NCBI GenBank assembly: GCA_903870275.1
Contig: CAIQCK010000119.1
Coordinates: 62,001 to 126,000, forward strand
Reading direction: 5' to 3'
Source: an uncultured bacterium
GTDB lineage: Bacteria > Verrucomicrobiota > Verrucomicrobiia > CAIQCK01
DNA length: 64,000 nucleotides
Shown here in pieces: positions 1-64,000 of the stretch. The notes beneath the pieces were generated by a model. The model saw nothing but the letters and a program-made list of their open reading frames with translations. It did no database searches and was not told where the DNA came from. Position 1 is the first letter of the stretch. Every line of letters begins with the position of its first letter. The position numbers were made by a program, and so were the translations under genes.

Positions 1-1839
1 ACCGAAGGGGATGCCGGCAAAGACGCTCCCCGCCATGGCCACCGGAAAACGAATCGCGAAGACACCGCAGCCTTCAGTGGCATCCAGTTCGACGTGATAA
101 TCCAGACGCCGGCTGTTGCGCCAGAGGCGGAGTTCGCGCGTCGCCGAATGTCCGCCAAACGTTCCTTTCGCGCGGAGGGCGGCGAACACGGGACCCGCGA
201 CCTGTTGCAACTCGTCCTCTTTTGCGGTCCATCGGTGCATCGCACCGAGCGGGCCATCCATCATCCAACTTTTCGTTTGTGGCGCGTCATAGTAAACGAC
301 ATCGCCCAAGCCGCCGGCTTCCGCCGAGCCGAGTTGGACGTGGCGCGTCTTGTCCGAAATCTCCAGCGTGCCGTCGCTCCGCATTCGGATGCGAAATCGC
401 TCGTTCTCGACCGGCCCGGCACCGCGGCTAAAAGTGGCACCGCCAGCCGCGGCGGCCGGGTTCACGCCGAGGTAGAAGGTTTTGTAGCCGCACGCCGGCA
501 CCGCCTCCGCAATGAACGCGACGCGCTGAGGGCCGGTAAACTGAATGGGAACATCCTTGCCCGCAGCATCGCGGAGCCGCAGCGGCGCGCTGTCGCCCTG
601 CACGGCGACTTCAACCGGGCCGGTGACCGGCCATGCGTGGAAGTTGAACACCACCAAGGGCGCGCCCAGGCCGGTGCGGAAACCGATCTTCTCGGTCACG
701 GCCGAGAGCGTTTCGTGGAGCGCCTGTTCGATCTTCGCGCGGCGTTGGCGCGCGAACGCCATGCGTTCCTCGTAGTCCACCGTCCACGCCCACAGGATGG
801 CGTGACCGGTGCAGGAGAGCACGTCGTGCCAGAGCCGGTCCACGACACCGCGCTCAATCTCCCGTCCTGCGCGCTTCGCGATGACCTGCGCCTTTTCCAG
901 ACAGAGCAGCCGGTCTTCGTCCTGGTTATTCTGCATGTAAAGGTTGCGGTCGCCGTGCGCGCCGGCCTCGACGTAACACTCCAGGCTGTCGAGCGGGCCT
1001 TCCCGTTCGGTCAACTTCGCGCCGCACTTCTCCACTTCTTCGAAATAGCGCCGGTTGGTTCCGAGAATCTTCCGGTGCCGGTCCCAGCCGGCGACGGCCA
1101 CGGGCAACTTCGGGTCGGGCAGCACATCGTCACCGCCAATCGCTTCCCGCCAGATCGGCGCGGGCAGGAAACCGTTCACCGCCTCGCCGTATTTGCCCAT
1201 CTGGTTGTAGCCATAGAAACATTTCGCCGAGAGCATGCGCGTGCCGTCGAGGCCCTTTCGCCAGAAGACGACCTGCGGGCCGACCGGACGCGAAAACATG
1301 AAATAACGGTAGCCGGCTTTGGTGAAAATCTGCGGCATCTGCGAGGGGCCGCACATCAGGTCAACGGAATTATAGACCTTCAGCGCGTCGTCCGGGGCGT
1401 GGCGCAGGAAATACTCCCTGCCGAGCACCAGGTTGCGCACCAGCGTCTCCGGATACACCTCGGTTAGCCGCGGATTGCTGATCGCGCCGATGATCTCGAT
1501 CCGGCCTTCGCGCACGCGCCGCCAGAACTCGGCGATCATCTCCGGCCATTCGCGCGCGGCTTTGTCGAGAAACGGGGCGAGTTCCTCGTTCTCGGTCTCC
1601 AGCAACCACACGTAGTGGGGATGACTGCGCATGAGGACGAGCACTTGGCGGATGATTTCCGCGTAGCGCTGCTCGTGCCACAAGCGCGTGTGGCCCCAAC
1701 ACCAATCGCAGTGCGAGGAAACGTTGACCACCGTCAGTTGCGGCCCGGCGTCGGGTTTGACCGCCGGCCCGGCGAGAGCTTGCGCGGGGACAGCCATCAC
1801 CAGCAGGACGATCAGGCGGAACAACGCGTATGGTTTCAC
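1..1839 (-). CDS. GH38-like alpha-mannosidase family protein, secreted; truncated at the left window edge
   Basis: Not in ORF track because it is open-ended. GTG at 1839 preceded by AAGGAG; reads VKPYALFRLIVLLVMAVPAQALAG...VNVSSHCDWCWGHTRLWHEQRY...YNSVDLMCGPSQMPQIFTKAGY...NNQDEDRLL. Translated without stops from 1839 to about 901 and 613 codons fit to base 1. HxD motif and D..G..QMPQI resemble GH38 catalytic/zinc regions. Confidence 0.72.
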   Translation of the reverse strand, partial: MKPYALFRLIVLLVMAVPAQALAGPAVKPDAGPQLTVVNVSSHCDWCWGHTRLWHEQRYAEIIRQVLVLMRSHPHYVWLLETENEELAPFLDKAAREWPEMIAEFWRRVREGRIEIIGAISNPRLTEVYPETLVRNLVLGREYFLRHAPDDALKVYNSVDLMCGPSQMPQIFTKAGYRYFMFSRPVGPQVVFWRKGLDGTRMLSAKCFYGYNQMGKYGEAVNGFLPAPIWREAIGGDDVLPDPKLPVAVAGWDRHRKILGTNRRYFEEVEKCGAKLTEREGPLDSLECYVEAGAHGDRNLYMQNNQDEDRLLCLEKAQVIAKRAGREIERGVVDRLWHDVLSCTGHAILWAWTVDYEERMAFARQRRAKIEQALHETLSAVTEKIGFRTGLGAPLVVFNFHAWPVTGPVEVAVQGDSAPLRLRDAAGKDVPIQFTGPQRVAFIAEAVPACGYKTFYLGVNPAAAAGGATFSRGAGPVENERFRIRMRSDGTLEISDKTRHVQLGSAEAGGLGDVVYYDAPQTKSWMMDGPLGAMHRWTAKEDELQQVAGPVFAALRAKGTFGGHSATRELRLWRNSRRLDYHVELDATEGCGVFAIRFPVAMAGSVFAGIPFG

Positions 1840-2104
1840 GGTGGACTCCTTTTTCAAATTCGTCCGGACAGGCGAATCAATAGATACCCGTCGGGCCATG
1901 TACAACAATTCTTTTTTCGCGGTTCACGCGCTTCCCGGCCGGAACGGGGACAGAGATTGCGCGGTTCCTGCTGGATATTCTCCGGGATTAACTGACACGG
2001 ACTAGGTGGGTCAACGCCGATGGATTCCATCGCCCCGCTGACAACAGAGCCGGGTTCCGGTAACGCTGGAAAAAACGCGGCCCATCCTCTACGCTGCCGG
2101 CACG

Positions 2105-3079
2105 ATGAAGATTGCGCGCTGGCTGCTCCCGCTCTTGGGGGTGTCCTTTGCCGTCGCGGCGGAGGAAGCGCCGATGCGCCAAATCGCCACGATCCCTCTG
2201 CCGAAGGTCGAGGGGCGCATAGACCACCTGGCTGTGGACACGGCGCGCCAGCGGCTGTTTGTCGCCGCGCTCGGCAACGGCTCGCTCGAAGTGGTGGACC
2301 TCGACAAGGGCGCGGTTGTGAAACACATTGGCGGTTTGCGCGAACCGCAGGGTGTGGTTTACGCGGCGGGCTTGGACAAACTCTTCGTCGCCTGCGGCGG
2401 CGACGGCACGTTCAAGGTTTTTGACGGCGGTTCGCTGGAGCTGATAAAGGACGTGCAGCTCGGCGAGGACGCCGACAACGTCCGCTACGACGAAAAGACG
2501 CGCCGCGTTTATGTCGGCGATGTCGGACTGGCGATCCTCGACGCGGCCACCGGCAGGCGCCTCGGCGATATCAAGCTGATGGCGCATCCGGAGTCGTTTC
2601 AGTTGGAGAGCCGGGGCCCGCGGGTTTTTGTGAACGTCGCGCGGGACGGCCTCGTCGCTATGGTGGACCGCGACAAACGCGCGGTCGTCGCCCGATGGCC
2701 GTTGGGGGAGGCTCGCGCCAATTTTCCGATGGCGCTGGACGAGGCGGGCCAGCGGCTGTTTGTCGGTTGCCACAAACCGCCGCGGCTGGTCGTGCTGAAC
2801 ACAACGACTGGCAAGATCATGGCTTCTTTGCCGATAGACGGCGATGCCGACGACCTGTTTTTTGACGCGGCGCGCCGGCGCATTTACATCTCGTGCGGCG
2901 TCGGCCTGTTGGACGTGCTGCGGCAAACGGACGCCGACCATTACACGATGGCGGGAAAAATCCCCACGGCGGCGGGCGCGCGCACGTCCTTGTTGGTCCC
3001 GGCGTTGAACCGTTTCTTCCTCGCCGTGCCGCATCGCGGCGAGCAACCGGCGGAGATTCGCGTTTACGAACTGCCCTAG
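2105..3079 (+). CDS. YncE/YVTN-type beta-propeller protein, secreted
   Basis: Signal peptide MKIARWLLPLLGVSFAVAAEE; repeated propeller blades (DHLAVDTARQRLFVAALGNGSLEVVDL, GVVYAAGLDKLFVACGGDGTFKVFD). Confidence 0.75.
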   Translation: MKIARWLLPLLGVSFAVAAEEAPMRQIATIPLPKVEGRIDHLAVDTARQRLFVAALGNGSLEVVDLDKGAVVKHIGGLREPQGVVYAAGLDKLFVACGGDGTFKVFDGGSLELIKDVQLGEDADNVRYDEKTRRVYVGDVGLAILDAATGRRLGDIKLMAHPESFQLESRGPRVFVNVARDGLVAMVDRDKRAVVARWPLGEARANFPMALDEAGQRLFVGCHKPPRLVVLNTTTGKIMASLPIDGDADDLFFDAARRRIYISCGVGLLDVLRQTDADHYTMAGKIPTAAGARTSLLVPALNRFFLAVPHRGEQPAEIRVYELP

Positions 3080-3136
3080 GAAGAGACGAGGCCGGAGCAA
3101 AATATTTCTGCGTTTTCCACCAATCAAAGGAATGCA

Positions 3137-5332
3137 ATGAGCTATTGGCGATGGGTTGTTTTCCTGCTGGCATTGAGCTGTAGCGTGCGTGCGTCAGACG
3201 AAGCGCCGCCGACGCCGAAGTGGCTCCGCGACATCACGCGCGTCGCCTACACCGACCTGCCGAACATCCAGTCCATCGGCGACTGGCCGGAGAAGCTCCT
3301 CGAGGATTGCGGCAAGGCCGGGGTTCAGTTGTTCTTCTCGCGGGCGCACAGCGGCGACGGATGGAATGAACTGGGCTGGAAGAGCGCGTTCGGCAAGCCC
3401 GACCCGAAAATGGGCGACCGCGACGGCACGCGCGAGGTGCTGGCGCTCTGCCACAAACACGGCATCCGCTACATTCCTTATCTTTGGGCGCAGCGCGAGC
3501 CGGCGGCGTTTGGCGTGGAGCATCCGGACTGGCGGTGCGTCAACGCGCAAGGAAAGAAGACCGCCTACTTCTGCATCAACACGCCCTACCGCGACCTCGT
3601 CCGCAACCGCATCGTCGAACTGGTCAAGGAGGTCGGTGTGGACGGCATCTTCTTCGACATGTTCCACGCGCGCGCCGACGAATGCTACTGCGTGGCGTGC
3701 AAGGCGAAGTTCAAACAGGAAACCGGCCAGGAACCGCCGCTGAAGGAGGACTTCGACAGCGTGCTCTGGCAGCAGTGGGTAAATTTCAAATACCGCTCCA
3801 TCGAGTCAACGATGCTGGAGTTCAATCGCGCCATCAAGGCAGCGAATCCAGAGGCCGCGCTTCTCGTGAACTCGTGGAACGCGTGGGTTTATCGAAATCC
3901 GCATAACATCCGCAACTCCATCCGCGTGGCTGAGGTCGTGGACGGCATGTTGGAGGAAACCGGCTGGTATGACACGGTGGACCCGTCGTTCTTCGCGTTC
4001 CCGGCGCTGCACAACTTCATGAGCTGGCATCTCGGCGGCCTCTGCAAGGACACGCGCGCGTTCATGTGGTCGTCGCCGAGCTACGTGCGGTCGCAGCCGG
4101 TGGGCGGCGTCGAGGCCACGATCCGCGTCATGACAATGATGGCCAACGGTTCGGTCCCCGCGCAGTCGGTGCCGGGCCGCGACGTGATGGCGCGTTACAT
4201 GGCCGACACCGCCGCGCGCGACAATTTTTTTCGCCACGACCGTGTTCATCCCTGGTGCGGACTCGTCGTGTCGGAGAAAACCGAGTTGTGGTATGGCCGT
4301 GACGACTCGAAGAACCGCTACATCAAGGGCGTCTATGGCGCATTCCAGGCGATGATGGAGCGCCACCTGCCGGTCTCGCTCGTGACCGACCGCGAACTGG
4401 AACGCGGCAAGCTCGACGACTGCAAGGTTCTCTTCATGCCCAATTGCGCCGCCATGAGCGACACCGAGTTGGAAACGGTGCGCCGTTTCGTCCGCAACGG
4501 CGGTGGCCTCGTGGCCACCTACGAGACGTCGCTCTATGACGAGCACGCCAAACCGCGCGAGACTTTCGGCCTTGCCGATGTGCTCAATGCAAAGAAGACC
4601 GGCGCGTTCGACTGCCGGCGTCTGGTCATCAGTTGGGACGCGAAACAACAGCACGGCGCACATCTGCATCTCGCGCCCCAGCACCGCTGGGCCTCCGATC
4701 CGGTGATCCTCGACACGCTGGCGCGCCGCAATGCAACGCAGTCGCTGACCAACATTAGCTACGGCCTGCCGCTCAACTGCCAGATGCTTCTCGTCGAGCC
4801 GTTGAAGGGCGCGCCCAGCCCGATGCGGATCGTGGCCGCCACGACGGACAAAAAAACCGGCGAGGTCACGCGCACGAACACGCCGGCGATCATCGAGAGC
4901 ACCTACGGCAAGGGCAAGGTTATCTTCCTCCCGCACGACCTCTCGTGGTCATTTTTTCGTTTTGGCCAAGAGCATTGGTCGCGGATGATGGAGCTGGCCT
5001 TACGCGAGGTCGCCGCCGCCCCGCCGGCGGTCGAGGTCGCCGCGCCGCGGATCGTGCAGGCGATGACGCACACTCAGGATGGCCGACTCATCGTCCATCT
5101 GCTCAACGATATTTCCTCCCTTGGCCGCTCGCAGAACATCGCCGGCGAATCGCTCTACGAACGGCGCGAGGTCATTCCGATCCACGACATCACGCTGACT
5201 TTCCGAGACAAAAAGTGGAGCCGCTTCCTGCTGGTGCCCGGCAACAAGCCGCTCCAGTCGGTGGCGACAAGGGACGGCCTGACCGTGACCGTGCCGCAGT
5301 TGGACATTCACGCCATGGTTGTGGCGGAGTAA
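3137..5332 (+). CDS. Secreted glycoside hydrolase-like protein (GHL6 / beta-galactosidase trimerisation-domain type)
   Basis: 731 aa with signal peptide; HPDWRCVNAQGKKTAYFCINTPYRDLVRNRIVELVKEVGVDGIFFDMFHA (TIM-barrel strand) and a C-terminal glutamine-amidotransferase-like trimerisation region. Confidence 0.65.
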   Translation: MSYWRWVVFLLALSCSVRASDEAPPTPKWLRDITRVAYTDLPNIQSIGDWPEKLLEDCGKAGVQLFFSRAHSGDGWNELGWKSAFGKPDPKMGDRDGTREVLALCHKHGIRYIPYLWAQREPAAFGVEHPDWRCVNAQGKKTAYFCINTPYRDLVRNRIVELVKEVGVDGIFFDMFHARADECYCVACKAKFKQETGQEPPLKEDFDSVLWQQWVNFKYRSIESTMLEFNRAIKAANPEAALLVNSWNAWVYRNPHNIRNSIRVAEVVDGMLEETGWYDTVDPSFFAFPALHNFMSWHLGGLCKDTRAFMWSSPSYVRSQPVGGVEATIRVMTMMANGSVPAQSVPGRDVMARYMADTAARDNFFRHDRVHPWCGLVVSEKTELWYGRDDSKNRYIKGVYGAFQAMMERHLPVSLVTDRELERGKLDDCKVLFMPNCAAMSDTELETVRRFVRNGGGLVATYETSLYDEHAKPRETFGLADVLNAKKTGAFDCRRLVISWDAKQQHGAHLHLAPQHRWASDPVILDTLARRNATQSLTNISYGLPLNCQMLLVEPLKGAPSPMRIVAATTDKKTGEVTRTNTPAIIESTYGKGKVIFLPHDLSWSFFRFGQEHWSRMMELALREVAAAPPAVEVAAPRIVQAMTHTQDGRLIVHLLNDISSLGRSQNIAGESLYERREVIPIHDITLTFRDKKWSRFLLVPGNKPLQSVATRDGLTVTVPQLDIHAMVVAE

Positions 5333-5336
5333 GCTT

Positions 5337-6578
5337 ATGAAGAGAAACATGCTGCCCAAGAACATGGCGTTATGCATCGCGCTGCTTTTGCCCTTCATGG
5401 CATTCGCCGCCGACCCGCCGGCTGGGACCGACACCGGCCTGGAGTTCATTGACACCAGCTTCGAGAACGCCTCGCCGCTCTGGTATGAGTTCACCTCCGA
5501 CGGGACGATACTCGTTCACCTGCTCTACGACCAGGAGCGCAACTCGCCCAACCGCGCCGCCGGACACATTCATTTCCTGCTCCACGCCAAGACCGGCTCC
5601 AAGCTCACACTGGAGTTCAAGAACCTGGACAACGTCTGGAACGGCAAGCCCGGCTCCGTGGCGAAGGAAATCAAAGCAATTTCCCTTTCTGAGAACGGCA
5701 GGGATTGGAAGGTGGTCCGGGCCGAGAATCTGCCGGGAGATCGCGTGCGGCTCACCGTCGAAATGCCCGGCCCGCGGCTTTACGTGGCGCGCATCGAGCC
5801 TTACCGCATCTCCGACCTCGACGCTCTCCTCGCGTCCATCCGCAACAATCCGCTCGTGCAAATCACGCCCATCGGCAAGACGGTGCAGGGCCGCGAACTC
5901 GAAATCATCCGCGTCGGCGACGAACACACGCCGTATCGCGTTTTCATTCGCGCGCGGGCGCATCCGTGGGAGCCCGGCGGCAACTGGGTTGTGCAGGGAC
6001 TCATCCAGCGCCTGCTGAAAGGCGACGACCAGGCAAGGAAGTTCCTCCAACGTTATTGCCTCTATGTCATGCCGATGGCGAACAAGGACGGCGTCGCGCG
6101 CGGCGGGACACGGTTCAATCTTCAAGGCAAGGACCTCAACCGCAACTGGGACAAGCCCGCCGACCCACAACTGGCCCCGGAAAACTACGCGCTGGAAAAG
6201 TGGCTGGAGAAAATGATCCGCGCCGGCCAGCCGCCGCATCTGGCGTTGGAACTGCACAACGACGGCAGCGGTTTGCTGCACGTCAGCCGGCCGGCGGTGG
6301 CGGGGTTGCAGCGGCACGTTGAGCGCATGGCGACGCTGGAGACGCTGCTCCGCAAACACACGTGGTTCACCGAGGGCAGCAGCAAGCCGTCGTTCCACAA
6401 TTCCGGCACGCTCGGCGACGGCTGGCTGGAACGCTACGGCATTGACGCGGCCGTCCACGAGTTCAACTGCAACTGGATCGCCGGGCTGAAAGATTACGCG
6501 ACGGGCCGGCATTGGGAAAACTACGGCGAAAAGCTTGCGGACGTTTTTTACGAATACTTCGACACCGTGAAACCGTGA
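5337..6578 (+). CDS. M14-family zinc carboxypeptidase-like protein, secreted
   Basis: IGKTVQGRELEIIRVG, RAHPWEPGGNW, YVMPMANKDGV, DLNRNWD, LELHNDGSG. ORF track starts at 5319; ATG at 5337 with hydrophobic signal sequence is preferred. Confidence 0.8.
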   Translation: MKRNMLPKNMALCIALLLPFMAFAADPPAGTDTGLEFIDTSFENASPLWYEFTSDGTILVHLLYDQERNSPNRAAGHIHFLLHAKTGSKLTLEFKNLDNVWNGKPGSVAKEIKAISLSENGRDWKVVRAENLPGDRVRLTVEMPGPRLYVARIEPYRISDLDALLASIRNNPLVQITPIGKTVQGRELEIIRVGDEHTPYRVFIRARAHPWEPGGNWVVQGLIQRLLKGDDQARKFLQRYCLYVMPMANKDGVARGGTRFNLQGKDLNRNWDKPADPQLAPENYALEKWLEKMIRAGQPPHLALELHNDGSGLLHVSRPAVAGLQRHVERMATLETLLRKHTWFTEGSSKPSFHNSGTLGDGWLERYGIDAAVHEFNCNWIAGLKDYATGRHWENYGEKLADVFYEYFDTVKP

Positions 6579-6602
6579 TGCGGTAAGAAAAGGAAACCAA
6601 CC

Positions 6603-7961
6603 ATGAAACTCTGTGTGTTTATGCTGTCCTTCGTCGCGCTGGCTGGCGCGGCTTCTCTCGCGGGCGCGGATTCTTCCACGGCGCCCGACGGCTGGACGAC
6701 CGCCGCGCCGCGCGATGAAATCAAGCCGCAGTTTGCCTGCAAACCCACCGGTGGCGTTGACGGCCAGGCGCTCTTCAGCATCCGCACCGACGCTCGCGAC
6801 GGACTCGACGGTTGTTGGATGAAAACTTTTCCCGTCACGGGCGACAAGCACTTCCGATTCGAGGCGTTCTTTCGCGCCACCAACGTCAGCGTGCCGCGCC
6901 GCAGTGTTGTGGCGCGGGTGATGTGGCAGGACGCCGCGGGACGCCGGGTGCCGAGCGAGGAGCCGATCGTGAGCGGTTATCTCATCAGCAAAGGCAAACC
7001 GATGGCGCCGGAGGAATTCCCCACGACGAAAGCCACGCGCGCCGACGGCTGGACCGAAATCTCCGACACCTACCTTGTGCCCTCGCAGGCGACGCAGGCA
7101 AAAGTAGAGCTGCACTTGCAGTGGGCCGCGCGAGCCGAGGTGCGCTGGAGCAAGGTTTCGCTCGCCGAGGTGGCGCCGCCCGCGCCGCGGATCGTGCGGC
7201 TGGCCACGGTCCACCTCGTGCCGCGCGGCGGCAAAACAGTGGAAGGAAATTGCCGGCTCTTCGTACCGCTGCTGGCCGAGGCCGCGCGGCAAAAGGCCGA
7301 CCTGGTGGTGCTCGGTGAGATCGCGCCATCGGCGAACCTCGGCAAGAAAAGCGAAGAGGTGGCCGAGCCGGTGCCCGGTCCGTCCACGGAGTATTTCGGC
7401 GCGCTGGCGCGGCAGCATAATTTCTACGTCGTCTTCAGCCTCGACGAACGCGTCGGCCATTTGATCTACAACGCCGCCGTGCTCATTGGTCCCGACGGCC
7501 GGCTTGTGGGCAAGTATCGCAAAACCTGCCTGCCGCGCGAGGAAGTCGAGGCGGGCATTGCGCCGGGAGGCGACTACCCGGTCTTCGAGACGCGCTTCGG
7601 CAAGGTCGGCATGATGATTTGCTATGACGGCTTCTTCCCGGAGACGGCGCGCGAACTGGCCAAGCGCGGCGCGGAGGTGATTGCGTGGCCGGTCTGGGGC
7701 TGCAATCCGCTGCTGGCCCGCGCCCGCGCCTGTGAGAACAATGTCTATCTCGTCAGCAGCACCTACGAGGACGCGTCGCGAAACTGGATGATCTCCGCCG
7801 TGTTCGACCGCAGCGGCGACGTGCTCGCGCAGGCCAAGGAGTGGGGCACGGTGGCCGTGGCCGAAGTGGACTTGAACAAGCGGACGATGTGGAATTTTCT
7901 TGGCGACTTCGGCGCGCGGGTGCCGCGTCACCGGCCAATTGCCGATTCCCGCGTCAAATGA
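6603..7961 (+). CDS. Carbon-nitrogen hydrolase (nitrilase superfamily) with signal peptide and N-terminal beta-rich domain
   Basis: DLVVLGEIAP (Glu), GKYRKTCLP (Lys), VGMMICYDGFFPE (Cys) triad; N-terminal ~190 aa resembles a carbohydrate-binding/jelly-roll domain. Confidence 0.8.
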   Translation: MKLCVFMLSFVALAGAASLAGADSSTAPDGWTTAAPRDEIKPQFACKPTGGVDGQALFSIRTDARDGLDGCWMKTFPVTGDKHFRFEAFFRATNVSVPRRSVVARVMWQDAAGRRVPSEEPIVSGYLISKGKPMAPEEFPTTKATRADGWTEISDTYLVPSQATQAKVELHLQWAARAEVRWSKVSLAEVAPPAPRIVRLATVHLVPRGGKTVEGNCRLFVPLLAEAARQKADLVVLGEIAPSANLGKKSEEVAEPVPGPSTEYFGALARQHNFYVVFSLDERVGHLIYNAAVLIGPDGRLVGKYRKTCLPREEVEAGIAPGGDYPVFETRFGKVGMMICYDGFFPETARELAKRGAEVIAWPVWGCNPLLARARACENNVYLVSSTYEDASRNWMISAVFDRSGDVLAQAKEWGTVAVAEVDLNKRTMWNFLGDFGARVPRHRPIADSRVK

Positions 7962-7998
7962 CGGCCGCCATTTCCGCGAACAAAACCAGGAGCCAACG

Positions 7999-9006
7999 AT
8001 GCAACAACACGATTCACCCCACGCCGTCAACCGCCGGACATTTCTCACGCGCTCCCTGGCCGCGCCGGCGGCAATCGCCGCGGTGACTGCCGCCGCTTCA
8101 CGCCAGGCGGCGGCCCAAAGCCCGCCAGTTTCGTCCCCCGCGCCACACGCGCAAGGCCAGTTGCCCAAGGGAAAAATCGGCGATCTGGAAATCAGCCGGC
8201 TCATCCTCGGCACCAACCACATCACCTTCTTCATGCACAGCCGCGACCTTCACTACGTGAACGATCTGTCGCGCCACTACAACACCGAGGAAAAAATCGC
8301 CGAGACTTTCGCCGAAGCCGAGGCCAACGGCGTCAACGCTTTCATGACGCACCAGGACGCGAAGATCGCCAAAATCTTCCGGCAGCATCGCGACCGCGGC
8401 GGCAAGCTCAAGTGGATCGTCGCGCCGTGGAGCGACAGCGAAGGCCGGGTCGCCGATCCGCCGAGCTACCGCCGCACCCTGCCGCAGCTCGTGGACAGCG
8501 GGGTGGACGCGCTCTACGTGCCCGGCATGATCACCGGGCAGTTGGTGAAGCAAGGCAAGGGCGCGTTGATCGGCGAAATGCTTGGCATCATCAAAGGCAC
8601 CGGCCTGCCCGTCGGCGTCGCCTGTCACGAACTGGAGGTCGTGCAGTATTGCGAGAAGGAAAAGCTCCCGCTCGATTTCTACGTGAAGACGTTCCATCAC
8701 CTGAAGTATCCCACCGCGCCGAAACCCGACGCGATGAAGACCGAATACGCCGAGGTGCCGGGCTACTGGTGCAACAACCCCGCGGAGACGGCGGAGTTCA
8801 TGAAGGGCGTGACGAAGCCATGGATCGCCTTCAAGGTCATGGCCGCCGGAGCGATCAAGCCGCGCGAGGGTTTCCAGCACGCCTACGCCAACGGCGCCGA
8901 CTTCATCCTTGCCGGCATGTTTGATTTCCAGATTGCCGAGGACGCGCAGATCGCCAGGGACACGCTCGCCGCCAATAAGAACCGCGCGCGTCCGTGGCGG
9001 AGTTGA
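7999..9006 (+). CDS. Tat-exported protein, aldo/keto-reductase-like TIM barrel candidate
   Basis: NRRTFLTRSLAAPAAIAAVTAAA Tat-like signal; KIGDLEISRLILGTNHI start as in aldo/keto reductase-like proteins. Start moved from 7900 to ATG 7999. Confidence 0.6.
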   Translation: MQQHDSPHAVNRRTFLTRSLAAPAAIAAVTAAASRQAAAQSPPVSSPAPHAQGQLPKGKIGDLEISRLILGTNHITFFMHSRDLHYVNDLSRHYNTEEKIAETFAEAEANGVNAFMTHQDAKIAKIFRQHRDRGGKLKWIVAPWSDSEGRVADPPSYRRTLPQLVDSGVDALYVPGMITGQLVKQGKGALIGEMLGIIKGTGLPVGVACHELEVVQYCEKEKLPLDFYVKTFHHLKYPTAPKPDAMKTEYAEVPGYWCNNPAETAEFMKGVTKPWIAFKVMAAGAIKPREGFQHAYANGADFILAGMFDFQIAEDAQIARDTLAANKNRARPWRS

Positions 9007-9050
9007 GACCATCCGTCGGAACAAGTAATTTTCAACGCCAGGGAACGCCC

Positions 9051-10640
9051 ATGAAACAGACTCCCGCCGTCGCCGTTTGTCTGGCCGCGCTGTTGTCGGT
9101 TGGCGCGGCGGTTACCCCGGCAGCAACAGCTGATGCGGGCCGGCGGCCCAACGTGCTGTTCATCGCCGTGGACGATCTCAACACGCGCATCGGCTGCTAC
9201 GGCGACCCGGTCGTCAAGACGCCCAACCTCGACCGGCTGGCGCGGCGCGGCGTGCGGTTTGACCGCGCCTATTGCCAGTTCCCGCTTTGCAATCCCTCGC
9301 GCGCGTCGTTGCTGCTGGGACGCTACCCGACGACCACGGAGATCATTGACTTCGCGTATCCGGCGCTGTTGGGCCGCGATTGGGTGTCGCTGCCGCAGCA
9401 TTTCCGCAACAACGGCTACGACGTGCGGCTGCTGGGCAAGGTTTGGCACTTCGACAAGGAGTTGATGAAAAACTGGTTTCATGAGGAAGTGCCCGGCGCG
9501 GAGTATCCGCCGGACTGGAGCGCGGGTGAGAAGTGGGTGCTAAAAAGCCAGGAAGTCCACGCGCGCATGTTGGGCGACCTGACCCGATGGGAGCCTTACC
9601 GCACGCAGGCGCCGCCGCCGAACAAGTTTGCCAACATGCTGCGGACCTGGGCCAACGTATTCGGCCCCGTGGCCGACGCCGAGGAGGACGGCGCGGAGGC
9701 GAGAGCCAAAGCCTACGAGTGGACCGCCGATGCGAAGAACGCCCGGCAGGCGGTGGAGTTGCTCGCGCGCCACGGCTTGTCGGACAAGCCTTTCTTTCTG
9801 GGCGTGGGTTTCTACAAGCCGCACGTGCCTCTCGTGGCGCCCAAGCGTTTTTTCGATCTTTACCCGCCGGAAAAGCTCCCGCTGCCGGACGATTTCGTGC
9901 CCGTGCCGACCGCGGACGACGCGGTGCCGCGATACGCCTTGCGCGACAACCTCGATCTGTTCTTCGAGGAGCGCGTGACACCGCAACGAGCCAGGGAAGC
10001 CATCGCGGCCTATTACGCCTGCATCAGTTTCATGGACGAAAAACTGAGCATCGTGCTGGACGCGCTGGAGCACGCCGGCTTGTCCGACAACACGGTGATC
10101 GTGCTTTGGGGCGACCACGGCTGGCATCTGGGCGAAAAAGGCATGTGGGCCAAGGGAACGTTGTTCGACGTGGCGGCGCGCGCGCCGTTGATCATTGTGG
10201 ATCCCCGCAAAAAAACCGCCGGCCAGGGCTGCCGGCGCACGGTGGAATTTGTGGACATCTATCCCACGCTCGCCGAACTCTGCGGCCTGGCCTTGCCGCC
10301 GGGACTGGAAGGCAAGAGTCTGATTTCGCTGCTCGACAACCCCGAAGCCGTTTGGGACAAACCCGCATTCACGCTGGTGGCGCGTGAAGACTGGCTGGCG
10401 CGCTCGGTGCGAACGGAGCGTTGGTGCTACACCGAGTGGGACGAAGGCCGTCACGGCGCGGAGCTTTACGATCTGCAAGCCGACCCGCGCGAATCGAAGA
10501 ACCTGGCGAAAGACCCCCGGCAATCCGCTACCATTGCCAGGTTGAGGGAAATGCTCCACACCGGCCCGGTGGCCAGGGAATCGCCGGTTCGGACTGCCGT
10601 TTTCCCGGACAAATTTTGCAAGGCCGAAGGAATGCGTTAA
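9051..10640 (+). CDS. Type I sulfatase (iduronate-2-sulfatase-like), secreted
   Basis: NVLFIAVDDLNTRIGCYGD, C-N-P-S-R formylglycine motif (FPLCNPSRASLLLGRYP), WGDHGWHLGEKGMW. Confidence 0.9.
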   Translation: MKQTPAVAVCLAALLSVGAAVTPAATADAGRRPNVLFIAVDDLNTRIGCYGDPVVKTPNLDRLARRGVRFDRAYCQFPLCNPSRASLLLGRYPTTTEIIDFAYPALLGRDWVSLPQHFRNNGYDVRLLGKVWHFDKELMKNWFHEEVPGAEYPPDWSAGEKWVLKSQEVHARMLGDLTRWEPYRTQAPPPNKFANMLRTWANVFGPVADAEEDGAEARAKAYEWTADAKNARQAVELLARHGLSDKPFFLGVGFYKPHVPLVAPKRFFDLYPPEKLPLPDDFVPVPTADDAVPRYALRDNLDLFFEERVTPQRAREAIAAYYACISFMDEKLSIVLDALEHAGLSDNTVIVLWGDHGWHLGEKGMWAKGTLFDVAARAPLIIVDPRKKTAGQGCRRTVEFVDIYPTLAELCGLALPPGLEGKSLISLLDNPEAVWDKPAFTLVAREDWLARSVRTERWCYTEWDEGRHGAELYDLQADPRESKNLAKDPRQSATIARLREMLHTGPVARESPVRTAVFPDKFCKAEGMR

Positions 10641-10653
10641 CGTTTCCTAGACG

Positions 10654-11502
10654 ATGAAGGTTTTGCTCACAGGCGCAAACGGTCTTGTCGGCTCGGCGCT
10701 GATACCCGAACTGACCGCCGCGGGACACAGCGTTACGCGGCTTTCACACTCGCAAGCGTGGCCGGAATTGGCGGGCCACGACGCGGTGGTGCATCTGGCC
10801 GGCGACAACGTTGCATCGGGCCGCTGGACGCCGGAGAAAAAGGCGCGCATCCGCGACAGCCGCGTGCAAATGACGCGGCGGCTTTGCGAAGCGGTCGCGA
10901 GGCTCGCGTCGCCGCCGCGCGTGGCCGTCTGCGCGTCGGCAGTCGGCTTCTACGGCCATCGCGGCGGCGAAATCCTGCGTGAGGAGAGCGCGCCGGGCGC
11001 GGATTTTCTGGCGGAGGTGTGCCGCGACTGGGAGGCGGCGACGAAGCCGGCGACGGACGCGGGAATCCGCGTGGTCAATCTCCGCTTCGGCGTCGTCCTC
11101 AGCACCACCGGCGGCGCGCTCGCGAAGATGCTGACGCCTTTCAAACTCGGCCTCGGCGGCGTCATCGGCGACGGCCGGCAATGGATGAGTTGGATTACGC
11201 TCGACGACGCGATCAGCGTGGTCAGCCGTGCACTGACAGACGGAACATTGCGCGGACCGGTGAATGCCGTCACACCGCAGCCGGTGACAAACCGCGAGTT
11301 CACGAAAACGCTTGGCCGCGTGCTGTGCCGGCCGGTGCTTTTCCCGCTGCCGGCGTTTGTGGCGCGGCTGACACTGGGCGAGATGGCCGACGCGCTGTTG
11401 CTGTCGAGCCAGCGTGTGGAGCCGGCAAAGCTGACCGCCAGCGGCTACCACTTCCGTTTCCCGGAACTCGACGGCGCGCTGCGGCATGCGTTGAACCAAT
11501 AG
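10654..11502 (+). CDS. TIGR01777-type NAD-dependent epimerase/SDR family protein
   Basis: MKVLLTGANGLVGSALIPELTAAGH; AVVHLAGDNVASGRWTPEKKARIRDSRV; full-length SDR. Confidence 0.85.
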   Translation: MKVLLTGANGLVGSALIPELTAAGHSVTRLSHSQAWPELAGHDAVVHLAGDNVASGRWTPEKKARIRDSRVQMTRRLCEAVARLASPPRVAVCASAVGFYGHRGGEILREESAPGADFLAEVCRDWEAATKPATDAGIRVVNLRFGVVLSTTGGALAKMLTPFKLGLGGVIGDGRQWMSWITLDDAISVVSRALTDGTLRGPVNAVTPQPVTNREFTKTLGRVLCRPVLFPLPAFVARLTLGEMADALLLSSQRVEPAKLTASGYHFRFPELDGALRHALNQ

Positions 11503-11508
11503 TTTGTT

Positions 11509-11627
11509 CCTCGTCTACGCCCACCTGCGCTCCTTCAGGGCGCACACAATTGTTTGCTGCGGCCCCAAAGCAGCGCTCGCGGACTCGCTTGCCTTGGGCT
11601 GGTTTACTTCGGCGCGGCAAGACGAGG
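11509..11627. repeat. Intergenic inverted-repeat/hairpin-rich element
   Basis: CCTCGTCT (11509-11516) pairs with AGACGAGG (11620-11627); internal TGCGC..GCGCA and GCTGC..GCAGC hairpins; no supported CDS. Confidence 0.4.
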
Positions 11628-11765
11628 CGCCGTGCACGATATGAGAACGAACGGCGGTCAGGGACCGCAGCTACAGTTTACACAAATGTCACATTACCTT
11701 CGCAACTCTCACCTTGATTTCCGTCCAGCGGACTACTACAAGTCCGGCTCTTTTTGCGCGAGACC

Positions 11766-13211
11766 ATGAACGAACGACGACGCGGCATCAACGAAGACTG
11801 GCTGGCGGTGTGGATCGGGCTGGGCATTTTTGCGCTTTCCCTCGGCACGCTGGCAGGCGTGGATTTGCTCGGCTGGAGCGTGACGACGAAGGTGTGGACG
11901 AACCTGGCGAAGGCGCTCGCGCCGGTGTCCGACTCCTGCGCGAAACTGCCCGGCGTGGTGTCGCTGCTGGCCACATATCTGTTCCTGCTCGCCGTGACAT
12001 CGCTCGGCGCGGCGGCACTGCGGGCGAACGTGCGGCGTTTCGCGGGAGCGTTCACGGTGGTGTTCTGGATCAGCTACGCATGCTGGGTGATCGGCAGTTA
12101 CGCCAACATCGCGGCGACGTCGGACAAGCTGGCGGCGTTCAAGATTTCCTGGTCGCTCCGACTCACCTCCGAAGCGGGCTTCATTGTTGCACTGGCGGCG
12201 GGGTTGATCGTCGGCAATTTTCTGCCACGTTGCGGCGAGGCGCTACGCGAAGCGATCCGGCCGGAGTGGTATATCAAGACCGGCATCGTGCTGCTCGGCG
12301 GGTTTTTCGGCGTGGCGGCAGCAGGCCAGTTGGTGCTGGCGAAGGCGGTGATGTTCCGCGGCGTTTGCGCCATCATCGAGGCTTACCTGATCTACTGGGG
12401 CTTGGTTTATTTCGTCGCGCGCAAATATTTCAAATTCCCGCGCGAGTGGGCGGCGCCGCTGGCATCGGGCATTTCGATTTGCGGCGTGTCGGCGGCCATC
12501 GCCACGGGCGCCGCCATCCGCGCGCGACCGGTGGTGCCGATCATGGTGTCGTCGCTCGTGGTGATCTTCGCGGTGGTGGAACTGGTGGTGCTGCCGTTCG
12601 CGGCGCAGCATTTCCTCGCCAACGAGCCGATGGTGGCCGGCGCGTGGATGGGGCTGGCGGTGAAGACCGACGGCGCGGCCGTGGCCAGCGGCGCGGTGAC
12701 CGATTCGCTCATCCGCGAGCAGGCGCTGGCAACGTATGGCGTGCGTTACCAGGAAGGCTGGATCATGAACACCGCGGCGGCGATCAAGGTGTTCATTGAC
12801 GTTTTCATCGGCGTGTGGGCGTTCATTCTCGCCGTCATCTGGAGCACGAAGATCGAACGGCGCGAAGGCGATCCGGTGCGGGCCGTGGAGATCTGGCAGC
12901 GGTTTCCGAAGTTCGTCCTGGGCTACATGTTGACGTTCGCCGTCGGGCTAACGCTCGGTCTGACCGCGCCGGCGTTGATGGGGAAGCTCAAGGCCGCGAT
13001 GGCCGAGGCGAACGTGTTCCGCGGCATTTTTTTCGTGATGACCTTTTTCACCATCGGCGTGACGTCCAATTTCAAGCGGCTGGTTGAGGAGGGTATTGGC
13101 CGGCTCGCGCTCGTTTACGTCGTTTGTTTGTTCGGCTTCATCATTTGGATCGGGCTGGCGATCTCGTGGGTCTTCTTCCACGGCATCAAACCACCGCTGG
13201 TCACCGGTTGA
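11766..13211 (+). CDS. YeiH/UPF0324-type putative sulfate exporter family transporter
   Basis: Multi-TM; GIVLLGGFFGVAAAGQLVLAKAV, KTDGAAVASGAVTDSLI, GVTSNFKRL. Confidence 0.7.
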   Translation: MNERRRGINEDWLAVWIGLGIFALSLGTLAGVDLLGWSVTTKVWTNLAKALAPVSDSCAKLPGVVSLLATYLFLLAVTSLGAAALRANVRRFAGAFTVVFWISYACWVIGSYANIAATSDKLAAFKISWSLRLTSEAGFIVALAAGLIVGNFLPRCGEALREAIRPEWYIKTGIVLLGGFFGVAAAGQLVLAKAVMFRGVCAIIEAYLIYWGLVYFVARKYFKFPREWAAPLASGISICGVSAAIATGAAIRARPVVPIMVSSLVVIFAVVELVVLPFAAQHFLANEPMVAGAWMGLAVKTDGAAVASGAVTDSLIREQALATYGVRYQEGWIMNTAAAIKVFIDVFIGVWAFILAVIWSTKIERREGDPVRAVEIWQRFPKFVLGYMLTFAVGLTLGLTAPALMGKLKAAMAEANVFRGIFFVMTFFTIGVTSNFKRLVEEGIGRLALVYVVCLFGFIIWIGLAISWVFFHGIKPPLVTG

Positions 13212-13230
13212 AGGGCACGGAGGAACGCGC

Positions 13231-13386
13231 ATGTCGGAAAAACCCAAACTGGCCGAGGAAATGAAAAAGCTGGCGGAGGAGCCGCTACTGCCCGTTGAGA
13301 AGAAACTTATCGCGTGGAGCGTCGGCCTCGGCATCGTGCTGCTGGGCTTGCTGGTCTGGATCAGCCGGACGTTTTTCCCGGGCTGA
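13231..13386 (+). CDS. 51-aa single-TM protein downstream of the YeiH-type transporter
   Basis: MSEKPKLAEEMKKLAEEPLLPVEKKLIAWSVGLGIVLLGLLVWISRTFFPG; ATG at 13231 with GGAGG upstream, 19 nt after the transporter stop. Confidence 0.6.
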   Translation: MSEKPKLAEEMKKLAEEPLLPVEKKLIAWSVGLGIVLLGLLVWISRTFFPG

Positions 13387-13401
13387 GCCGCGCGCTGGCC
13401 G

Positions 13402-14019
13402 TCAATCTCTTGCCACAAGCGCGATTTGAAAAAAACCGCGCCCCGCCGCCGCTTCGCGGTGGACGACGCGCAGGCCGGAGCCGGCCAGCAGCGGGCCGAG
13501 GCGGCGATTGACGTTGGTGGCGAAAAAAGAGGCGATCGGATTCAACAAGCGGAGCCGCAGCGGCAGCGGGCCTTGGTCGGGGGCGAATTTGTCGAGGATG
13601 ACGGCGCGTCCGCCGCGGCGCAGCACGCGCGCGGCTTCGTTGAGGCAGAGCACCGGATCGGGAATGACGGCGACGATGAAGTGAAGGATGACGGCGTCGA
13701 ACGAACCATCGGCAAACTCCAGCGCGTGGCCGTCCATCACGCGAGCGTCCACGGCGAGGCCGAGCCGCCCGGCGCGGCGGCGAAGTTTTTCCAGCATGGC
13801 CGGCGTGAGATCAATCGCCGTGAGGATCGGGCCGGGCGTGATGCCGTCGAGATCGAGGCCGGTGCCGGCGCCGGCGATAAGGACGCGCTCGCCGGGTTGG
13901 AGGTCGAGCAGCGCGAGGGAGCGACGGCGCATCCGTTGCGTCGGGCGCGCAATGAGGTCGTAGATCGGCGCCAGGCCACTGTAGCGAATGCGGTTCCAAA
14001 GGTTGGTGTTGACGTTCAC
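13402..14019 (-). CDS. Class I SAM-dependent methyltransferase
   Basis: GERVLIAGAGTGLDLDGI, LTAIDLTPAML, DGSFDAVILHFIVAVIPDP. Confidence 0.85.
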   Translation of the reverse strand: MNVNTNLWNRIRYSGLAPIYDLIARPTQRMRRRSLALLDLQPGERVLIAGAGTGLDLDGITPGPILTAIDLTPAMLEKLRRRAGRLGLAVDARVMDGHALEFADGSFDAVILHFIVAVIPDPVLCLNEAARVLRRGGRAVILDKFAPDQGPLPLRLRLLNPIASFFATNVNRRLGPLLAGSGLRVVHREAAAGRGFFQIALVARD

Positions 14020-14037
14020 GGCAAAGGTCGTCGCGGA

Positions 14038-14250
14038 TCAGGATGCCGCCGGTTCGTGGGCCTTGCGGCCGTGGACGCGCTCGTAGGCTTTGCAAAACGG
14101 ACAAAGATGGACTTCGACGGCCTGCACCATTTTGAAAGCGACGCCGCGCTGTTTTGCCCGGGCGCGGCGGCAGACGGGGCACAGCGCGCAGGCCTGTGCC
14201 ATCATTTTGTCAAAACCTGTGGCGTCCTTCGATGGAGTTGAATTATTCAT
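14038..14250 (-). CDS. Small CxxC...CxxC zinc-ribbon-like protein
   Basis: CPVC...CPFC in a 70-aa ORF ending 18 nt before the methyltransferase start. Confidence 0.5.
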   Translation of the reverse strand: MNNSTPSKDATGFDKMMAQACALCPVCRRARAKQRGVAFKMVQAVEVHLCPFCKAYERVHGRKAHEPAAS

Positions 14251-14454
14251 GACTCAATCGCTGCGCTTATTGTGGAACGGAACAGAGCGGTCGTCGAGAC
14301 AAACCGGACCGTCGCGCGCAGTCTGTGGCATTCGTGTGACACGCCGGAGTTTTTTTCAGGCGGATTGCCTTGCCAATGAAGAGCCGACTGGTAAATTTGA
14401 CGTGCTCACGGGCGGAACAAACTCCGCGCATTACATGTTGAAAGCGGCCAACCC

Positions 14455-17106
14455 ATGTCTGCTCCGAAAAATTCGAGTAACAACCAGGCGTCCGGCCTCA
14501 TCCAGGACGCCGCGACCAGCGAGAGCGCCGACGTGCTGCAACGGCTCGGCTCGTCGCCCGCCGGCTTGACGGAGGAGGAAGCGGCCGCGCGGCTGGAGCA
14601 ACACGGCTTTAACGAGATCGCGAGAGAGAAACAGCAAGGATGGTTGCAGCGCCTCTACGTGGCCGCGCGCAATCCGCTGGTGATTCTGCTGACGGTGCTG
14701 GCGGTCCTTTCCTTCGCGACGGGCGACGCCCGCGCCGGCACGGTGATGTTTTTGATGGTGGCGCTGGGCATGTCGTTGCGCTTCATCCAGGAAACACGCG
14801 CCGACAACGCGGCGGCCAAACTCAAGGCGATGATCAGCGTCACCGCCACGGTGGTGCGCAACGGCCAGCCGAAGGAAATTCCGCTCAAGCAACTCGTCCC
14901 CGGCGACGTGGTGAAGCTGTCGGCGGGCGACATGATTCCCGGCGATGTGCGGCTTCTTGCCGCGAAGGACTTGTTCGTCATTCAAGCCACGCTGACCGGT
15001 GAGTCCATGCCGGTGGAGAAGACCGACGCGCGCGACGCGCGCGAGAACATCTCCCCCATCGAACGCGCCAACCTCTGCTTCCTGGGCACCAGCGTCGAAA
15101 GCGGCTCGGCCACGGCCATCATCGTCGCGACCGGCTCGCAGACTTACTTCGGCAAGATGGCGCACTCGCTCGCCGGCCAGCAGGTCGAGACGGCGTTCGA
15201 CCGCGGCGTGAAGAAATTCACGTGGTTGATGATCCGGTTCATGATCGTGATGGTGCCACTGGTTTTCCTCATCAATGGCCTCACCAAGCACGACTGGCAC
15301 GAGGCGTTTTTCTTCTCGATGGCGGTGGCGGTGGGACTGACGCCGGAGATGCTGCCGATGATCGTCTCGGTCTGCCTCTCGAAGGGCGCGATGGCGATGT
15401 CGCGCAAGAAGGTCATCGTCAAGCGCCTCAATTCCATCCAGAACTTCGGCGCGATGAACGTGCTCTGCACCGACAAGACTGGCACGCTCACGATGGATCA
15501 CGTTATCCTGGAGTTCTACTGCGACGTTTTCAAAAAAGAAAACGCCGAAGTGCTGCGCGACGCCTACCTCATCAGCCACTTCCAGACCGGCTTGAAAAAT
15601 ATCCTCGACCGCGCCGTGCTGCGGCACGAGGAAGTTCACGGACAGCTCCCGCTCGACAAATACACGAAGGTGGATGAAATCCCGTTCGACTTCTCGCGCC
15701 GCATGATGTCGGTGGCCGTCGAGGGGCCGGATGGCGGGCGGCAACTGCTGACCAAAGGCGCGCCGGAAGCCGTGTTCGCCCGATGCACGCACTTCGAGAG
15801 CGAAGGCGAAATTTTCCCGATGGAGCCGGTCCTGGTCGGCGACCTCATGCAGCAGGTCAATGAACTGAGCGAAGACGGTTTCCGCGTGCTGGCGGTGGCG
15901 TCAAAGAAAGTGGACAAACGCGAAACCTACTCAAAGGCCGACGAAGCGAACCTGGTCCTGACCGGATACCTCGCGTTTCTCGACCCGCCCAAGGACACCG
16001 CCAAGACCGCTATCACCGCGCTGCGCCAGCACGGCGTCGCGGTCAAGGTCCTCACCGGCGACAACGATCTGGTCACGCGCAAAGTCTGCACGGAAGTCGG
16101 CATCAATGCCGAGAAGATCGTGCTTGGCAGCCAGGTCGAGACGATGAGCGAGGCGCAACTGGCCGACGCGGTGGAGAACACCGATGTGTTCGCGCGCCTC
16201 TCGCCGGCGCACAAGCAGCGCATCGTCAAAGCGCTCCAGAGCAAAGGCCATGTCGTCGGTTTCATGGGCGACGGCATCAACGACGCGCCCGCCTTGCGTG
16301 CCGCCGACGTGGGCATTTCCGTGGACAACGCGGTGGACATCGCCAAGGAATCCGCCGACGTCATCCTGCTCGAAAAAAACCTGATGGTGCTGGAGGAAGG
16401 CGTGCTGGAAGGCCGCAAAGTCTTTGTCAATATCCTCAAATACATCCGCATGGGCGCCAGCTCGAACTTCGGCAACATGTTCAGCGTCATCGGCGCGAGC
16501 GCGTGGCTGCCCTACGTGCCGATGGCCCCGATCCAGGTGCTCACCAATAACCTGCTGTATGATTTCTCACAGGTGCCGATTCCGACTGACAACGTCGGCC
16601 CGCTACAGACCGCCAAGCCGCGGCCGTGGCAGATGGGCGAGATCGCCAAGTTTATTGTCTGCATCGGCCCGATCAGTTCGATCTTCGACTACACCACCTA
16701 TGCGATGATGTGGTTCGTGTTCAAGTGCGACCAGCTCGCTCTGGCGCCGCCCGCGGATTTGGCGTCGCGTTTTCCCGCCGGCGCGTCGCCCGACCAAAGT
16801 TACGCCGCCGCGCTCTTTCACACGGGCTGGTTCGTGGAGTCGCTGATGACGCAGACACTCATCATCCACATCATCCGCACTAATCTCATTCCGTTCGTGC
16901 AATCGCGCGCCAGTTGGCAACTGACCATGACAACGCTGCTGATCATGGCCTTCGGCGCGTGGCTGCCGTATTCGCCCGCGGCGACGGCGCTGGGTTTCGT
17001 GCCGCTGCCGCCGCTCTACTGGCTGCTGCTGGCGCTGACGCTGCTGTGTTACGTCGGCCTGACGCAGCTCATCAAGACGTGGTTGATTCGCAAGTCCTGG
17101 GTTTGA
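14455..17106 (+). CDS. mgtA: Magnesium-translocating P-type ATPase (MgtA/MgtB type)
   Basis: DKTGTLTMD phosphorylation motif, TGES, MGDGINDAPALRAADVGISVD, MgtA-like C-terminal membrane domain. Confidence 0.88.
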   Translation: MSAPKNSSNNQASGLIQDAATSESADVLQRLGSSPAGLTEEEAAARLEQHGFNEIAREKQQGWLQRLYVAARNPLVILLTVLAVLSFATGDARAGTVMFLMVALGMSLRFIQETRADNAAAKLKAMISVTATVVRNGQPKEIPLKQLVPGDVVKLSAGDMIPGDVRLLAAKDLFVIQATLTGESMPVEKTDARDARENISPIERANLCFLGTSVESGSATAIIVATGSQTYFGKMAHSLAGQQVETAFDRGVKKFTWLMIRFMIVMVPLVFLINGLTKHDWHEAFFFSMAVAVGLTPEMLPMIVSVCLSKGAMAMSRKKVIVKRLNSIQNFGAMNVLCTDKTGTLTMDHVILEFYCDVFKKENAEVLRDAYLISHFQTGLKNILDRAVLRHEEVHGQLPLDKYTKVDEIPFDFSRRMMSVAVEGPDGGRQLLTKGAPEAVFARCTHFESEGEIFPMEPVLVGDLMQQVNELSEDGFRVLAVASKKVDKRETYSKADEANLVLTGYLAFLDPPKDTAKTAITALRQHGVAVKVLTGDNDLVTRKVCTEVGINAEKIVLGSQVETMSEAQLADAVENTDVFARLSPAHKQRIVKALQSKGHVVGFMGDGINDAPALRAADVGISVDNAVDIAKESADVILLEKNLMVLEEGVLEGRKVFVNILKYIRMGASSNFGNMFSVIGASAWLPYVPMAPIQVLTNNLLYDFSQVPIPTDNVGPLQTAKPRPWQMGEIAKFIVCIGPISSIFDYTTYAMMWFVFKCDQLALAPPADLASRFPAGASPDQSYAAALFHTGWFVESLMTQTLIIHIIRTNLIPFVQSRASWQLTMTTLLIMAFGAWLPYSPAATALGFVPLPPLYWLLLALTLLCYVGLTQLIKTWLIRKSWV

Positions 17107-17264
17107 TCGCCAGCCAGGGGCGCAATCCATGAAAAACAGAAACCGTGTGTGGAGCGCATTTTTTGCTGGCTCGGCCGCCTGCGCCGGCAAACGGTCCGAC
17201 GTTTTCCTTCCGAAAGCGGGACAGCCTGAAAAAGTCGTGCCGGTTGGTTGACCATCGTCGTCGG

Positions 17265-18455
17265 ATGAAATTTCCCATCTATCTCGACTACCAAGCCACC
17301 ACGCCGGTGGACCCGCGCGTGCTGGAGGCGATGCTGCCGTTCTTCTCAGAGCAGTTCGGCAATCCCGCGAGCCGCACGCACGTCTTCGGCTGGCGGGCGG
17401 CGGAGGCGGTGGACGTTGCGCGTGCGCAGGTGGCGGCGCTCCTCGGCGCGCGGTCGCCGGAGGAAATCGCCTTCACGAGCGGCGCGACGGAGTCGGACAA
17501 CCTCGCGCTCAAAGGCGTCGCGCGCGCCTGCCGCGACAAGGGCGGCCACGTCGTCACCGTGGCGACGGAACACCGCGCGGTGCTCGATGGTTGCAAACGG
17601 CTGGAGGAAGACGGCCTTCGCGTCACGTATCTGCCCGTGGACAAGCACGGCATGGTCTCGCCGGACGCCGTGCGCGCGGCGATCACCGGCGGCACGGTCC
17701 TCGTCAGCGTGATGGCCGCAAACAACGAAGTGGGCACGCTCGCGCCGCTGGCGGAGATCGGCCGCATCACGCGCGAGCGGGGCGTCTTGCTGCACACCGA
17801 TGCCGCGCAAGCTGTCGGCAAAATCCAGATCGACGTCGAGGCGCTGGGCGTGGACCTGCTCTCGCTCAGCGCGCACAAGCTCTGCGGCCCGAAGGGCGTC
17901 GGGGCGCTTTACGTGCGGCGCGGCGTCCGCCTGTCGCCGCAGATGGACGGCGGCGGCCACGAGTTTGGGCTGCGCTCCGGCACGCTCAACGTCCCCGGCG
18001 TCGTCGGTCTCGGCAAGGCGTGCGACATTTGCCGGCTGGAGATGGCCGAAGAAACCGCGCGTGTCCGCACGTGGCGCGACCGGCTCCACGCGGAGATTGC
18101 CGGGGCACTGGACAATGTTTCCCTGAACGGCCATCCCGCCGAGCGGCTCGCAGGCAACCTGAACCTGAGTTTCGCCGGCGCGACGGCGGACGCGGTCATG
18201 GCGACGATGAAAGAGGTGGCCGTCTCGTCGGCGTCGGCCTGCACAACCGCGGCGGTCGAGCCGTCGCACGTGCTGCGGGCGATGGGCGTGAAGCGTTTAC
18301 TGTCGCATTGTTCGATCCGTTTCGGTCTCGGCCGGTTCACAACGAAAGAGGAAGTGGACTACGCCGCGCGCCGCGTGATCGAGGTGGTGCGGGCCGTGCG
18401 CGCGATGCCGCCGATGGAGCAATTGGCCATCGTCGCCGCGCGCGACCGGTGTTGA
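17265..18455 (+). CDS. Cysteine desulfurase (NifS/IscS family)
   Basis: IYLDYQATTPVDPRVLEAMLPFF; TSGATESDNLALKG; HTDAAQAVGK; SLSAHKLCGPKGVGALYV; SSASACT. ORF track starts at 17145; ATG 17265 fits the family. Confidence 0.9.
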   Translation: MKFPIYLDYQATTPVDPRVLEAMLPFFSEQFGNPASRTHVFGWRAAEAVDVARAQVAALLGARSPEEIAFTSGATESDNLALKGVARACRDKGGHVVTVATEHRAVLDGCKRLEEDGLRVTYLPVDKHGMVSPDAVRAAITGGTVLVSVMAANNEVGTLAPLAEIGRITRERGVLLHTDAAQAVGKIQIDVEALGVDLLSLSAHKLCGPKGVGALYVRRGVRLSPQMDGGGHEFGLRSGTLNVPGVVGLGKACDICRLEMAEETARVRTWRDRLHAEIAGALDNVSLNGHPAERLAGNLNLSFAGATADAVMATMKEVAVSSASACTTAAVEPSHVLRAMGVKRLLSHCSIRFGLGRFTTKEEVDYAARRVIEVVRAVRAMPPMEQLAIVAARDRC

Positions 18456-18515
18456 CCGTGATGTCCATTCGACAAAAACTTTTCCGCCGCTGCTGAAAAC
18501 TGGTTAGATTGCGCC

Positions 18516-19877
18516 ATGCCAGAGACTTTTCGATTCGCCATCATCGGCGACTGCCATTTCGTCAGCCCGAAATATCACGCCGCGGCAAACCGTGGCGACG
18601 ACTACCGGCGTTACGCGTGGATGATGGAGAACGTCTGGCCGCGCGTGATGTCGGAGATCGCGGCGGAGAAGCCGGCGTTTCTGGTGCAGCTCGGCGACTT
18701 TGTCGAGGGCGCGCGCGATCCGTCACTGCAATCGGCGGAGTTGCGCGAGGCACTTGAGCTGCTCCGGAACGGTTGCGGCTGCCCGATGTGGTTCGTCAAG
18801 GGCAACCACGATCGCGAGCTGGCGCTGCGCGAGGTGGCAATGCCGGAGCTGCGCGAGCGACTGCTGGCGCTGGGCGGCGGCAAGGGCCGTCCGCTGACGA
18901 CGTTCCATTATGCGTTCAGCCACGGCGACGCGCGGTTCATCGTGGTGGACGACGTGAGTTTGCGCCCCGGCTTGCCGCAGGTGGCGTGGCTGGAGAGTGA
19001 ATTGAAATGGGCGCAGGAGCACGCAGCGAGGACATTTCTGTTTTCGCACGCGCCGCTGTTCTCCATCGGCCGGCCGTTCTGGGGTTACAAGCCGATGCTC
19101 GACGTGACGCTGCCGCTGCTGGACCGCTACCGCGTGGACGCGTTTTTCTGCGGGCACTCGCACAACCACGCGGCGACGCTGCATCGCAACGTCCGCCATC
19201 CGTTGCTGCACCTGGAAACGACGATCCTCGGCTATCCACAGGCCCCGCTGGTGCCGCTGCACGAGGTGCGGCCGTCGGCGGTATCGCGCCACAGCTACGA
19301 TTATTTTTGGGGCTTCCTGGAAGATTCCGCGCCATCGTGGCATCTCGTCACCGTTGCCGGCGCGCAAGTCCGCGCGGAATGGCGTCTGCTCGGGCGCGGC
19401 GCGGCGGGCGTACTGGAGTGGACCGAAGCCGGGCGCGTGGCGTGCGTGCGGCAACCGGAGTTTCCGCCGCGCGTCGGGCTGGGCGCGGCGGAGTTGCACG
19501 ACGTGCGGGAGGCGCGTGTGTTCATGGCGGGCTACAAGTGCCTCGATCCGGAGAAGCGCGTGTTGTTAAACGGGGAGCCAATCGGCGTCACGCCGCCCCT
19601 GACCTGTTTCGAAGGCCACATGGCGGTGACTGTGCCGCCGGAGAAACTTACCGCGCTCGTCGTTGAGAACGAAGTCGTGGTCGAAAACCCGCACGGCGAA
19701 AAGTTTCTGCTCGGCGCCTTTTACATCGAGGCCCGGTTGCGTGACGGCCGGCTGGCGCGCTCCACGGTGGCGCAGGAAGTTTATGCGACGTGCGGCGACT
19801 GGGATGCGTGGAACTCGCCGATCCTGCGGCACGTGACGCCGGGGGAACCGATCCGGGTTGAGGGATTGGTGTTTTGA
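18516..19877 (+). CDS. Metallophosphoesterase
   Basis: FAIIGDCHF, QLGDFVEGA, VKGNHDRE, FSHAPL, FCGHSHNH metallophosphatase motifs. Confidence 0.85.
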   Translation: MPETFRFAIIGDCHFVSPKYHAAANRGDDYRRYAWMMENVWPRVMSEIAAEKPAFLVQLGDFVEGARDPSLQSAELREALELLRNGCGCPMWFVKGNHDRELALREVAMPELRERLLALGGGKGRPLTTFHYAFSHGDARFIVVDDVSLRPGLPQVAWLESELKWAQEHAARTFLFSHAPLFSIGRPFWGYKPMLDVTLPLLDRYRVDAFFCGHSHNHAATLHRNVRHPLLHLETTILGYPQAPLVPLHEVRPSAVSRHSYDYFWGFLEDSAPSWHLVTVAGAQVRAEWRLLGRGAAGVLEWTEAGRVACVRQPEFPPRVGLGAAELHDVREARVFMAGYKCLDPEKRVLLNGEPIGVTPPLTCFEGHMAVTVPPEKLTALVVENEVVVENPHGEKFLLGAFYIEARLRDGRLARSTVAQEVYATCGDWDAWNSPILRHVTPGEPIRVEGLVF

Positions 19878-19929
19878 GGAGCGTAACTCGTAATTCTTGG
19901 TTCGTAAGTCGCCCAGTTCCAACTGCGAA

Positions 19930-21432
19930 TCACGGGTTACGAATCCCGAATCCCGGATCCCGCTCCCCAAACGCTTCCGTCTCGAAACAGTGCAGCGTGC
20001 AACCGCTGCGCCAGGCGTCGCGCGGCAGGCCGGCCTTGAGGCAGAGGTGGGCGAGTGTTTCCTCCGGCGCCCATCCCTGCTCGACCATCACCTCCGGCAG
20101 GAACAGCGCGCGGCGGCCGTTCTTCTCCAGGATGAGGCCGTGTTTGCCGTGCACGAACTCTTCGATGCCGCGCACGGGAAACGGCGGCTTCAGCACGTTG
20201 ATCTCGATGTGAACGCGTTCCAACTCGTCCGCGCCAACCGGGAAGAAACGCGGGTCGCCCGTGGCGGCGCTGACGGCGTTGTGCGCCACGTTGAGCGCCA
20301 GCGGCTCGTCCGCCTCGATGCTGCCGATGCAGCCGCGCAACTTGCCGTCTTCGGTCAGCGTGACAAACGCCGCGCCGGCCTGCATCAGTTTCGGCGCCAG
20401 TCGTCCGGTGTCCACCACCGGTTCTTCGACGCGCCCGACGATGTTCTGTCCCATGGCTTGACGTGCCAGTTCGAGCAACGCGCGTTTCTCGCCGGCGGTG
20501 AACGGCTCGGCCTTTGCGGCGGCGCGCGGCGGCCCGCCGGTCCCGCCAAAGGCGATGGCAGCGTAGCTGACGGACTGTTCGTAATCATGCTCCACGTCGC
20601 CGGAAAGCGCATAGGCCGTGAGCACCGGCGGCGGCATTTGGCACAATCGCGCGAGCCGCAACAACACACCGATCGGCACACGACCGCAAATGGTATTGTG
20701 CGTGCGCGCCATGTAGTCGTCAAAACCGGCCGGGTCCAGCGCCAGAATCCTGTCAATGCCTTCGCGATCGAGTTGCGTGATGTGCTCGCGATCTGTTTTG
20801 CCAAATGGCTCGAAATCGAAGCTCGGTCCGTAATGACAGAAATCGCTGCTGGCCACGATCAGTGTGCGCTCGTCCCACAACGGCAGCAACGCCTCGGCCA
20901 GCGTGTCGCGTTCACCCGCCGTCATTTCGCCCACGACCAACGGCACGAGGCTGAATCGGCCGAGTGTTTTTTGCAGGAACGGCAACTGCACCTCCAGCGA
21001 GTGTTCGCGCGCGTGCGCCTCCGGCCGGTCGCTCACCAGCTTGCAGCGACAAAGATTGGCGGCGGCGTCCGTGTCCACCGGCACGTCGCCGAGCGGCGTG
21101 CGGAACGCGCTGAAGTTGCCGACACTCGCGCCGCGCAACAACGTAAAGTGGCCCGGCGCCATCACCACGACGCGCGCAAACTGACCCGGTTGGAGGCGTT
21201 TGTAGTTGGCCGCGGCCGTCGGGCCGCTGTAGGCATAGCCGGCGTGGGGGCAGATCATCGCGCGCACCGGGCCGGGCAGCGCAGGCGCCGCCGGCGCGAC
21301 ATCGAGCTGGCGCTCGATGGTTGCCGCGAGCGTTTTCGCGTCGCCGGGATAAAACTGTCCCGCGACGGACGGTTCGCGCACGCCGGAGAAACCTTTCCCG
21401 CCGCCGGCCGGCTTGTTGTTGAACAACTTCAC
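19930..21432 (-). CDS. AmmeMemoRadiSam system B-A fusion (MEMO1-like N-terminus, AMMECR1-like C-terminus)
   Basis: VREPSVAGQFYPGDAKTL, ICPHAGYAYSGPTAA, SSDFCHYGPSFDF (MEMO1); AFVTLTEDGKLRGCIGSIEADEPLALNVAHNAVSAATGDPRFFPV (AMMECR1). Confidence 0.85.
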   Translation of the reverse strand: MKLFNNKPAGGGKGFSGVREPSVAGQFYPGDAKTLAATIERQLDVAPAAPALPGPVRAMICPHAGYAYSGPTAAANYKRLQPGQFARVVVMAPGHFTLLRGASVGNFSAFRTPLGDVPVDTDAAANLCRCKLVSDRPEAHAREHSLEVQLPFLQKTLGRFSLVPLVVGEMTAGERDTLAEALLPLWDERTLIVASSDFCHYGPSFDFEPFGKTDREHITQLDREGIDRILALDPAGFDDYMARTHNTICGRVPIGVLLRLARLCQMPPPVLTAYALSGDVEHDYEQSVSYAAIAFGGTGGPPRAAAKAEPFTAGEKRALLELARQAMGQNIVGRVEEPVVDTGRLAPKLMQAGAAFVTLTEDGKLRGCIGSIEADEPLALNVAHNAVSAATGDPRFFPVGADELERVHIEINVLKPPFPVRGIEEFVHGKHGLILEKNGRRALFLPEVMVEQGWAPEETLAHLCLKAGLPRDAWRSGCTLHCFETEAFGERDPGFGIRNP

Positions 21433-21528
21433 GGCCTGGTCCCTTTACAACTTTGCGACCAGATTTTCACCAGTGTTTAACTTAGCACACCGGCCGGCGC
21501 GGACAACGGCAAAAACCAGCAGCGGTCC

Positions 21529-22221
21529 TTACACTCCAGGAGCAGGCGCCGCGTGGGCGCGCTCCAGGGCCGCCTTGAATTTCTCAGCGGATTCCGTGAT
21601 GCCCGAGCGCGCGGCGGAGAACTTGCCAAACGTCTTGCTGACATCCAACGCCAGCGGCGTTTGTTTGGTGAGGAAGGCGGCGACGGCGGTGCCGGATTGC
21701 GCGTCGCACAGTTCGCCCGCGAGGGTGACGGAACCCATGAACGACCCCTGCATGCCGGCGCCGCTCTTGATCAGGTTGATCCCTGCGCCGGCGGGAGCGA
21801 GATGCGAAACGACCGCCAACGAAGGAGTGGTCAGTTCCACATCCGTCAGGGTCAGCTTTATACGAAGCACGCCCGGACCGGGCTGATCCACCACACCATA
21901 GGCTTTTCCCAGAACGCGGACGAACTCCGCGCGCGCGAATTGAGCCAATTCCTGTTTTTCCTGTTCGGTGACTTTATGTTTGTGCCAACTGGCGTCGGTG
22001 CCCTGGTAGATGGCGACCGGGTCAATGATGAACTTCGAATACTGGGCGAATTTCACGCCTTCTTTGAGATAAACCAAGCTGTGGGGGAAGCGGGTGTCGC
22101 GTTCCAGCTTCTCCGCTTCGGGCACTTCGGAATACTTCCCGGATTTTGGTGCCGTCGAACAGCCTGCCACCAACAAGCCGATGGCGAGGGAACAAACCAC
22201 ACTTACTGTTGTTGTTTTCAT
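21529..22221 (-). CDS. DUF3313-like lipoprotein
   Basis: Lipobox LLVAGCS; SLVYLKEGVKFAQYSKFIIDPVAIY pattern. Confidence 0.65.
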   Translation of the reverse strand: MKTTTVSVVCSLAIGLLVAGCSTAPKSGKYSEVPEAEKLERDTRFPHSLVYLKEGVKFAQYSKFIIDPVAIYQGTDASWHKHKVTEQEKQELAQFARAEFVRVLGKAYGVVDQPGPGVLRIKLTLTDVELTTPSLAVVSHLAPAGAGINLIKSGAGMQGSFMGSVTLAGELCDAQSGTAVAAFLTKQTPLALDVSKTFGKFSAARSGITESAEKFKAALERAHAAPAPGV

Positions 22222-22286
22222 TTCGGTTCTCCTTGTTATTGATTATTGGGGACTGGGAATTGGGGATGACGTTGTGTTCCGGCGTC

Positions 22287-23045
22287 TTACTGTGGCTTTG
22301 CCGAACCTTGTTTCATGCAACTGACCAAGCTCTTGGCGATTTCAGCACCGAGACTTTTGATATCTTTCTCAGTGCCGTGCCGTTTGTCCATGACAAATTT
22401 TGCGCCCATGACGTAAGGATTCATCATGATGAGGCCGCCGGGCATCTTCTTGGCGCGGCTGCCGGAGCCCATGACCATGATGGGCACGCCTGCATCGCGG
22501 GTGAGATCGGACACCACCACGTCCGCCTCGGCTTTGCCGGAGCCAGCGCCAAAACCAACGGTGGCTTGGACTGCGGCCTGGCCTTCCTTCACTTCCTCGA
22601 ACCATCCGGTGACCAGCCAGCCTTCTCGCGGCAACGGCGCGTTGCTCGCGGCAAACTGAATCCGGCCCTTGGTCTGGTCGGGATAGTATTCGGCACGGAT
22701 TTCCGGAAGGTATTCGGCGCGCAGTCCCGCCTTTCTCAAATCCTTGACGATCGAGTCCGAGAGGATGTGAACCAACGCCGCGGCTTTGTCGGCTGGATCC
22801 TGGTTGCGTTGAAGCGGACCCCGCCCGCCGAGAAGGTGCGGCCGATCACCGCCGGCCAGTCCCTTGTGCTCGATCTGGGATGAATCCAGGTGGAAATCGG
22901 TCACGTAGATGACGGCTGGCGCTGCCGGCAACGCCCTGACGATTTGATCTGACGTCGCGGGCTGTTGCCCGACGGCGCCTCCGGGCAGGCAGACGAATGC
23001 GAGCCAGGCGGCGGAGCATATCCATTGGTGAACGGGGGTGTTCAT
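22287..23045 (-). CDS. DUF4410-like secreted protein
   Basis: Signal peptide; VIYVTDFHLD..., SDLTRDAGVPIMVMGSGSRAKKMPGGLIM. Confidence 0.5.
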   Translation of the reverse strand: MNTPVHQWICSAAWLAFVCLPGGAVGQQPATSDQIVRALPAAPAVIYVTDFHLDSSQIEHKGLAGGDRPHLLGGRGPLQRNQDPADKAAALVHILSDSIVKDLRKAGLRAEYLPEIRAEYYPDQTKGRIQFAASNAPLPREGWLVTGWFEEVKEGQAAVQATVGFGAGSGKAEADVVVSDLTRDAGVPIMVMGSGSRAKKMPGGLIMMNPYVMGAKFVMDKRHGTEKDIKSLGAEIAKSLVSCMKQGSAKPQ

Positions 23046-24562
23046 GGTTTCCTTTGAATCGGGGGTTGTGGTTGCGGTTTCGACTTCGTCTCTTCCGGGC
23101 GGACGGGCTGCATCTCCTGTTGCCAGCCGCCACCGAGAGCCTTGTAGAGCTGGACAATCGCCAGCAACTGATTGAGCTGTGTCTGCGCGAGCGAGTTCTC
23201 GGCGGGGAACAGTTCATTTTGCGCGTCCAGCACATCGAAGTAACTGGCCTTGCCGGCCACGTATCGCTTTGTCGCAACACTCACGGCCTGCTTGTACGCG
23301 CGAACGGATCGCGCCTGCTGCTCGCAGACTCCTTCGAGTTTTTCCCGGTCAATGAGAGCGTTGGCAACATCACCCAGGGCGTTGAGCGCCGTCTGCTCGT
23401 AGGTGAGCCGCGCTTCGTCCCACGCGGCCTTGGCCTGGCGGTATTGGGCAATCAGTTTTCCTCCCTGAAAAATCGGTCCTGAAGCATTGGCGGCAAGCGA
23501 CCACCCGTTGGCCGTGCCGCTGGTCATCGCAATCGTCGAGAGGTCAGGGCTCATCTTTCCGGCGAACGCCGTCAGACCGATCTTGGGAAGGAATTCGGCC
23601 ATCGCGACGCCGATCTGCGCGTTGGCGGTCCGAAGGTTCTGTTCGGCTTGCCGGATGTCGGGCCGGCGTTCGAGCAGCGTGCTGGGCAGGCCGGCGGGCA
23701 CGGCGGGGGGCATGGTCTCCCCCAACAACTTCGCGGTGCGCGGGATCGGGCCGGGCGCGCGACCGAGGAGGATGTTGATCTGGTTTTCCTTGCGGACGAT
23801 CTGGCGTTCGACATCGGGAATGGCCGCGGCAGCCGTCGCCATCGAGGCTTCGGCACGCGAGGTGTCGAGCAGCGAGGCGGCGCCTCCCTCCAGCTTCCGC
23901 TTGAACAACGTGTAGCTTTCACCGAAAGACTTCGTGGTGCGTTTGGCGATGTCCAGCGCGAGGTCGAGTTCGAGGAGTTCGAAATAAGCCTGGGCCACGG
24001 AACTGACAAGGCTGAGGGTGACGCCGTTGCGGGCTTCCTCGCTGGCAAGAAATTGAGCGCGGGCCGCTTCATTGAGGCGGCGAATGCGCCCCCACAGGTC
24101 CACCTCCCACGCGGCGTTGAGAGAGCCCAGCGCCGTGTTGAACACCGTGGGATTCTGCGGATTGGGAGCGGGATTTCCCACGAACTGGTTTTTGCCGCGA
24201 CCGACGGCGCCTTGGTAATCCACCGTCGGGAAAAACTGGGAGCGCACCTGCGCCGCCGACTGGCGGGCCTGTTCGATGCGGGTCACGGCGATGCGCGCGT
24301 CATAGTTGTTCGCCAACGCGGTCTGGATGAGCTGTTTCAGCGCTTCGTCCTTGTAGATGTCCCACCACGTCACGTCGGCCAGGGAGTTCGTCGTTGCGAG
24401 GCCGGTGGCGCTGCGGAAATTATCGGGCGAAGCCACGGCCGGGCGCTTGTAGTTCGGGCCGATCGCGCAACCGTCGAGAAAGAGTGCAGCCGCGCACGCG
24501 GCCACGGCGACCGCGTGGCGCAACCGTCGTTGGCCTTCAGTTATTGAAGCTTTCCTGGTCAT
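23042..24562 (-). CDS. RND efflux outer-membrane factor lipoprotein (NodT/OprM family)
   Basis: DGCAIGPNYKRPAVASPDNFR; LLGRAPGPIPR; GLPSTLLERRPDIRQAEQNLRTANAQIGVAMAEFLPKIGLTAFAG. Start refined to 24562. Confidence 0.92.
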   Translation of the reverse strand: MTRKASITEGQRRLRHAVAVAACAAALFLDGCAIGPNYKRPAVASPDNFRSATGLATTNSLADVTWWDIYKDEALKQLIQTALANNYDARIAVTRIEQARQSAAQVRSQFFPTVDYQGAVGRGKNQFVGNPAPNPQNPTVFNTALGSLNAAWEVDLWGRIRRLNEAARAQFLASEEARNGVTLSLVSSVAQAYFELLELDLALDIAKRTTKSFGESYTLFKRKLEGGAASLLDTSRAEASMATAAAAIPDVERQIVRKENQINILLGRAPGPIPRTAKLLGETMPPAVPAGLPSTLLERRPDIRQAEQNLRTANAQIGVAMAEFLPKIGLTAFAGKMSPDLSTIAMTSGTANGWSLAANASGPIFQGGKLIAQYRQAKAAWDEARLTYEQTALNALGDVANALIDREKLEGVCEQQARSVRAYKQAVSVATKRYVAGKASYFDVLDAQNELFPAENSLAQTQLNQLLAIVQLYKALGGGWQQEMQPVRPEETKSKPQPQPPIQRKP

Positions 24563-24588
24563 AGTCCCGTTTGGTGTTTTGTATTCAA

Positions 24589-27500
24589 TCAACCCGATCC
24601 TTCGGGCGTGAGCCTCGGCGTTTCGGGGACGGCGGCGTGTTTCTTCCCGCCCCACTTTTCAACCACGTAAAACGTCACTGGGATCAGGAAGATGGCGATG
24701 CCCGTCGCGGCGAGCATGCCGCCGATGACCACCGTGCCCATCACCTGCCGGGCGATGGCGCCGGAGCCGGACGCCATGGCCAGCGGCAGACAGCCGAGGA
24801 TGAACGCGAACGAAGTCATCAAGATTGGCCGCAGCCGCAACCGCGCACCGGCCAGCGCGGCGTCCACAAGGCTCTTGCCGCTTTCGTATTCCATCTTGGC
24901 GAACTCGACGATGAGGATGGCGTTTTTGGCGGCCAGACCGATAAGCATCACCAAACCGATCTGGGCATAGATGTTGTTTTCCATCTGCCGCACCATCAGC
25001 CCGGCAAACGCGCCGAACACCGCGATGGGCGTGCCGAGCAGCACGCTGAACGGCAGCGACCAGCTTTCGTATTGCGCCGCCAGGATCAGGAATACGAACA
25101 GCAGGGAGAGGCTGAAGATGGCCACCGGCGAGATGCCTTGCTGCGCCTTTTTCTCCTGGTAGGACATCGCGAGGTAGTCGTAACCCATCTCGCGCGGCAT
25201 GGTTTTCTCAAACACGTCCTCCAGGGCCTTCATCGCCTGCGCGGAACTGAAGCCGGGATTGGCGGTCACGTTGAGTTGCGCGCAGCGGTAGAGATTATAC
25301 CGCAACGTGAACTCCGGGCCGGCGCAATCCTCAATGGTCGTCACCGCCGACAGCGGCACCATGTTGCCGTCGTTGTTTCGCACGTGGAATTGGCCGAGAT
25401 GATCCGCCCGCGTGCGATACTCGCCTTCCGCCTGCACATACATCTGCCACTGGCGTCCGAACCGGTTGAAATAATTCACAAACGTCCCGCCCATGAAACA
25501 CTGGAGCGTCTGATACACGTCACTCAGGGCGATGCCCTGCTTGATCACCTTGTCGCGGTCCACCTTGATGAACATTTGCGGCACCGAGGCCAGCATGGTG
25601 GTCATCACATTTTCAATCTCCGGCCGCTGCCGCACCGCGGCAATGAACTTGTTCACGTTGGCGGCGAGGAACTGCACGTCACGGCCGGAGCGGTCTTCCA
25701 GCATGAACGTCACGCCGCCGGAGGTGCCCACGCCGGGGATCGCCGGCGGCGGGAACGCGAAGCCGTAACCGTCGGGCACGGTCTGCAACCCGTGATTCAG
25801 CGCCGCCAGGATGTGCTCGTATTGTTCCTCCGGCTTCTTGCGCACCGACCACGGCTTCAGCTTGATGAAGAAGAAGCCGCTATAGGTGGCCGTCACGCCG
25901 CTGATCATGCTGTAGCCCACCACGGTGGTGCAATCCTCGACGCCCGGCACTTTTCGAATGATTTCATCCGCCTTGTGACAGGCGTGCTCGGTGCGCTGGA
26001 GCGACGCGGCATTCGGCAGCTGGATGCCTCCGAACACGTAGCCCATGTCCTCTTCGGGCAGGAAACTGGTCGGCGTTTTGTCGCCCAGGAAGCCGCCCGC
26101 CACCGCCACGGTCAACAGAAACAGGAGGCTGAAGCTGCTTTTGCGGACCAACGCCCCGCAGACACCCGCATACCCGTCGGTGGTCCGGCCGAAGCCGCGG
26201 TTGAACATGTCGTAGAATTTCTGCAGCAGCCCGCTCGATTTCTTCTTCGGCCGCAGCAACAACGCCGAAAGCGCCGGGCTGAGCGACAACGCGTTGAAAG
26301 CGGAAACGAGGACCGAGATCGCAATGGTGATGGCGAACTGCTGATAAAGCCGGCCCGTGATGCCGGGGATGAACGCCGTCGGGATGAACACGGCGGCCAG
26401 GATGAGCGCAATGGCGACCACCGGCCCGGACACTTGTTCCATGGCCTTGAGCGTGGCATCCCTCGGCGACAGGCCATGTTCGATGTGGTGCTCGACCGCC
26501 TCCACCACGACAATGGCGTCGTCCACGACGAGACCGATGGCGAGCACGAGGCCGAAGAGCGACAGCGTGTTGATCGAGAACCCGAGCAGCGGAAACACCG
26601 CAAAGGTTCCGATGAGCGACACGGGCACCGCCAGCAACGGGATAAGCGTCGCCCGCCAGCCTTGCAGGAACACGAACACGACGATCATCACCAGGAGCAG
26701 CGCTTCATACAGCGTCTTGATGATTTCCTTGATGCCTTCCGTGACGGCCTCGGTGGTATCGAGGGCGATGGCATAATCGAGATCCTGCGGAAAACGCTGT
26801 TTCCACTCCTCCATCAGCTTCTTGGCGCGGTTGGCCGTGTCAATGGCGTTGGAGCCGGGAAGCTGATACACGCATATGATCGCCGCGGGTTTGTTGTTGA
26901 AACGGCCCTTGTACCCATAGGTTTGCGCGCCCAACTCGACGCGGCCCACGTCCTTAACGCGCAACAACGACCCGTCGGAGTTGGCGCGAATGACGATCTG
27001 GCCGAACTCTTCTTCTTTGACGAGCCGGCCTTGCGCGCGCACCGCATAGGTAAACTCCTGCCCGTGCGGCACCGGTTCCGCGCCGATCTGGCCGGACGGA
27101 TTCACCGCGTTTTGGGCGTTGAGCGCGTCCGTGATGTCGCCGACGGTGACGCCCAGCTTGGCCAACTGGTCGGGCTTGACCCAGAGCCGCATCGCATACT
27201 GGCCCGCGCCGAAAATTTGCACCTGGCCGACGCCCTGCACGCGCGAGAGCGGATCGTTGATGTTGATGTAGCCGTAGTTGGTGATGAAGATCTCGTCGTA
27301 AGTGTTCTTGGGCGAGTAGAGCGCAAAAATCAGCAACGGGCTGGACGTGGACTTGGTCACGGTGACGCCGTAGTTGTTCACGTCCGACGGCAACTGCGAC
27401 TGCGCCTGACCGAGACGCATCTGCGTGAGCACCTGGTCGGTATTGGGATCGGTTGCCACGTCGAAGTTCACGCGCAACGTCATCTGGCCGTTGTTGGCGT

Positions 27501-27744
27501 TGACCGAATACATGTAGTTCATGTTGTCCACGCCGCTCATCTGCTGCTCGATGGGCGTGGCAACCGACTCTTCGACGGTGACCGCATCCGCCCCGACATA
27601 GGTGCCCTGCACCTGGATTTCGGGGGGAATGATATTCGGGAACTGGGCGATGGGCAGACCCAGGATCGCCACAACGCCCACAATGACCGTCACAATGGCA
27701 ATCACCATCGCCACGATCGGCCGGTTAATAAAAAATTTACACAT
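24589..27744 (-). CDS. RND multidrug efflux permease (AcrB/HAE1 type), copy 1
   Basis: [38 protein letters not shown] proton-relay pair in [32 protein letters not shown]. Confidence 0.95.
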
Positions 27745-27767
27745 GACAGTTCAGCTTTTCGTCATCG

Positions 27768-30700
27768 TCAAACGTTCATCGACGCGCCGCCGGCCGGCAA
27801 ATCCGGCATGATCGGCGCGACGGATGCCGGTGCCGGACGGTGCGCCAGTTTCTCAACCACATAAAAAGCCACCGGGATGAGGAACACGGCGATCAACGTC
27901 GCCGCGAGCATGCCCCCGATCACCACTGTTCCCAAAATCCGCCGCGAAATCGCGCCGGAACCGGACGCGACGGCCAGCGGCACGGTGCCTAGGATGAACG
28001 CAAAGGCGGTCATCAGGATCGGCCTCAAGCGCAACCGGGCGCCTTCCAGCGCGGCGTCGGCTATCGGCCGGCCGGCCTCGAATCTCGATTTGGCAAACTC
28101 GACAATCAGAATCGCGTTCTTCGCCGCCAGACCGATTAGCATGACGAGTCCGATCTGCGCATAGACGTTGTTTTCCATCTGGCGACACATCAGCGCCGCG
28201 AACGCGCCGAACACGGCCACCGGCGTGCCGAGCAGGACGCTGAACGGCAGCGACCAGCTTTCGTATTGCGCCGCCAGAATCAGAAACACGAACAGCAGCG
28301 ACACGCTGAAGATGACGGCTGGCGGAATCCCTTCGGCGGCGACTTTCTGCTGGAAGGACATGCCGAGGTAGTCGTAGCCCATGTCCGGCGGCATCGTGTC
28401 GTGAAACACCTGTTCGAGCGCCTCCATGGCCTGACCGGAACTGTAATCGGGCGCCTGGATGACGTTGATCTGCGCCGCGCGATACTCGTTGTAGCGGACG
28501 GTGAACTCCGGCCCGGTCGAGCGCTCAATGGTGACCAGCGCGGACAACGGCACCATCTGACCGGTCTTGTTGCGCACGTAAAATTGTCCGAGGTTCTCCG
28601 CCCGCGTGCGATACTCGCCGTCGGCCAGCACATAGACCTGCCACTGCCGGCCGAAACGGTTGAAGTAGTTCACGAACGGCCCGCCCATGAATGCCTGCAG
28701 CGTTTCGTAAACGTCACCCAGCTTCACCCCCTGTTTGACGACTTTGTCGCGATCCACGCTCGCGAAAACCTGCGGCACCGCCGAGGAGAACGACGTCGTC
28801 ACCGATCCGAACTCCGGCCGCTGCCGCACGGCGGCGATGAATTTCTTTGTGTTTTCAGCGAGATAATCCAACCCCTTGCCGCCGCGATCCTCCAGCATGA
28901 ACGTCAGCCCGCCCGAAACGCCGATGCCCGGAATGGCCGGCGGCGAGAACGCGAACGCCCGCGCGTCGGGTAGCTCGGCCAGCTCGCGGTTCAGTTGCGC
29001 GACGATGGCGGCGTATTTCTCCTCCGGCTTTTTACGATCGTGCCACGGCTTGAGCGTGACGGAAAAATAGCCGTTGTAGGTGGTATTGACCTGGTTGAGG
29101 ATGCTGTAGCCGACGATCGTGTTGAACACGTCCACGCCGGGCGTCCGCCGCAGGATGTCTTCGACTTTCTTGCAGACCGCGTCCAGCCGCTGAAGCGAGG
29201 CTGCTTCGGGCAACTGGATGTCGAGATAGAAATAACCCTGGTCCTCTTCCGGCAGAAAACCTGACGGAAGTTTCACGCCAAGGAAGCCAGCCGCCAGGAC
29301 GACCACGATGAGAAAGACCAGGCTTCGCCCCACCTTCTGGATCAGCAGGCCGCAGACGTTCACATAGCCGTCCCGCGCGCGCGCGAACCCCCGGTTGAAC
29401 CCGCCGAAGAACCAGCGGGCCAGTCCGCGCGGCTCCTGGCGCGGGCGCAGCAGCATCGCCGCCAGCGCCGGGCTGAGCGAGAGCGCGTTGAAAGCGGAGA
29501 TCAGCATCGAGACGGCGATGGTGACCGCGAATTGCTGGTAAAGCCGGCCGGTGATGCCGGGGATGAACGCCGTCGGCACAAAGACGGCAAACAGGATCAA
29601 CGCGATGGCGACCACCGGCCCGGAAACTTCCTCCATCGCCTTGATCGTGGCGTCGCGCGGAGACAGTCCCTCCTCGATGTGATGTTCCACCGCCTCGACG
29701 ACCACGATGGCGTCATCCACCACCAGGCCGATGGCGAGCACCAGCCCGAAGAGCGACAACGTGTTGATGGAAAACCCGAGGAGCGGAAAGACCGCAAAGG
29801 TGCCGATCAGCGAGACGGGCACGGCGATCAGCGGAATGAGCGTCGCGCGCCAGCCTTGAAGGAAAACAAACACCACCAGAATGACCAGCAGCACGGCCTC
29901 CCAAAGCGTTTCGGCAATCTCCTTGATACCTTCCGTGACGGCGAGAGTGGTGTCGAGCGAGACCTGGTAGTCGAGGTCCGCCGGAAACCGCCGTTTCACC
30001 TCGTCCATGAGTTTGCGCACGCCGCGCGCCGCCTCGATGGCGTTGGAGCCGGGCAACTGATAGACCGCGAGGATCGCCGCGGGGGCGCCGTTCATCCGGC
30101 CAATGATGTTATAGACCTGCGCGCCCAGTTCGACCCGCGCGACATCCTTCAGGCGCACGATGGAGCCGTCCGGCGTGGCGCGGAGAACGATGTTCTCGAA
30201 TTCCTCCTCACTCACCAGCCGGCCTGGTGCGCGCAGCGTGTGGGTAAACGTCTGTCCGGGCGGCGACGGCTCCGCGCCGATCTGGCCGACGGGATTGACT
30301 TTGTTTTGCTGGTTGAGCGCGTTGGCGATGTCCGGAACGGTGATGCCGAGCTTGGCGAGCTTGTCCGGCTGCAGCCAGAGCCGCATCGCATACTGGCCCG
30401 CGCCGAAGATTTGCACCTGGCCGACACCCGGCGTGCGCGAGAGCGGGTCGTTGATATTGATATAGGCGTAGTTGGCCAGAAACGTCGCGTCGTAGGTGCG
30501 CTTGGGCGAATAGAGCGTGATCAGCATCAGCGGGCTGCTGAGCGACTTCGGGTTGGAGATGCCGTAGCGCCGGACGCTCTGGGGCACCTGCATCGCCGCC
30601 TGCGATTGGCGCATCTGGGTGAGCACTTGGTCCACGTTCGGGTTGGTGGCCACGTCGAAGGCCACACGCAACGTCATCTGGCCGTTGTTGGCGTTGATGG

Positions 30701-30938
30701 AATACATGTAGAGCATGTTGTCCACACCGTTGATCTGCTGTTCCAACGGTGTGGCCACCGCTTCCTCCACCGTCAGCGCGTCCGCGCCAAGGAACGTCGT
30801 CTGGACCTGGATCTCCGGCGGAACAATGCTGGGGAACTGGGCCACCGGCAGACCGAGCATGGCCACCAAGCCGACGATGACCATGATGATCGAAATCACC
30901 ATGGCCACAATCGGCCGGTTGATGAAGAATTTGGCCAT
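27768..30938 (-). CDS. RND multidrug efflux permease (AcrB/HAE1 type), copy 2
   Basis: [36 protein letters not shown]; same DD and K motifs; 23-nt gap to copy 1. Confidence 0.95.
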   Translation of the reverse strand: MAKFFINRPIVAMVISIIMVIVGLVAMLGLPVAQFPSIVPPEIQVQTTFLGADALTVEEAVATPLEQQINGVDNMLYMYSINANNGQMTLRVAFDVATNPNVDQVLTQMRQSQAAMQVPQSVRRYGISNPKSLSSPLMLITLYSPKRTYDATFLANYAYININDPLSRTPGVGQVQIFGAGQYAMRLWLQPDKLAKLGITVPDIANALNQQNKVNPVGQIGAEPSPPGQTFTHTLRAPGRLVSEEEFENIVLRATPDGSIVRLKDVARVELGAQVYNIIGRMNGAPAAILAVYQLPGSNAIEAARGVRKLMDEVKRRFPADLDYQVSLDTTLAVTEGIKEIAETLWEAVLLVILVVFVFLQGWRATLIPLIAVPVSLIGTFAVFPLLGFSINTLSLFGLVLAIGLVVDDAIVVVEAVEHHIEEGLSPRDATIKAMEEVSGPVVAIALILFAVFVPTAFIPGITGRLYQQFAVTIAVSMLISAFNALSLSPALAAMLLRPRQEPRGLARWFFGGFNRGFARARDGYVNVCGLLIQKVGRSLVFLIVVVLAAGFLGVKLPSGFLPEEDQGYFYLDIQLPEAASLQRLDAVCKKVEDILRRTPGVDVFNTIVGYSILNQVNTTYNGYFSVTLKPWHDRKKPEEKYAAIVAQLNRELAELPDARAFAFSPPAIPGIGVSGGLTFMLEDRGGKGLDYLAENTKKFIAAVRQRPEFGSVTTSFSSAVPQVFASVDRDKVVKQGVKLGDVYETLQAFMGGPFVNYFNRFGRQWQVYVLADGEYRTRAENLGQFYVRNKTGQMVPLSALVTIERSTGPEFTVRYNEYRAAQINVIQAPDYSSGQAMEALEQVFHDTMPPDMGYDYLGMSFQQKVAAEGIPPAVIFSVSLLFVFLILAAQYESWSLPFSVLLGTPVAVFGAFAALMCRQMENNVYAQIGLVMLIGLAAKNAILIVEFAKSRFEAGRPIADAALEGARLRLRPILMTAFAFILGTVPLAVASGSGAISRRILGTVVIGGMLAATLIAVFLIPVAFYVVEKLAHRPAPASVAPIMPDLPAGGASMNV

Positions 30939-30944
30939 GACGGC

Positions 30945-32150
30945 CTAGTGGCTTTGGGGTTTGACGCCGGGCGCGTGAGTCGCTCCGGCAGGAGGCTGGT
31001 CGGCGCCGGGGACGTATGGCTTCGGAACCACCGTCAGTCCCTCATGCACCTTTTGCACACCTTCGACGACAACCAGTTCGCCGCGTCGCAGACCCTCCTC
31101 GATCACCCAGTTGGAACCGATACGCTCGCCAACTTTCACGGGCCTGATGGAAACCTTGTGATTGCTCCCCACCACGGTCACGAGATATTTGCCCTGCAAC
31201 TCGCTCACCGCACGCTGGGGAATCAGCAGCGCGTTGGCGCGCGTCTCCACCAACGCCCGCACACGCACGAACAAACCGGGCCGGAGAATCTTCTCGGGAT
31301 TGGGAAACAAGCCCGTGAGGTGAATCGTGCCGGTTTTGTCGTCCACCTGCCGGTCCACCGCGCTGATGAGACCTTTATGATCATAGGTGCTTTCATCGGA
31401 CAGCACCAGTTCGAGGTCCGGTCCTTTGGCACCTTTGCGCCAGCCAGAGGCGTCGGGCCATTTCACCGCATAGAGGTATTCCTGTTCGCTCAGGAAGAAA
31501 TTCACCTTGATCGGATCCATCGTGGACACGGTCGTCAGGTCGCCGCTGCTGGGCGACACCAGATCGCCGACATCCACCTTGGAAATGCCGGCGACGCCGC
31601 TGATGAGCGAGGTCAACTTCGTGAAATCCACGTTCAGTTGCGCCTGTTGAACGGCGGCTCTCGACGAGAGCACCTGGGCTTTGGCCGCGAGATTGGCTTG
31701 AATGGCATCGTCCAGTTCCTGCTGGCTGATGGCCTGTTCCTTGGCCAACGGCGTGTAGCGTTTCACGTCGAGTTCGGTCTTGCCCTGTTGCGCCTCGGCC
31801 TGGGCCAAGTTGGCCTGGGCCTGGCTGAGGATGGCTTCAAAAGGGCGCGGATCAATCTCGAACAACAGGTCGCCTTTCTTCACGTCGCGGCCCTCCTGAT
31901 AGGCCCGCCTCCATACATAGCCGGTAATCTGCGCGCGAATCACCGCGTTAGTGGACCCGTCGCATGATCCGACCCACTCCTTATAATAGGGAACATCTTT
32001 CTGCACCACCGCGACGACCTGCACCTCCGGCGGTCCCGGCGGTGTGATCTTTGGCTTGCAGCCGGCACAAACGCCTGTCAACAAACCGGCAATCGCCGGC
32101 AGCCAGACGAACACTCGTCGCCACGAAGAATCAAGGGACATAAATTTCAT
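30945..32150 (-). CDS. RND periplasmic adaptor (membrane fusion) subunit
   Basis: Lipobox CAGC; PPEVQVVAVVQKDVPYYKEWVGSCDGSTNAVIRAQITGYVWRRAYQEGRDVKKGDLLFEIDPRPFEA. Start refined to ATG 32150. Confidence 0.92.
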   Translation of the reverse strand: MKFMSLDSSWRRVFVWLPAIAGLLTGVCAGCKPKITPPGPPEVQVVAVVQKDVPYYKEWVGSCDGSTNAVIRAQITGYVWRRAYQEGRDVKKGDLLFEIDPRPFEAILSQAQANLAQAEAQQGKTELDVKRYTPLAKEQAISQQELDDAIQANLAAKAQVLSSRAAVQQAQLNVDFTKLTSLISGVAGISKVDVGDLVSPSSGDLTTVSTMDPIKVNFFLSEQEYLYAVKWPDASGWRKGAKGPDLELVLSDESTYDHKGLISAVDRQVDDKTGTIHLTGLFPNPEKILRPGLFVRVRALVETRANALLIPQRAVSELQGKYLVTVVGSNHKVSIRPVKVGERIGSNWVIEEGLRRGELVVVEGVQKVHEGLTVVPKPYVPGADQPPAGATHAPGVKPQSH

Positions 32151-32194
32151 CTTGCACTTTCTCTTTTCGCGCCTGCCTGTCTTGAAATGCGAAA

Positions 32195-33193
32195 TCAGTC
32201 GCGGCTCAACGTCCAGGTTTTGTCGGGATCGTAGCTCGTCAGGCTTTTGACCGATGACACGGTTTTCGAGCCAAGATCCTTCTGATAGACGCGGCCCTGC
32301 TGGTTGACGATGAACGTCATGATGCCGGACCGGCCGTATTCCGCCGGCCATGCCACAAGGGCAAAGCCGCCAATCATGTTGCCGTTGATGATGTAATCGT
32401 ATCGGCCTCCCGGGGCGTGCGAACCCTGGCGCGTGAGGATCTTGAAGAAGTAACCGTTGAAGGAGCGCGGCGCACTGCTCTTGTCATTCGGTTTGATTTC
32501 ATAGCCGTGGACCTGGGCCTCGGCCACCAGAGGACCGAACGGGCTGATTTCGCCGTCAAGCTCCTGCGGCCAGTAGAGACCATCCTTCTTGCCGGGAGAA
32601 CTGCGGAGGCGCTGGGCATACTTCAGCACTTCGCCGCCGTCGCGGTCGCGGCTGGCGTATTCGCGCTGGGCCTCCACGTAGGCGCGCACGACCTGAATCG
32701 CCTGCAATTCATTGCGACCGATCCGGCGGTTCAACAACTCCTCTTTGCCGGCCCGAACGTCGAACTGCCACTGACCATTGGCCTTCACCATCGGGATCGG
32801 AAAAGGCCAGAATTCTTTGCCCGCTTCCAAAACACACCGAGTGTCACCCAGGCGCACGATGCGGCTGGTTTCCTTGAGCGCGGCCGCAAACGCCGCAAGC
32901 TCGTTGGCGGCTTGCACAGGGTCGTGGTTCTCAATGTCCGCGCCAGCCGGTCCGAAGATGACGCGCAGTGCGGCCGTGTCTTTCGCGTTCACAGCGGCCG
33001 TCAACGCCGCCACCGCTTCTTCGGGCGAATTGAAGTTTTGGGCCGTCCCGGCCGCCTGGAGCGCGGGCGCGGCGCCCAGGATCAGCGCCACGAGGAGCCA
33101 GCCGCGCCATACGCGGCCGGGCAGGCGAGTGCTGGCGAGCAGCACTGCCGGTCGCCGTGTGGTCATCGCAAAGCTTGATTGCAGGGTTTTCAT
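32195..33193 (-). CDS. DUF2950 family protein
   Basis: FNSPEEAVAALTAAVNAKDTAALRVIFGPAG; GYFFKILTRQGSHAPGGRYDYIINGNMIGGFALVAWPAEYGRSGIMTFIVNQQGRVYQKDLG. Confidence 0.8.
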   Translation of the reverse strand: MKTLQSSFAMTTRRPAVLLASTRLPGRVWRGWLLVALILGAAPALQAAGTAQNFNSPEEAVAALTAAVNAKDTAALRVIFGPAGADIENHDPVQAANELAAFAAALKETSRIVRLGDTRCVLEAGKEFWPFPIPMVKANGQWQFDVRAGKEELLNRRIGRNELQAIQVVRAYVEAQREYASRDRDGGEVLKYAQRLRSSPGKKDGLYWPQELDGEISPFGPLVAEAQVHGYEIKPNDKSSAPRSFNGYFFKILTRQGSHAPGGRYDYIINGNMIGGFALVAWPAEYGRSGIMTFIVNQQGRVYQKDLGSKTVSSVKSLTSYDPDKTWTLSRD

Positions 33194-33225
33194 GTCAGTT
33201 CGAGGATCAGGTGCTGTAGTATCTC

Positions 33226-34554
33226 TCACCGGCGTCCTCCTCTGAAACCTCCACCGCCGCCGCCGTGCGTGCCGCCGGAGTATGAGCCGCCACGGCTGGA
33301 AGAGCCGCGATTGCTGTAGTCATGTGTGGCGGCCCCGTTGCCCATTCCGCCAAACGCACTCTCGTGCGAGTAACCCGACGTTGAGGACGAACGCGTGTAG
33401 GACTGGCTTGATGTCGCCGGACGCGTGAACCCCGTTTCAGCGGTGGAATGACGATCGAAGGAGGACGGAGTGGCTGGTCGCGTCGCGTTGCTGCCGCCGC
33501 CCGATCCCCAACCACGCGCGTCGAATGTTCTGGCGCTGGACGCCGAAGAGGACGGGGCGAAACTCTGCTTGTGATTCGGGTCTGGCTGCCATCGCTGGCC
33601 TGTTCCGCCGGCACCCGTCGTGCCGGGACTCTGACCGCCCGACGGCGATACGCCCGAAGAGTGATGGTCCGGTGACGGCGACGGCCCCGGCGGATGCGGC
33701 CCCGGAGGATTCGGGCTTGGCGGGTGCGGCCCGGGAGGCCCCGGCGGATGCGGCGGCGGGGGCGGCGGGGGCGGCGGCCCCCAACCTCCGTGCCAGACAT
33801 AAACGCATCCACCATGCCAGTCGCAGTTGTTCGCGATGAGCGCGCCCACGGCGATACCGGCACCGAAGGTGAGAAGCGACGCCATGGGATCCGGCGGCGG
33901 CGCGGCATACACAACGGTCGGGTTGTATTGCGGCACGTAGATCACCTGCGGGTTGGCCGGTTGAATCTGTACCACCGTGTTCGTCACATAAATAATCTGC
34001 TGCTGAACGGTCTTCTCCACCACGGCGCTGTTGACGACAACCTTCTGCTGCTCATTATCCTTCAGCGTGCCAACTGCCTGCGCCCTGGCGCGCAGCGTCT
34101 GGATGGCGTTCATCACGTCGGTCTGTTGGTCCATGAAGGCGCGGCCGAGGTCCATGGTCCACGACAGGTCCGCATCCATCTTCTGAATCACCGATGGGAA
34201 CCGGGCCACCGCCTTGACGTTCACATCCCAGGGCTGCTGGTCGAGCTGGGCCACATTGTTGCTGTCCTTCACAAAGCGCGCTGCTTGGACAATCTCCAGC
34301 GGATACGCCGAGGCGGGCAACAGCACCGAGAGCAGGGGATCGGGATAAAGTGCGATCGGTGCCACGAGTTTTTCCAACTCGGCGGCGCCAAGCTTCGCCG
34401 GCGCAGCCGGCGGCGGAACCGGCGGCGGAACCGGCTGGGATGCCGCGGGCACCGCAGAGGTCGCGGCGGAGGGGGAGGGATCGTTCGCCGCCACCCCAAC
34501 CGAAGCGCTCATGGCCAGGCTGAGACCGATGAGCAGAATACAAGCCAAGTTCAT
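33226..34554 (-). CDS. DUF3300 family protein with Pro/Gly/Ser-rich C-terminal tail
   Basis: LEKLVAPIALYPDPLLSVLLPASAYPLEIVQAARFVKD; PPPPPPPPHPPGPPGPHPP linker. Start refined to 34554. Confidence 0.8.
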   Translation of the reverse strand: MNLACILLIGLSLAMSASVGVAANDPSPSAATSAVPAASQPVPPPVPPPAAPAKLGAAELEKLVAPIALYPDPLLSVLLPASAYPLEIVQAARFVKDSNNVAQLDQQPWDVNVKAVARFPSVIQKMDADLSWTMDLGRAFMDQQTDVMNAIQTLRARAQAVGTLKDNEQQKVVVNSAVVEKTVQQQIIYVTNTVVQIQPANPQVIYVPQYNPTVVYAAPPPDPMASLLTFGAGIAVGALIANNCDWHGGCVYVWHGGWGPPPPPPPPPHPPGPPGPHPPSPNPPGPHPPGPSPSPDHHSSGVSPSGGQSPGTTGAGGTGQRWQPDPNHKQSFAPSSSASSARTFDARGWGSGGGSNATRPATPSSFDRHSTAETGFTRPATSSQSYTRSSSTSGYSHESAFGGMGNGAATHDYSNRGSSSRGGSYSGGTHGGGGGGFRGGRR

Positions 34555-34840
34555 GTGTTTATGCCCTTTTGAGGTGCTCCATGGACAGGAAAGCAAATCA
34601 CGCACGCTTGAAGCCAAACAAGCTGAGAAACCCATTGAAGTTCCAAAAAGGAGTAATCCTTCCGCGTTGCATATCAGATACCGCGCCGGATCCTGCGACA
34701 TGGCACCTTGTCCCATGTCCTGCTCCAACCTCGCTGTCATGCTATCAACGTCGCGATACCGCGCAAGCACAAAAATCGCCCGCCAAAAAAACGGGGTGGT
34801 CGCGGCTTCGCAACGGCGAAAACACAGCCCGGCGTGGCTT

Positions 34841-34880
34841 CTAAGGCTTCGCCTGATGGCAAAATCAGGATTTCACCCAT
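34841..34880 (+). promoter_or_regulatory. Motif copy 1: CTAAGG-N11-GGCAAAATCAGG-nTTTnnCnCAT
   Basis: Identical blocks at identical spacing to 42327-42366; hairpin TTcGCC/GGCaaaa. Confidence 0.45.
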
Positions 34881-34924
34881 AGACATGACTCCGCGGACGC
34901 CCGCAAGATTCAGGGTGAAATTCA

Positions 34925-35164
34925 GTGAACAGTTCCAGATTTATCTTGATGGTGTTTTTTGTGCTGGCGTTGGTTTTCGGCACGCGCTGGTGCATCCTGT
35001 TTTTTTACGAAGGAGCGTTTGTGTCCACCGGCCGGCGCGGCTTGGAAGAACAAATGCTGTTTGCCGCGCCGCCTTCCGACGCCTCGTCTCACGAAGAAGG
35101 GGCTCCCGCCCCCATGTCGGCGCCGGCCCGGCTGCCGGAGACAGGCTCGCCACGCGGGCGCTAG
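34925..35164 (+). CDS. Putative small membrane protein
   Basis: GTG start; NSSRFILMVFFVLALVFGTRWCILFFYEGAF; begins ~45 nt after motif copy 1. Confidence 0.35.
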   Translation: MNSSRFILMVFFVLALVFGTRWCILFFYEGAFVSTGRRGLEEQMLFAAPPSDASSHEEGAPAPMSAPARLPETGSPRGR

Positions 35165-35328
35165 CGGCGGCCGCAGCCGTTTGAACGAAAACGTTGTATT
35201 GTCGCCACCGCCGTCCATTGCTATTCTCCGCCAGAGACAGGCGCGCGGTATGTCGGGCTGGGCGAAGCCAGGACCGGTGGGACAAACGACAACCTCCAAC
35301 CGGTTGACAAAAAGGAAGGGCCGAAAGA

Positions 35329-38300
35329 ATGTGGCGGTTTCGGAACATGCCAATCAAGTGGAAGCTGATGTTGGCGATGATGCTCACCAGCGTCATCACG
35401 CTCATGCTTCTGGGTCCGGCATTGTTCCTGGCGGGATTCCTCCACCTTCAGCATCTCACGGTCCAAGAAACGGCCGCGCTGGCGGAGATCGTCGGCGGCA
35501 ACTCCGCCGGCATGATGGCCGCCCGCAACGCGTCAGCGGCGGCGAAACAGCTGAACAATCTTGAGGCCCGGGCCAGCGTCGAGGACGCCTTTCTCTACGA
35601 CGCCGCCGGCCAGTTGTTCGCGCGCTACACGCGGCGCGATCTGGTGCCCCGGCCGCCGCCGCCGGTTCACGAGCCGGGGGAAAGCCTCGACGGCGACAGT
35701 TTGGAGTTGTATCGCCGGGTCCAACACGACGGCGTGCCGGTGGGCACGATCTGCCTGCGGGCCAACACGCAAATCGTGTGGACGCGGCTCAAACATTACG
35801 TTGGCGTTGGCGCCGTCGTGATGGGCATCTCCATGTTCGTGGCGCTCATCTTCGCCCGCCGGCTGGAGCAGATCATCTCCCGTCCCATACTGGAACTGGC
35901 CCGCGTGGCGCGCGGCGTCACGGAACACAAGAACTTCACGCTGCGCGCGGCCAAGCTGGGCGACGACGAAACCGGCGTCTTGACGGAAGCGTTCAACCGG
36001 ATGCTTTCCATCATCCAGGAACACGACAGCGGCTCGCGGGCGTCGCACAGCCGGTTGGAGAAGCACGTGGCCGAACGCGTCGTCGAACTGCGCAAGGTGA
36101 ACGAGGCCTTGCGGGAAAGCGAGGAACGGCTCCAGGCCGCGTTCGAAAAGGCGATGGATGGTTTCCTGCTGCTGGATGCGGAGACCCAGCGGTTCGTCCT
36201 GTCCAATTCCCAATTGCGTCAGATGCTCGGCTACCGCGCCGATGAGATGCAGAAACTGACGTTGCCGGACATTCATCCAGCCGGGGACTTGCCGCGGCTC
36301 ACGGAGATGTTTGCAAGGATGCTCCGTGGAGAGATCAGCCTGTCGCCGGAAACGCGTGTCCGGCGCAAAGATGGCACGATCTTCTACGCAGACATCAACG
36401 CCGGGACATTGACGCTGGGCGGGCGCCCGCATGTGATGGCGGTCTTTCATGACGTCACCGAACGCAGACGGGTCAACGAAATCCTCCAACGCCGGCTGGC
36501 GGCGGAACAATTCGTGGCGTCCGTTTCCCACCGGCTCGCCAACACCGCGCCGCCGGAAGCGGAGACCGCCGTCCAGGAAGTGCTGGCCGGTCTCGGCCGG
36601 CTCACGCAAACGGACCGTTGTTACCTCTTTCGCGTCTCCGACGATCTGGTTGTCGCCGACAACACCCACGAGTGGTGCGCGCCCGGCGTGCGGTCGCAGA
36701 TCGGCGAGCTGCGCAACATGCCCACGGCGTCGGTCCCGTGGTATCTGGAGCGGCTGCGCGCGGGCGATCCGTTGCTGCTGCCGCGCAGGACGGATCTGCC
36801 GGCAGAGGCGGTGGCGGAAAGACGGCTTTCGGATTCGGGAGGCACCTTGTCCTCGGCGCTGGTGCCGATCCGTCAGGCAAACAAATTGGTTGGCTTGATC
36901 GGCTGCGACACTGTGCGGGCCGAGCGCAATTGGAGCGACGAAGACGTGCGGCTGCTACGGACCATCGGTGAACAAATCACCGATACGCTGACGCGTCTCC
37001 GGATCGGCAAGGCGCTGCGCGAAAGCGAGGCCCGCCTGCAACTTGCCATCGACGCCGCGCAAATAGGACCATGGCATTGGGACCTCGTCACCGGCGAGGT
37101 CTTATGGTCGCCGCAATGCCTTGCCCTTTTCGGGTTGCCGGCGGACACCGTCATGACCCACGAACGGTTTCTACAGGCTGTCCACCCAGACGACCGCGAG
37201 CGCGTCCAGGCCGCGTTGCGAGAGGCGATCGAGAATCATGTGGAATACGCCATCGAGAAGCGCGTGCTCGAGACTGACGGCTCGGTGAGATGGCTCGCCG
37301 CGCGGGGCCGCTGCAACTACGACGACGCCGGCCGACCCCTCCACATCGTTGGCGTCACGTTCGACATCACTGACCGCAAGCGGGCCGAGGAGGCGTTGCG
37401 CGAGAGCGAAGACCGGCTCCGCATCGTGTTGAACAGCTCTCGCGACGTCGTCTACCGACTGAATCTACAGACCGGTCAATACGATTTCTTCAGCCAGGCG
37501 GTCCAGGACCTGACCGGTTACTCGGATGAAGAGCTGTTTGCAAAAGGCATGAACGGGGTTTTGGATGAAATCCATCCCAACGATTTGGCATCCGTCAAGA
37601 AAGCCCTGTACGAGGCTCAAACGGTTGGGATGATGGACGGCATCCTCGAATACCGGTTCAGGCACAAGAACGGCGAATACCGTTGGCTCTCCGACCGGTT
37701 CACCATCGTCCAGGGTGCGGATGCACGCTTGCTGCATTGGGTGGGCGTCTCCCGCGACATCACCGAACGCAAACAGGCCGAGGAAGAACTGCGCCGGAGC
37801 GCAGCGGACCTCGCAGAGGCACAGCGGGTGGCCAAGATTGGGAGCTGGAGCTTTGACATCGACGCCAACTGGGTCACGTGGTCGGAGGAACTGCACCTGA
37901 TTTTTGAAATCCCCAAGACCGGGTTCGACCATACGTTTGAAGCTTTCCTCAGCCGGATCCACCCCGAGGATCGCGCGGCGGTCCTGCAAGCCAACGCGAA
38001 GGCTCAAGCCGAGGGCAAGTCCTTCGCTGTCGAATACCGCATCCTCACGCCGTCCGGCAGCGTGAAGACCCTCCACGAGATCGGTTACGCCGCGAAGAAC
38101 GAGGCCGGCCGGATCATCCGTCTCTTGGGCACCGCCCAGGACATCAGCGAGCGCAAGCGGGCGGAAGCGGAATTGCGCGCCAGCGAAGACCAATACCGCG
38201 TATTGGCCGAGGCCGCGCACGACATAATCTTCATCGTGGATCGCAACGACCGCGTCCGTTACGTCAACAGTTTCGCCGCCCGACAACTGAACCGGCCGCC

Positions 38301-41300
38301 GGAGCAGATCATCGGCCAGCCGCGGTCCGACTTGTTCCCGCCACAGACAGCCGAACACCAGCAGCGAAACTTGCAGAAGGTCTTTGCCGACGGCCAGGCC
38401 GTTTACGTCGAGGACGAACTGCCCGTCGCGCAGGGTGGAGTTTCGATTGGCACATGGCTGACGCCGCTGCGCTCGCCGGACGGCGGCGTTTGGGCCGTGC
38501 TGGGCATCTCGCGCGACATCACCGAGCGCAAACGCGCGGAACAACGTCTGCAATTGGCACAGCGCGCGGGGCGTGTCGGCGTGTTCGACTGGGACTTGCG
38601 GACACAGAGCGCCATCTGGACGCCGGAGTTGGAGGAAATCTTCGGTTTGCCGCCGGGCGGATTCGAGGGCAACTATGCGAGTTGGGCCAGACACGTGCAT
38701 CCCGACGATTTGCCGCGCTTGGAAACCATGTTTGCCGAGTGGCAAGCCTCCACACGCGACCATGGCGAATGGGAATACCGAATCACCCATCCCACCGGGG
38801 AAGTGCGTTGGATCGCGTCGCGCGCCCGGATTTTCCGCGACGATGCCGGCCGGCCGGCCCGCATGATCGGCACGAACGTGGACATCACCGAACTCCGGCG
38901 GGCGGAGGAGGCGCTGAAGGCGCTCAACGAAGCGCTCGAGCGGCGCGTGGCCGAACGCACCGCCGCGTGGAAGCAGCAGGCGCAGGAACTGGAGCGCTCC
39001 GAGGCGTCGCTGCGCACCCGTGAGGAACAACTGCGGTTTGCCCTCGACAGCATCCAGGCGGGCGCATGGGATTTGGACCTGAAAGACCACACGGCCACGC
39101 GGTCTTTGCGGCACGATGAAATTTTTGGCTACAAAGAAATGCTGCCGCAGTGGACTTATGAGATGTTCATGGATCATGTCCTGCCTGGCGACCGCAAGAA
39201 GGTGGACGGGCTGTTTGAGGAAGCGGTGCGGCGGCAAACACCGTGGAGTTTTGAGTGCCGCATCCGCCGCGCGGACGGCGAGGTCCGCTGGATTCGAGCC
39301 AGCGGCCAGCATTTCATCAACCGGCAGGGACGCCGGAATCTGGTGGGCTTGGTTGAAGACGTTACCGACCGCAAAGAAGCCGAGGAAGCGTTGCGCCTGA
39401 GCGAAGAGCAATACCGGGTGTTAATCGAGACAACCGACACCGGCTTCGTTGTTTTGGATGCCGCAGGAAGAATCCTGGATGCCAATGCGGAATATGTCCG
39501 GCTCACGGGCCATGACCAGTTGGAGGAGATTCGCGGCCGCAATGTTGTGGAATGGACGGCTCCCCATGACCTGAAGCGGAACGCCGACGAGGTAAAGAAG
39601 TGTTTTGAGCGGGGTTTCATCCGGAATCTGGAAGTTGATTATGTGGACCGGAAACGGCAAATCACCCCCGTCGAGATCAACGCGACGGTCGTGGGCAAGG
39701 GTGACGGCGCAAAGATACTGTCGCTGTGCCGTGACATCACCGAACGCAGGCACGCCGAGGAAGCGCTGCGCCAGAGCGAGGAAAAATTCCGGCGGATCGC
39801 CGCGCACATTCAGGATGTGCTTTACAGCGTGGATGTCGAGACGCGGGAGTTCCGCTACCTGAGCCCGGCCTTCGAGAAGATGCTCGGATACACCGAGGAA
39901 GACATCCAAAACATGGGAGGCCGTGTCGCCTTTTTGAATCGAATCACCGAGCAAGTGGCTTTGAATCCCAACGAACAGGCGCGCCGGCTGGAACGGTTGA
40001 AATCGCAGCCGGAGGAAGGCACGGCCTTCCGCGACGAAGAGTGGTGGCGCTGCAAAGACGGGAGCTTGAAGTGCATCGAGGATCGCTGGATGCCTGTTTA
40101 CGAGTCGGGCCGGCTAACCTCCACGGAGGGATTGTTGAGCGACATCACCGAGCGTAAGCGCGCCGAAGACGCGCTGCGACAAAGCGAGAAACAATTTCGC
40201 GCCGTATTCGAAACGGCCTCGGTCGGCATAGGGCAGGGCGATCCGCAGACCGGGCGATTCCTGCGCGTGAACCAGAAACTGTGCGCGATCACCGGTTACT
40301 CGGAGATAGAATTGTTGGCACGGAGCGTGCCTGACATCACGCACCCGGACGACCGGGAGCGCGACTGGGCGATGTTCCAGCGCGTCGTGCGCGGCAAGGC
40401 GACCAGCTACCACGTGGAGAAGCGTTACGTGCGCAAAGACGGCACGGTGGCCTGGGTGAATGTGAACATGACCGTCATCCGGGACGCTGCCGGCCAGCCC
40501 GTGCGCACCCTGGCCACGATCGAAGACATCACCGAGCGCAAGCGCGCCGAGGTGGCGCTGACCGAAAGCGAAGAGCGATACCGTTCGCTCGTGGATAATC
40601 TCAATGTCGGCGTGTATCGGAGCACGGCGGAAGCCGACGGACGCTTTCTTCAGGCCAATCCCGCGCTGGTCCGGATGCACGGCTATGATTCCGTGGACGA
40701 GTTCGCAAATAAGAGAGTCGTGGACCTCTACGAAAATCCGGCTGATCGGCGGATTCTTCTCGACACCTTGTTGAAAACGGGCGCGGTGACAAACCACGAG
40801 GTGCGTCTGAAGAAGAAAGACGGCAACACCATCTTCTGCGCCATCACCGCCAAGGCGCATTACGACCCCGACGGCAAAGTGGATTGGACTGACGGCGTTG
40901 TCGAAGACATCACCGAGCGCAAACGACTGGAGCGCCAATTACTGGAGATCAGCGAACGCGAGCAGCGCCGCATCGGTCAGGACCTCCACGACGGCCTCTG
41001 CCAGCATCTGGCGGGCGTCGGCTACATGAGCAAGGCGCTGGCCAAAAAACTGGACGGCGCCGGTCGCGCCGAGGCGGCGGACGCCCGGACATTGGCCGAC
41101 CTGATCCGCCAGGCCATCGCCGACGCGCGCGCGACCGCCAGCGGACTTTATCCGGTGAAGATGGAAACCAACGGCATCATGGCCGCGTTGCAGGCCCTGG
41201 CTGCCAACGCCGAGAGCCTCTTCCATATCCAATGCGTGTTCCACTGCGATCCGCCGGTGCTCCTGGCAAACAACGACGCGGCGATCCATCTCTACCGTAT

Positions 41301-41565
41301 CGCGCAGGAAGCAATGAACAACGCCCTGCGCCATGGCAAAGCCAGGCGCATCGGCATCACGCTCGCCCAAGCCGACGGTCGCGTCACGCTCACCGTGCGC
41401 GATGACGGCCAAGGCCTGCCCGACCCGCTGCCCGCCCGCCGCGGCATCGGCTTGGACATCATGCACCATCGCGCGCGGATGATCAACGGCGTGCTCGACA
41501 TCCGCCGCGCGCCCGAAGGCGGGACGATCCTGACGTGCTCGTTCCCGCTGACCACTGCCCCTTGA
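35329..41565 (+). CDS. Multi-PAS/GAF hybrid sensor histidine kinase (2078 aa; NarL-type HisKA_3/HATPase output)
   Basis: N-terminal TM pair and HAMP-like region; one GAF-like segment (AETAVQEVLAGLGRLTQTDRCYLFRV); about 11 PAS/PAC units each ending D(I/V)TERKRAEEALR-ESE-like; REQRRIGQDLHDGLCQHLAGVGYMSKAL and DDGQGLP output domain. Confidence 0.9.
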   Translation: MWRFRNMPIKWKLMLAMMLTSVITLMLLGPALFLAGFLHLQHLTVQETAALAEIVGGNSAGMMAARNASAAAKQLNNLEARASVEDAFLYDAAGQLFARYTRRDLVPRPPPPVHEPGESLDGDSLELYRRVQHDGVPVGTICLRANTQIVWTRLKHYVGVGAVVMGISMFVALIFARRLEQIISRPILELARVARGVTEHKNFTLRAAKLGDDETGVLTEAFNRMLSIIQEHDSGSRASHSRLEKHVAERVVELRKVNEALRESEERLQAAFEKAMDGFLLLDAETQRFVLSNSQLRQMLGYRADEMQKLTLPDIHPAGDLPRLTEMFARMLRGEISLSPETRVRRKDGTIFYADINAGTLTLGGRPHVMAVFHDVTERRRVNEILQRRLAAEQFVASVSHRLANTAPPEAETAVQEVLAGLGRLTQTDRCYLFRVSDDLVVADNTHEWCAPGVRSQIGELRNMPTASVPWYLERLRAGDPLLLPRRTDLPAEAVAERRLSDSGGTLSSALVPIRQANKLVGLIGCDTVRAERNWSDEDVRLLRTIGEQITDTLTRLRIGKALRESEARLQLAIDAAQIGPWHWDLVTGEVLWSPQCLALFGLPADTVMTHERFLQAVHPDDRERVQAALREAIENHVEYAIEKRVLETDGSVRWLAARGRCNYDDAGRPLHIVGVTFDITDRKRAEEALRESEDRLRIVLNSSRDVVYRLNLQTGQYDFFSQAVQDLTGYSDEELFAKGMNGVLDEIHPNDLASVKKALYEAQTVGMMDGILEYRFRHKNGEYRWLSDRFTIVQGADARLLHWVGVSRDITERKQAEEELRRSAADLAEAQRVAKIGSWSFDIDANWVTWSEELHLIFEIPKTGFDHTFEAFLSRIHPEDRAAVLQANAKAQAEGKSFAVEYRILTPSGSVKTLHEIGYAAKNEAGRIIRLLGTAQDISERKRAEAELRASEDQYRVLAEAAHDIIFIVDRNDRVRYVNSFAARQLNRPPEQIIGQPRSDLFPPQTAEHQQRNLQKVFADGQAVYVEDELPVAQGGVSIGTWLTPLRSPDGGVWAVLGISRDITERKRAEQRLQLAQRAGRVGVFDWDLRTQSAIWTPELEEIFGLPPGGFEGNYASWARHVHPDDLPRLETMFAEWQASTRDHGEWEYRITHPTGEVRWIASRARIFRDDAGRPARMIGTNVDITELRRAEEALKALNEALERRVAERTAAWKQQAQELERSEASLRTREEQLRFALDSIQAGAWDLDLKDHTATRSLRHDEIFGYKEMLPQWTYEMFMDHVLPGDRKKVDGLFEEAVRRQTPWSFECRIRRADGEVRWIRASGQHFINRQGRRNLVGLVEDVTDRKEAEEALRLSEEQYRVLIETTDTGFVVLDAAGRILDANAEYVRLTGHDQLEEIRGRNVVEWTAPHDLKRNADEVKKCFERGFIRNLEVDYVDRKRQITPVEINATVVGKGDGAKILSLCRDITERRHAEEALRQSEEKFRRIAAHIQDVLYSVDVETREFRYLSPAFEKMLGYTEEDIQNMGGRVAFLNRITEQVALNPNEQARRLERLKSQPEEGTAFRDEEWWRCKDGSLKCIEDRWMPVYESGRLTSTEGLLSDITERKRAEDALRQSEKQFRAVFETASVGIGQGDPQTGRFLRVNQKLCAITGYSEIELLARSVPDITHPDDRERDWAMFQRVVRGKATSYHVEKRYVRKDGTVAWVNVNMTVIRDAAGQPVRTLATIEDITERKRAEVALTESEERYRSLVDNLNVGVYRSTAEADGRFLQANPALVRMHGYDSVDEFANKRVVDLYENPADRRILLDTLLKTGAVTNHEVRLKKKDGNTIFCAITAKAHYDPDGKVDWTDGVVEDITERKRLERQLLEISEREQRRIGQDLHDGLCQHLAGVGYMSKALAKKLDGAGRAEAADARTLADLIRQAIADARATASGLYPVKMETNGIMAALQALAANAESLFHIQCVFHCDPPVLLANNDAAIHLYRIAQEAMNNALRHGKARRIGITLAQADGRVTLTVRDDGQGLPDPLPARRGIGLDIMHHRARMINGVLDIRRAPEGGTILTCSFPLTTAP

Positions 41566-41579
41566 CCGGAGGACCCCCC

Positions 41580-42257
41580 ATGCCAAAAAAACAAAAGCCA
41601 TCGCCAAAAAGCAAAGCGCGCATCCTCATCGTGGACGACCATCCGATCGCGCGCCAGGGCTTGGCGCAACTCATCAACGAGGAACCGGATCTGGCCGTGT
41701 GCTGGCAGACCGACAGCGCGGGAGCGGCATTGGAACTGATCGGCATCGACAAACCCGATCTGGCCATCGTGGATGTCTCGTTGCGGGACTCCAGCGGCAT
41801 CGAACTGGTGAAAAACATCAAAGCGCAGTCGGCAGGCGTGCCGGTCCTGGTGTTCTCCATGCACGAGGAGTCGTTTTTCGCCGAACGGTCGTTGCAAGCC
41901 GGTGCGCTTGGCTACCTCACCAAACAGGAGCCGACCGAGTCCATCCTCGTCGCCATCCGCCGCATCCTGGGCGGCGACATCTATCTCAGCGAACAAATGA
42001 CCAACTGGCTGCTGAAGAAGGCCGGCGGAAACCGCACCGGGTTGTTACAGTCGCCAGTCCGCGTCCTGAGCGACCGCGAGCTTGAAATGTTTCAGCTTTT
42101 TGGCCAGGGCAAAAGCCCGCGCGAGATCGCCGCCGGCCTGCACCTCAGCCCCAAGACCGTCGAAACGCACCGCGCGAACATTCTCCGAAAGCTGAAGCTG
42201 AAAAACGCGGTGGAACTGGTGCGATACGCCTGTCAGTGGAACGCCAGCGGACACTGA
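41580..42257 (+). CDS. NarL/FixJ-family LuxR-type response regulator
   Basis: ILIVDDHPIARQGLAQLI; VLSDRELEMFQLFGQGKSPREIAAGLHLSPKTVETHRANILRKL; 14 nt after kinase stop. Confidence 0.93.
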   Translation: MPKKQKPSPKSKARILIVDDHPIARQGLAQLINEEPDLAVCWQTDSAGAALELIGIDKPDLAIVDVSLRDSSGIELVKNIKAQSAGVPVLVFSMHEESFFAERSLQAGALGYLTKQEPTESILVAIRRILGGDIYLSEQMTNWLLKKAGGNRTGLLQSPVRVLSDRELEMFQLFGQGKSPREIAAGLHLSPKTVETHRANILRKLKLKNAVELVRYACQWNASGH

Positions 42258-42326
42258 ATCGCGCCGGCGGTTCGGCCTGTTTCACCGATGGCCCGCCTCG
42301 CCGTCTGAAAAAGTGCAGTCCACGAT

Positions 42327-42366
42327 CTAAGGGTTTTGCTTACGGCAAAATCAGGTTTTTCCTCAT
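42327..42366 (+). promoter_or_regulatory. Motif copy 2: CTAAGG-N11-GGCAAAATCAGG-nTTTnnCnCAT
   Basis: Second copy of the motif at 34841, 70 nt downstream of the response regulator; TTTTGC/GCAAAA hairpin. Confidence 0.45.
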
Positions 42367-42539
42367 TGCGCGCCGTCCACTTGTTGCCCAGTCTCAATCT
42401 TGAAAATCGAACGCGGACGGTTGATGGAAACGCGAGCGATGTTTCCGCGGTTTTGGTGTCTCGTCTGGCGGGCGGTGGCAGCGCCGTGCGGGGGGAGTCG
42501 CTGCCGCCAGGATGAGGCAGCTGTGTATCGCCTGAGGAG

Positions 42540-42582
42540 GCGGCAGGAAGCGAGCCAAGAGGGCGGAGTCGCTTCCTGCCGC
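42540..42582 (+). other. Perfect 14-bp-stem hairpin in a leader-like region
   Basis: GCGGCAGGAAGCGA (42540-42553) and TCGCTTCCTGCCGC (42569-42582), 15-nt loop. Confidence 0.5.
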
Positions 42583-42604
42583 AACACACGGGAGGAAACG
42601 ACGC

Positions 42605-42694
42605 ATGTTTTTGAGAAACGGCTTTCGCAAGAAAGCCAGGAGGAAACCCCGCAAGAGCCTAGCGTCCGCTCCAAGCGCGAACTGTCCGGGCTGA
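42605..42694 (+). CDS. Putative 29-aa basic peptide
   Basis: MFLRNGFRKKARRKPRKSLASAPSANCPG; GGGAGGAAA upstream of ATG; follows the hairpin at 42540. Confidence 0.25.
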   Translation: MFLRNGFRKKARRKPRKSLASAPSANCPG

Positions 42695-42731
42695 ATTTGC
42701 CTCCCCCGAAACCGCCACCGCTCCCGCGGCG

Positions 42732-42980
42732 CTACGCACCACCGGCTGATTTGGTGGTGGATTCCTGACGCCACCGCCGCCAAGCCGTTCGATACTTGGC
42801 CACCCAGTCCACCAGCGCGCGCTCGAAACCGATATCGTGCCCCGCCTTTTCGCTTTCCAGCCACTTGTGCCGGAGGATCTCCTCGCGCTCGGCGATGAAT
42901 TCTTTATACAACGAAGTTTGTTTGACCCACTCGTCCGGCGTGGCTTGCATGCCTTTGTCTGATTTGTTGCCGTTGTCCAT
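42732..42980 (-). CDS. Conserved small hypothetical protein (REEILRHKWLESEKAGHDIGFERAL motif)
   Basis: MDNGNKSDKGMQATPDEWVKQTSLYKEFIAEREEILRHKWLESEKAGHDIGFERALVDWVAKYRTAWRRWRQ; GAGAGGTGA upstream of ATG 42980. Confidence 0.6.
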   Translation of the reverse strand: MDNGNKSDKGMQATPDEWVKQTSLYKEFIAEREEILRHKWLESEKAGHDIGFERALVDWVAKYRTAWRRWRQESTTKSAGGA

Positions 42981-43121
42981 AAACGCGTTCACCTCTCGGA
43001 GAAGCAAACCTCGACTTGCATTGTCATACTATCAGAACGCACGAAGACGCGCAACTCCTGCTTCGTCCCGAAATCCAGTTTCGGCTTTATCCCGATCCCG
43101 CCGGCCGGCGTAGCGCAACGG

Positions 43122-43883
43122 TTATTGGGCCGGCAATGCCTTGACGGTTGACGGCGCTGCGGGCGTTGGCGCGGGCGCGTTGGTCACCGGCAGGGCGCGC
43201 ACCGGCGGCATCTCTCCGGCGGATGAAGCCACCAGTTCTCTGATCAACGCCAGCGCGCCGGCTGGCGGCGGAACTTTGCCGCTGAGAATGTCGCCGGCTT
43301 CCACCGGGCGGCCGTAATATTCGGCATTACGTTCTTTTTTCGTGATGATCACCGTGCCCTCCAGCGAAATGCCTGCGAAAGCACCCTGACTCCGGCTGTA
43401 GGTATAGACCGCCGCCGTCGGCAGCACGCCCGCGGCCATGTGCCGGCCCACCGGACCAGCCGCAACGCTGAGGTCGGCGCCCAACTCGAAGTTGCCGCCC
43501 TGCGCGAACGCCCTCACTGCCGCCGGCGTGTTCAGCACCATCACAAACTCCGTGGCCTGCAATCCGATTTGCAGACCGAAGCCCGCGCCGCCCGTGCCGA
43601 CGGCCGACGGACCCGACCAACCGGACGGCGTCCGCGCCAGCACCACGCCCTGGCCGCCGCGCGCGCTGAAGATGAAGCCCGCCTTCACCACCGTCAGCAC
43701 CGCAATCCCTTTGGCGTCGCGGAGGACTTCCACCGGAATGGACTCCTCCGGGATTTGCTTGAACTCCTTGATCACCACGAGCGCCTGGTCCACGGACTTT
43801 TGCAGGGTTTCCGCCCGCAGCGGTGCGGCGGCCAGCGCCAGCGCGATGATCCACAGATACCAGGTTCTCAAAGTTGTCTTCAT
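43122..43883 (-). CDS. SYLF/YSC84-domain lipid-binding-like secreted protein
   Basis: VLRDAKGIAVLTVVKAGFIFSARGGQGVVLAR...WSGPSAVGTGGAGFGLQIGLQATEFVMVLN. Start refined to 43883. Confidence 0.8.
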   Translation of the reverse strand: MKTTLRTWYLWIIALALAAAPLRAETLQKSVDQALVVIKEFKQIPEESIPVEVLRDAKGIAVLTVVKAGFIFSARGGQGVVLARTPSGWSGPSAVGTGGAGFGLQIGLQATEFVMVLNTPAAVRAFAQGGNFELGADLSVAAGPVGRHMAAGVLPTAAVYTYSRSQGAFAGISLEGTVIITKKERNAEYYGRPVEAGDILSGKVPPPAGALALIRELVASSAGEMPPVRALPVTNAPAPTPAAPSTVKALPAQ

Positions 43884-43935
43884 TTCTGGCCTCACCAAAA
43901 CATGGCACGTGTTGGTATAAAGAAAAACAAAAGAC

Positions 43936-44811
43936 TTATGCCACCGGAGGACTGGGCGGCTCAGGCGCGGCGGGCGCGGCGGGAGCGACGGCCGGGGGAA
44001 CCGCCGGCTCCGCGACGACGACAGCGGCTGCTTGTTCCGCGCGCTGCCGCTTGAGGAATTCCTTCGCCAGCGCCATGTAGGCGGTTGCGCCGGCGGAATG
44101 TCTGTCATAGTGAATGATCGGTTTGCCGAAGCTCGGCGCTTCGCTCAGCCGCACGGTGCGCGGGATGATGGTCTTGAAAACCTTGTCGGCGAAATGCTTG
44201 TGGACTTCCTCAACCACCTGATGCGCGAGGTTGGTGCGGCTGTCGAACATCGTCATCACAATGCCCTCGACGTCAAGCGTCGGATTCGCGCCGCTGCTGC
44301 GCAGATGCTCCACCACCCGCAGGATCACCGTCAGCCCTTCCAGGGCGTAGTATTCGCATTGCAGCGCAATGACGATGCGCTCCACGCCGACCAACGCGTT
44401 CATCGTGAGGATGCCGAGCGACGGCGGGCAATCCACAAAAATAAAATCGTAGGTCCCCGCCGCCTTGATCGGCTCGATCGCCATCTTGAACCGCTCCAGG
44501 TATCGCTCCGCGCGCGGCACGTCCACCTCCGCCGCGGCGAGGTCCTCCTCGCTGGGAATGAGGTCGAGGTTGGGAAATTCCGTCTGCCGGATGAGCGTGG
44601 CCAGCGGCTGGCCGTGGAGCAGCGCGTCATAAACGCTGTGGCCCTCCAACTTCTCCTGCCCCAGGCCGCTGGTGGCGTTGGCTTGCGGGTCGAAATCAAT
44701 GACGAGCACGCGCTGGCCCGCGTCGGCGAGGCACGCGGCGAGGCTCAGGACGGTCGTCGTCTTGCCGACGCCGCCTTTCTGGTTGGCGAACGCAAACGTT
44801 TGGGTTGGCAC
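43936..44811 (-). CDS. parA: ParA/Soj family chromosome-partitioning ATPase
   Basis: FANQKGGVGKTTTVLSLAACLADAGQRVLVIDFDPQANATSGLG deviant Walker A. Confidence 0.92.
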   Translation of the reverse strand: MPTQTFAFANQKGGVGKTTTVLSLAACLADAGQRVLVIDFDPQANATSGLGQEKLEGHSVYDALLHGQPLATLIRQTEFPNLDLIPSEEDLAAAEVDVPRAERYLERFKMAIEPIKAAGTYDFIFVDCPPSLGILTMNALVGVERIVIALQCEYYALEGLTVILRVVEHLRSSGANPTLDVEGIVMTMFDSRTNLAHQVVEEVHKHFADKVFKTIIPRTVRLSEAPSFGKPIIHYDRHSAGATAYMALAKEFLKRQRAEQAAAVVVAEPAVPPAVAPAAPAAPEPPSPPVA

Positions 44812-44959
44812 GCGCGCATCCTAAAGACCGGCGCTCAAAGTTCAACCATGTTTTGCACGCTCCAAGATCAATGTGAAGGGACGGGGAAGCCGCGCGGCCT
44901 GCCGGCCGAGACGCTTCACGGCGCGGCCAGGTCGTAGTCCAATGGAAAAATGGGGAACG

Positions 44960-45009
44960 GGCAAAATCATGAATGGCAAAATCATGATTTTGCCATTCAT
45001 GATTTTGCC
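44960..45009. repeat. Perfect 50-bp palindrome built from GGCAAAATCATG units
   Basis: GGCAAAATCATGAATGGCAAAATCATGATTTTGCCATTCATGATTTTGCC equals its own reverse complement; lies 149 bp upstream of the parA start. Confidence 0.9.
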
Positions 45010-45289
45010 GAAAAACCGGCTCAATAGCGTACACACGCGTAGGCAGCGCCGACAAATTGTGGCCACGAACGCATGGAGGCGGAACGTTCTCCGATCACGG
45101 CCTTTTCGCCTCCACGCGGCTGCTGCGAGATATCCGGGACAACGCGCGCCGAAAACCGCCCGCCCGTCGCTTTGTTCTGGAAAAACTTTTTCCGGGTCCC
45201 CATGCTTGTAAAACGTTTGCTGAATAAAAACGGGTTGTGGTTTGTCTAAGGCCGCAACGCAGTCCGAACAACGAAAAGAAAATAAAACT

Positions 45290-46345
45290 GTGAAAACTGG
45301 ATATTTGAGTTTGCTGGCCGCCGCCTGCATGGCCGGCGTCGGCGGTGTTCAAGCCATGAACGACACCGCCATCAACGAAGTCATCAAGCTGCAAAACGCC
45401 GGCTTCGCGGAAGATACCGTCGTTTCGTATATCAAAGGCAAGAACATCAACTACGACATCTCGGCTGATGAGGCCATTTCGCTAAAGCAGCGCGGCATTC
45501 CGGCGGCGGTGTTGAACGCCATGCTCGCCAGCGGTGGAGGCGTGCCGGCCCCGGTGACATCGGCCCCCGTGACATCCGCTCCGATGGCACCTCCGCCCGC
45601 GCCCGTGCCGCAAGTAATGCCGTCTGCTCCGATGACAGCGCCATCGCCGCAGCCCGTCATGCAACCGATGGCCGCGACGCCGCCCGCTTCCAACCCCGAC
45701 GTCGCCTATTTCCAGCAGGACCTCGGTCCGCACGGTCGCTGGATGCAACTTGAGGACGGCCAATCGTATTGGCAGCCGACCATCGCGGCCTCCAACCCGG
45801 CGTGGCGGCCGTATTGGGACGGCGGCCACTGGGTTTACTCCGATGCCGGCTGGTATTGGGCGTCGGATTATCCGTGGGGCCGGGCGGCGTTTCACTACGG
45901 GCGATGGCATCTGCATCCGCGGCACGGCTGGGTTTGGTTCCCCGACCGCGTTTGGGGGCCGGGATGGGTCGTCTGGCGCAACGGCGGCGAATACTGCGGC
46001 TGGGCGCCGATGCCGCCGCACGCGGGATTTGACGCCGTTGCCGGTGTGTATCTGTTCCATGGCCGGCGCGTTGAAGTCGGGTTCGATTTCGGCCTGGAGT
46101 GGGGCCATTTCAACTTCTGCTTCGTGAGGGACATGGGCTCGCCGTTCCACGGCCGTCCCTTCCGCGAGGAGGAAATGCGGCGCATCTACCATGAAACGGT
46201 CTTTGTCCACGGCGGCATTCATCCCGATCGCATCATGGCCGTGCGCGGCCGCGAAGTCGAGCGCATCCGGGTGGAAGAGGTTCGCGGCCACGACCGCGAC
46301 TTCGGCCATGACCACGGCCATGATCGCGACCACGACCGCCGGTAG
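45290..46345 (+). CDS. DUF6600-like secreted Trp/Tyr-rich protein
   Basis: GTG start with signal MKTGYLSLLAAACMAGVGG-like; YFQQDLGPHGRWMQLEDGQSYWQPTIAASNPAWRPYWDGGHWVYSDAGWYW; His/Asp-rich C-terminus. Confidence 0.7.
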   Translation: MKTGYLSLLAAACMAGVGGVQAMNDTAINEVIKLQNAGFAEDTVVSYIKGKNINYDISADEAISLKQRGIPAAVLNAMLASGGGVPAPVTSAPVTSAPMAPPPAPVPQVMPSAPMTAPSPQPVMQPMAATPPASNPDVAYFQQDLGPHGRWMQLEDGQSYWQPTIAASNPAWRPYWDGGHWVYSDAGWYWASDYPWGRAAFHYGRWHLHPRHGWVWFPDRVWGPGWVVWRNGGEYCGWAPMPPHAGFDAVAGVYLFHGRRVEVGFDFGLEWGHFNFCFVRDMGSPFHGRPFREEEMRRIYHETVFVHGGIHPDRIMAVRGREVERIRVEEVRGHDRDFGHDHGHDRDHDRR

Positions 46346-46526
46346 GATGGCGACAGAAGGTAGTTTAGTGTTTGCCGGCCCTGAGGCGGCGGTGATTTGA
46401 GGTTTCGGAAACAGGCCAGCAATCAGTGCCGTTGCGGCCAGTTGCCGCGACATACCGGCCAGTTGAAAACGCGTTGCGAGGCATGCGAATTCTTGCAGTT
46501 TGAGCTTCCGCGCCTACACTGGCTCC

Positions 46527-47333
46527 ATGCCCCGACAAACTTCGCAGATCACGCGGCTGCTCGGCATCATGGCCCGGCTGCGCGCGCCGGGCGGCTGCCC
46601 TTGGGACCGCCAGCAAACGCACGCGTCCATCAAACTCAATCTCATCGAGGAAGCCTACGAGGTTCTGGATGCCATCGAGTCGCGCAACGACGCGGACTTG
46701 CGCGAGGAACTCGGCGATCTGCTGTTGCAGGTGACGTTCCACGCGCAGATGGCGAAGGAAAAGAAGCGCTTCGATTTCGAGGACGTGGCGCGGGCCATCG
46801 CCGACAAGCTCGTGTCGCGGCATCCGCACGTCTTCGGCAACCGCAAGCTGCGCACCGCCGGCCAGGTGCTCGACCAATGGCACAAGCTCAAGCACGCCGA
46901 GAAACAACACCGCCGTCCGTCCGTCACCGACGGCGTGCCGCGGCATCTGCCGGCGCTGATGCGCGCGCAGGAGGTGCAGAAAAAAGTCGCCCGCGTCGGG
47001 TTCGACTGGAGCCGCGCCGGCGAGGTGCTCGACAAGGTCGAGGAGGAAATCCGCGAGCTGCGCCATGAGATCCGGCGCGGTGACCGCCGGAAAATGGCGG
47101 AGGAACTTGGCGACCTGATGTTCGCACTGGTGAATCTCGCGCGGTTCCAGAAGTTCCAAGCGGAGGACCTGTTGAACCAATGCACGAAGAAGTTTGCCGC
47201 CCGGTTCCGCAAGGTTGAGGCCGCGCTGGCCGCGCGCGGCAAACAGCCGCACGAGTCCACGCTCGAGGAGATGGAAGCGGAGTGGCAGAAAGCCAAGGGG
47301 AAGAAGGCGAAGGGCGGAAGGCGGAAAGGGTGA
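46527..47333 (+). CDS. mazG: MazG nucleoside triphosphate pyrophosphohydrolase
   Basis: LLGIMARLRAPGGCPWDRQQTHASIKLNLIEEAYEVLDAIE; LREELGDLLLQVTFHAQMA; second EELGDLMFALVNLAR repeat. Confidence 0.93.
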   Translation: MPRQTSQITRLLGIMARLRAPGGCPWDRQQTHASIKLNLIEEAYEVLDAIESRNDADLREELGDLLLQVTFHAQMAKEKKRFDFEDVARAIADKLVSRHPHVFGNRKLRTAGQVLDQWHKLKHAEKQHRRPSVTDGVPRHLPALMRAQEVQKKVARVGFDWSRAGEVLDKVEEEIRELRHEIRRGDRRKMAEELGDLMFALVNLARFQKFQAEDLLNQCTKKFAARFRKVEAALAARGKQPHESTLEEMEAEWQKAKGKKAKGGRRKG

Positions 47334-47408
47334 ACGGGAAAGGCGGAACGCGAAACGCGAAGAGGGGAAGGCGGGAGCAGTGAGGGGGGCGTGATGCGCG
47401 TATCGTTT

Positions 47409-47610
47409 GAGCCGCGGAGCGGCGGCAGAAAATAGCCCACGGCGCCAGCCGTGGGGACTCGTAACAAGAGACGCAAGCCCCGGCAGGGGCGGAAGAAATC
47501 ATTCATCGTTGGCGCGCGTTTTCTACCGCCCCTGACGGGGCTTTGGTCTTTCGACACGTTATTCCCACGGCTGGCGCCGTGGGCTACGATCTGCCGCGCC
47601 TCCGGCGCTC
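47409..47610. repeat. Intergenic imperfect inverted-repeat element with nested hairpins (MITE/REPIN-like)
   Basis: 47-bp terminal arms (47409-47455, 47564-47610) plus inner GCCCC/GGGGC arms; see findings. Confidence 0.75.
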
Positions 47611-47729
47611 CCCGCGGAACCGGAACCGCTCGCATTCCAAAGGCTGCGGCCCGCCGGGAACGGCCCGCCCTGCCCAACGGATGCGCGAGTGACCTCAACG
47701 TTCGGCAGCAAAAATTAAGCAAAAATATC

Positions 47730-47756
47730 TTGACAATAAGAGATTATCACTATAGT
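47730..47756 (+). promoter_or_regulatory. Candidate sigma70-like promoter with an operator-like dyad
   Basis: TTGACA (47730-47735), 15-nt spacer, TATAGT (47751-47756); dyad TGACAAT-N5-ATTATCA at 47731-47749 in an AT-rich island. Confidence 0.4.
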
Positions 47757-47960
47757 TTGCGCCGACGCTGAAACGCGCCGGGACGCCAACGCAGACTTCC
47801 GGTGCGGCAAGAAAGAAGACAGGAAACAAAAGGAAAAAAGGCAGACAGCTTCCAGCCCGGCGAAGTGGTCGCGGCGTGACGTGACGGCTTTGCGCGGGAG
47901 AGGATGGTTTTGTCGAAACGAAGCCAGGTGAGCCGAAATGACACGGACCCGGAAAAAATA

Positions 47961-48058
47961 TCCGACTCGATCCGACCCAATCCGACTCAATCCGATCGGA
48001 GCTGACTGGACCGACCGGTCCGGGTCAATCCGGGTAAATCCGACTCAATCCGACTCAA
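47961..48058. repeat. Degenerate decamer tandem array (TCCGACTCAA)
   Basis: tccgactcga-tccgacccaa-tccgactcaa-tccgatcgga ... tccgggtcaa-tccgggtaaa-tccgactcaa-tccgactcaa. Confidence 0.75.
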
Positions 48059-48279
48059 CCCCGGGCATTGCCGAACGAATGAAGCCGGTTGAACATTGCA
48101 AATGCACGATGACGGTGGCCGCGAGCCATCCGCTTGGAAACCCGCGGTGTGGCGCGCGGATGTCAGCAAGCGCCCCCCGTGACCGCCGGCGGACGGAAAC
48201 GCTTGGAAAAAACGGGGAGGTCAGTTATTAAAAAGAGCGCTTCGCGGGCTGACCGCGTCGCGTCAACTTCATCCGAGCC

Positions 48280-50835
48280 ATGAAAAACATTCGCGCTTTC
48301 AACGTTGTCGCCAACCTTCCCGAAGAACTGAGCGGACTGCGCACGCTGGCCTTCAACCTCTGGTGGTCGTGGGACGCCGAGGCCATCGAACTGTTCCGGC
48401 GGCTCGACCGGGAGATATGGCGCGCCTGTTATCACAACCCCGTGCGGCTGCTCGGCCAGATGGACCAGAGCCGGCTTCAGACGTTGAAGGCGGACAGCGG
48501 GTTCATGGCGCACATGCGACGCGTGCTGGCGCGGATGGAGCGCTACATGAGCGAGCCGACCTGGTTCCAAAAAGCGCACGACGGCACGGCGAAGTCGGAC
48601 ATGGCTTACTTCTCGCTGGAGTTCGGCATTCACGAATGTCTGCCGATTTACTCCGGCGGCCTTGGCGTGCTGGCGGGCGATCACCTGAAGAGCGCGAGCG
48701 ACCTCGGCCTGCCGCTGGTGGGCGTCGGCCTGTTGTATCGGAACGGTTTTTTTGAGCAGCAACTCAACGCTGACGGCTGGCAGCTCGAAGCGTATCCCGA
48801 TAATGATTTTTACAACATGCCGATTTCGCCGGCGACCGGCCCCAAGGGCGAGCGGTTGAAAGTCACCGTGGACCTGCCGGGCCGGCGGGTCGCGGCGCAA
48901 ATCTGGCGGGCGCAGGTGGGCCGCGTGCCGCTCTATCTGCTCGACACGAACCTTCAGGAGAATCCGCCCGCCGACCGCGGCATCACCTCCACGCTTTACG
49001 GCGGCGACAAGGACATGCGCATCCGGCAGGAAATCCTGCTCGGCGTCGGCGGCTTCCGCGCATTGCGCGCGCTGGGCTGCAACCCGCTGGTCTGCCACAT
49101 GAACGAGGGCCACGCGGCGTTTCTGGCGCTGGAGCGCATCCGGACGATGATGAAAGAGCAGGGGCTGAATTTCGCCGAGGCGCGCGAAGCGGTGGAAGCG
49201 GGCACGGTGTTCACCACCCACACGCCGGTGCCGGCGGGCATTGATGTGTTTCAGCCGGACCTGGTCGGGCATTACTTCGGCGGCTTCCAGCAGGAGCTGG
49301 GCCTGAACCGCGACCAGTTCCTGGCGATCGGCCGCGCCAATCCGGGCGACAACGGCGAAGGTTTCAACATGGCCATCCTCGCGCTGCGCACCTCCGCGAA
49401 ACGCAACGCCGTCAGCAAACTCCACGGCTCGGTCTCGCGCCGGATGTGGCGGTCGCTCTGGCCGGACTTGACGGAGCCGGAGGTGCCCATCTCGCACATC
49501 ACCAACGGCGTTCACACGCACTCGTGGCTCTCCAACGAAATGGCGTTCCTGTTCGAGACCTATCTCGGCAACCGCATGAAGGAAGAGCCGGCGGACGAAA
49601 GCGTCTGGGAAGGCATTCGCGAAATCCCCGACGCCGAGTTGTGGCGCACGCACGAGCGGCAGCGCGAGCGGCTCGTGGCGCACGCCCGGCGGCACCTGCG
49701 TTGGGAGCTGACGCGGCGCGGCGGCACGGCGGCGGAACTGGCCGACGCCGAGGAGGTGCTGGACCCGCGCGTGCTGACGATTGGCTTCGCGCGGCGCTTC
49801 GCAACCTACAAACGGCCGGCGCTGCTGCTGAGGGATATGGCGCGATTGAAGCGGCTGGTGACCAATGCGGACCGGCCCGTGCAATTCATTTTCTGCGGCA
49901 AGGCCCATCCGGAGGACAATCAGGGCAAGGAGATGATCCGCCAGTGGGTCCACGCCATCCGCGACCCCGAACTGCGCCGGCGGATCATCTTCATTGAAAA
50001 CTACGACGTGAACATCGCGCACTTCATGGTGCAGGGCAGTGACGTGTGGCTCAACAACCCGCGCCGGCCCCTGGAAGCCAGCGGCACCAGCGGCATGAAG
50101 GCCACCATCAACGGCGCCATCAACCTCAGCACCCTCGACGGTTGGTGGGCCGAGGCCGCCAGCCTCGACAACGGATGGACCATCGGCGGCGGCGAGGAAT
50201 ACCAGGACACCGACTACCAGGACAAAGTCGAGTGCGGCAATCTCTTCGACCTGCTGGAGAAGGAGGTCGTGCCGCTCTTCTACGAACGCGGCCCCGACGG
50301 ACTGCCGCGCCGCTGGATTCAGCGGATGAAAACATCCATCCAGACCATCGGCCCGTTCTTCAACAGCAACCGCATGGTCCGCGACTACGCCGAGCAGTTC
50401 TACCTGCCGTGCGCCGGGCGGTTCGCGCGCCTCACCGCCGACAAAGTCAAGGCCGGCCGCCAGCTTGCCGCCTGGAAACAGCGCCTTGCCGCCAAGTGGG
50501 GTGGCATCCGGCTCTCGCCCGCGCAGGACGCCGGCGCCGCCGAACTCCTCGCAGGCCAGGAACTTTCCGTCAGCGTCACCGTTTCACTCGACGGGCTGAC
50601 GCCGGACGACATCAATGCACAAATTGTCTTCGGTTCCATCGAGGCCGACGGCAGTCTCCAGCGCGTGCAGACCATGCCGATGAAACTCGTCTCGTCCGAA
50701 TCGGGCAACGCGCATCGTTTCACGGGCAAGATTACGTGCGGCGCCAGCGGTCGATTCGGCTACGCCGTCCGCATTCTGCCGCACCATCCCGACCTGAGCG
50801 AGCCGCTCGACATGCGCCTCGTCCACTGGGCGTAG
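48280..50835 (+). CDS. glgP: Alpha-glucan phosphorylase (GT35, TIGR02094-type)
   Basis: LAFNLWWSWDAEAIELF; MAYFSLEFGIHECLPIYSGGLGVLAGDHLKSASDLGLPLVGVGLLY; EASGTSGMKATINGAINLSTLDGWWAE. Confidence 0.93.
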   Translation: MKNIRAFNVVANLPEELSGLRTLAFNLWWSWDAEAIELFRRLDREIWRACYHNPVRLLGQMDQSRLQTLKADSGFMAHMRRVLARMERYMSEPTWFQKAHDGTAKSDMAYFSLEFGIHECLPIYSGGLGVLAGDHLKSASDLGLPLVGVGLLYRNGFFEQQLNADGWQLEAYPDNDFYNMPISPATGPKGERLKVTVDLPGRRVAAQIWRAQVGRVPLYLLDTNLQENPPADRGITSTLYGGDKDMRIRQEILLGVGGFRALRALGCNPLVCHMNEGHAAFLALERIRTMMKEQGLNFAEAREAVEAGTVFTTHTPVPAGIDVFQPDLVGHYFGGFQQELGLNRDQFLAIGRANPGDNGEGFNMAILALRTSAKRNAVSKLHGSVSRRMWRSLWPDLTEPEVPISHITNGVHTHSWLSNEMAFLFETYLGNRMKEEPADESVWEGIREIPDAELWRTHERQRERLVAHARRHLRWELTRRGGTAAELADAEEVLDPRVLTIGFARRFATYKRPALLLRDMARLKRLVTNADRPVQFIFCGKAHPEDNQGKEMIRQWVHAIRDPELRRRIIFIENYDVNIAHFMVQGSDVWLNNPRRPLEASGTSGMKATINGAINLSTLDGWWAEAASLDNGWTIGGGEEYQDTDYQDKVECGNLFDLLEKEVVPLFYERGPDGLPRRWIQRMKTSIQTIGPFFNSNRMVRDYAEQFYLPCAGRFARLTADKVKAGRQLAAWKQRLAAKWGGIRLSPAQDAGAAELLAGQELSVSVTVSLDGLTPDDINAQIVFGSIEADGSLQRVQTMPMKLVSSESGNAHRFTGKITCGASGRFGYAVRILPHHPDLSEPLDMRLVHWA

Positions 50836-50903
50836 CGCGTTGCCGGCCCGGCCAGCAACATCCTCTTTGACTTTGGCGGCGCGCCGATGTAAACAGCCCG
50901 CCA

Positions 50904-51875
50904 ATGACCCACAAGAAAGCGCTTGGTAAAGGGCTGGATGCGCTCATCCAGCGCGGGTTGTCGAGGTCCGCAACCGCACCCACGGTAACGCCGCCGGCAG
51001 CCGCGCCGCTAGCGCCACCGCCGGCCGCCGTGGCCGTCGCACCCGCGCCGCCAGCCGCGCCTTCGGCCGATTCCGTCGCGCAGGCGGAGATCGGCAGCAT
51101 TCGCGCCAATCCGTTTCAACCGCGCACCAAGTTCGAGCATGAAGCGCTGGAGGAACTCGTCGCTTCCATCCGCGAGCACGGCGTCGTCTCGCCGCTCATC
51201 GTCCGCCGCGCCGCCGACGGGCAGGGCTACGAACTCATCGCCGGCGAGCGCCGCCTGCGCGCCTCGCGCGAAGCCGGGCTGGCCACCGTGCCGATCATCG
51301 TCCGCGCCGCGGACGACCGCGTTTCGCTGGAGCTGGCGCTCATCGAAAACCTCCAGCGTCAGGACCTCAACCCCATCGAGGAATCACACGGCTACCAGCA
51401 GTTGATGGAGAAGTTCGGGCTGACGCAGGAACAGGTGGCCCAGCAAGTCGGCAAGAACCGCGCCACCGTGGCGAACTCGCTACGCCTGCTCGGCCTGCCG
51501 GAGCAGGTGCAGGCGTGGGTCCGCGACGGCCAGCTCTCCGTCGGCCACGCCAAGGTCATCCTCGGCCTCACGATCACCGACGAGATGACGATCGTCGCCG
51601 AGCGCGTGTTGCGCGACAGCCTCAACGTCCGCGACACCGAGAAACTCATCGAGCACATCAAGGCCACCACCGGCCGGCGCCAACCGGTCCGCCGCAAACG
51701 CAGTGCCGACGCCGAGAAGGCGCCGCACCTCCTCGCCGTCGAAAACGACATGTGCCGCAAGCTCGGCACCAAGGTCACCGTCCATCCGCAAACCATCGGC
51801 GGCTTCATCCGCATCGAGTATTACAACGACGACGACCTCAGCCGACTCGGCGGCATCCTTGGCGGCGAGTTGTGA
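50904..51875 (+). CDS. parB: ParB/Spo0J family partition protein
   Basis: KKALGKGLDALIQRGL; IRANPFQPRTKFEHEALEELVASIREHGVVSPLIVR; IENLQRQDLNPIEESHGYQQLMEKFGLTQEQVAQQVGKNRATVANSLRLL. Confidence 0.93.
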   Translation: MTHKKALGKGLDALIQRGLSRSATAPTVTPPAAAPLAPPPAAVAVAPAPPAAPSADSVAQAEIGSIRANPFQPRTKFEHEALEELVASIREHGVVSPLIVRRAADGQGYELIAGERRLRASREAGLATVPIIVRAADDRVSLELALIENLQRQDLNPIEESHGYQQLMEKFGLTQEQVAQQVGKNRATVANSLRLLGLPEQVQAWVRDGQLSVGHAKVILGLTITDEMTIVAERVLRDSLNVRDTEKLIEHIKATTGRRQPVRRKRSADAEKAPHLLAVENDMCRKLGTKVTVHPQTIGGFIRIEYYNDDDLSRLGGILGGEL

Positions 51876-51951
51876 CGCGGCATTCACGCCCCCGCCACGC
51901 GCGGACAATTTCCTTGAAAGCCTCCGTCCCTTTCGTTTCACTTCCCCGCTT

Positions 51952-52254
51952 ATGAGTTTGGACCCGAAGACGCCCAAGATGGATGTGCCGTATCTGGCGC
52001 AGCTCGCGCGCATCTCGCTCAACGCGGAGCAGGTGGAGAAGTTTGGCGCGCAACTCCAGCAGATCGTCGCCTACGTCGAAAAACTCAAGGAGGTCAACGT
52101 CGAGGGCATCGAGCCGACGGCGCACGCGACGCCGATCACCAACGTTTTCCGGGCGGACGAGCCGCGGACGCCGCCGGGCGACCCCGCGCCGTTCCTGAAG
52201 AACGCGCCGCAGCAGGCCAACAACCTGTTCGTGGTGCCGAAGATTGTCGAATAA
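51952..52254 (+). CDS. gatC: Asp-tRNA(Asn)/Glu-tRNA(Gln) amidotransferase subunit GatC
   Basis: YLAQLARISLNAEQVEKFGAQLQQIVAYVEKLKEVNVEGIEPTAHATPITNVFRADE. Start at ATG 51952. Confidence 0.9.
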   Translation: MSLDPKTPKMDVPYLAQLARISLNAEQVEKFGAQLQQIVAYVEKLKEVNVEGIEPTAHATPITNVFRADEPRTPPGDPAPFLKNAPQQANNLFVVPKIVE

Positions 52255-52260
52255 TGCCGT

Positions 52261-52289
52261 GATTTGAAATTAGTAATTTGTAATTTGAA
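52261..52289. repeat. AT-rich simple repeat between gatC and gatA
   Basis: ATTTGAAATTAGTAATTTGTAATTTGAAAT; repeated AATTTG(T/A)A units. Confidence 0.4.
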
Positions 52290-53753
52290 ATGGGCCTCAA
52301 CGACTTAACCATCCACGAACTGGCCGGCCGGCTGGCGAAGAAAGAGATCGCCGCCGCCGACCTGGCGCGCGATGTCGTGGCGCGGACGGAAGCGATGGAG
52401 CCGAAGCTGCACGCGTTTCTGGAGTGGAACGGCGGGGAGTTGCTGACGGCGGCGCGCGACATGGACGAGCGGCGGGCGCGCGGCGAGGTGCTGGGACCAC
52501 TGGCGGGAATTCCGGTCGGCATCAAGGACGTGTTGAACGTCCAGGGGCACAGTTGCCGGTGCGGGTCGAAGATTTTGCAGGGCTATGTCGCGCCCTACGA
52601 CGCGACGGTGGTCGCGAAGCTGCGCGCGGCGGGCGTGATTCCGTTCGGGCGGCTGAACATGGACGAGTTTGCAATGGGCAGCTCGACGGAGAACTCGGCG
52701 TTCGGCGTGACGCACAATCCGTGGGACCTGGAACGGATTCCGGGCGGCTCCAGCGGCGGCAGCGCGGCGGCGGTGGCGGCGGCCGAAGTGCCGGCGGCGC
52801 TCGGCAGCGACACGGGCGGCAGCATCCGCCAGCCGGCGTCGCTCTGCGGCGTCGTCGGGATGAAACCAACCTACGGCCGCGTGTCGCGGTTCGGGCTGGT
52901 GGCATTCGCGTCGTCGCTCGACCAGATTGGCCCGTTTGCAAAGGACGTGACTGATGCGGCGCTGGTGCTCGGCGCGATCAGCGGCCGCGATCCGAACGAT
53001 TCCACCAGCGTGCCGGAGCCGGTGCCGGATTACACCAAGGCGCTGACCGGCGATGTGAAGGGCCTGAAGCTCGGTTTGCCGAAGGAATATTTCATCCCCG
53101 GCATGGACAAGGAAGTGGACGCGGCCGTGCGCGCGGCGGTGGACAAGCTCGTGTCGCTTGGCGCGGAGATCATCGAGATTTCACTGCCGCACAGCGACTA
53201 CGGGCTGGCGGTTTATTACATCATCGCCACGGCGGAGGCGTCGGCGAACCTTGCGCGGTTCGACGGCGTGCGCTACGGCTCCCGCGCGAAGGACGCGAAG
53301 GACCCGCTCGACATGTATGGCCGCACGCGCGGCGCGGGCTTCGGGCCGGAAGTGACGCGGCGGATTATCCTCGGCACCTATGTGCTCAGCAGCGGTTACT
53401 ACGACGCCTACTACCTGCGTGCGCAGAAAGTCCGGACGCTGATCCGGCGCGATTTCATGGAGGCGTTCCAAAAGTGTGACGCAATCCTGACGCCGACAAC
53501 GCCCTCCGCGGCGTTCAAGATCGGCGAGAAAGCCGAAGACCCGCTGACGATGTATCTGAGCGATATTTTCACGGTGAACGTGAATCTGGCCGGCATCTGC
53601 GGCGTGAGCGTGCCGTGCGGATTCACAAAGCAGCCGAAGCTGCCGATCGGGTTGCAAGTACTCGGCAAGCCGTTTGGCGAGGCAACGATTTTGAAGGTGG
53701 CGCATGCTTATGAGCAGGCGACGGAATGGCATAAAGAAAAACCCAAAATTTGA
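52290..53753 (+). CDS. gatA: Asp/Glu-tRNA amidotransferase subunit GatA
   Basis: GIPVGIKDVLNVQGHSCRCGSKIL; GSSTENSAFGVTHNPWDLERIPGGSSGGSAAAVAA amidase signature. Confidence 0.96.
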   Translation: MGLNDLTIHELAGRLAKKEIAAADLARDVVARTEAMEPKLHAFLEWNGGELLTAARDMDERRARGEVLGPLAGIPVGIKDVLNVQGHSCRCGSKILQGYVAPYDATVVAKLRAAGVIPFGRLNMDEFAMGSSTENSAFGVTHNPWDLERIPGGSSGGSAAAVAAAEVPAALGSDTGGSIRQPASLCGVVGMKPTYGRVSRFGLVAFASSLDQIGPFAKDVTDAALVLGAISGRDPNDSTSVPEPVPDYTKALTGDVKGLKLGLPKEYFIPGMDKEVDAAVRAAVDKLVSLGAEIIEISLPHSDYGLAVYYIIATAEASANLARFDGVRYGSRAKDAKDPLDMYGRTRGAGFGPEVTRRIILGTYVLSSGYYDAYYLRAQKVRTLIRRDFMEAFQKCDAILTPTTPSAAFKIGEKAEDPLTMYLSDIFTVNVNLAGICGVSVPCGFTKQPKLPIGLQVLGKPFGEATILKVAHAYEQATEWHKEKPKI

Positions 53754-53754
53754 A

Positions 53755-53816
53755 TCGTAGCCGTCGACATAAGTCGGTGGCTGCCCCGCGCCACGGACTT
53801 ACGTCCGCGGCTACGA
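53755..53816. repeat. 62-bp imperfect inverted repeat between gatA and gatB
   Basis: Arms 53755-53781 and 53790-53816, 23/27 identical after reverse complement, with nested arm hairpins. Confidence 0.75.
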
Positions 53817-53822
53817 AGTAAA

Positions 53823-55268
53823 ATGGACTACGAGATTTGCATCGGTCTTGAGACGCACGTGCAGGTGAAAACCCGCACGAAGGTGTTCTGCGCCTGCCCG
53901 ACGGAGTTTGGCGCGGAGCCGAACACCAACGTCTGCCCCGTCTGCCTCGGTTATCCCGGCAGCCTGCCGGTGATCAACGAGGTGGCCATCCGCAAGACGG
54001 TGCTGGCGGGGATGCTCGTCGGGGCGAAGATCGCGCATCACTCGAAGTTCGACCGGAAGAATTATTTCTACCCGGACATGCCGAAGAACTACCAGATTTC
54101 CCAATACGACCTGCCGCTGGTCATCGGCGGCACGGTCGAATACGACTTCGGCGTCGTGGACAAAAAGCGGCTCGGCGAGACCAAAGTCTGCCGGCTCACG
54201 CGCATCCATCTGGAGGAAGACGTTGGCAAGAACTTCCACTTCGAGCGCACCAGCGGCGTGGATTTCAACCGCGCCGGTACGCCGTTGATGGAGATCGTCA
54301 GCGAGCCGGACCTGTCGTCGTCGGACGAGGCGTTCGCCTACCTGACGGCGCTGAAGGAAATCCTGATTTACGGCGGCATCAGCGATTGCGACATGGAGAA
54401 GGGCCAGGTCCGCTGCGATGTGAACATTTCCGTCCGGCCGCGCGGCCAGAAGGAACTCGGCCAGAAGGTCGAGATCAAGAACATGAACACCTTCTCCGGC
54501 GTGCGGCACGCGGTGGACTACGAAGCGCAGCGGCAGATCGAGACGCTCAACCGCGGCGGCCGGCTCGTGCAAGAGACGCGGCGTTGGGATGACATGGCCG
54601 GCGTTACCGAGAGCATGCGCACGAAGGAACACGCCCACGATTACCGCTACTTCCCGGAACCGGACCTGCTGCCGGTGTCGCTGAACGAGGCATGGCTCGC
54701 GGAAGTGCGCAAGCTGGTGCCGGAGCTGCCGAGCGCGAAACGCAAGCGGATGGTCGGACGCTACGGCATCCCGCCCTACGACGCCGGCGTGCTGGCTGCG
54801 GACGCGGCGCTGGCGGATTACTTCGAGGCGGCGGCGCAGGCGTCGAAGAACCCGAAGTCCGTCGTGAACTGGGTGACGAACGATTTGTTGCGCGACCTGG
54901 CGGAAGCAAAGCTGGCCATCGGGCAGTCGCCGGTGAAACCGCCGCACATTGCGGAGCTGGTGGAATTGGTGGACAGCGGCAAAATTTCGTCGAAGATTGC
55001 CAAGGACGTTTTTGTGGAGATGTTCAAGACCGGCAGGGCGCCAGCGGCCATCGTGGCGGAGAAAGGCCTGGTCCAGGTCAGCGACACCGGCGCGATCGGG
55101 AAATTCTGCGACGAGGTGATCGCCGCGAATCCGAAGATTGTGGCGGATTTCAAGGCCGGCAAGGAAGCGGCGCTGAACGCGCTGACCGGCCAGGTGATGA
55201 AGCTCTCCAAAGGCAAGGCGAACCCGCAGGCAGTGCGGGACGCGTTGCGCGGAAAGTTGTCTGGCTAA
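53823..55268 (+). CDS. gatB: Asp/Glu-tRNA amidotransferase subunit GatB
   Basis: YEICIGLETHVQVKTRTKVFCACPTEFGAEPNTNVCPVCLGYPGSLPV; DFNRAGTPLMEIVSEPD. Confidence 0.96.
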   Translation: MDYEICIGLETHVQVKTRTKVFCACPTEFGAEPNTNVCPVCLGYPGSLPVINEVAIRKTVLAGMLVGAKIAHHSKFDRKNYFYPDMPKNYQISQYDLPLVIGGTVEYDFGVVDKKRLGETKVCRLTRIHLEEDVGKNFHFERTSGVDFNRAGTPLMEIVSEPDLSSSDEAFAYLTALKEILIYGGISDCDMEKGQVRCDVNISVRPRGQKELGQKVEIKNMNTFSGVRHAVDYEAQRQIETLNRGGRLVQETRRWDDMAGVTESMRTKEHAHDYRYFPEPDLLPVSLNEAWLAEVRKLVPELPSAKRKRMVGRYGIPPYDAGVLAADAALADYFEAAAQASKNPKSVVNWVTNDLLRDLAEAKLAIGQSPVKPPHIAELVELVDSGKISSKIAKDVFVEMFKTGRAPAAIVAEKGLVQVSDTGAIGKFCDEVIAANPKIVADFKAGKEAALNALTGQVMKLSKGKANPQAVRDALRGKLSG

Positions 55269-55355
55269 TGCGCCGGACTTCCGGTAAAAAATGGTTTTGT
55301 AACGGGCGGTTTTTCACCGCCGGACCGAACGGGTAACAGTTAGCGGACGCTTTTT

Positions 55356-57071
55356 GTGGCATCCAACGACCAATATGTAGTGGACATCTTGCGCGACCTG
55401 GGACTGGTGACCCAGGAGGACATCGAGCAAGCGACGCCGCTCATCGGCAGCGACCCCAAAACCAAGGGCATCGTGGACGCCTTGATCAAAAAGGGCGTCG
55501 TCAACGAGCTGCAGGTGACGCAGGCGCTCGCCAACCAGTTCGGCATGGACATCATCACCTTGTCCGAACACAAGGTGGCCGACGATGTCATCCAGTCCGT
55601 GCCGGCGCACGTGGCCCGCCGCTACAAGATCGTGCCAGTGTTCAAACACGAGAACACGATCACCGTGGCGCTTTCCAACCCGATGGACGTGGATACGCTC
55701 GACAGCTTGCGCTACATCCTCAAGTGCAACGTCGAGGGCATGGTGGCCACGCAGTCCGAAATCGACAAGGCTCTCACCCAATACTACGGCAGCGCCGACG
55801 ACGCCATCGAGACGATCATGGGCAAGATCGGCCACGAGGTGACCGACGAGGAAATTTCGTTGCGCGGCGGGGAAGAGGAGACTGGCCCGGTCAGCGAAGG
55901 CGACGCGCCGATCATCAAGCTGGTGACGGCAATGATCGTGCAGGCGGTGAAGATGCGGGCGAGCGACATTCACGTCGAGCCGTTGGAGAAGAAGCTGCGC
56001 GTGCGTTACCGGATTGACGGCTACCTCCACGAGATCGAAAACCCACCGAAACGGTTGCAGGCGTCCATCATCTCGCGCCTGAAGATCATGTCGAACATGT
56101 CCATCGCCGAGAAACGCATCCCGCAGGATGGCCGCATCCGCATCGCCGTGGCCGAGCGGCAGTTCGACTTGCGCGTGAGCGACATCCCGACGGCGCACGG
56201 CGAGAGCATCGTCATGCGTATTCTCGACAAGAAAAGCATGCTCGTCGGCCTGCCGCAGCTCGGATTTTTCAGCGACGACCAGGCGACGTTCGAGCGGCTG
56301 ATCACGCTGCCCGACGGCATCCTGCTGGTGACCGGCCCGACCGGCAGCGGCAAGACCACCACGCTGAACTCCTGTCTGAATTTCATCAACCGTCCCGACA
56401 AGAAACTGATCACGGTGGAAGACCCGGTGGAGTATGTGCTGTCGGGCGTGAACCAGGTGGAGGTGCGGGAGGAAGTCGGCATGACGTTCGCGGCGGCGTT
56501 GCGCTCGATCCTGCGCCAGGCGCCGAACGTGATTATGATCGGTGAAATTCGCGACTTGGAAACGGCGGAAATCGCCATCAACGCGTCACTGACCGGCCAC
56601 CTTGTCTTCTCCACGCTGCACACCAACGACGCGCCCAGCGCCATCACGCGGTTGCTGGACATCGGCGTGAAGCCGTTCCTGGCCGCGTCCTCCATCCGCG
56701 CGATCATGGCCCAACGGCTGGTCCGGAGAATCTGCGAGCACTGTAAGGAGCCTTACATGCCGACCGACGCCGAGCGGCGGTTCATGGGGTTGGCGGCGGA
56801 GCAGGCTGCGGCTACGACATTTTACAAAGGCCGCGGTTGCAACGAATGCAACCGGAGCGGTTTCCGCGGCCGGCTGGGTATCTATGAGATCTTTGTCATC
56901 AACGAAGATGTTCAGAAACTGATATACGAGCGCGTGTCGGCGCACGTCCTGCGCAAGTCGGCGCGCGAACTGGGCATGCGAACGCTGCGCGAGGACGGCG
57001 TGCGCAAGGCGGTCGCCGGCATCACGACACCGGAGGAAGTGATGAAGACCACGGTGGCCGACGTTGACTAG
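55356..57071 (+). CDS. PilB/GspE-family type IV pilus assembly ATPase, copy 1
   Basis: Walker [55 protein letters not shown]-x2-C zinc motif (CEHC, CNEC). GTG start. Confidence 0.92.
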
Positions 57072-57118
57072 GCCCCGCGAGAATCGCCGCCGGCCAAAAC
57101 GATTTTAGAGGAAACGCT

Positions 57119-58186
57119 ATGAAAGTCCAAATGGACCAGTTGCTGGAGTTGGTCGTGACGGAGAACTGCTCCGACCTGCACCTCCGCGTGGGCCTGCCGC
57201 CGGTGGTGCGCCTGCACGGCTCGTTGGTGACGTTGACGCAGGTGCCGCCGCTGACGCAAGAGGACTCCGAGCGGCTGGTCAAATCCATCACCAGCGAGGA
57301 GCATCTGCGCCGCACGCGCGAGGTCGGCGGCAGTGACTTCGGATTTTCGTATCAGGACAAGGCGCGGTTTCGCGTCAGCATTTTCAAGGAACGCGGCAAT
57401 TTCGCGCTGGTGATGCGGCAGATTCCGACGAAGATGATGACGCTGGAGCAGATCGGTCTGCCGCCCAGCATTAAGGACCTGCTTTACCTCCCCCGGGGTT
57501 TGATCCTGGTCGTCGGCCCGACCGGCTCCGGCAAGACCACAACGCTGGCCTCGATGTTGAACATCGTCAACGAGGATCGCGACGTCCACATCATCACCGT
57601 CGAAGACCCGATCGAGTATTACCACGCGAACAAAAAGAGCATCGTCACCCAGCGCGAGATCGGCGTGGACGTGACCTCGTTCTCCGAGGCGCTGCGCCGC
57701 GCGCTGCGCCAGGACCCCGATGTGATTCTCGTCGGTGAAATGCGCGACTTGGAGACCATGGAAGCGGCCATCGCCGCGGCGGAAACCGGCCACTTGGTCT
57801 TTGCCACGCTGCACACCACCGGCGCGGCGCGCACGGTGGACCGCATCGTGGACGCGTTCCCGACGGCGCAACAGGAGCAGATTCGCACGCAGCTCGCCAG
57901 CTCGATCAAGGCCGTCATCTCGCAGTTGCTGCTGCCGAAGAAGGACGGCAAGGGGCGCGTGGCGGTGTTCGAGGTGATGATCACCACGCAATCCATCCAG
58001 GCGCTCATCCGCGACAACAAGACGTTTCGCATCCAGAGCGATATTCAGACCGGCGCGAAACACGGCATGTTCACGCTCGACAGCCATCTGGTGGAGCTTT
58101 ACCAGAAGGGCATTATTGACTACGGCGAACTGCTGACGACCGCGCAAGACCCCGAAACCATGATGCAACAACTGGGCATGAAGTAA
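57119..58186 (+). CDS. pilT: PilT twitching-motility retraction ATPase
   Basis: [87 protein letters not shown]. Confidence 0.93.
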
Positions 58187-58187
58187 T

Positions 58188-59891
58188 ATGTTTGAAGCTG
58201 AATCCAACGTTTTGCTGGGCATTCTGAAAGAACATCAACTGCTGCCCTCCGAGCAACTGGCCGAGGCCGAGTCCGAAAGCAAGCGCTCCGGCAAAAGCGT
58301 CGCGCAGGTGCTCATGGACACGGACGTCCTGACGCGCGAACAGATTCTCAGCGTCGTGGCGCAGCATCTCGGCACCGAGCAGATCAGCATCAAGGACCAG
58401 GAACTGTCCAAGGATATTCTGAAACTGATTCCGGCGGCGCAGGCCCGCGCTTACTGCGTCATCCCGATCAAGCTTGAAGGCAATACGCTTCACGTCGTCG
58501 TCAACGACCCGCTCAACGCCTCCGTCGTCGAGGAACTGCGTTTCATCCTGGACCGCGACATCCACATCCTGGTCGGCGATCCCGACGAAATCGAGGCGAT
58601 GGTCAAACAGCTCTACGGCGAGGAGGGGTCCGAGTCGGTGGACGATCTCATCTCACAGATCGAGGGCTTGACCAACGTCACCGAGGTCGCCGCGCCGGAG
58701 ATCATGACGGTGGAGAACATCGCGGCGATGGCCGGCGAGGCGCCCGTCATCCGCTTCGTGAACCTCGTGCTTTTTCAGGCCATCCGCGACAGGGCGAGCG
58801 ACATTCACTTCGAGCCGTTTGAGGAGGAGTTCAAGATTCGTTACCGCGTGGACGGCGCGCTCTACGAAATGGCGCCGCCGCCGAAGCACCTGGCGCTGCC
58901 CGTCACCAGCCGTATCAAGGTCATGGCCAACCTCAACATCGCCGAGCGGCGCATCCCGCAGGACGGCCGCATCCAGATGTCCATTGCCGGCCGGCCCGTG
59001 GATCTGCGCGTCTCGACGCTGCCAACGCAGTTCGGCGAAAGCGTGGTGCTTCGCGTGCTGGACCGCTCTGTCGTCAACCTCGACCTCGCCACGCTCGGCA
59101 TGCCCAAGCAGGCCTTTGACGACGTCTGCGAAATCATCAGCCGGCCCAATGGCATCTTCATCGTCACCGGCCCGACCGGCTCCGGCAAGACCACCACGCT
59201 GTATTCCTGCCTCGGCCGCATCAACACCATTGATTCCAAACTGCTCACCGCCGAGGACCCCGTCGAATACGAAATCGAAGGCATCATGCAGGTGCCGATC
59301 AACCCCGCCGTCGGACTGACGTTCGGCCGGGCGTTGCGCGCGTTCCTGCGCCAGGACCCCGACATCATCCTTGTGGGCGAGATGCGCGACTTGGAAACGG
59401 CGCAGATCGCCATCCAGTCGTCGCTGACCGGCCACTTGGTTTTCTCGACGCTGCACACCAATGACGCCGCCGGCGCCATCACCCGTCTGCTCGACATGGG
59501 CGTCGAGCCGTTCCTGGTCAGCTCCACGCTCGAAGCGGTGCTCGGCCAGCGGCTGGTGCGCAAGATTTGCAAGGTCTGCCGCACCGCCTACGAGCCGACC
59601 GAACAGGACCTGACTCTGCTCGGTCTCAAGCCGTCCGAAGTGGTGGGCAAATCGTTTTACTTCGGCAAGGGCTGCTCGGAGTGCAACGACAGCGGCTACA
59701 AAGGCCGCACCGTGCTCTGCGAATTGATGCGCGTGTCCGATCCCATCCGCACCCTCATCAACGAGCGCGTGGCCGGCCTGGTGCTCCGGGACAAGGCCAT
59801 GGAGCTTGGCATGCGCACCATGCGCCAGGACGGCATCCGGCGCATCCTCGACGGCGAAACCTCGCTCGAGGAAGTGGTGAAATACACGTAG
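58188..59891 (+). CDS. PilB/GspE-family type IV pilus assembly ATPase, copy 2
   Basis: [75 protein letters not shown] motifs. Confidence 0.92.
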   Translation: MFEAESNVLLGILKEHQLLPSEQLAEAESESKRSGKSVAQVLMDTDVLTREQILSVVAQHLGTEQISIKDQELSKDILKLIPAAQARAYCVIPIKLEGNTLHVVVNDPLNASVVEELRFILDRDIHILVGDPDEIEAMVKQLYGEEGSESVDDLISQIEGLTNVTEVAAPEIMTVENIAAMAGEAPVIRFVNLVLFQAIRDRASDIHFEPFEEEFKIRYRVDGALYEMAPPPKHLALPVTSRIKVMANLNIAERRIPQDGRIQMSIAGRPVDLRVSTLPTQFGESVVLRVLDRSVVNLDLATLGMPKQAFDDVCEIISRPNGIFIVTGPTGSGKTTTLYSCLGRINTIDSKLLTAEDPVEYEIEGIMQVPINPAVGLTFGRALRAFLRQDPDIILVGEMRDLETAQIAIQSSLTGHLVFSTLHTNDAAGAITRLLDMGVEPFLVSSTLEAVLGQRLVRKICKVCRTAYEPTEQDLTLLGLKPSEVVGKSFYFGKGCSECNDSGYKGRTVLCELMRVSDPIRTLINERVAGLVLRDKAMELGMRTMRQDGIRRILDGETSLEEVVKYT

Positions 59892-59894
59892 TCA

Positions 59895-60004
59895 AACGGA
59901 CCTTGCTGTCCGTTGTTCTTCCGAACCGGCTGAAACCGGAACTCCGAACAACGACGAAAGGGCTTGGAACCGATCACCGTTCGGAGTTCCGGCTCTAGCC
60001 GGCT
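59895..60004. repeat. Intergenic hairpin plus imperfect inverted repeat downstream of pilB copy 2
   Basis: Hairpin AACGGAC/GTCCGTT (59895-59914); arms 59924-59949 and 59979-60004, 22/26 identical after reverse complement. Confidence 0.65.
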
Positions 60005-60012
60005 GCCTGTTC

Positions 60013-60647
60013 TTATCTGGGCAACTCCACACCCGTTGAAAAAGGCATATTGCTTTCGAGGATCGGCACGACTTTCTCGATAAGCTTAGAAGCCTTGTCG
60101 AACTTCAAGCTCCATAACCGGACGGTCCTCGCGTCCCACGCCTCGAGGTTTTTGCCGACGGACATGACGAGGTTTTTCAACACCTGGTGATAAAGTTTTA
60201 TTTTCACCTCCACTTCGCAAGCGTTACATCCGGTTGACACTTGCGACCATGGAACAATGTAGCCGTGTTCTGTACAATCTTCACCTCTGCAAAAACGTCT
60301 ATGGACGCGATCTGACGAGCCGTTAACGGCCGATCTTCGACGTTCCCCATGCGATTATTCACCTCGACAACAAGGTCGCGGAGGAAACGGATGTATGCAT
60401 ACCCTTCCTGCACTTCGCCGGATGTGTTCAGCAGCCAGACATAGCGTTTATGGCTCCTCATGCGCTTCTCAACCTGCGCCGGCGTCGGAGGGAATCCCAA
60501 CTCCGATTCCATCAAACTGGCGATTTGTTTTCGGACGAAGTTTTCCATGCGTGCCGGGATATTCTGAAGCATCCCGCCCTCCGTTTCGGCCGCGCGGACG
60601 GGAAGAACAGCAACAAGGCAGGCGCAGAGCGTAAACAGATGTTTCAT
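60013..60647 (-). pseudogene. Secreted Cys-containing hypothetical protein interrupted by a frameshift
   Basis: N-terminal frame MKHLFTLCACLVAVLPVRAAETEGG...RPLTARQIASIDVF continues in another frame as GEDCTEHGYIVPWSQVSTGCNACEVEVKIKLYHQVLKNLVMSVGKNLEAW... to 60013; frame change at the homopolymer at 60291-60295. Confidence 0.5.
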
Positions 60648-60831
60648 GGCGCGTTTTGTCGCAAATGTCTGGCTGAGTATGCGAGAGGGAAATGACCTTT
60701 CACAGTGGTCAAGCCCATCCCGAAAAGGAGGCGTTTTTGGTTGACCGTCCGAGGCGGAAGCATAGGCTGCGGCTGGATTTGAGCGCGTATAAGCCAGACA
60801 CACCGCCACCACCGCCAGAAAAAACAACTGA

Positions 60832-61158
60832 ATGAACACTGCGCAATTACGGCGAATTTATCTTTATGGTGGCGCTTGTATAAATGCAGCGATATGGGTC
60901 TTCTTGGTTCTGATAATCTATCATGACTACCCATCGAACCACACGGGATTTCAACCGTATTGGATTTGGGCGGTCGCGATTGGAACTTCAGGATCGATTG
61001 CGGCACCTCGTTATTTGAGAAGAAATATCGGATGGGTGATACTGGGAATTTGGGGAGTATTGGTCTTCACTCTCATTGTGTTGGATCGATTTAATATGTT
61101 GGTGGAATACGATGTCTGGGCTAGTCGGGGCATGCCTCCATGGGGAAAGCTCTATTGA
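60832..61158 (+). CDS. Small multi-TM hypothetical protein
   Basis: YLYGGACINAAIWVFLVLIIYHDY; WIWAVAIGTSGSIAA; GWVILGIWGVLVFTLIVLDRF; locally lower GC. Confidence 0.55.
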   Translation: MNTAQLRRIYLYGGACINAAIWVFLVLIIYHDYPSNHTGFQPYWIWAVAIGTSGSIAAPRYLRRNIGWVILGIWGVLVFTLIVLDRFNMLVEYDVWASRGMPPWGKLY

Positions 61159-62612
61159 TGAAAACACGAACAGGTTCGCAATGGGTCATGGCAGTGACAG
61201 TGTGCTGTGCCGCATGGTGCGTGGCGGTGGCGGGGCCGAAGATTGACACGTCGCCCGATCGGGCGAAGACGGATCTAAATCCGGGACTGAAGCAAATCGG
61301 CACGATCCAGCCGCGCGGCGTGAACGAGATTTCGGGGTCGAACTGGACGCTAGGATGCGAGACGCTCGACCGTGACTTCGCGGATTATCAGCAATACAAG
61401 GAATACCTCGTCCCGCTCGGCATCAGGACCATCCGGTTGCAGGGCGGCTGGGCCAAGACCGAGAAGGTGAAGGGAACCTATGATTTCACCTGGCTGGACA
61501 CGATCCTTGACGATGCCCGCGGGCGAGGCCTGAACATCCTTTTGGAAACCGGCTACGGCAACGCGGCCTACCAGGGCGGCGGCGGCACGGACCTGTCGGG
61601 CGGCTTTCCAACCTCCGAGGAGGGATTGGCGGCTTGGGACCGCTGGGTGGAGACCATGGCCACGCGCTACAAAGGCAAAGTCCGCGACTGGGCCATGTGG
61701 AACGAGCCGGACAACAACAAGCAGCACAAACCGGAGAACATTGCCGCGTTCAACATCCGCACGGCGGAGATCATCAAGCGCGTGATTCCCGACGCGCGCA
61801 TCGCCGGCCTCTCGCTGGCCAGTTCCAGCCCCAAGTTGCTGGAGAACTGCCTAAAGGCACTGGCCGAGAAGGGGAAGGTGGACCTTTTCCACTGGTTCAT
61901 TTACCACGGCTACGAGTTCAACCCGGACAGGTCCTATCAAAACGTCGAGGAGTTGAAGGCGACGCTGGCCAAATACTCGACGAAGGCGAAGATGCGGCAG
62001 GGCGAGAACGGTTGCCCGTCGGAAACGACAACGAAGTTCGCGCTCCCCAACCATCCGTGGACGGAGTCCAGCCAGGCCAAGTGGGATTTGCGGCGGATGC
62101 TCGGCGACCTGGGGCACGACGTGGAGTCGGCGGTCTTCACGATCTGCGATTTCAACCACACGGGGCGCGAGATCAACCGCAAGGGCCTGCTCCGGGCCAC
62201 GGCGGACAAGAAAGTGGAGAAGATCAAACCCGCCTACTATGCGGTCCAGAACTGCGTGGCGGTGTTCGACGACGCGCTGGAGCGCGTGAAGGAGCCGGTG
62301 GTCGGCGTGATGTATGACAAGGCAACGGCGAGCTTCGCCTACCGGAACAAAAAGACAGGACAGGCTCTTGTGGCGTTGTGGGACAACTCGGGAACTCCGG
62401 ACGATGCGTTTGTGACGCGGCCGGCGCAGGTCGTGGTGAAGGGCCTCGCGATCCAGGAGCCGGTTTGGGTGGACCTGGTCTCCGGGCGGATTTACGAAAT
62501 CCCGGCGGACCGCATCCTGAACGCAGGCGGGTTCACCATTTTCAAAAACATTCCCCTCTACGACGCGCCGGTGCTGATTGCAGAGAAGGCATTGCTGCCG
62601 TTCCGCCCGTAA
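61158..62612 (+). CDS. Secreted GH39-like TIM-barrel glycosidase
   Basis: Signal peptide; IRTIRLQGGWAKTEKVKGTYDFTWLDTILDDARGRGLNILLETGYG; VRDWAMWNEPDN catalytic-type NEP; RQGENGCPSE. ATG 61158 overlaps the previous stop. Confidence 0.7.
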   Translation: MKTRTGSQWVMAVTVCCAAWCVAVAGPKIDTSPDRAKTDLNPGLKQIGTIQPRGVNEISGSNWTLGCETLDRDFADYQQYKEYLVPLGIRTIRLQGGWAKTEKVKGTYDFTWLDTILDDARGRGLNILLETGYGNAAYQGGGGTDLSGGFPTSEEGLAAWDRWVETMATRYKGKVRDWAMWNEPDNNKQHKPENIAAFNIRTAEIIKRVIPDARIAGLSLASSSPKLLENCLKALAEKGKVDLFHWFIYHGYEFNPDRSYQNVEELKATLAKYSTKAKMRQGENGCPSETTTKFALPNHPWTESSQAKWDLRRMLGDLGHDVESAVFTICDFNHTGREINRKGLLRATADKKVEKIKPAYYAVQNCVAVFDDALERVKEPVVGVMYDKATASFAYRNKKTGQALVALWDNSGTPDDAFVTRPAQVVVKGLAIQEPVWVDLVSGRIYEIPADRILNAGGFTIFKNIPLYDAPVLIAEKALLPFRP

Positions 62613-62640
62613 GACTTGGCATCAACTGTATTTCGACTCC

Positions 62641-64000
62641 ATGAAAACACTCCACCTGTCATCCGGTTCTGCGATCTGCTTATTCACGCTGTCATTCGCA
62701 TTGCTCGCGACCTTACAAGCCGCCGAGCCGGCGACGAATCCCGCTTCACTCCAAGCCCGCCCGTCGCCGGAGTGGCTGACGCGCGGCGTGATGTATCAGG
62801 TCTGGCTGCGCGGGTTCACGCCGGAGGGGACGCTGCGCGCGGCGACGAAGCGTCTGCCGTCGGTGGCGGAACTCGGCGCGAACATCCTCTACCTCGGTCC
62901 CGTCTGCCTCCAGGACGACGACATGCGGCAGGAGTTCTGGAGCAAACGCCAGATGGCTTCGGGCACCAACAATCCGCGGAACCCGTATCGCATCAAGGAC
63001 TACAACCGCGTGGATCCGGAGTATGGCAGCGAGGCCGACCTGCGCGCGTTCGTCGCCACGGCGCACAAGCTCGGCCTGCGCGTGTTGATGGACCTTGTCT
63101 ATTTCCACTGCGGGCCGACGTCGGTGTTGATGAAACACTCCGAGTTCTTCAAACACGATGCTTCGGGAAAAATTTCGACCGGCGAGTGGCACTTTCCCGT
63201 CCTTGATTTCAACAATCCCCAACTTCGCGAGCATCTCTGGGCGAACATGGCGCATTGGGTGAAGGACTTCGACGTGGATGGCTTCCGCTGCGACGTGGCC
63301 GACGCCGTGCCGCTGGATTTCTGGGAGGAAGCCCGCGCGCGGCTCGAACCGCTCAGGCCCGACCTTGTCATGCTCGCCGAGGGCCAGGCAAAGCGCGAGC
63401 AGCTCAAGGCATTCGACCTCAGTTACAGTTTCTCGTGGCTCAACGCGGTCCATGCCGTCTTCAGCCGCGGCGAACCGGCGTCGTCGTTGCGCGCGCTCTG
63501 GCAGAAGATGAGCGACGAGCGTCCGCGCGGCGCGCGGTTCATTCGCTACACGGAGAACCACGACATCGTCAACGACCTGCTGCGCGCGGAAGTGGTCCTC
63601 GGCGAACGCGGCGCGGCGGCCCTGGCCGCCGTCCATTTCACTCTCGACGGCGTGCCGATGCTCTACAACGGCCAGGAGATCGGCGACACGTCGTTGCAGA
63701 GCATCTACGCCCGCTGGCCGGTGCAATGGGAAGCCGCCTGTCTGCCGAAAGCGAAGGCGAAATTTGTGTTCCACCAGAAGCTCTGCCAGTTGCGCCACAC
63801 CGAGCCGGCGCTGACCAGCGGCGAAGTTGTCTGGCTCGACAACGACCAGCCCGACGCCGTGCTTTCGTTCCTCCGCCGCGCCGGCAGCGGGGAGATTGTC
63901 ACCGTCGCAAACCTCTCCAACCGCAAGCTCAAGGTGTCGGTCGAGTTGCCGGGAAAGTTCAACGCGTTGGTGTCCGACGGCGCCAAGCCCGGCGCCGCCG
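62641..64000 (+). CDS. Alpha-amylase family (GH13) protein, secreted; truncated at the right window edge
   Basis: Not in ORF track (open-ended). MKTLHLSSGSAICLFTLSFALLATLQA; WLTRGVMYQVWLRGFTPEG; GLRVLMDLVYFHCG; DVDGFRCDVADAVP; VMLAEGQ; RYTENHDI. Confidence 0.85.
   Translation, partial: MKTLHLSSGSAICLFTLSFALLATLQAAEPATNPASLQARPSPEWLTRGVMYQVWLRGFTPEGTLRAATKRLPSVAELGANILYLGPVCLQDDDMRQEFWSKRQMASGTNNPRNPYRIKDYNRVDPEYGSEADLRAFVATAHKLGLRVLMDLVYFHCGPTSVLMKHSEFFKHDASGKISTGEWHFPVLDFNNPQLREHLWANMAHWVKDFDVDGFRCDVADAVPLDFWEEARARLEPLRPDLVMLAEGQAKREQLKAFDLSYSFSWLNAVHAVFSRGEPASSLRALWQKMSDERPRGARFIRYTENHDIVNDLLRAEVVLGERGAAALAAVHFTLDGVPMLYNGQEIGDTSLQSIYARWPVQWEAACLPKAKAKFVFHQKLCQLRHTEPALTSGEVVWLDNDQPDAVLSFLRRAGSGEIVTVANLSNRKLKVSVELPGKFNALVSDGAKPGAA

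Follow-up and report, generated by a model that had tools for sequence, protein, structure and literature searches.

A dispersed REPIN-like dyad of covarying hairpins linked to subclass-1.2 IS200-like transposases, with a proposed rereading of the Rfam family Acido-Lenti-1

The window, that is, the whole 64,000-nt stretch analysed here (positions 62,001 to 126,000 of contig CAIQCK010000119.1, assembly GCA_903870275.1, from an uncultured bacterium of the Verrucomicrobiota), carries a 202-bp inverted dyad in the 946-bp gap that runs from mazG (46500-47333) to an alpha-glucan phosphorylase gene (48280-50835). Its arms (47409-47455 and 47564-47610) are 47 nt each and 85% complementary. Each arm belongs to a three-hairpin module consisting of hairpin A (5 bp), 12 nt whose last four are NTAG, hairpin B (8 bp), ~22 nt and hairpin A', and a short spacer separates the two inverted arms. 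The features are as follows, in window coordinates.

47409..47610, no strand: whole miniature inverted dyad, A-B-A' followed by its inverted counterpart (inverted repeats and copies in the own genome)
47411..47496, plus: left A-B-A' module (model R1, 75.2 bits, E 2e-14)
47522..47608, minus: right A-B-A' module (model R1, 82.9 bits, E 5e-16)
47410..47455, minus: left match to Rfam RF01687, Acido-Lenti-1 (55.3 bits, gathering score 37)
47564..47609, plus: right match to Rfam RF01687, Acido-Lenti-1 (54.3 bits, gathering score 37)
47411..47423, plus: left hairpin A, GCCGC-GGA-GCGGC (sequence, family alignment)
47432..47435, plus: ATAG at the foot of left hairpin B, putative guide tetranucleotide (NTAG precedes most B hairpins of the family)
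47436..47455, plus: left hairpin B, CCCACGGC-GCCA-GCCGTGGG (perfect 8-bp stem)
47477..47490, plus: left hairpin A' (sequence)
47496..47506, plus: AAATCATTCAT, likely remnant of a deleted gene (11 nt identical to the start-codon region of the C2 tnpA)
47528..47541, minus: right hairpin A' (sequence)
47564..47583, minus: right hairpin B (perfect 8-bp stem)
47584..47587, minus: GTAG at the foot of right hairpin B, CTAC on the plus strand (sequence, family)
47596..47608, minus: right hairpin A, GCGCC-GGA-GGCGC (sequence, family alignment)
47387..47408, plus: degenerate left outer end of a larger composite, GGGCGTGATGCGCGTATCGTTT, usual form GGGCGTGTTGCCCAAATCGTTT (by-eye comparison with the flanks of other copies)

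This anatomy agrees with the preliminary description, in which hairpin 1 of the left arm and of the reversed right arm differed by two changes per side with pairing kept, hairpin 2 was identical in both arms and the inner hairpin varied in its loop only. The 221-nt region folds at -147.5 kcal/mol versus -90.7 in shuffles (z = -12). A fold of the whole dyad as the functional unit is conceivable, yet the arm-to-arm mismatches of hairpin 1 are compensated locally, which favours separate hairpins. RF01687 covers both arms over all 46 model positions and above the gathering score and corresponds to the A+B portion of the module, and a match to the MicroRNA-like family RF00891 lay below gathering and was set aside as chance.

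The surroundings hold further repeats. A second dispersed repeat (GGAACCGCTCGCATTCCAAAGGCTGCGGCC...CCCAACGG, 47611-47700) abuts the dyad directly and also adjoins the copies on contigs C55, C99 and C121, followed at ~47725-47760 by a promoter-like stretch, TTGACAATAAGAGATTATCACTATAGT. The C126 copy has a similar stretch (TTGACA...TATATTGTC) next to it, and the copies on C60 and C64 have a related one nearby. Upstream of a ParA-like gene, positions 44960-45009 form a perfect 23-bp inverted repeat with a 4-nt loop (GGCAAAATCATGAATGGCAAAAT/CATG).

The dyad is dispersed in the host genome (7.13 Mb in 126 contigs), which yielded 81 BLAST matches with both palindrome strands counted and 58 RF01687 arm matches, amounting to dozens of copies; many of these sit at contig ends, so that the count is a minimum. 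The family is thus multicopy, and single-copy occurrence, the objection that the preliminary description had raised against itself, falls away. Its spread among relatives is patchy, with 34 matches (both strands counted) in G004, which represents a different genus of the family, and at most two in each of three genomes of the same genus. In G004, two identical dyads stand in direct tandem 226 bp apart (C79:2767-3198, L184), and the unit at the tandem junction has a GTGTTGCCC left end without a matching right end. A clean empty site was not found: the regions around the phosphorylase gene in the same-genus genomes G001 and G002 gave no mazG match, and G004 retains the mazG/phosphorylase gene pair with a ~118-bp gap at a divergence too great for base-exact comparison.

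A search of the host genome for Y1 transposases returned 11 matches, three of which (C65, C2 and C112) sit between inner A' hairpins. These copies are longer versions of the dyad arrangement with tnpA inside; the C2 copy has its left end cut off, and the C112 copy displays a different B stem (CTTGGGGC/GCCCCAAG) in which pairing is still kept. In the 202-bp copies the central spacer contains, exactly or nearly so, the AAATCATTCAT of the C2 tnpA start codon, and the match to this region was equalled by 0-2 of 500 shuffles for six copies and by 12-35 of 500 for the other five. Because tnpA lies between the A' hairpins of the longer relatives and AAATCATTCAT recurs in the spacers, the 202-bp form seems to derive from a tnpA-bearing unit by internal deletion. 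The three own genes share 53-69% identity with the first of them, unlike the several near-identical gene-bearing copies that move as a unit in an IS; recent copies may be concealed by the assembly. Other Y1 transposase genes of the host (L032, L034, L035, L038, L039 and L040) are each accompanied by their own, different hairpin repeats; several parallel hairpin-repeat/Y1 transposase systems coexist in this genome.

The own tnpA proteins (150 aa) carry the motifs DHVH, WQ and YITNQETHH, score 75 bits with NCBIfam IS200, above its cut-off, and match PF01797 at 98 bits, as Y1 HUH transposases do; among solved structures, ISHp608 TnpA is the nearest in sequence (E 1e-6). The NCBIfam REP_Tyr_transpos cut-off of 80 was not reached (L030, on C65, 21.5 bits; L033 21.2 bits; L031, on C2, none), and these scores rule out a classical RAYT (class 2) for the window element. 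Of the search for a RAYT or Y1 gene suggested by the preliminary description, the second term proved right, with a Y1 tnpA between the same hairpins, and the first did not. Subclass 1.2 is defined by DH[IV]H, WQ and Y---Q--HH at ~148 aa, mainly in Cyanobacteria and Bacteroidetes, without REP and generally without typical terminal structures (Quentin 2018, PMC6006769). Judged by motif and length, and not by a published profile, the own transposase fits this subclass.

We then scanned for transposase relatives and recovered 80 loci from Verrucomicrobia, Planctomycetes, Acidobacteria, Zixibacteria, Ignavibacteria, delta-proteobacteria and others, the query gene itself being flanked by the module; Y...Q..HH is present in 72 of the 80 proteins. 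Upstream and inverted downstream flanks were alike in 65/76 loci, as opposed to 2/62 for flanks 600 nt further out. The common unit comprises hairpin A, ~12 nt whose last four are NTAG (directly before most B hairpins), hairpin B, ~22 nt, hairpin A' and, in many loci, GNNAGA. A covariance-model search placed the module adjacent to tnpA in 65/71 loci and in opposite orientation on its two sides (51:5 upstream, 51:7 downstream); this model was built partly from the tested loci, and the 65/76 flank comparison is independent of it. The absence of REP-like flanks published for subclass 1.2 thus does not hold for these genes, and the description of the subclass is revised accordingly. Tandem A-B arrays occur at L092 and L095, hairpin types look modular between loci, and TnpA similarity correlates with B-stem similarity (Mantel r 0.27, 0/2000).

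For covariation, hairpins were called from only one arm of each locus and then tested on its partner. Among 986 stem pairs, 55 differed at both positions with Watson-Crick pairing kept, spread over 29 loci, and 4 differed at both positions with pairing lost; when changes were paired at random, two-sided Watson-Crick changes had a mean of 5.1 and a maximum of 11 in 1000 trials. A sequence-only alignment of 54 units scored 0.448 for covariation versus 0.097 when shuffled and at most 0.086 with slid partners, and the arm-to-arm test is the cleaner of the two because the 54 rows were chosen for good stems. These results uphold the suggestion that the arms are REPIN-like and kept as folded strands. 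The hairpin 1 substitutions in the window, from which that suggestion had started, are indeed compensatory, but the same double change (CG>GC, GC>CG) recurs identically in 9 of the 10 own copies with any two-sided change and thus reflects one ancestral event, not repeated evidence.

Collectively, these data make it probable that the 202-bp dyad is a miniature, non-autonomous derivative of a subclass-1.2 tnpA unit, and that RF01687 represents the DNA ends of such elements and their debris. How the dyads became numerous in this genome is a separate matter, on which the outer ends bear. Most own-genome dyads are embedded in a larger unit bounded on either side by GGGCGTGTTGCCCAAA. The same outer ends flank two further IS-like units at contig ends, so that multiplication of the dyads in this genome may have been the work of another transposase. 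Composites of ~290 bp bounded by GGGCGTGTTGCCCAAA are found at C121:257582, C2:232, C55, C85 and C76 (L011, L046, L005, L004 and L014). Several composite insertions lie in hairpin loops, those of hairpin B included, as would be expected if the dyads had multiplied mainly as passengers of an element whose own transposase inserts there. That account is a real possibility, which we hold as somewhat doubtful: the dyads on C64, C75 and C126 and the tnpA-bearing copies are devoid of GGGCGTGTTGCCCAAA ends, other genomes harbour their own fixed-length dyads, and the one readable IS fragment (44 aa, from an IS with GGGC ends) had no Pfam match. The window copy retains the degenerate left outer end only. 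The larger composite may thus have driven much of the dyad amplification in the own genome, a complication that leaves the cross-phylum link between module and TnpA untouched.

The Rfam matches, too, tie the module to tnpA. RF01687 was located within 150 nt at the flanks of 23/60 tnpA loci, mostly on the minus strand upstream (minus:plus 15:2) and mostly on the plus strand downstream (plus:minus 22:2). Among 57 relatives, RF01687 and TnpA 1.2 occurred together in 10 and alone in 2 and 1, with neither in 44. Across 289 genomes of the phylum Verrucomicrobiota, with TnpA 1.2 scored as present at E 1e-15, 58 had both, 193 had neither, RF01687 was not found in 12 that had TnpA 1.2, and TnpA 1.2 was not found at this threshold in 26 that had RF01687 (58/70 with TnpA, 26/219 without; odds ratio 36, p 2e-28, kinship ignored). 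The class-2 RAYT control gave an odds ratio of 5, falling to ~3 after accounting for TnpA 1.2, whose own ratio stayed at 28 and 31 within RAYT strata. Likewise, 56 named genomes picked solely for carrying the subclass-1.2 transposase yielded RF01687 matches at E 0.001 in 54 cases, with up to 108 copies, and 14 well-known control genomes yielded none. The Roseibacillus persicicus genome (locus L119, G372) and G274 of the phylum sample share a match with identical coordinates and score, which marks the sampled phylum as Verrucomicrobiota; cultured carriers of the repeats include R. persicicus, Haloferula and Geobacter argillaceus. Close RF01687 neighbours in four genomes formed divergent pairs in 41/41 cases among the matches listed, at a spacing typical of each genome.

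A literature search for an association of Acido-Lenti-1 with group II introns found none. Rfam describes RF01687 as an sRNA of Acidobacteria and Lentisphaerae, the founding paper rated the motif as 'probably' RNA and probably not cis-regulatory (Weinberg 2010, PMC2864571), and a 2026 paper suggests it as a regulator of Tannerella proteases (PMC13298647). The few available papers naming Acido-Lenti-1, other than PMC7682815, revealed no link to a transposase. The family could accordingly be a genuine structured RNA, an sRNA or mRNA-stabilising hairpins, serving in the regulation or travelling as cargo of tnpA elements; the arms would fold as RNA too, and covariation alone cannot separate RNA from transposon DNA ends. 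We nevertheless regard this as improbable. The copies are inverted dyads, so that transcription would read the one arm in the opposite sense to the other, RF01687 copies upstream of tnpA are antisense to it and downstream copies sense, and its presence follows tnpA. Moreover, one-sided stem changes are G-T and A-C about equally (40 versus 36, each locus counted in both directions), so neither strand shows signs of tolerating wobble pairs as RNA would. We therefore favour DNA over RNA as the folded arm, short of proof. It is just as unlikely that the perfect hairpins arose from templated mutation or block exchange in quasipalindromes, with no selection for folding, since this would suit the window's double change as one block event and the modular look of hairpin types but leaves the conserved spacing, the NTAG foot, the tnpA linkage, the orientation and the correlation of B stems with TnpA unexplained.

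As DNA ends of subclass-1.2 units, the modules resemble several known systems. RF01687 itself, matched by both window arms, is here part of a longer inverted A-B-A' module that adjoins tnpA in many phyla. The HUH, W and Y motifs and the length are those of TnpA subclass 1.2 (PMC6006769), which here comes with hairpin ends and with miniatures scattered in the genomes of Verrucomicrobia, Planctomycetes, Acidobacteria and others. REPINs (Bertels and Rainey 2011, PMC3116915), for which compensatory changes have been reported too, share the inverted hairpin doublets, the Y1 enzyme encoded elsewhere and a GTAG-like foot; the present dyads likewise consist of two inverted REPs that form a hairpin in many dispersed copies. 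They differ from the class-2 REPIN/RAYT system in an IS200-like class 1 enzyme, three hairpins per half and a ~200-bp miniature that looks like the gene-bearing unit after internal deletion, and are thus REPIN-like but no classical REPINs. IS200/IS605 elements such as IS608 have a related enzyme, as the ISHp608 and NCBIfam IS200 scores indicate, whereas the units described here combine low gene copy and diverged paralogues with inverted three-hairpin ends. In the parts of the TIRtron/TIRYT paper available to us (Di Nocera 2013, PMC3733652), tyrosine transposase genes lie between inverted, partly self-complementary repeats, Acidobacteria included, and Opitutus terrae (Verrucomicrobia) is rich in GTAG repeats; those parts draw no link from TIRtrons or GTAG REPs to RF01687 or subclass 1.2, and single examples may overlap.

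By sequence comparison, the case is strong that the dyad is a REPIN-type element whose cognate belongs to an enzyme class for which no such element was known. From the observed anatomy, gene linkage, inverted orientation, covariation, co-occurrence and copy number, we infer binding, cleavage and mobilisation in trans by a subclass-1.2 TnpA. The full unit reads A-B-A', tnpA and the inverted A'-B-A, would be mobile or REPtron-like, and would give rise to the miniature when devoid of the gene. TnpA most likely recognises the arm as an array of single-stranded hairpins on one strand, probably exposed during replication. By analogy with IS608 and TnpA_REP (summarised in PMC6006769), hairpin B would be bound by TnpA on one strand and the NTAG at its foot would serve as guide for cleavage. 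The inverted arms would constitute the left and right ends of the element, hairpins A and A' may mark the borders of the unit or hold a second subunit, and the miniature dyad would be moved in trans by a TnpA encoded elsewhere.

Both the REPIN-type element and the reinterpretation of the Rfam family are, at the level of experiment, unproven. If correct, they point to a family of single-strand DNA transposases that has gone unnoticed in several bacterial phyla and is flanked by the same hairpin ends as the 202-bp element, and would supply a substrate for a transposase subclass described as having none. They would likewise account for RF01687, an orphan in Rfam since 2010 that continues to be interpreted as a regulatory RNA. 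It is likely not an RNA but the single-stranded DNA recognition end of one more REPtron lineage derived from IS200, which is present in several phyla and forms genome-specific miniature dyads.
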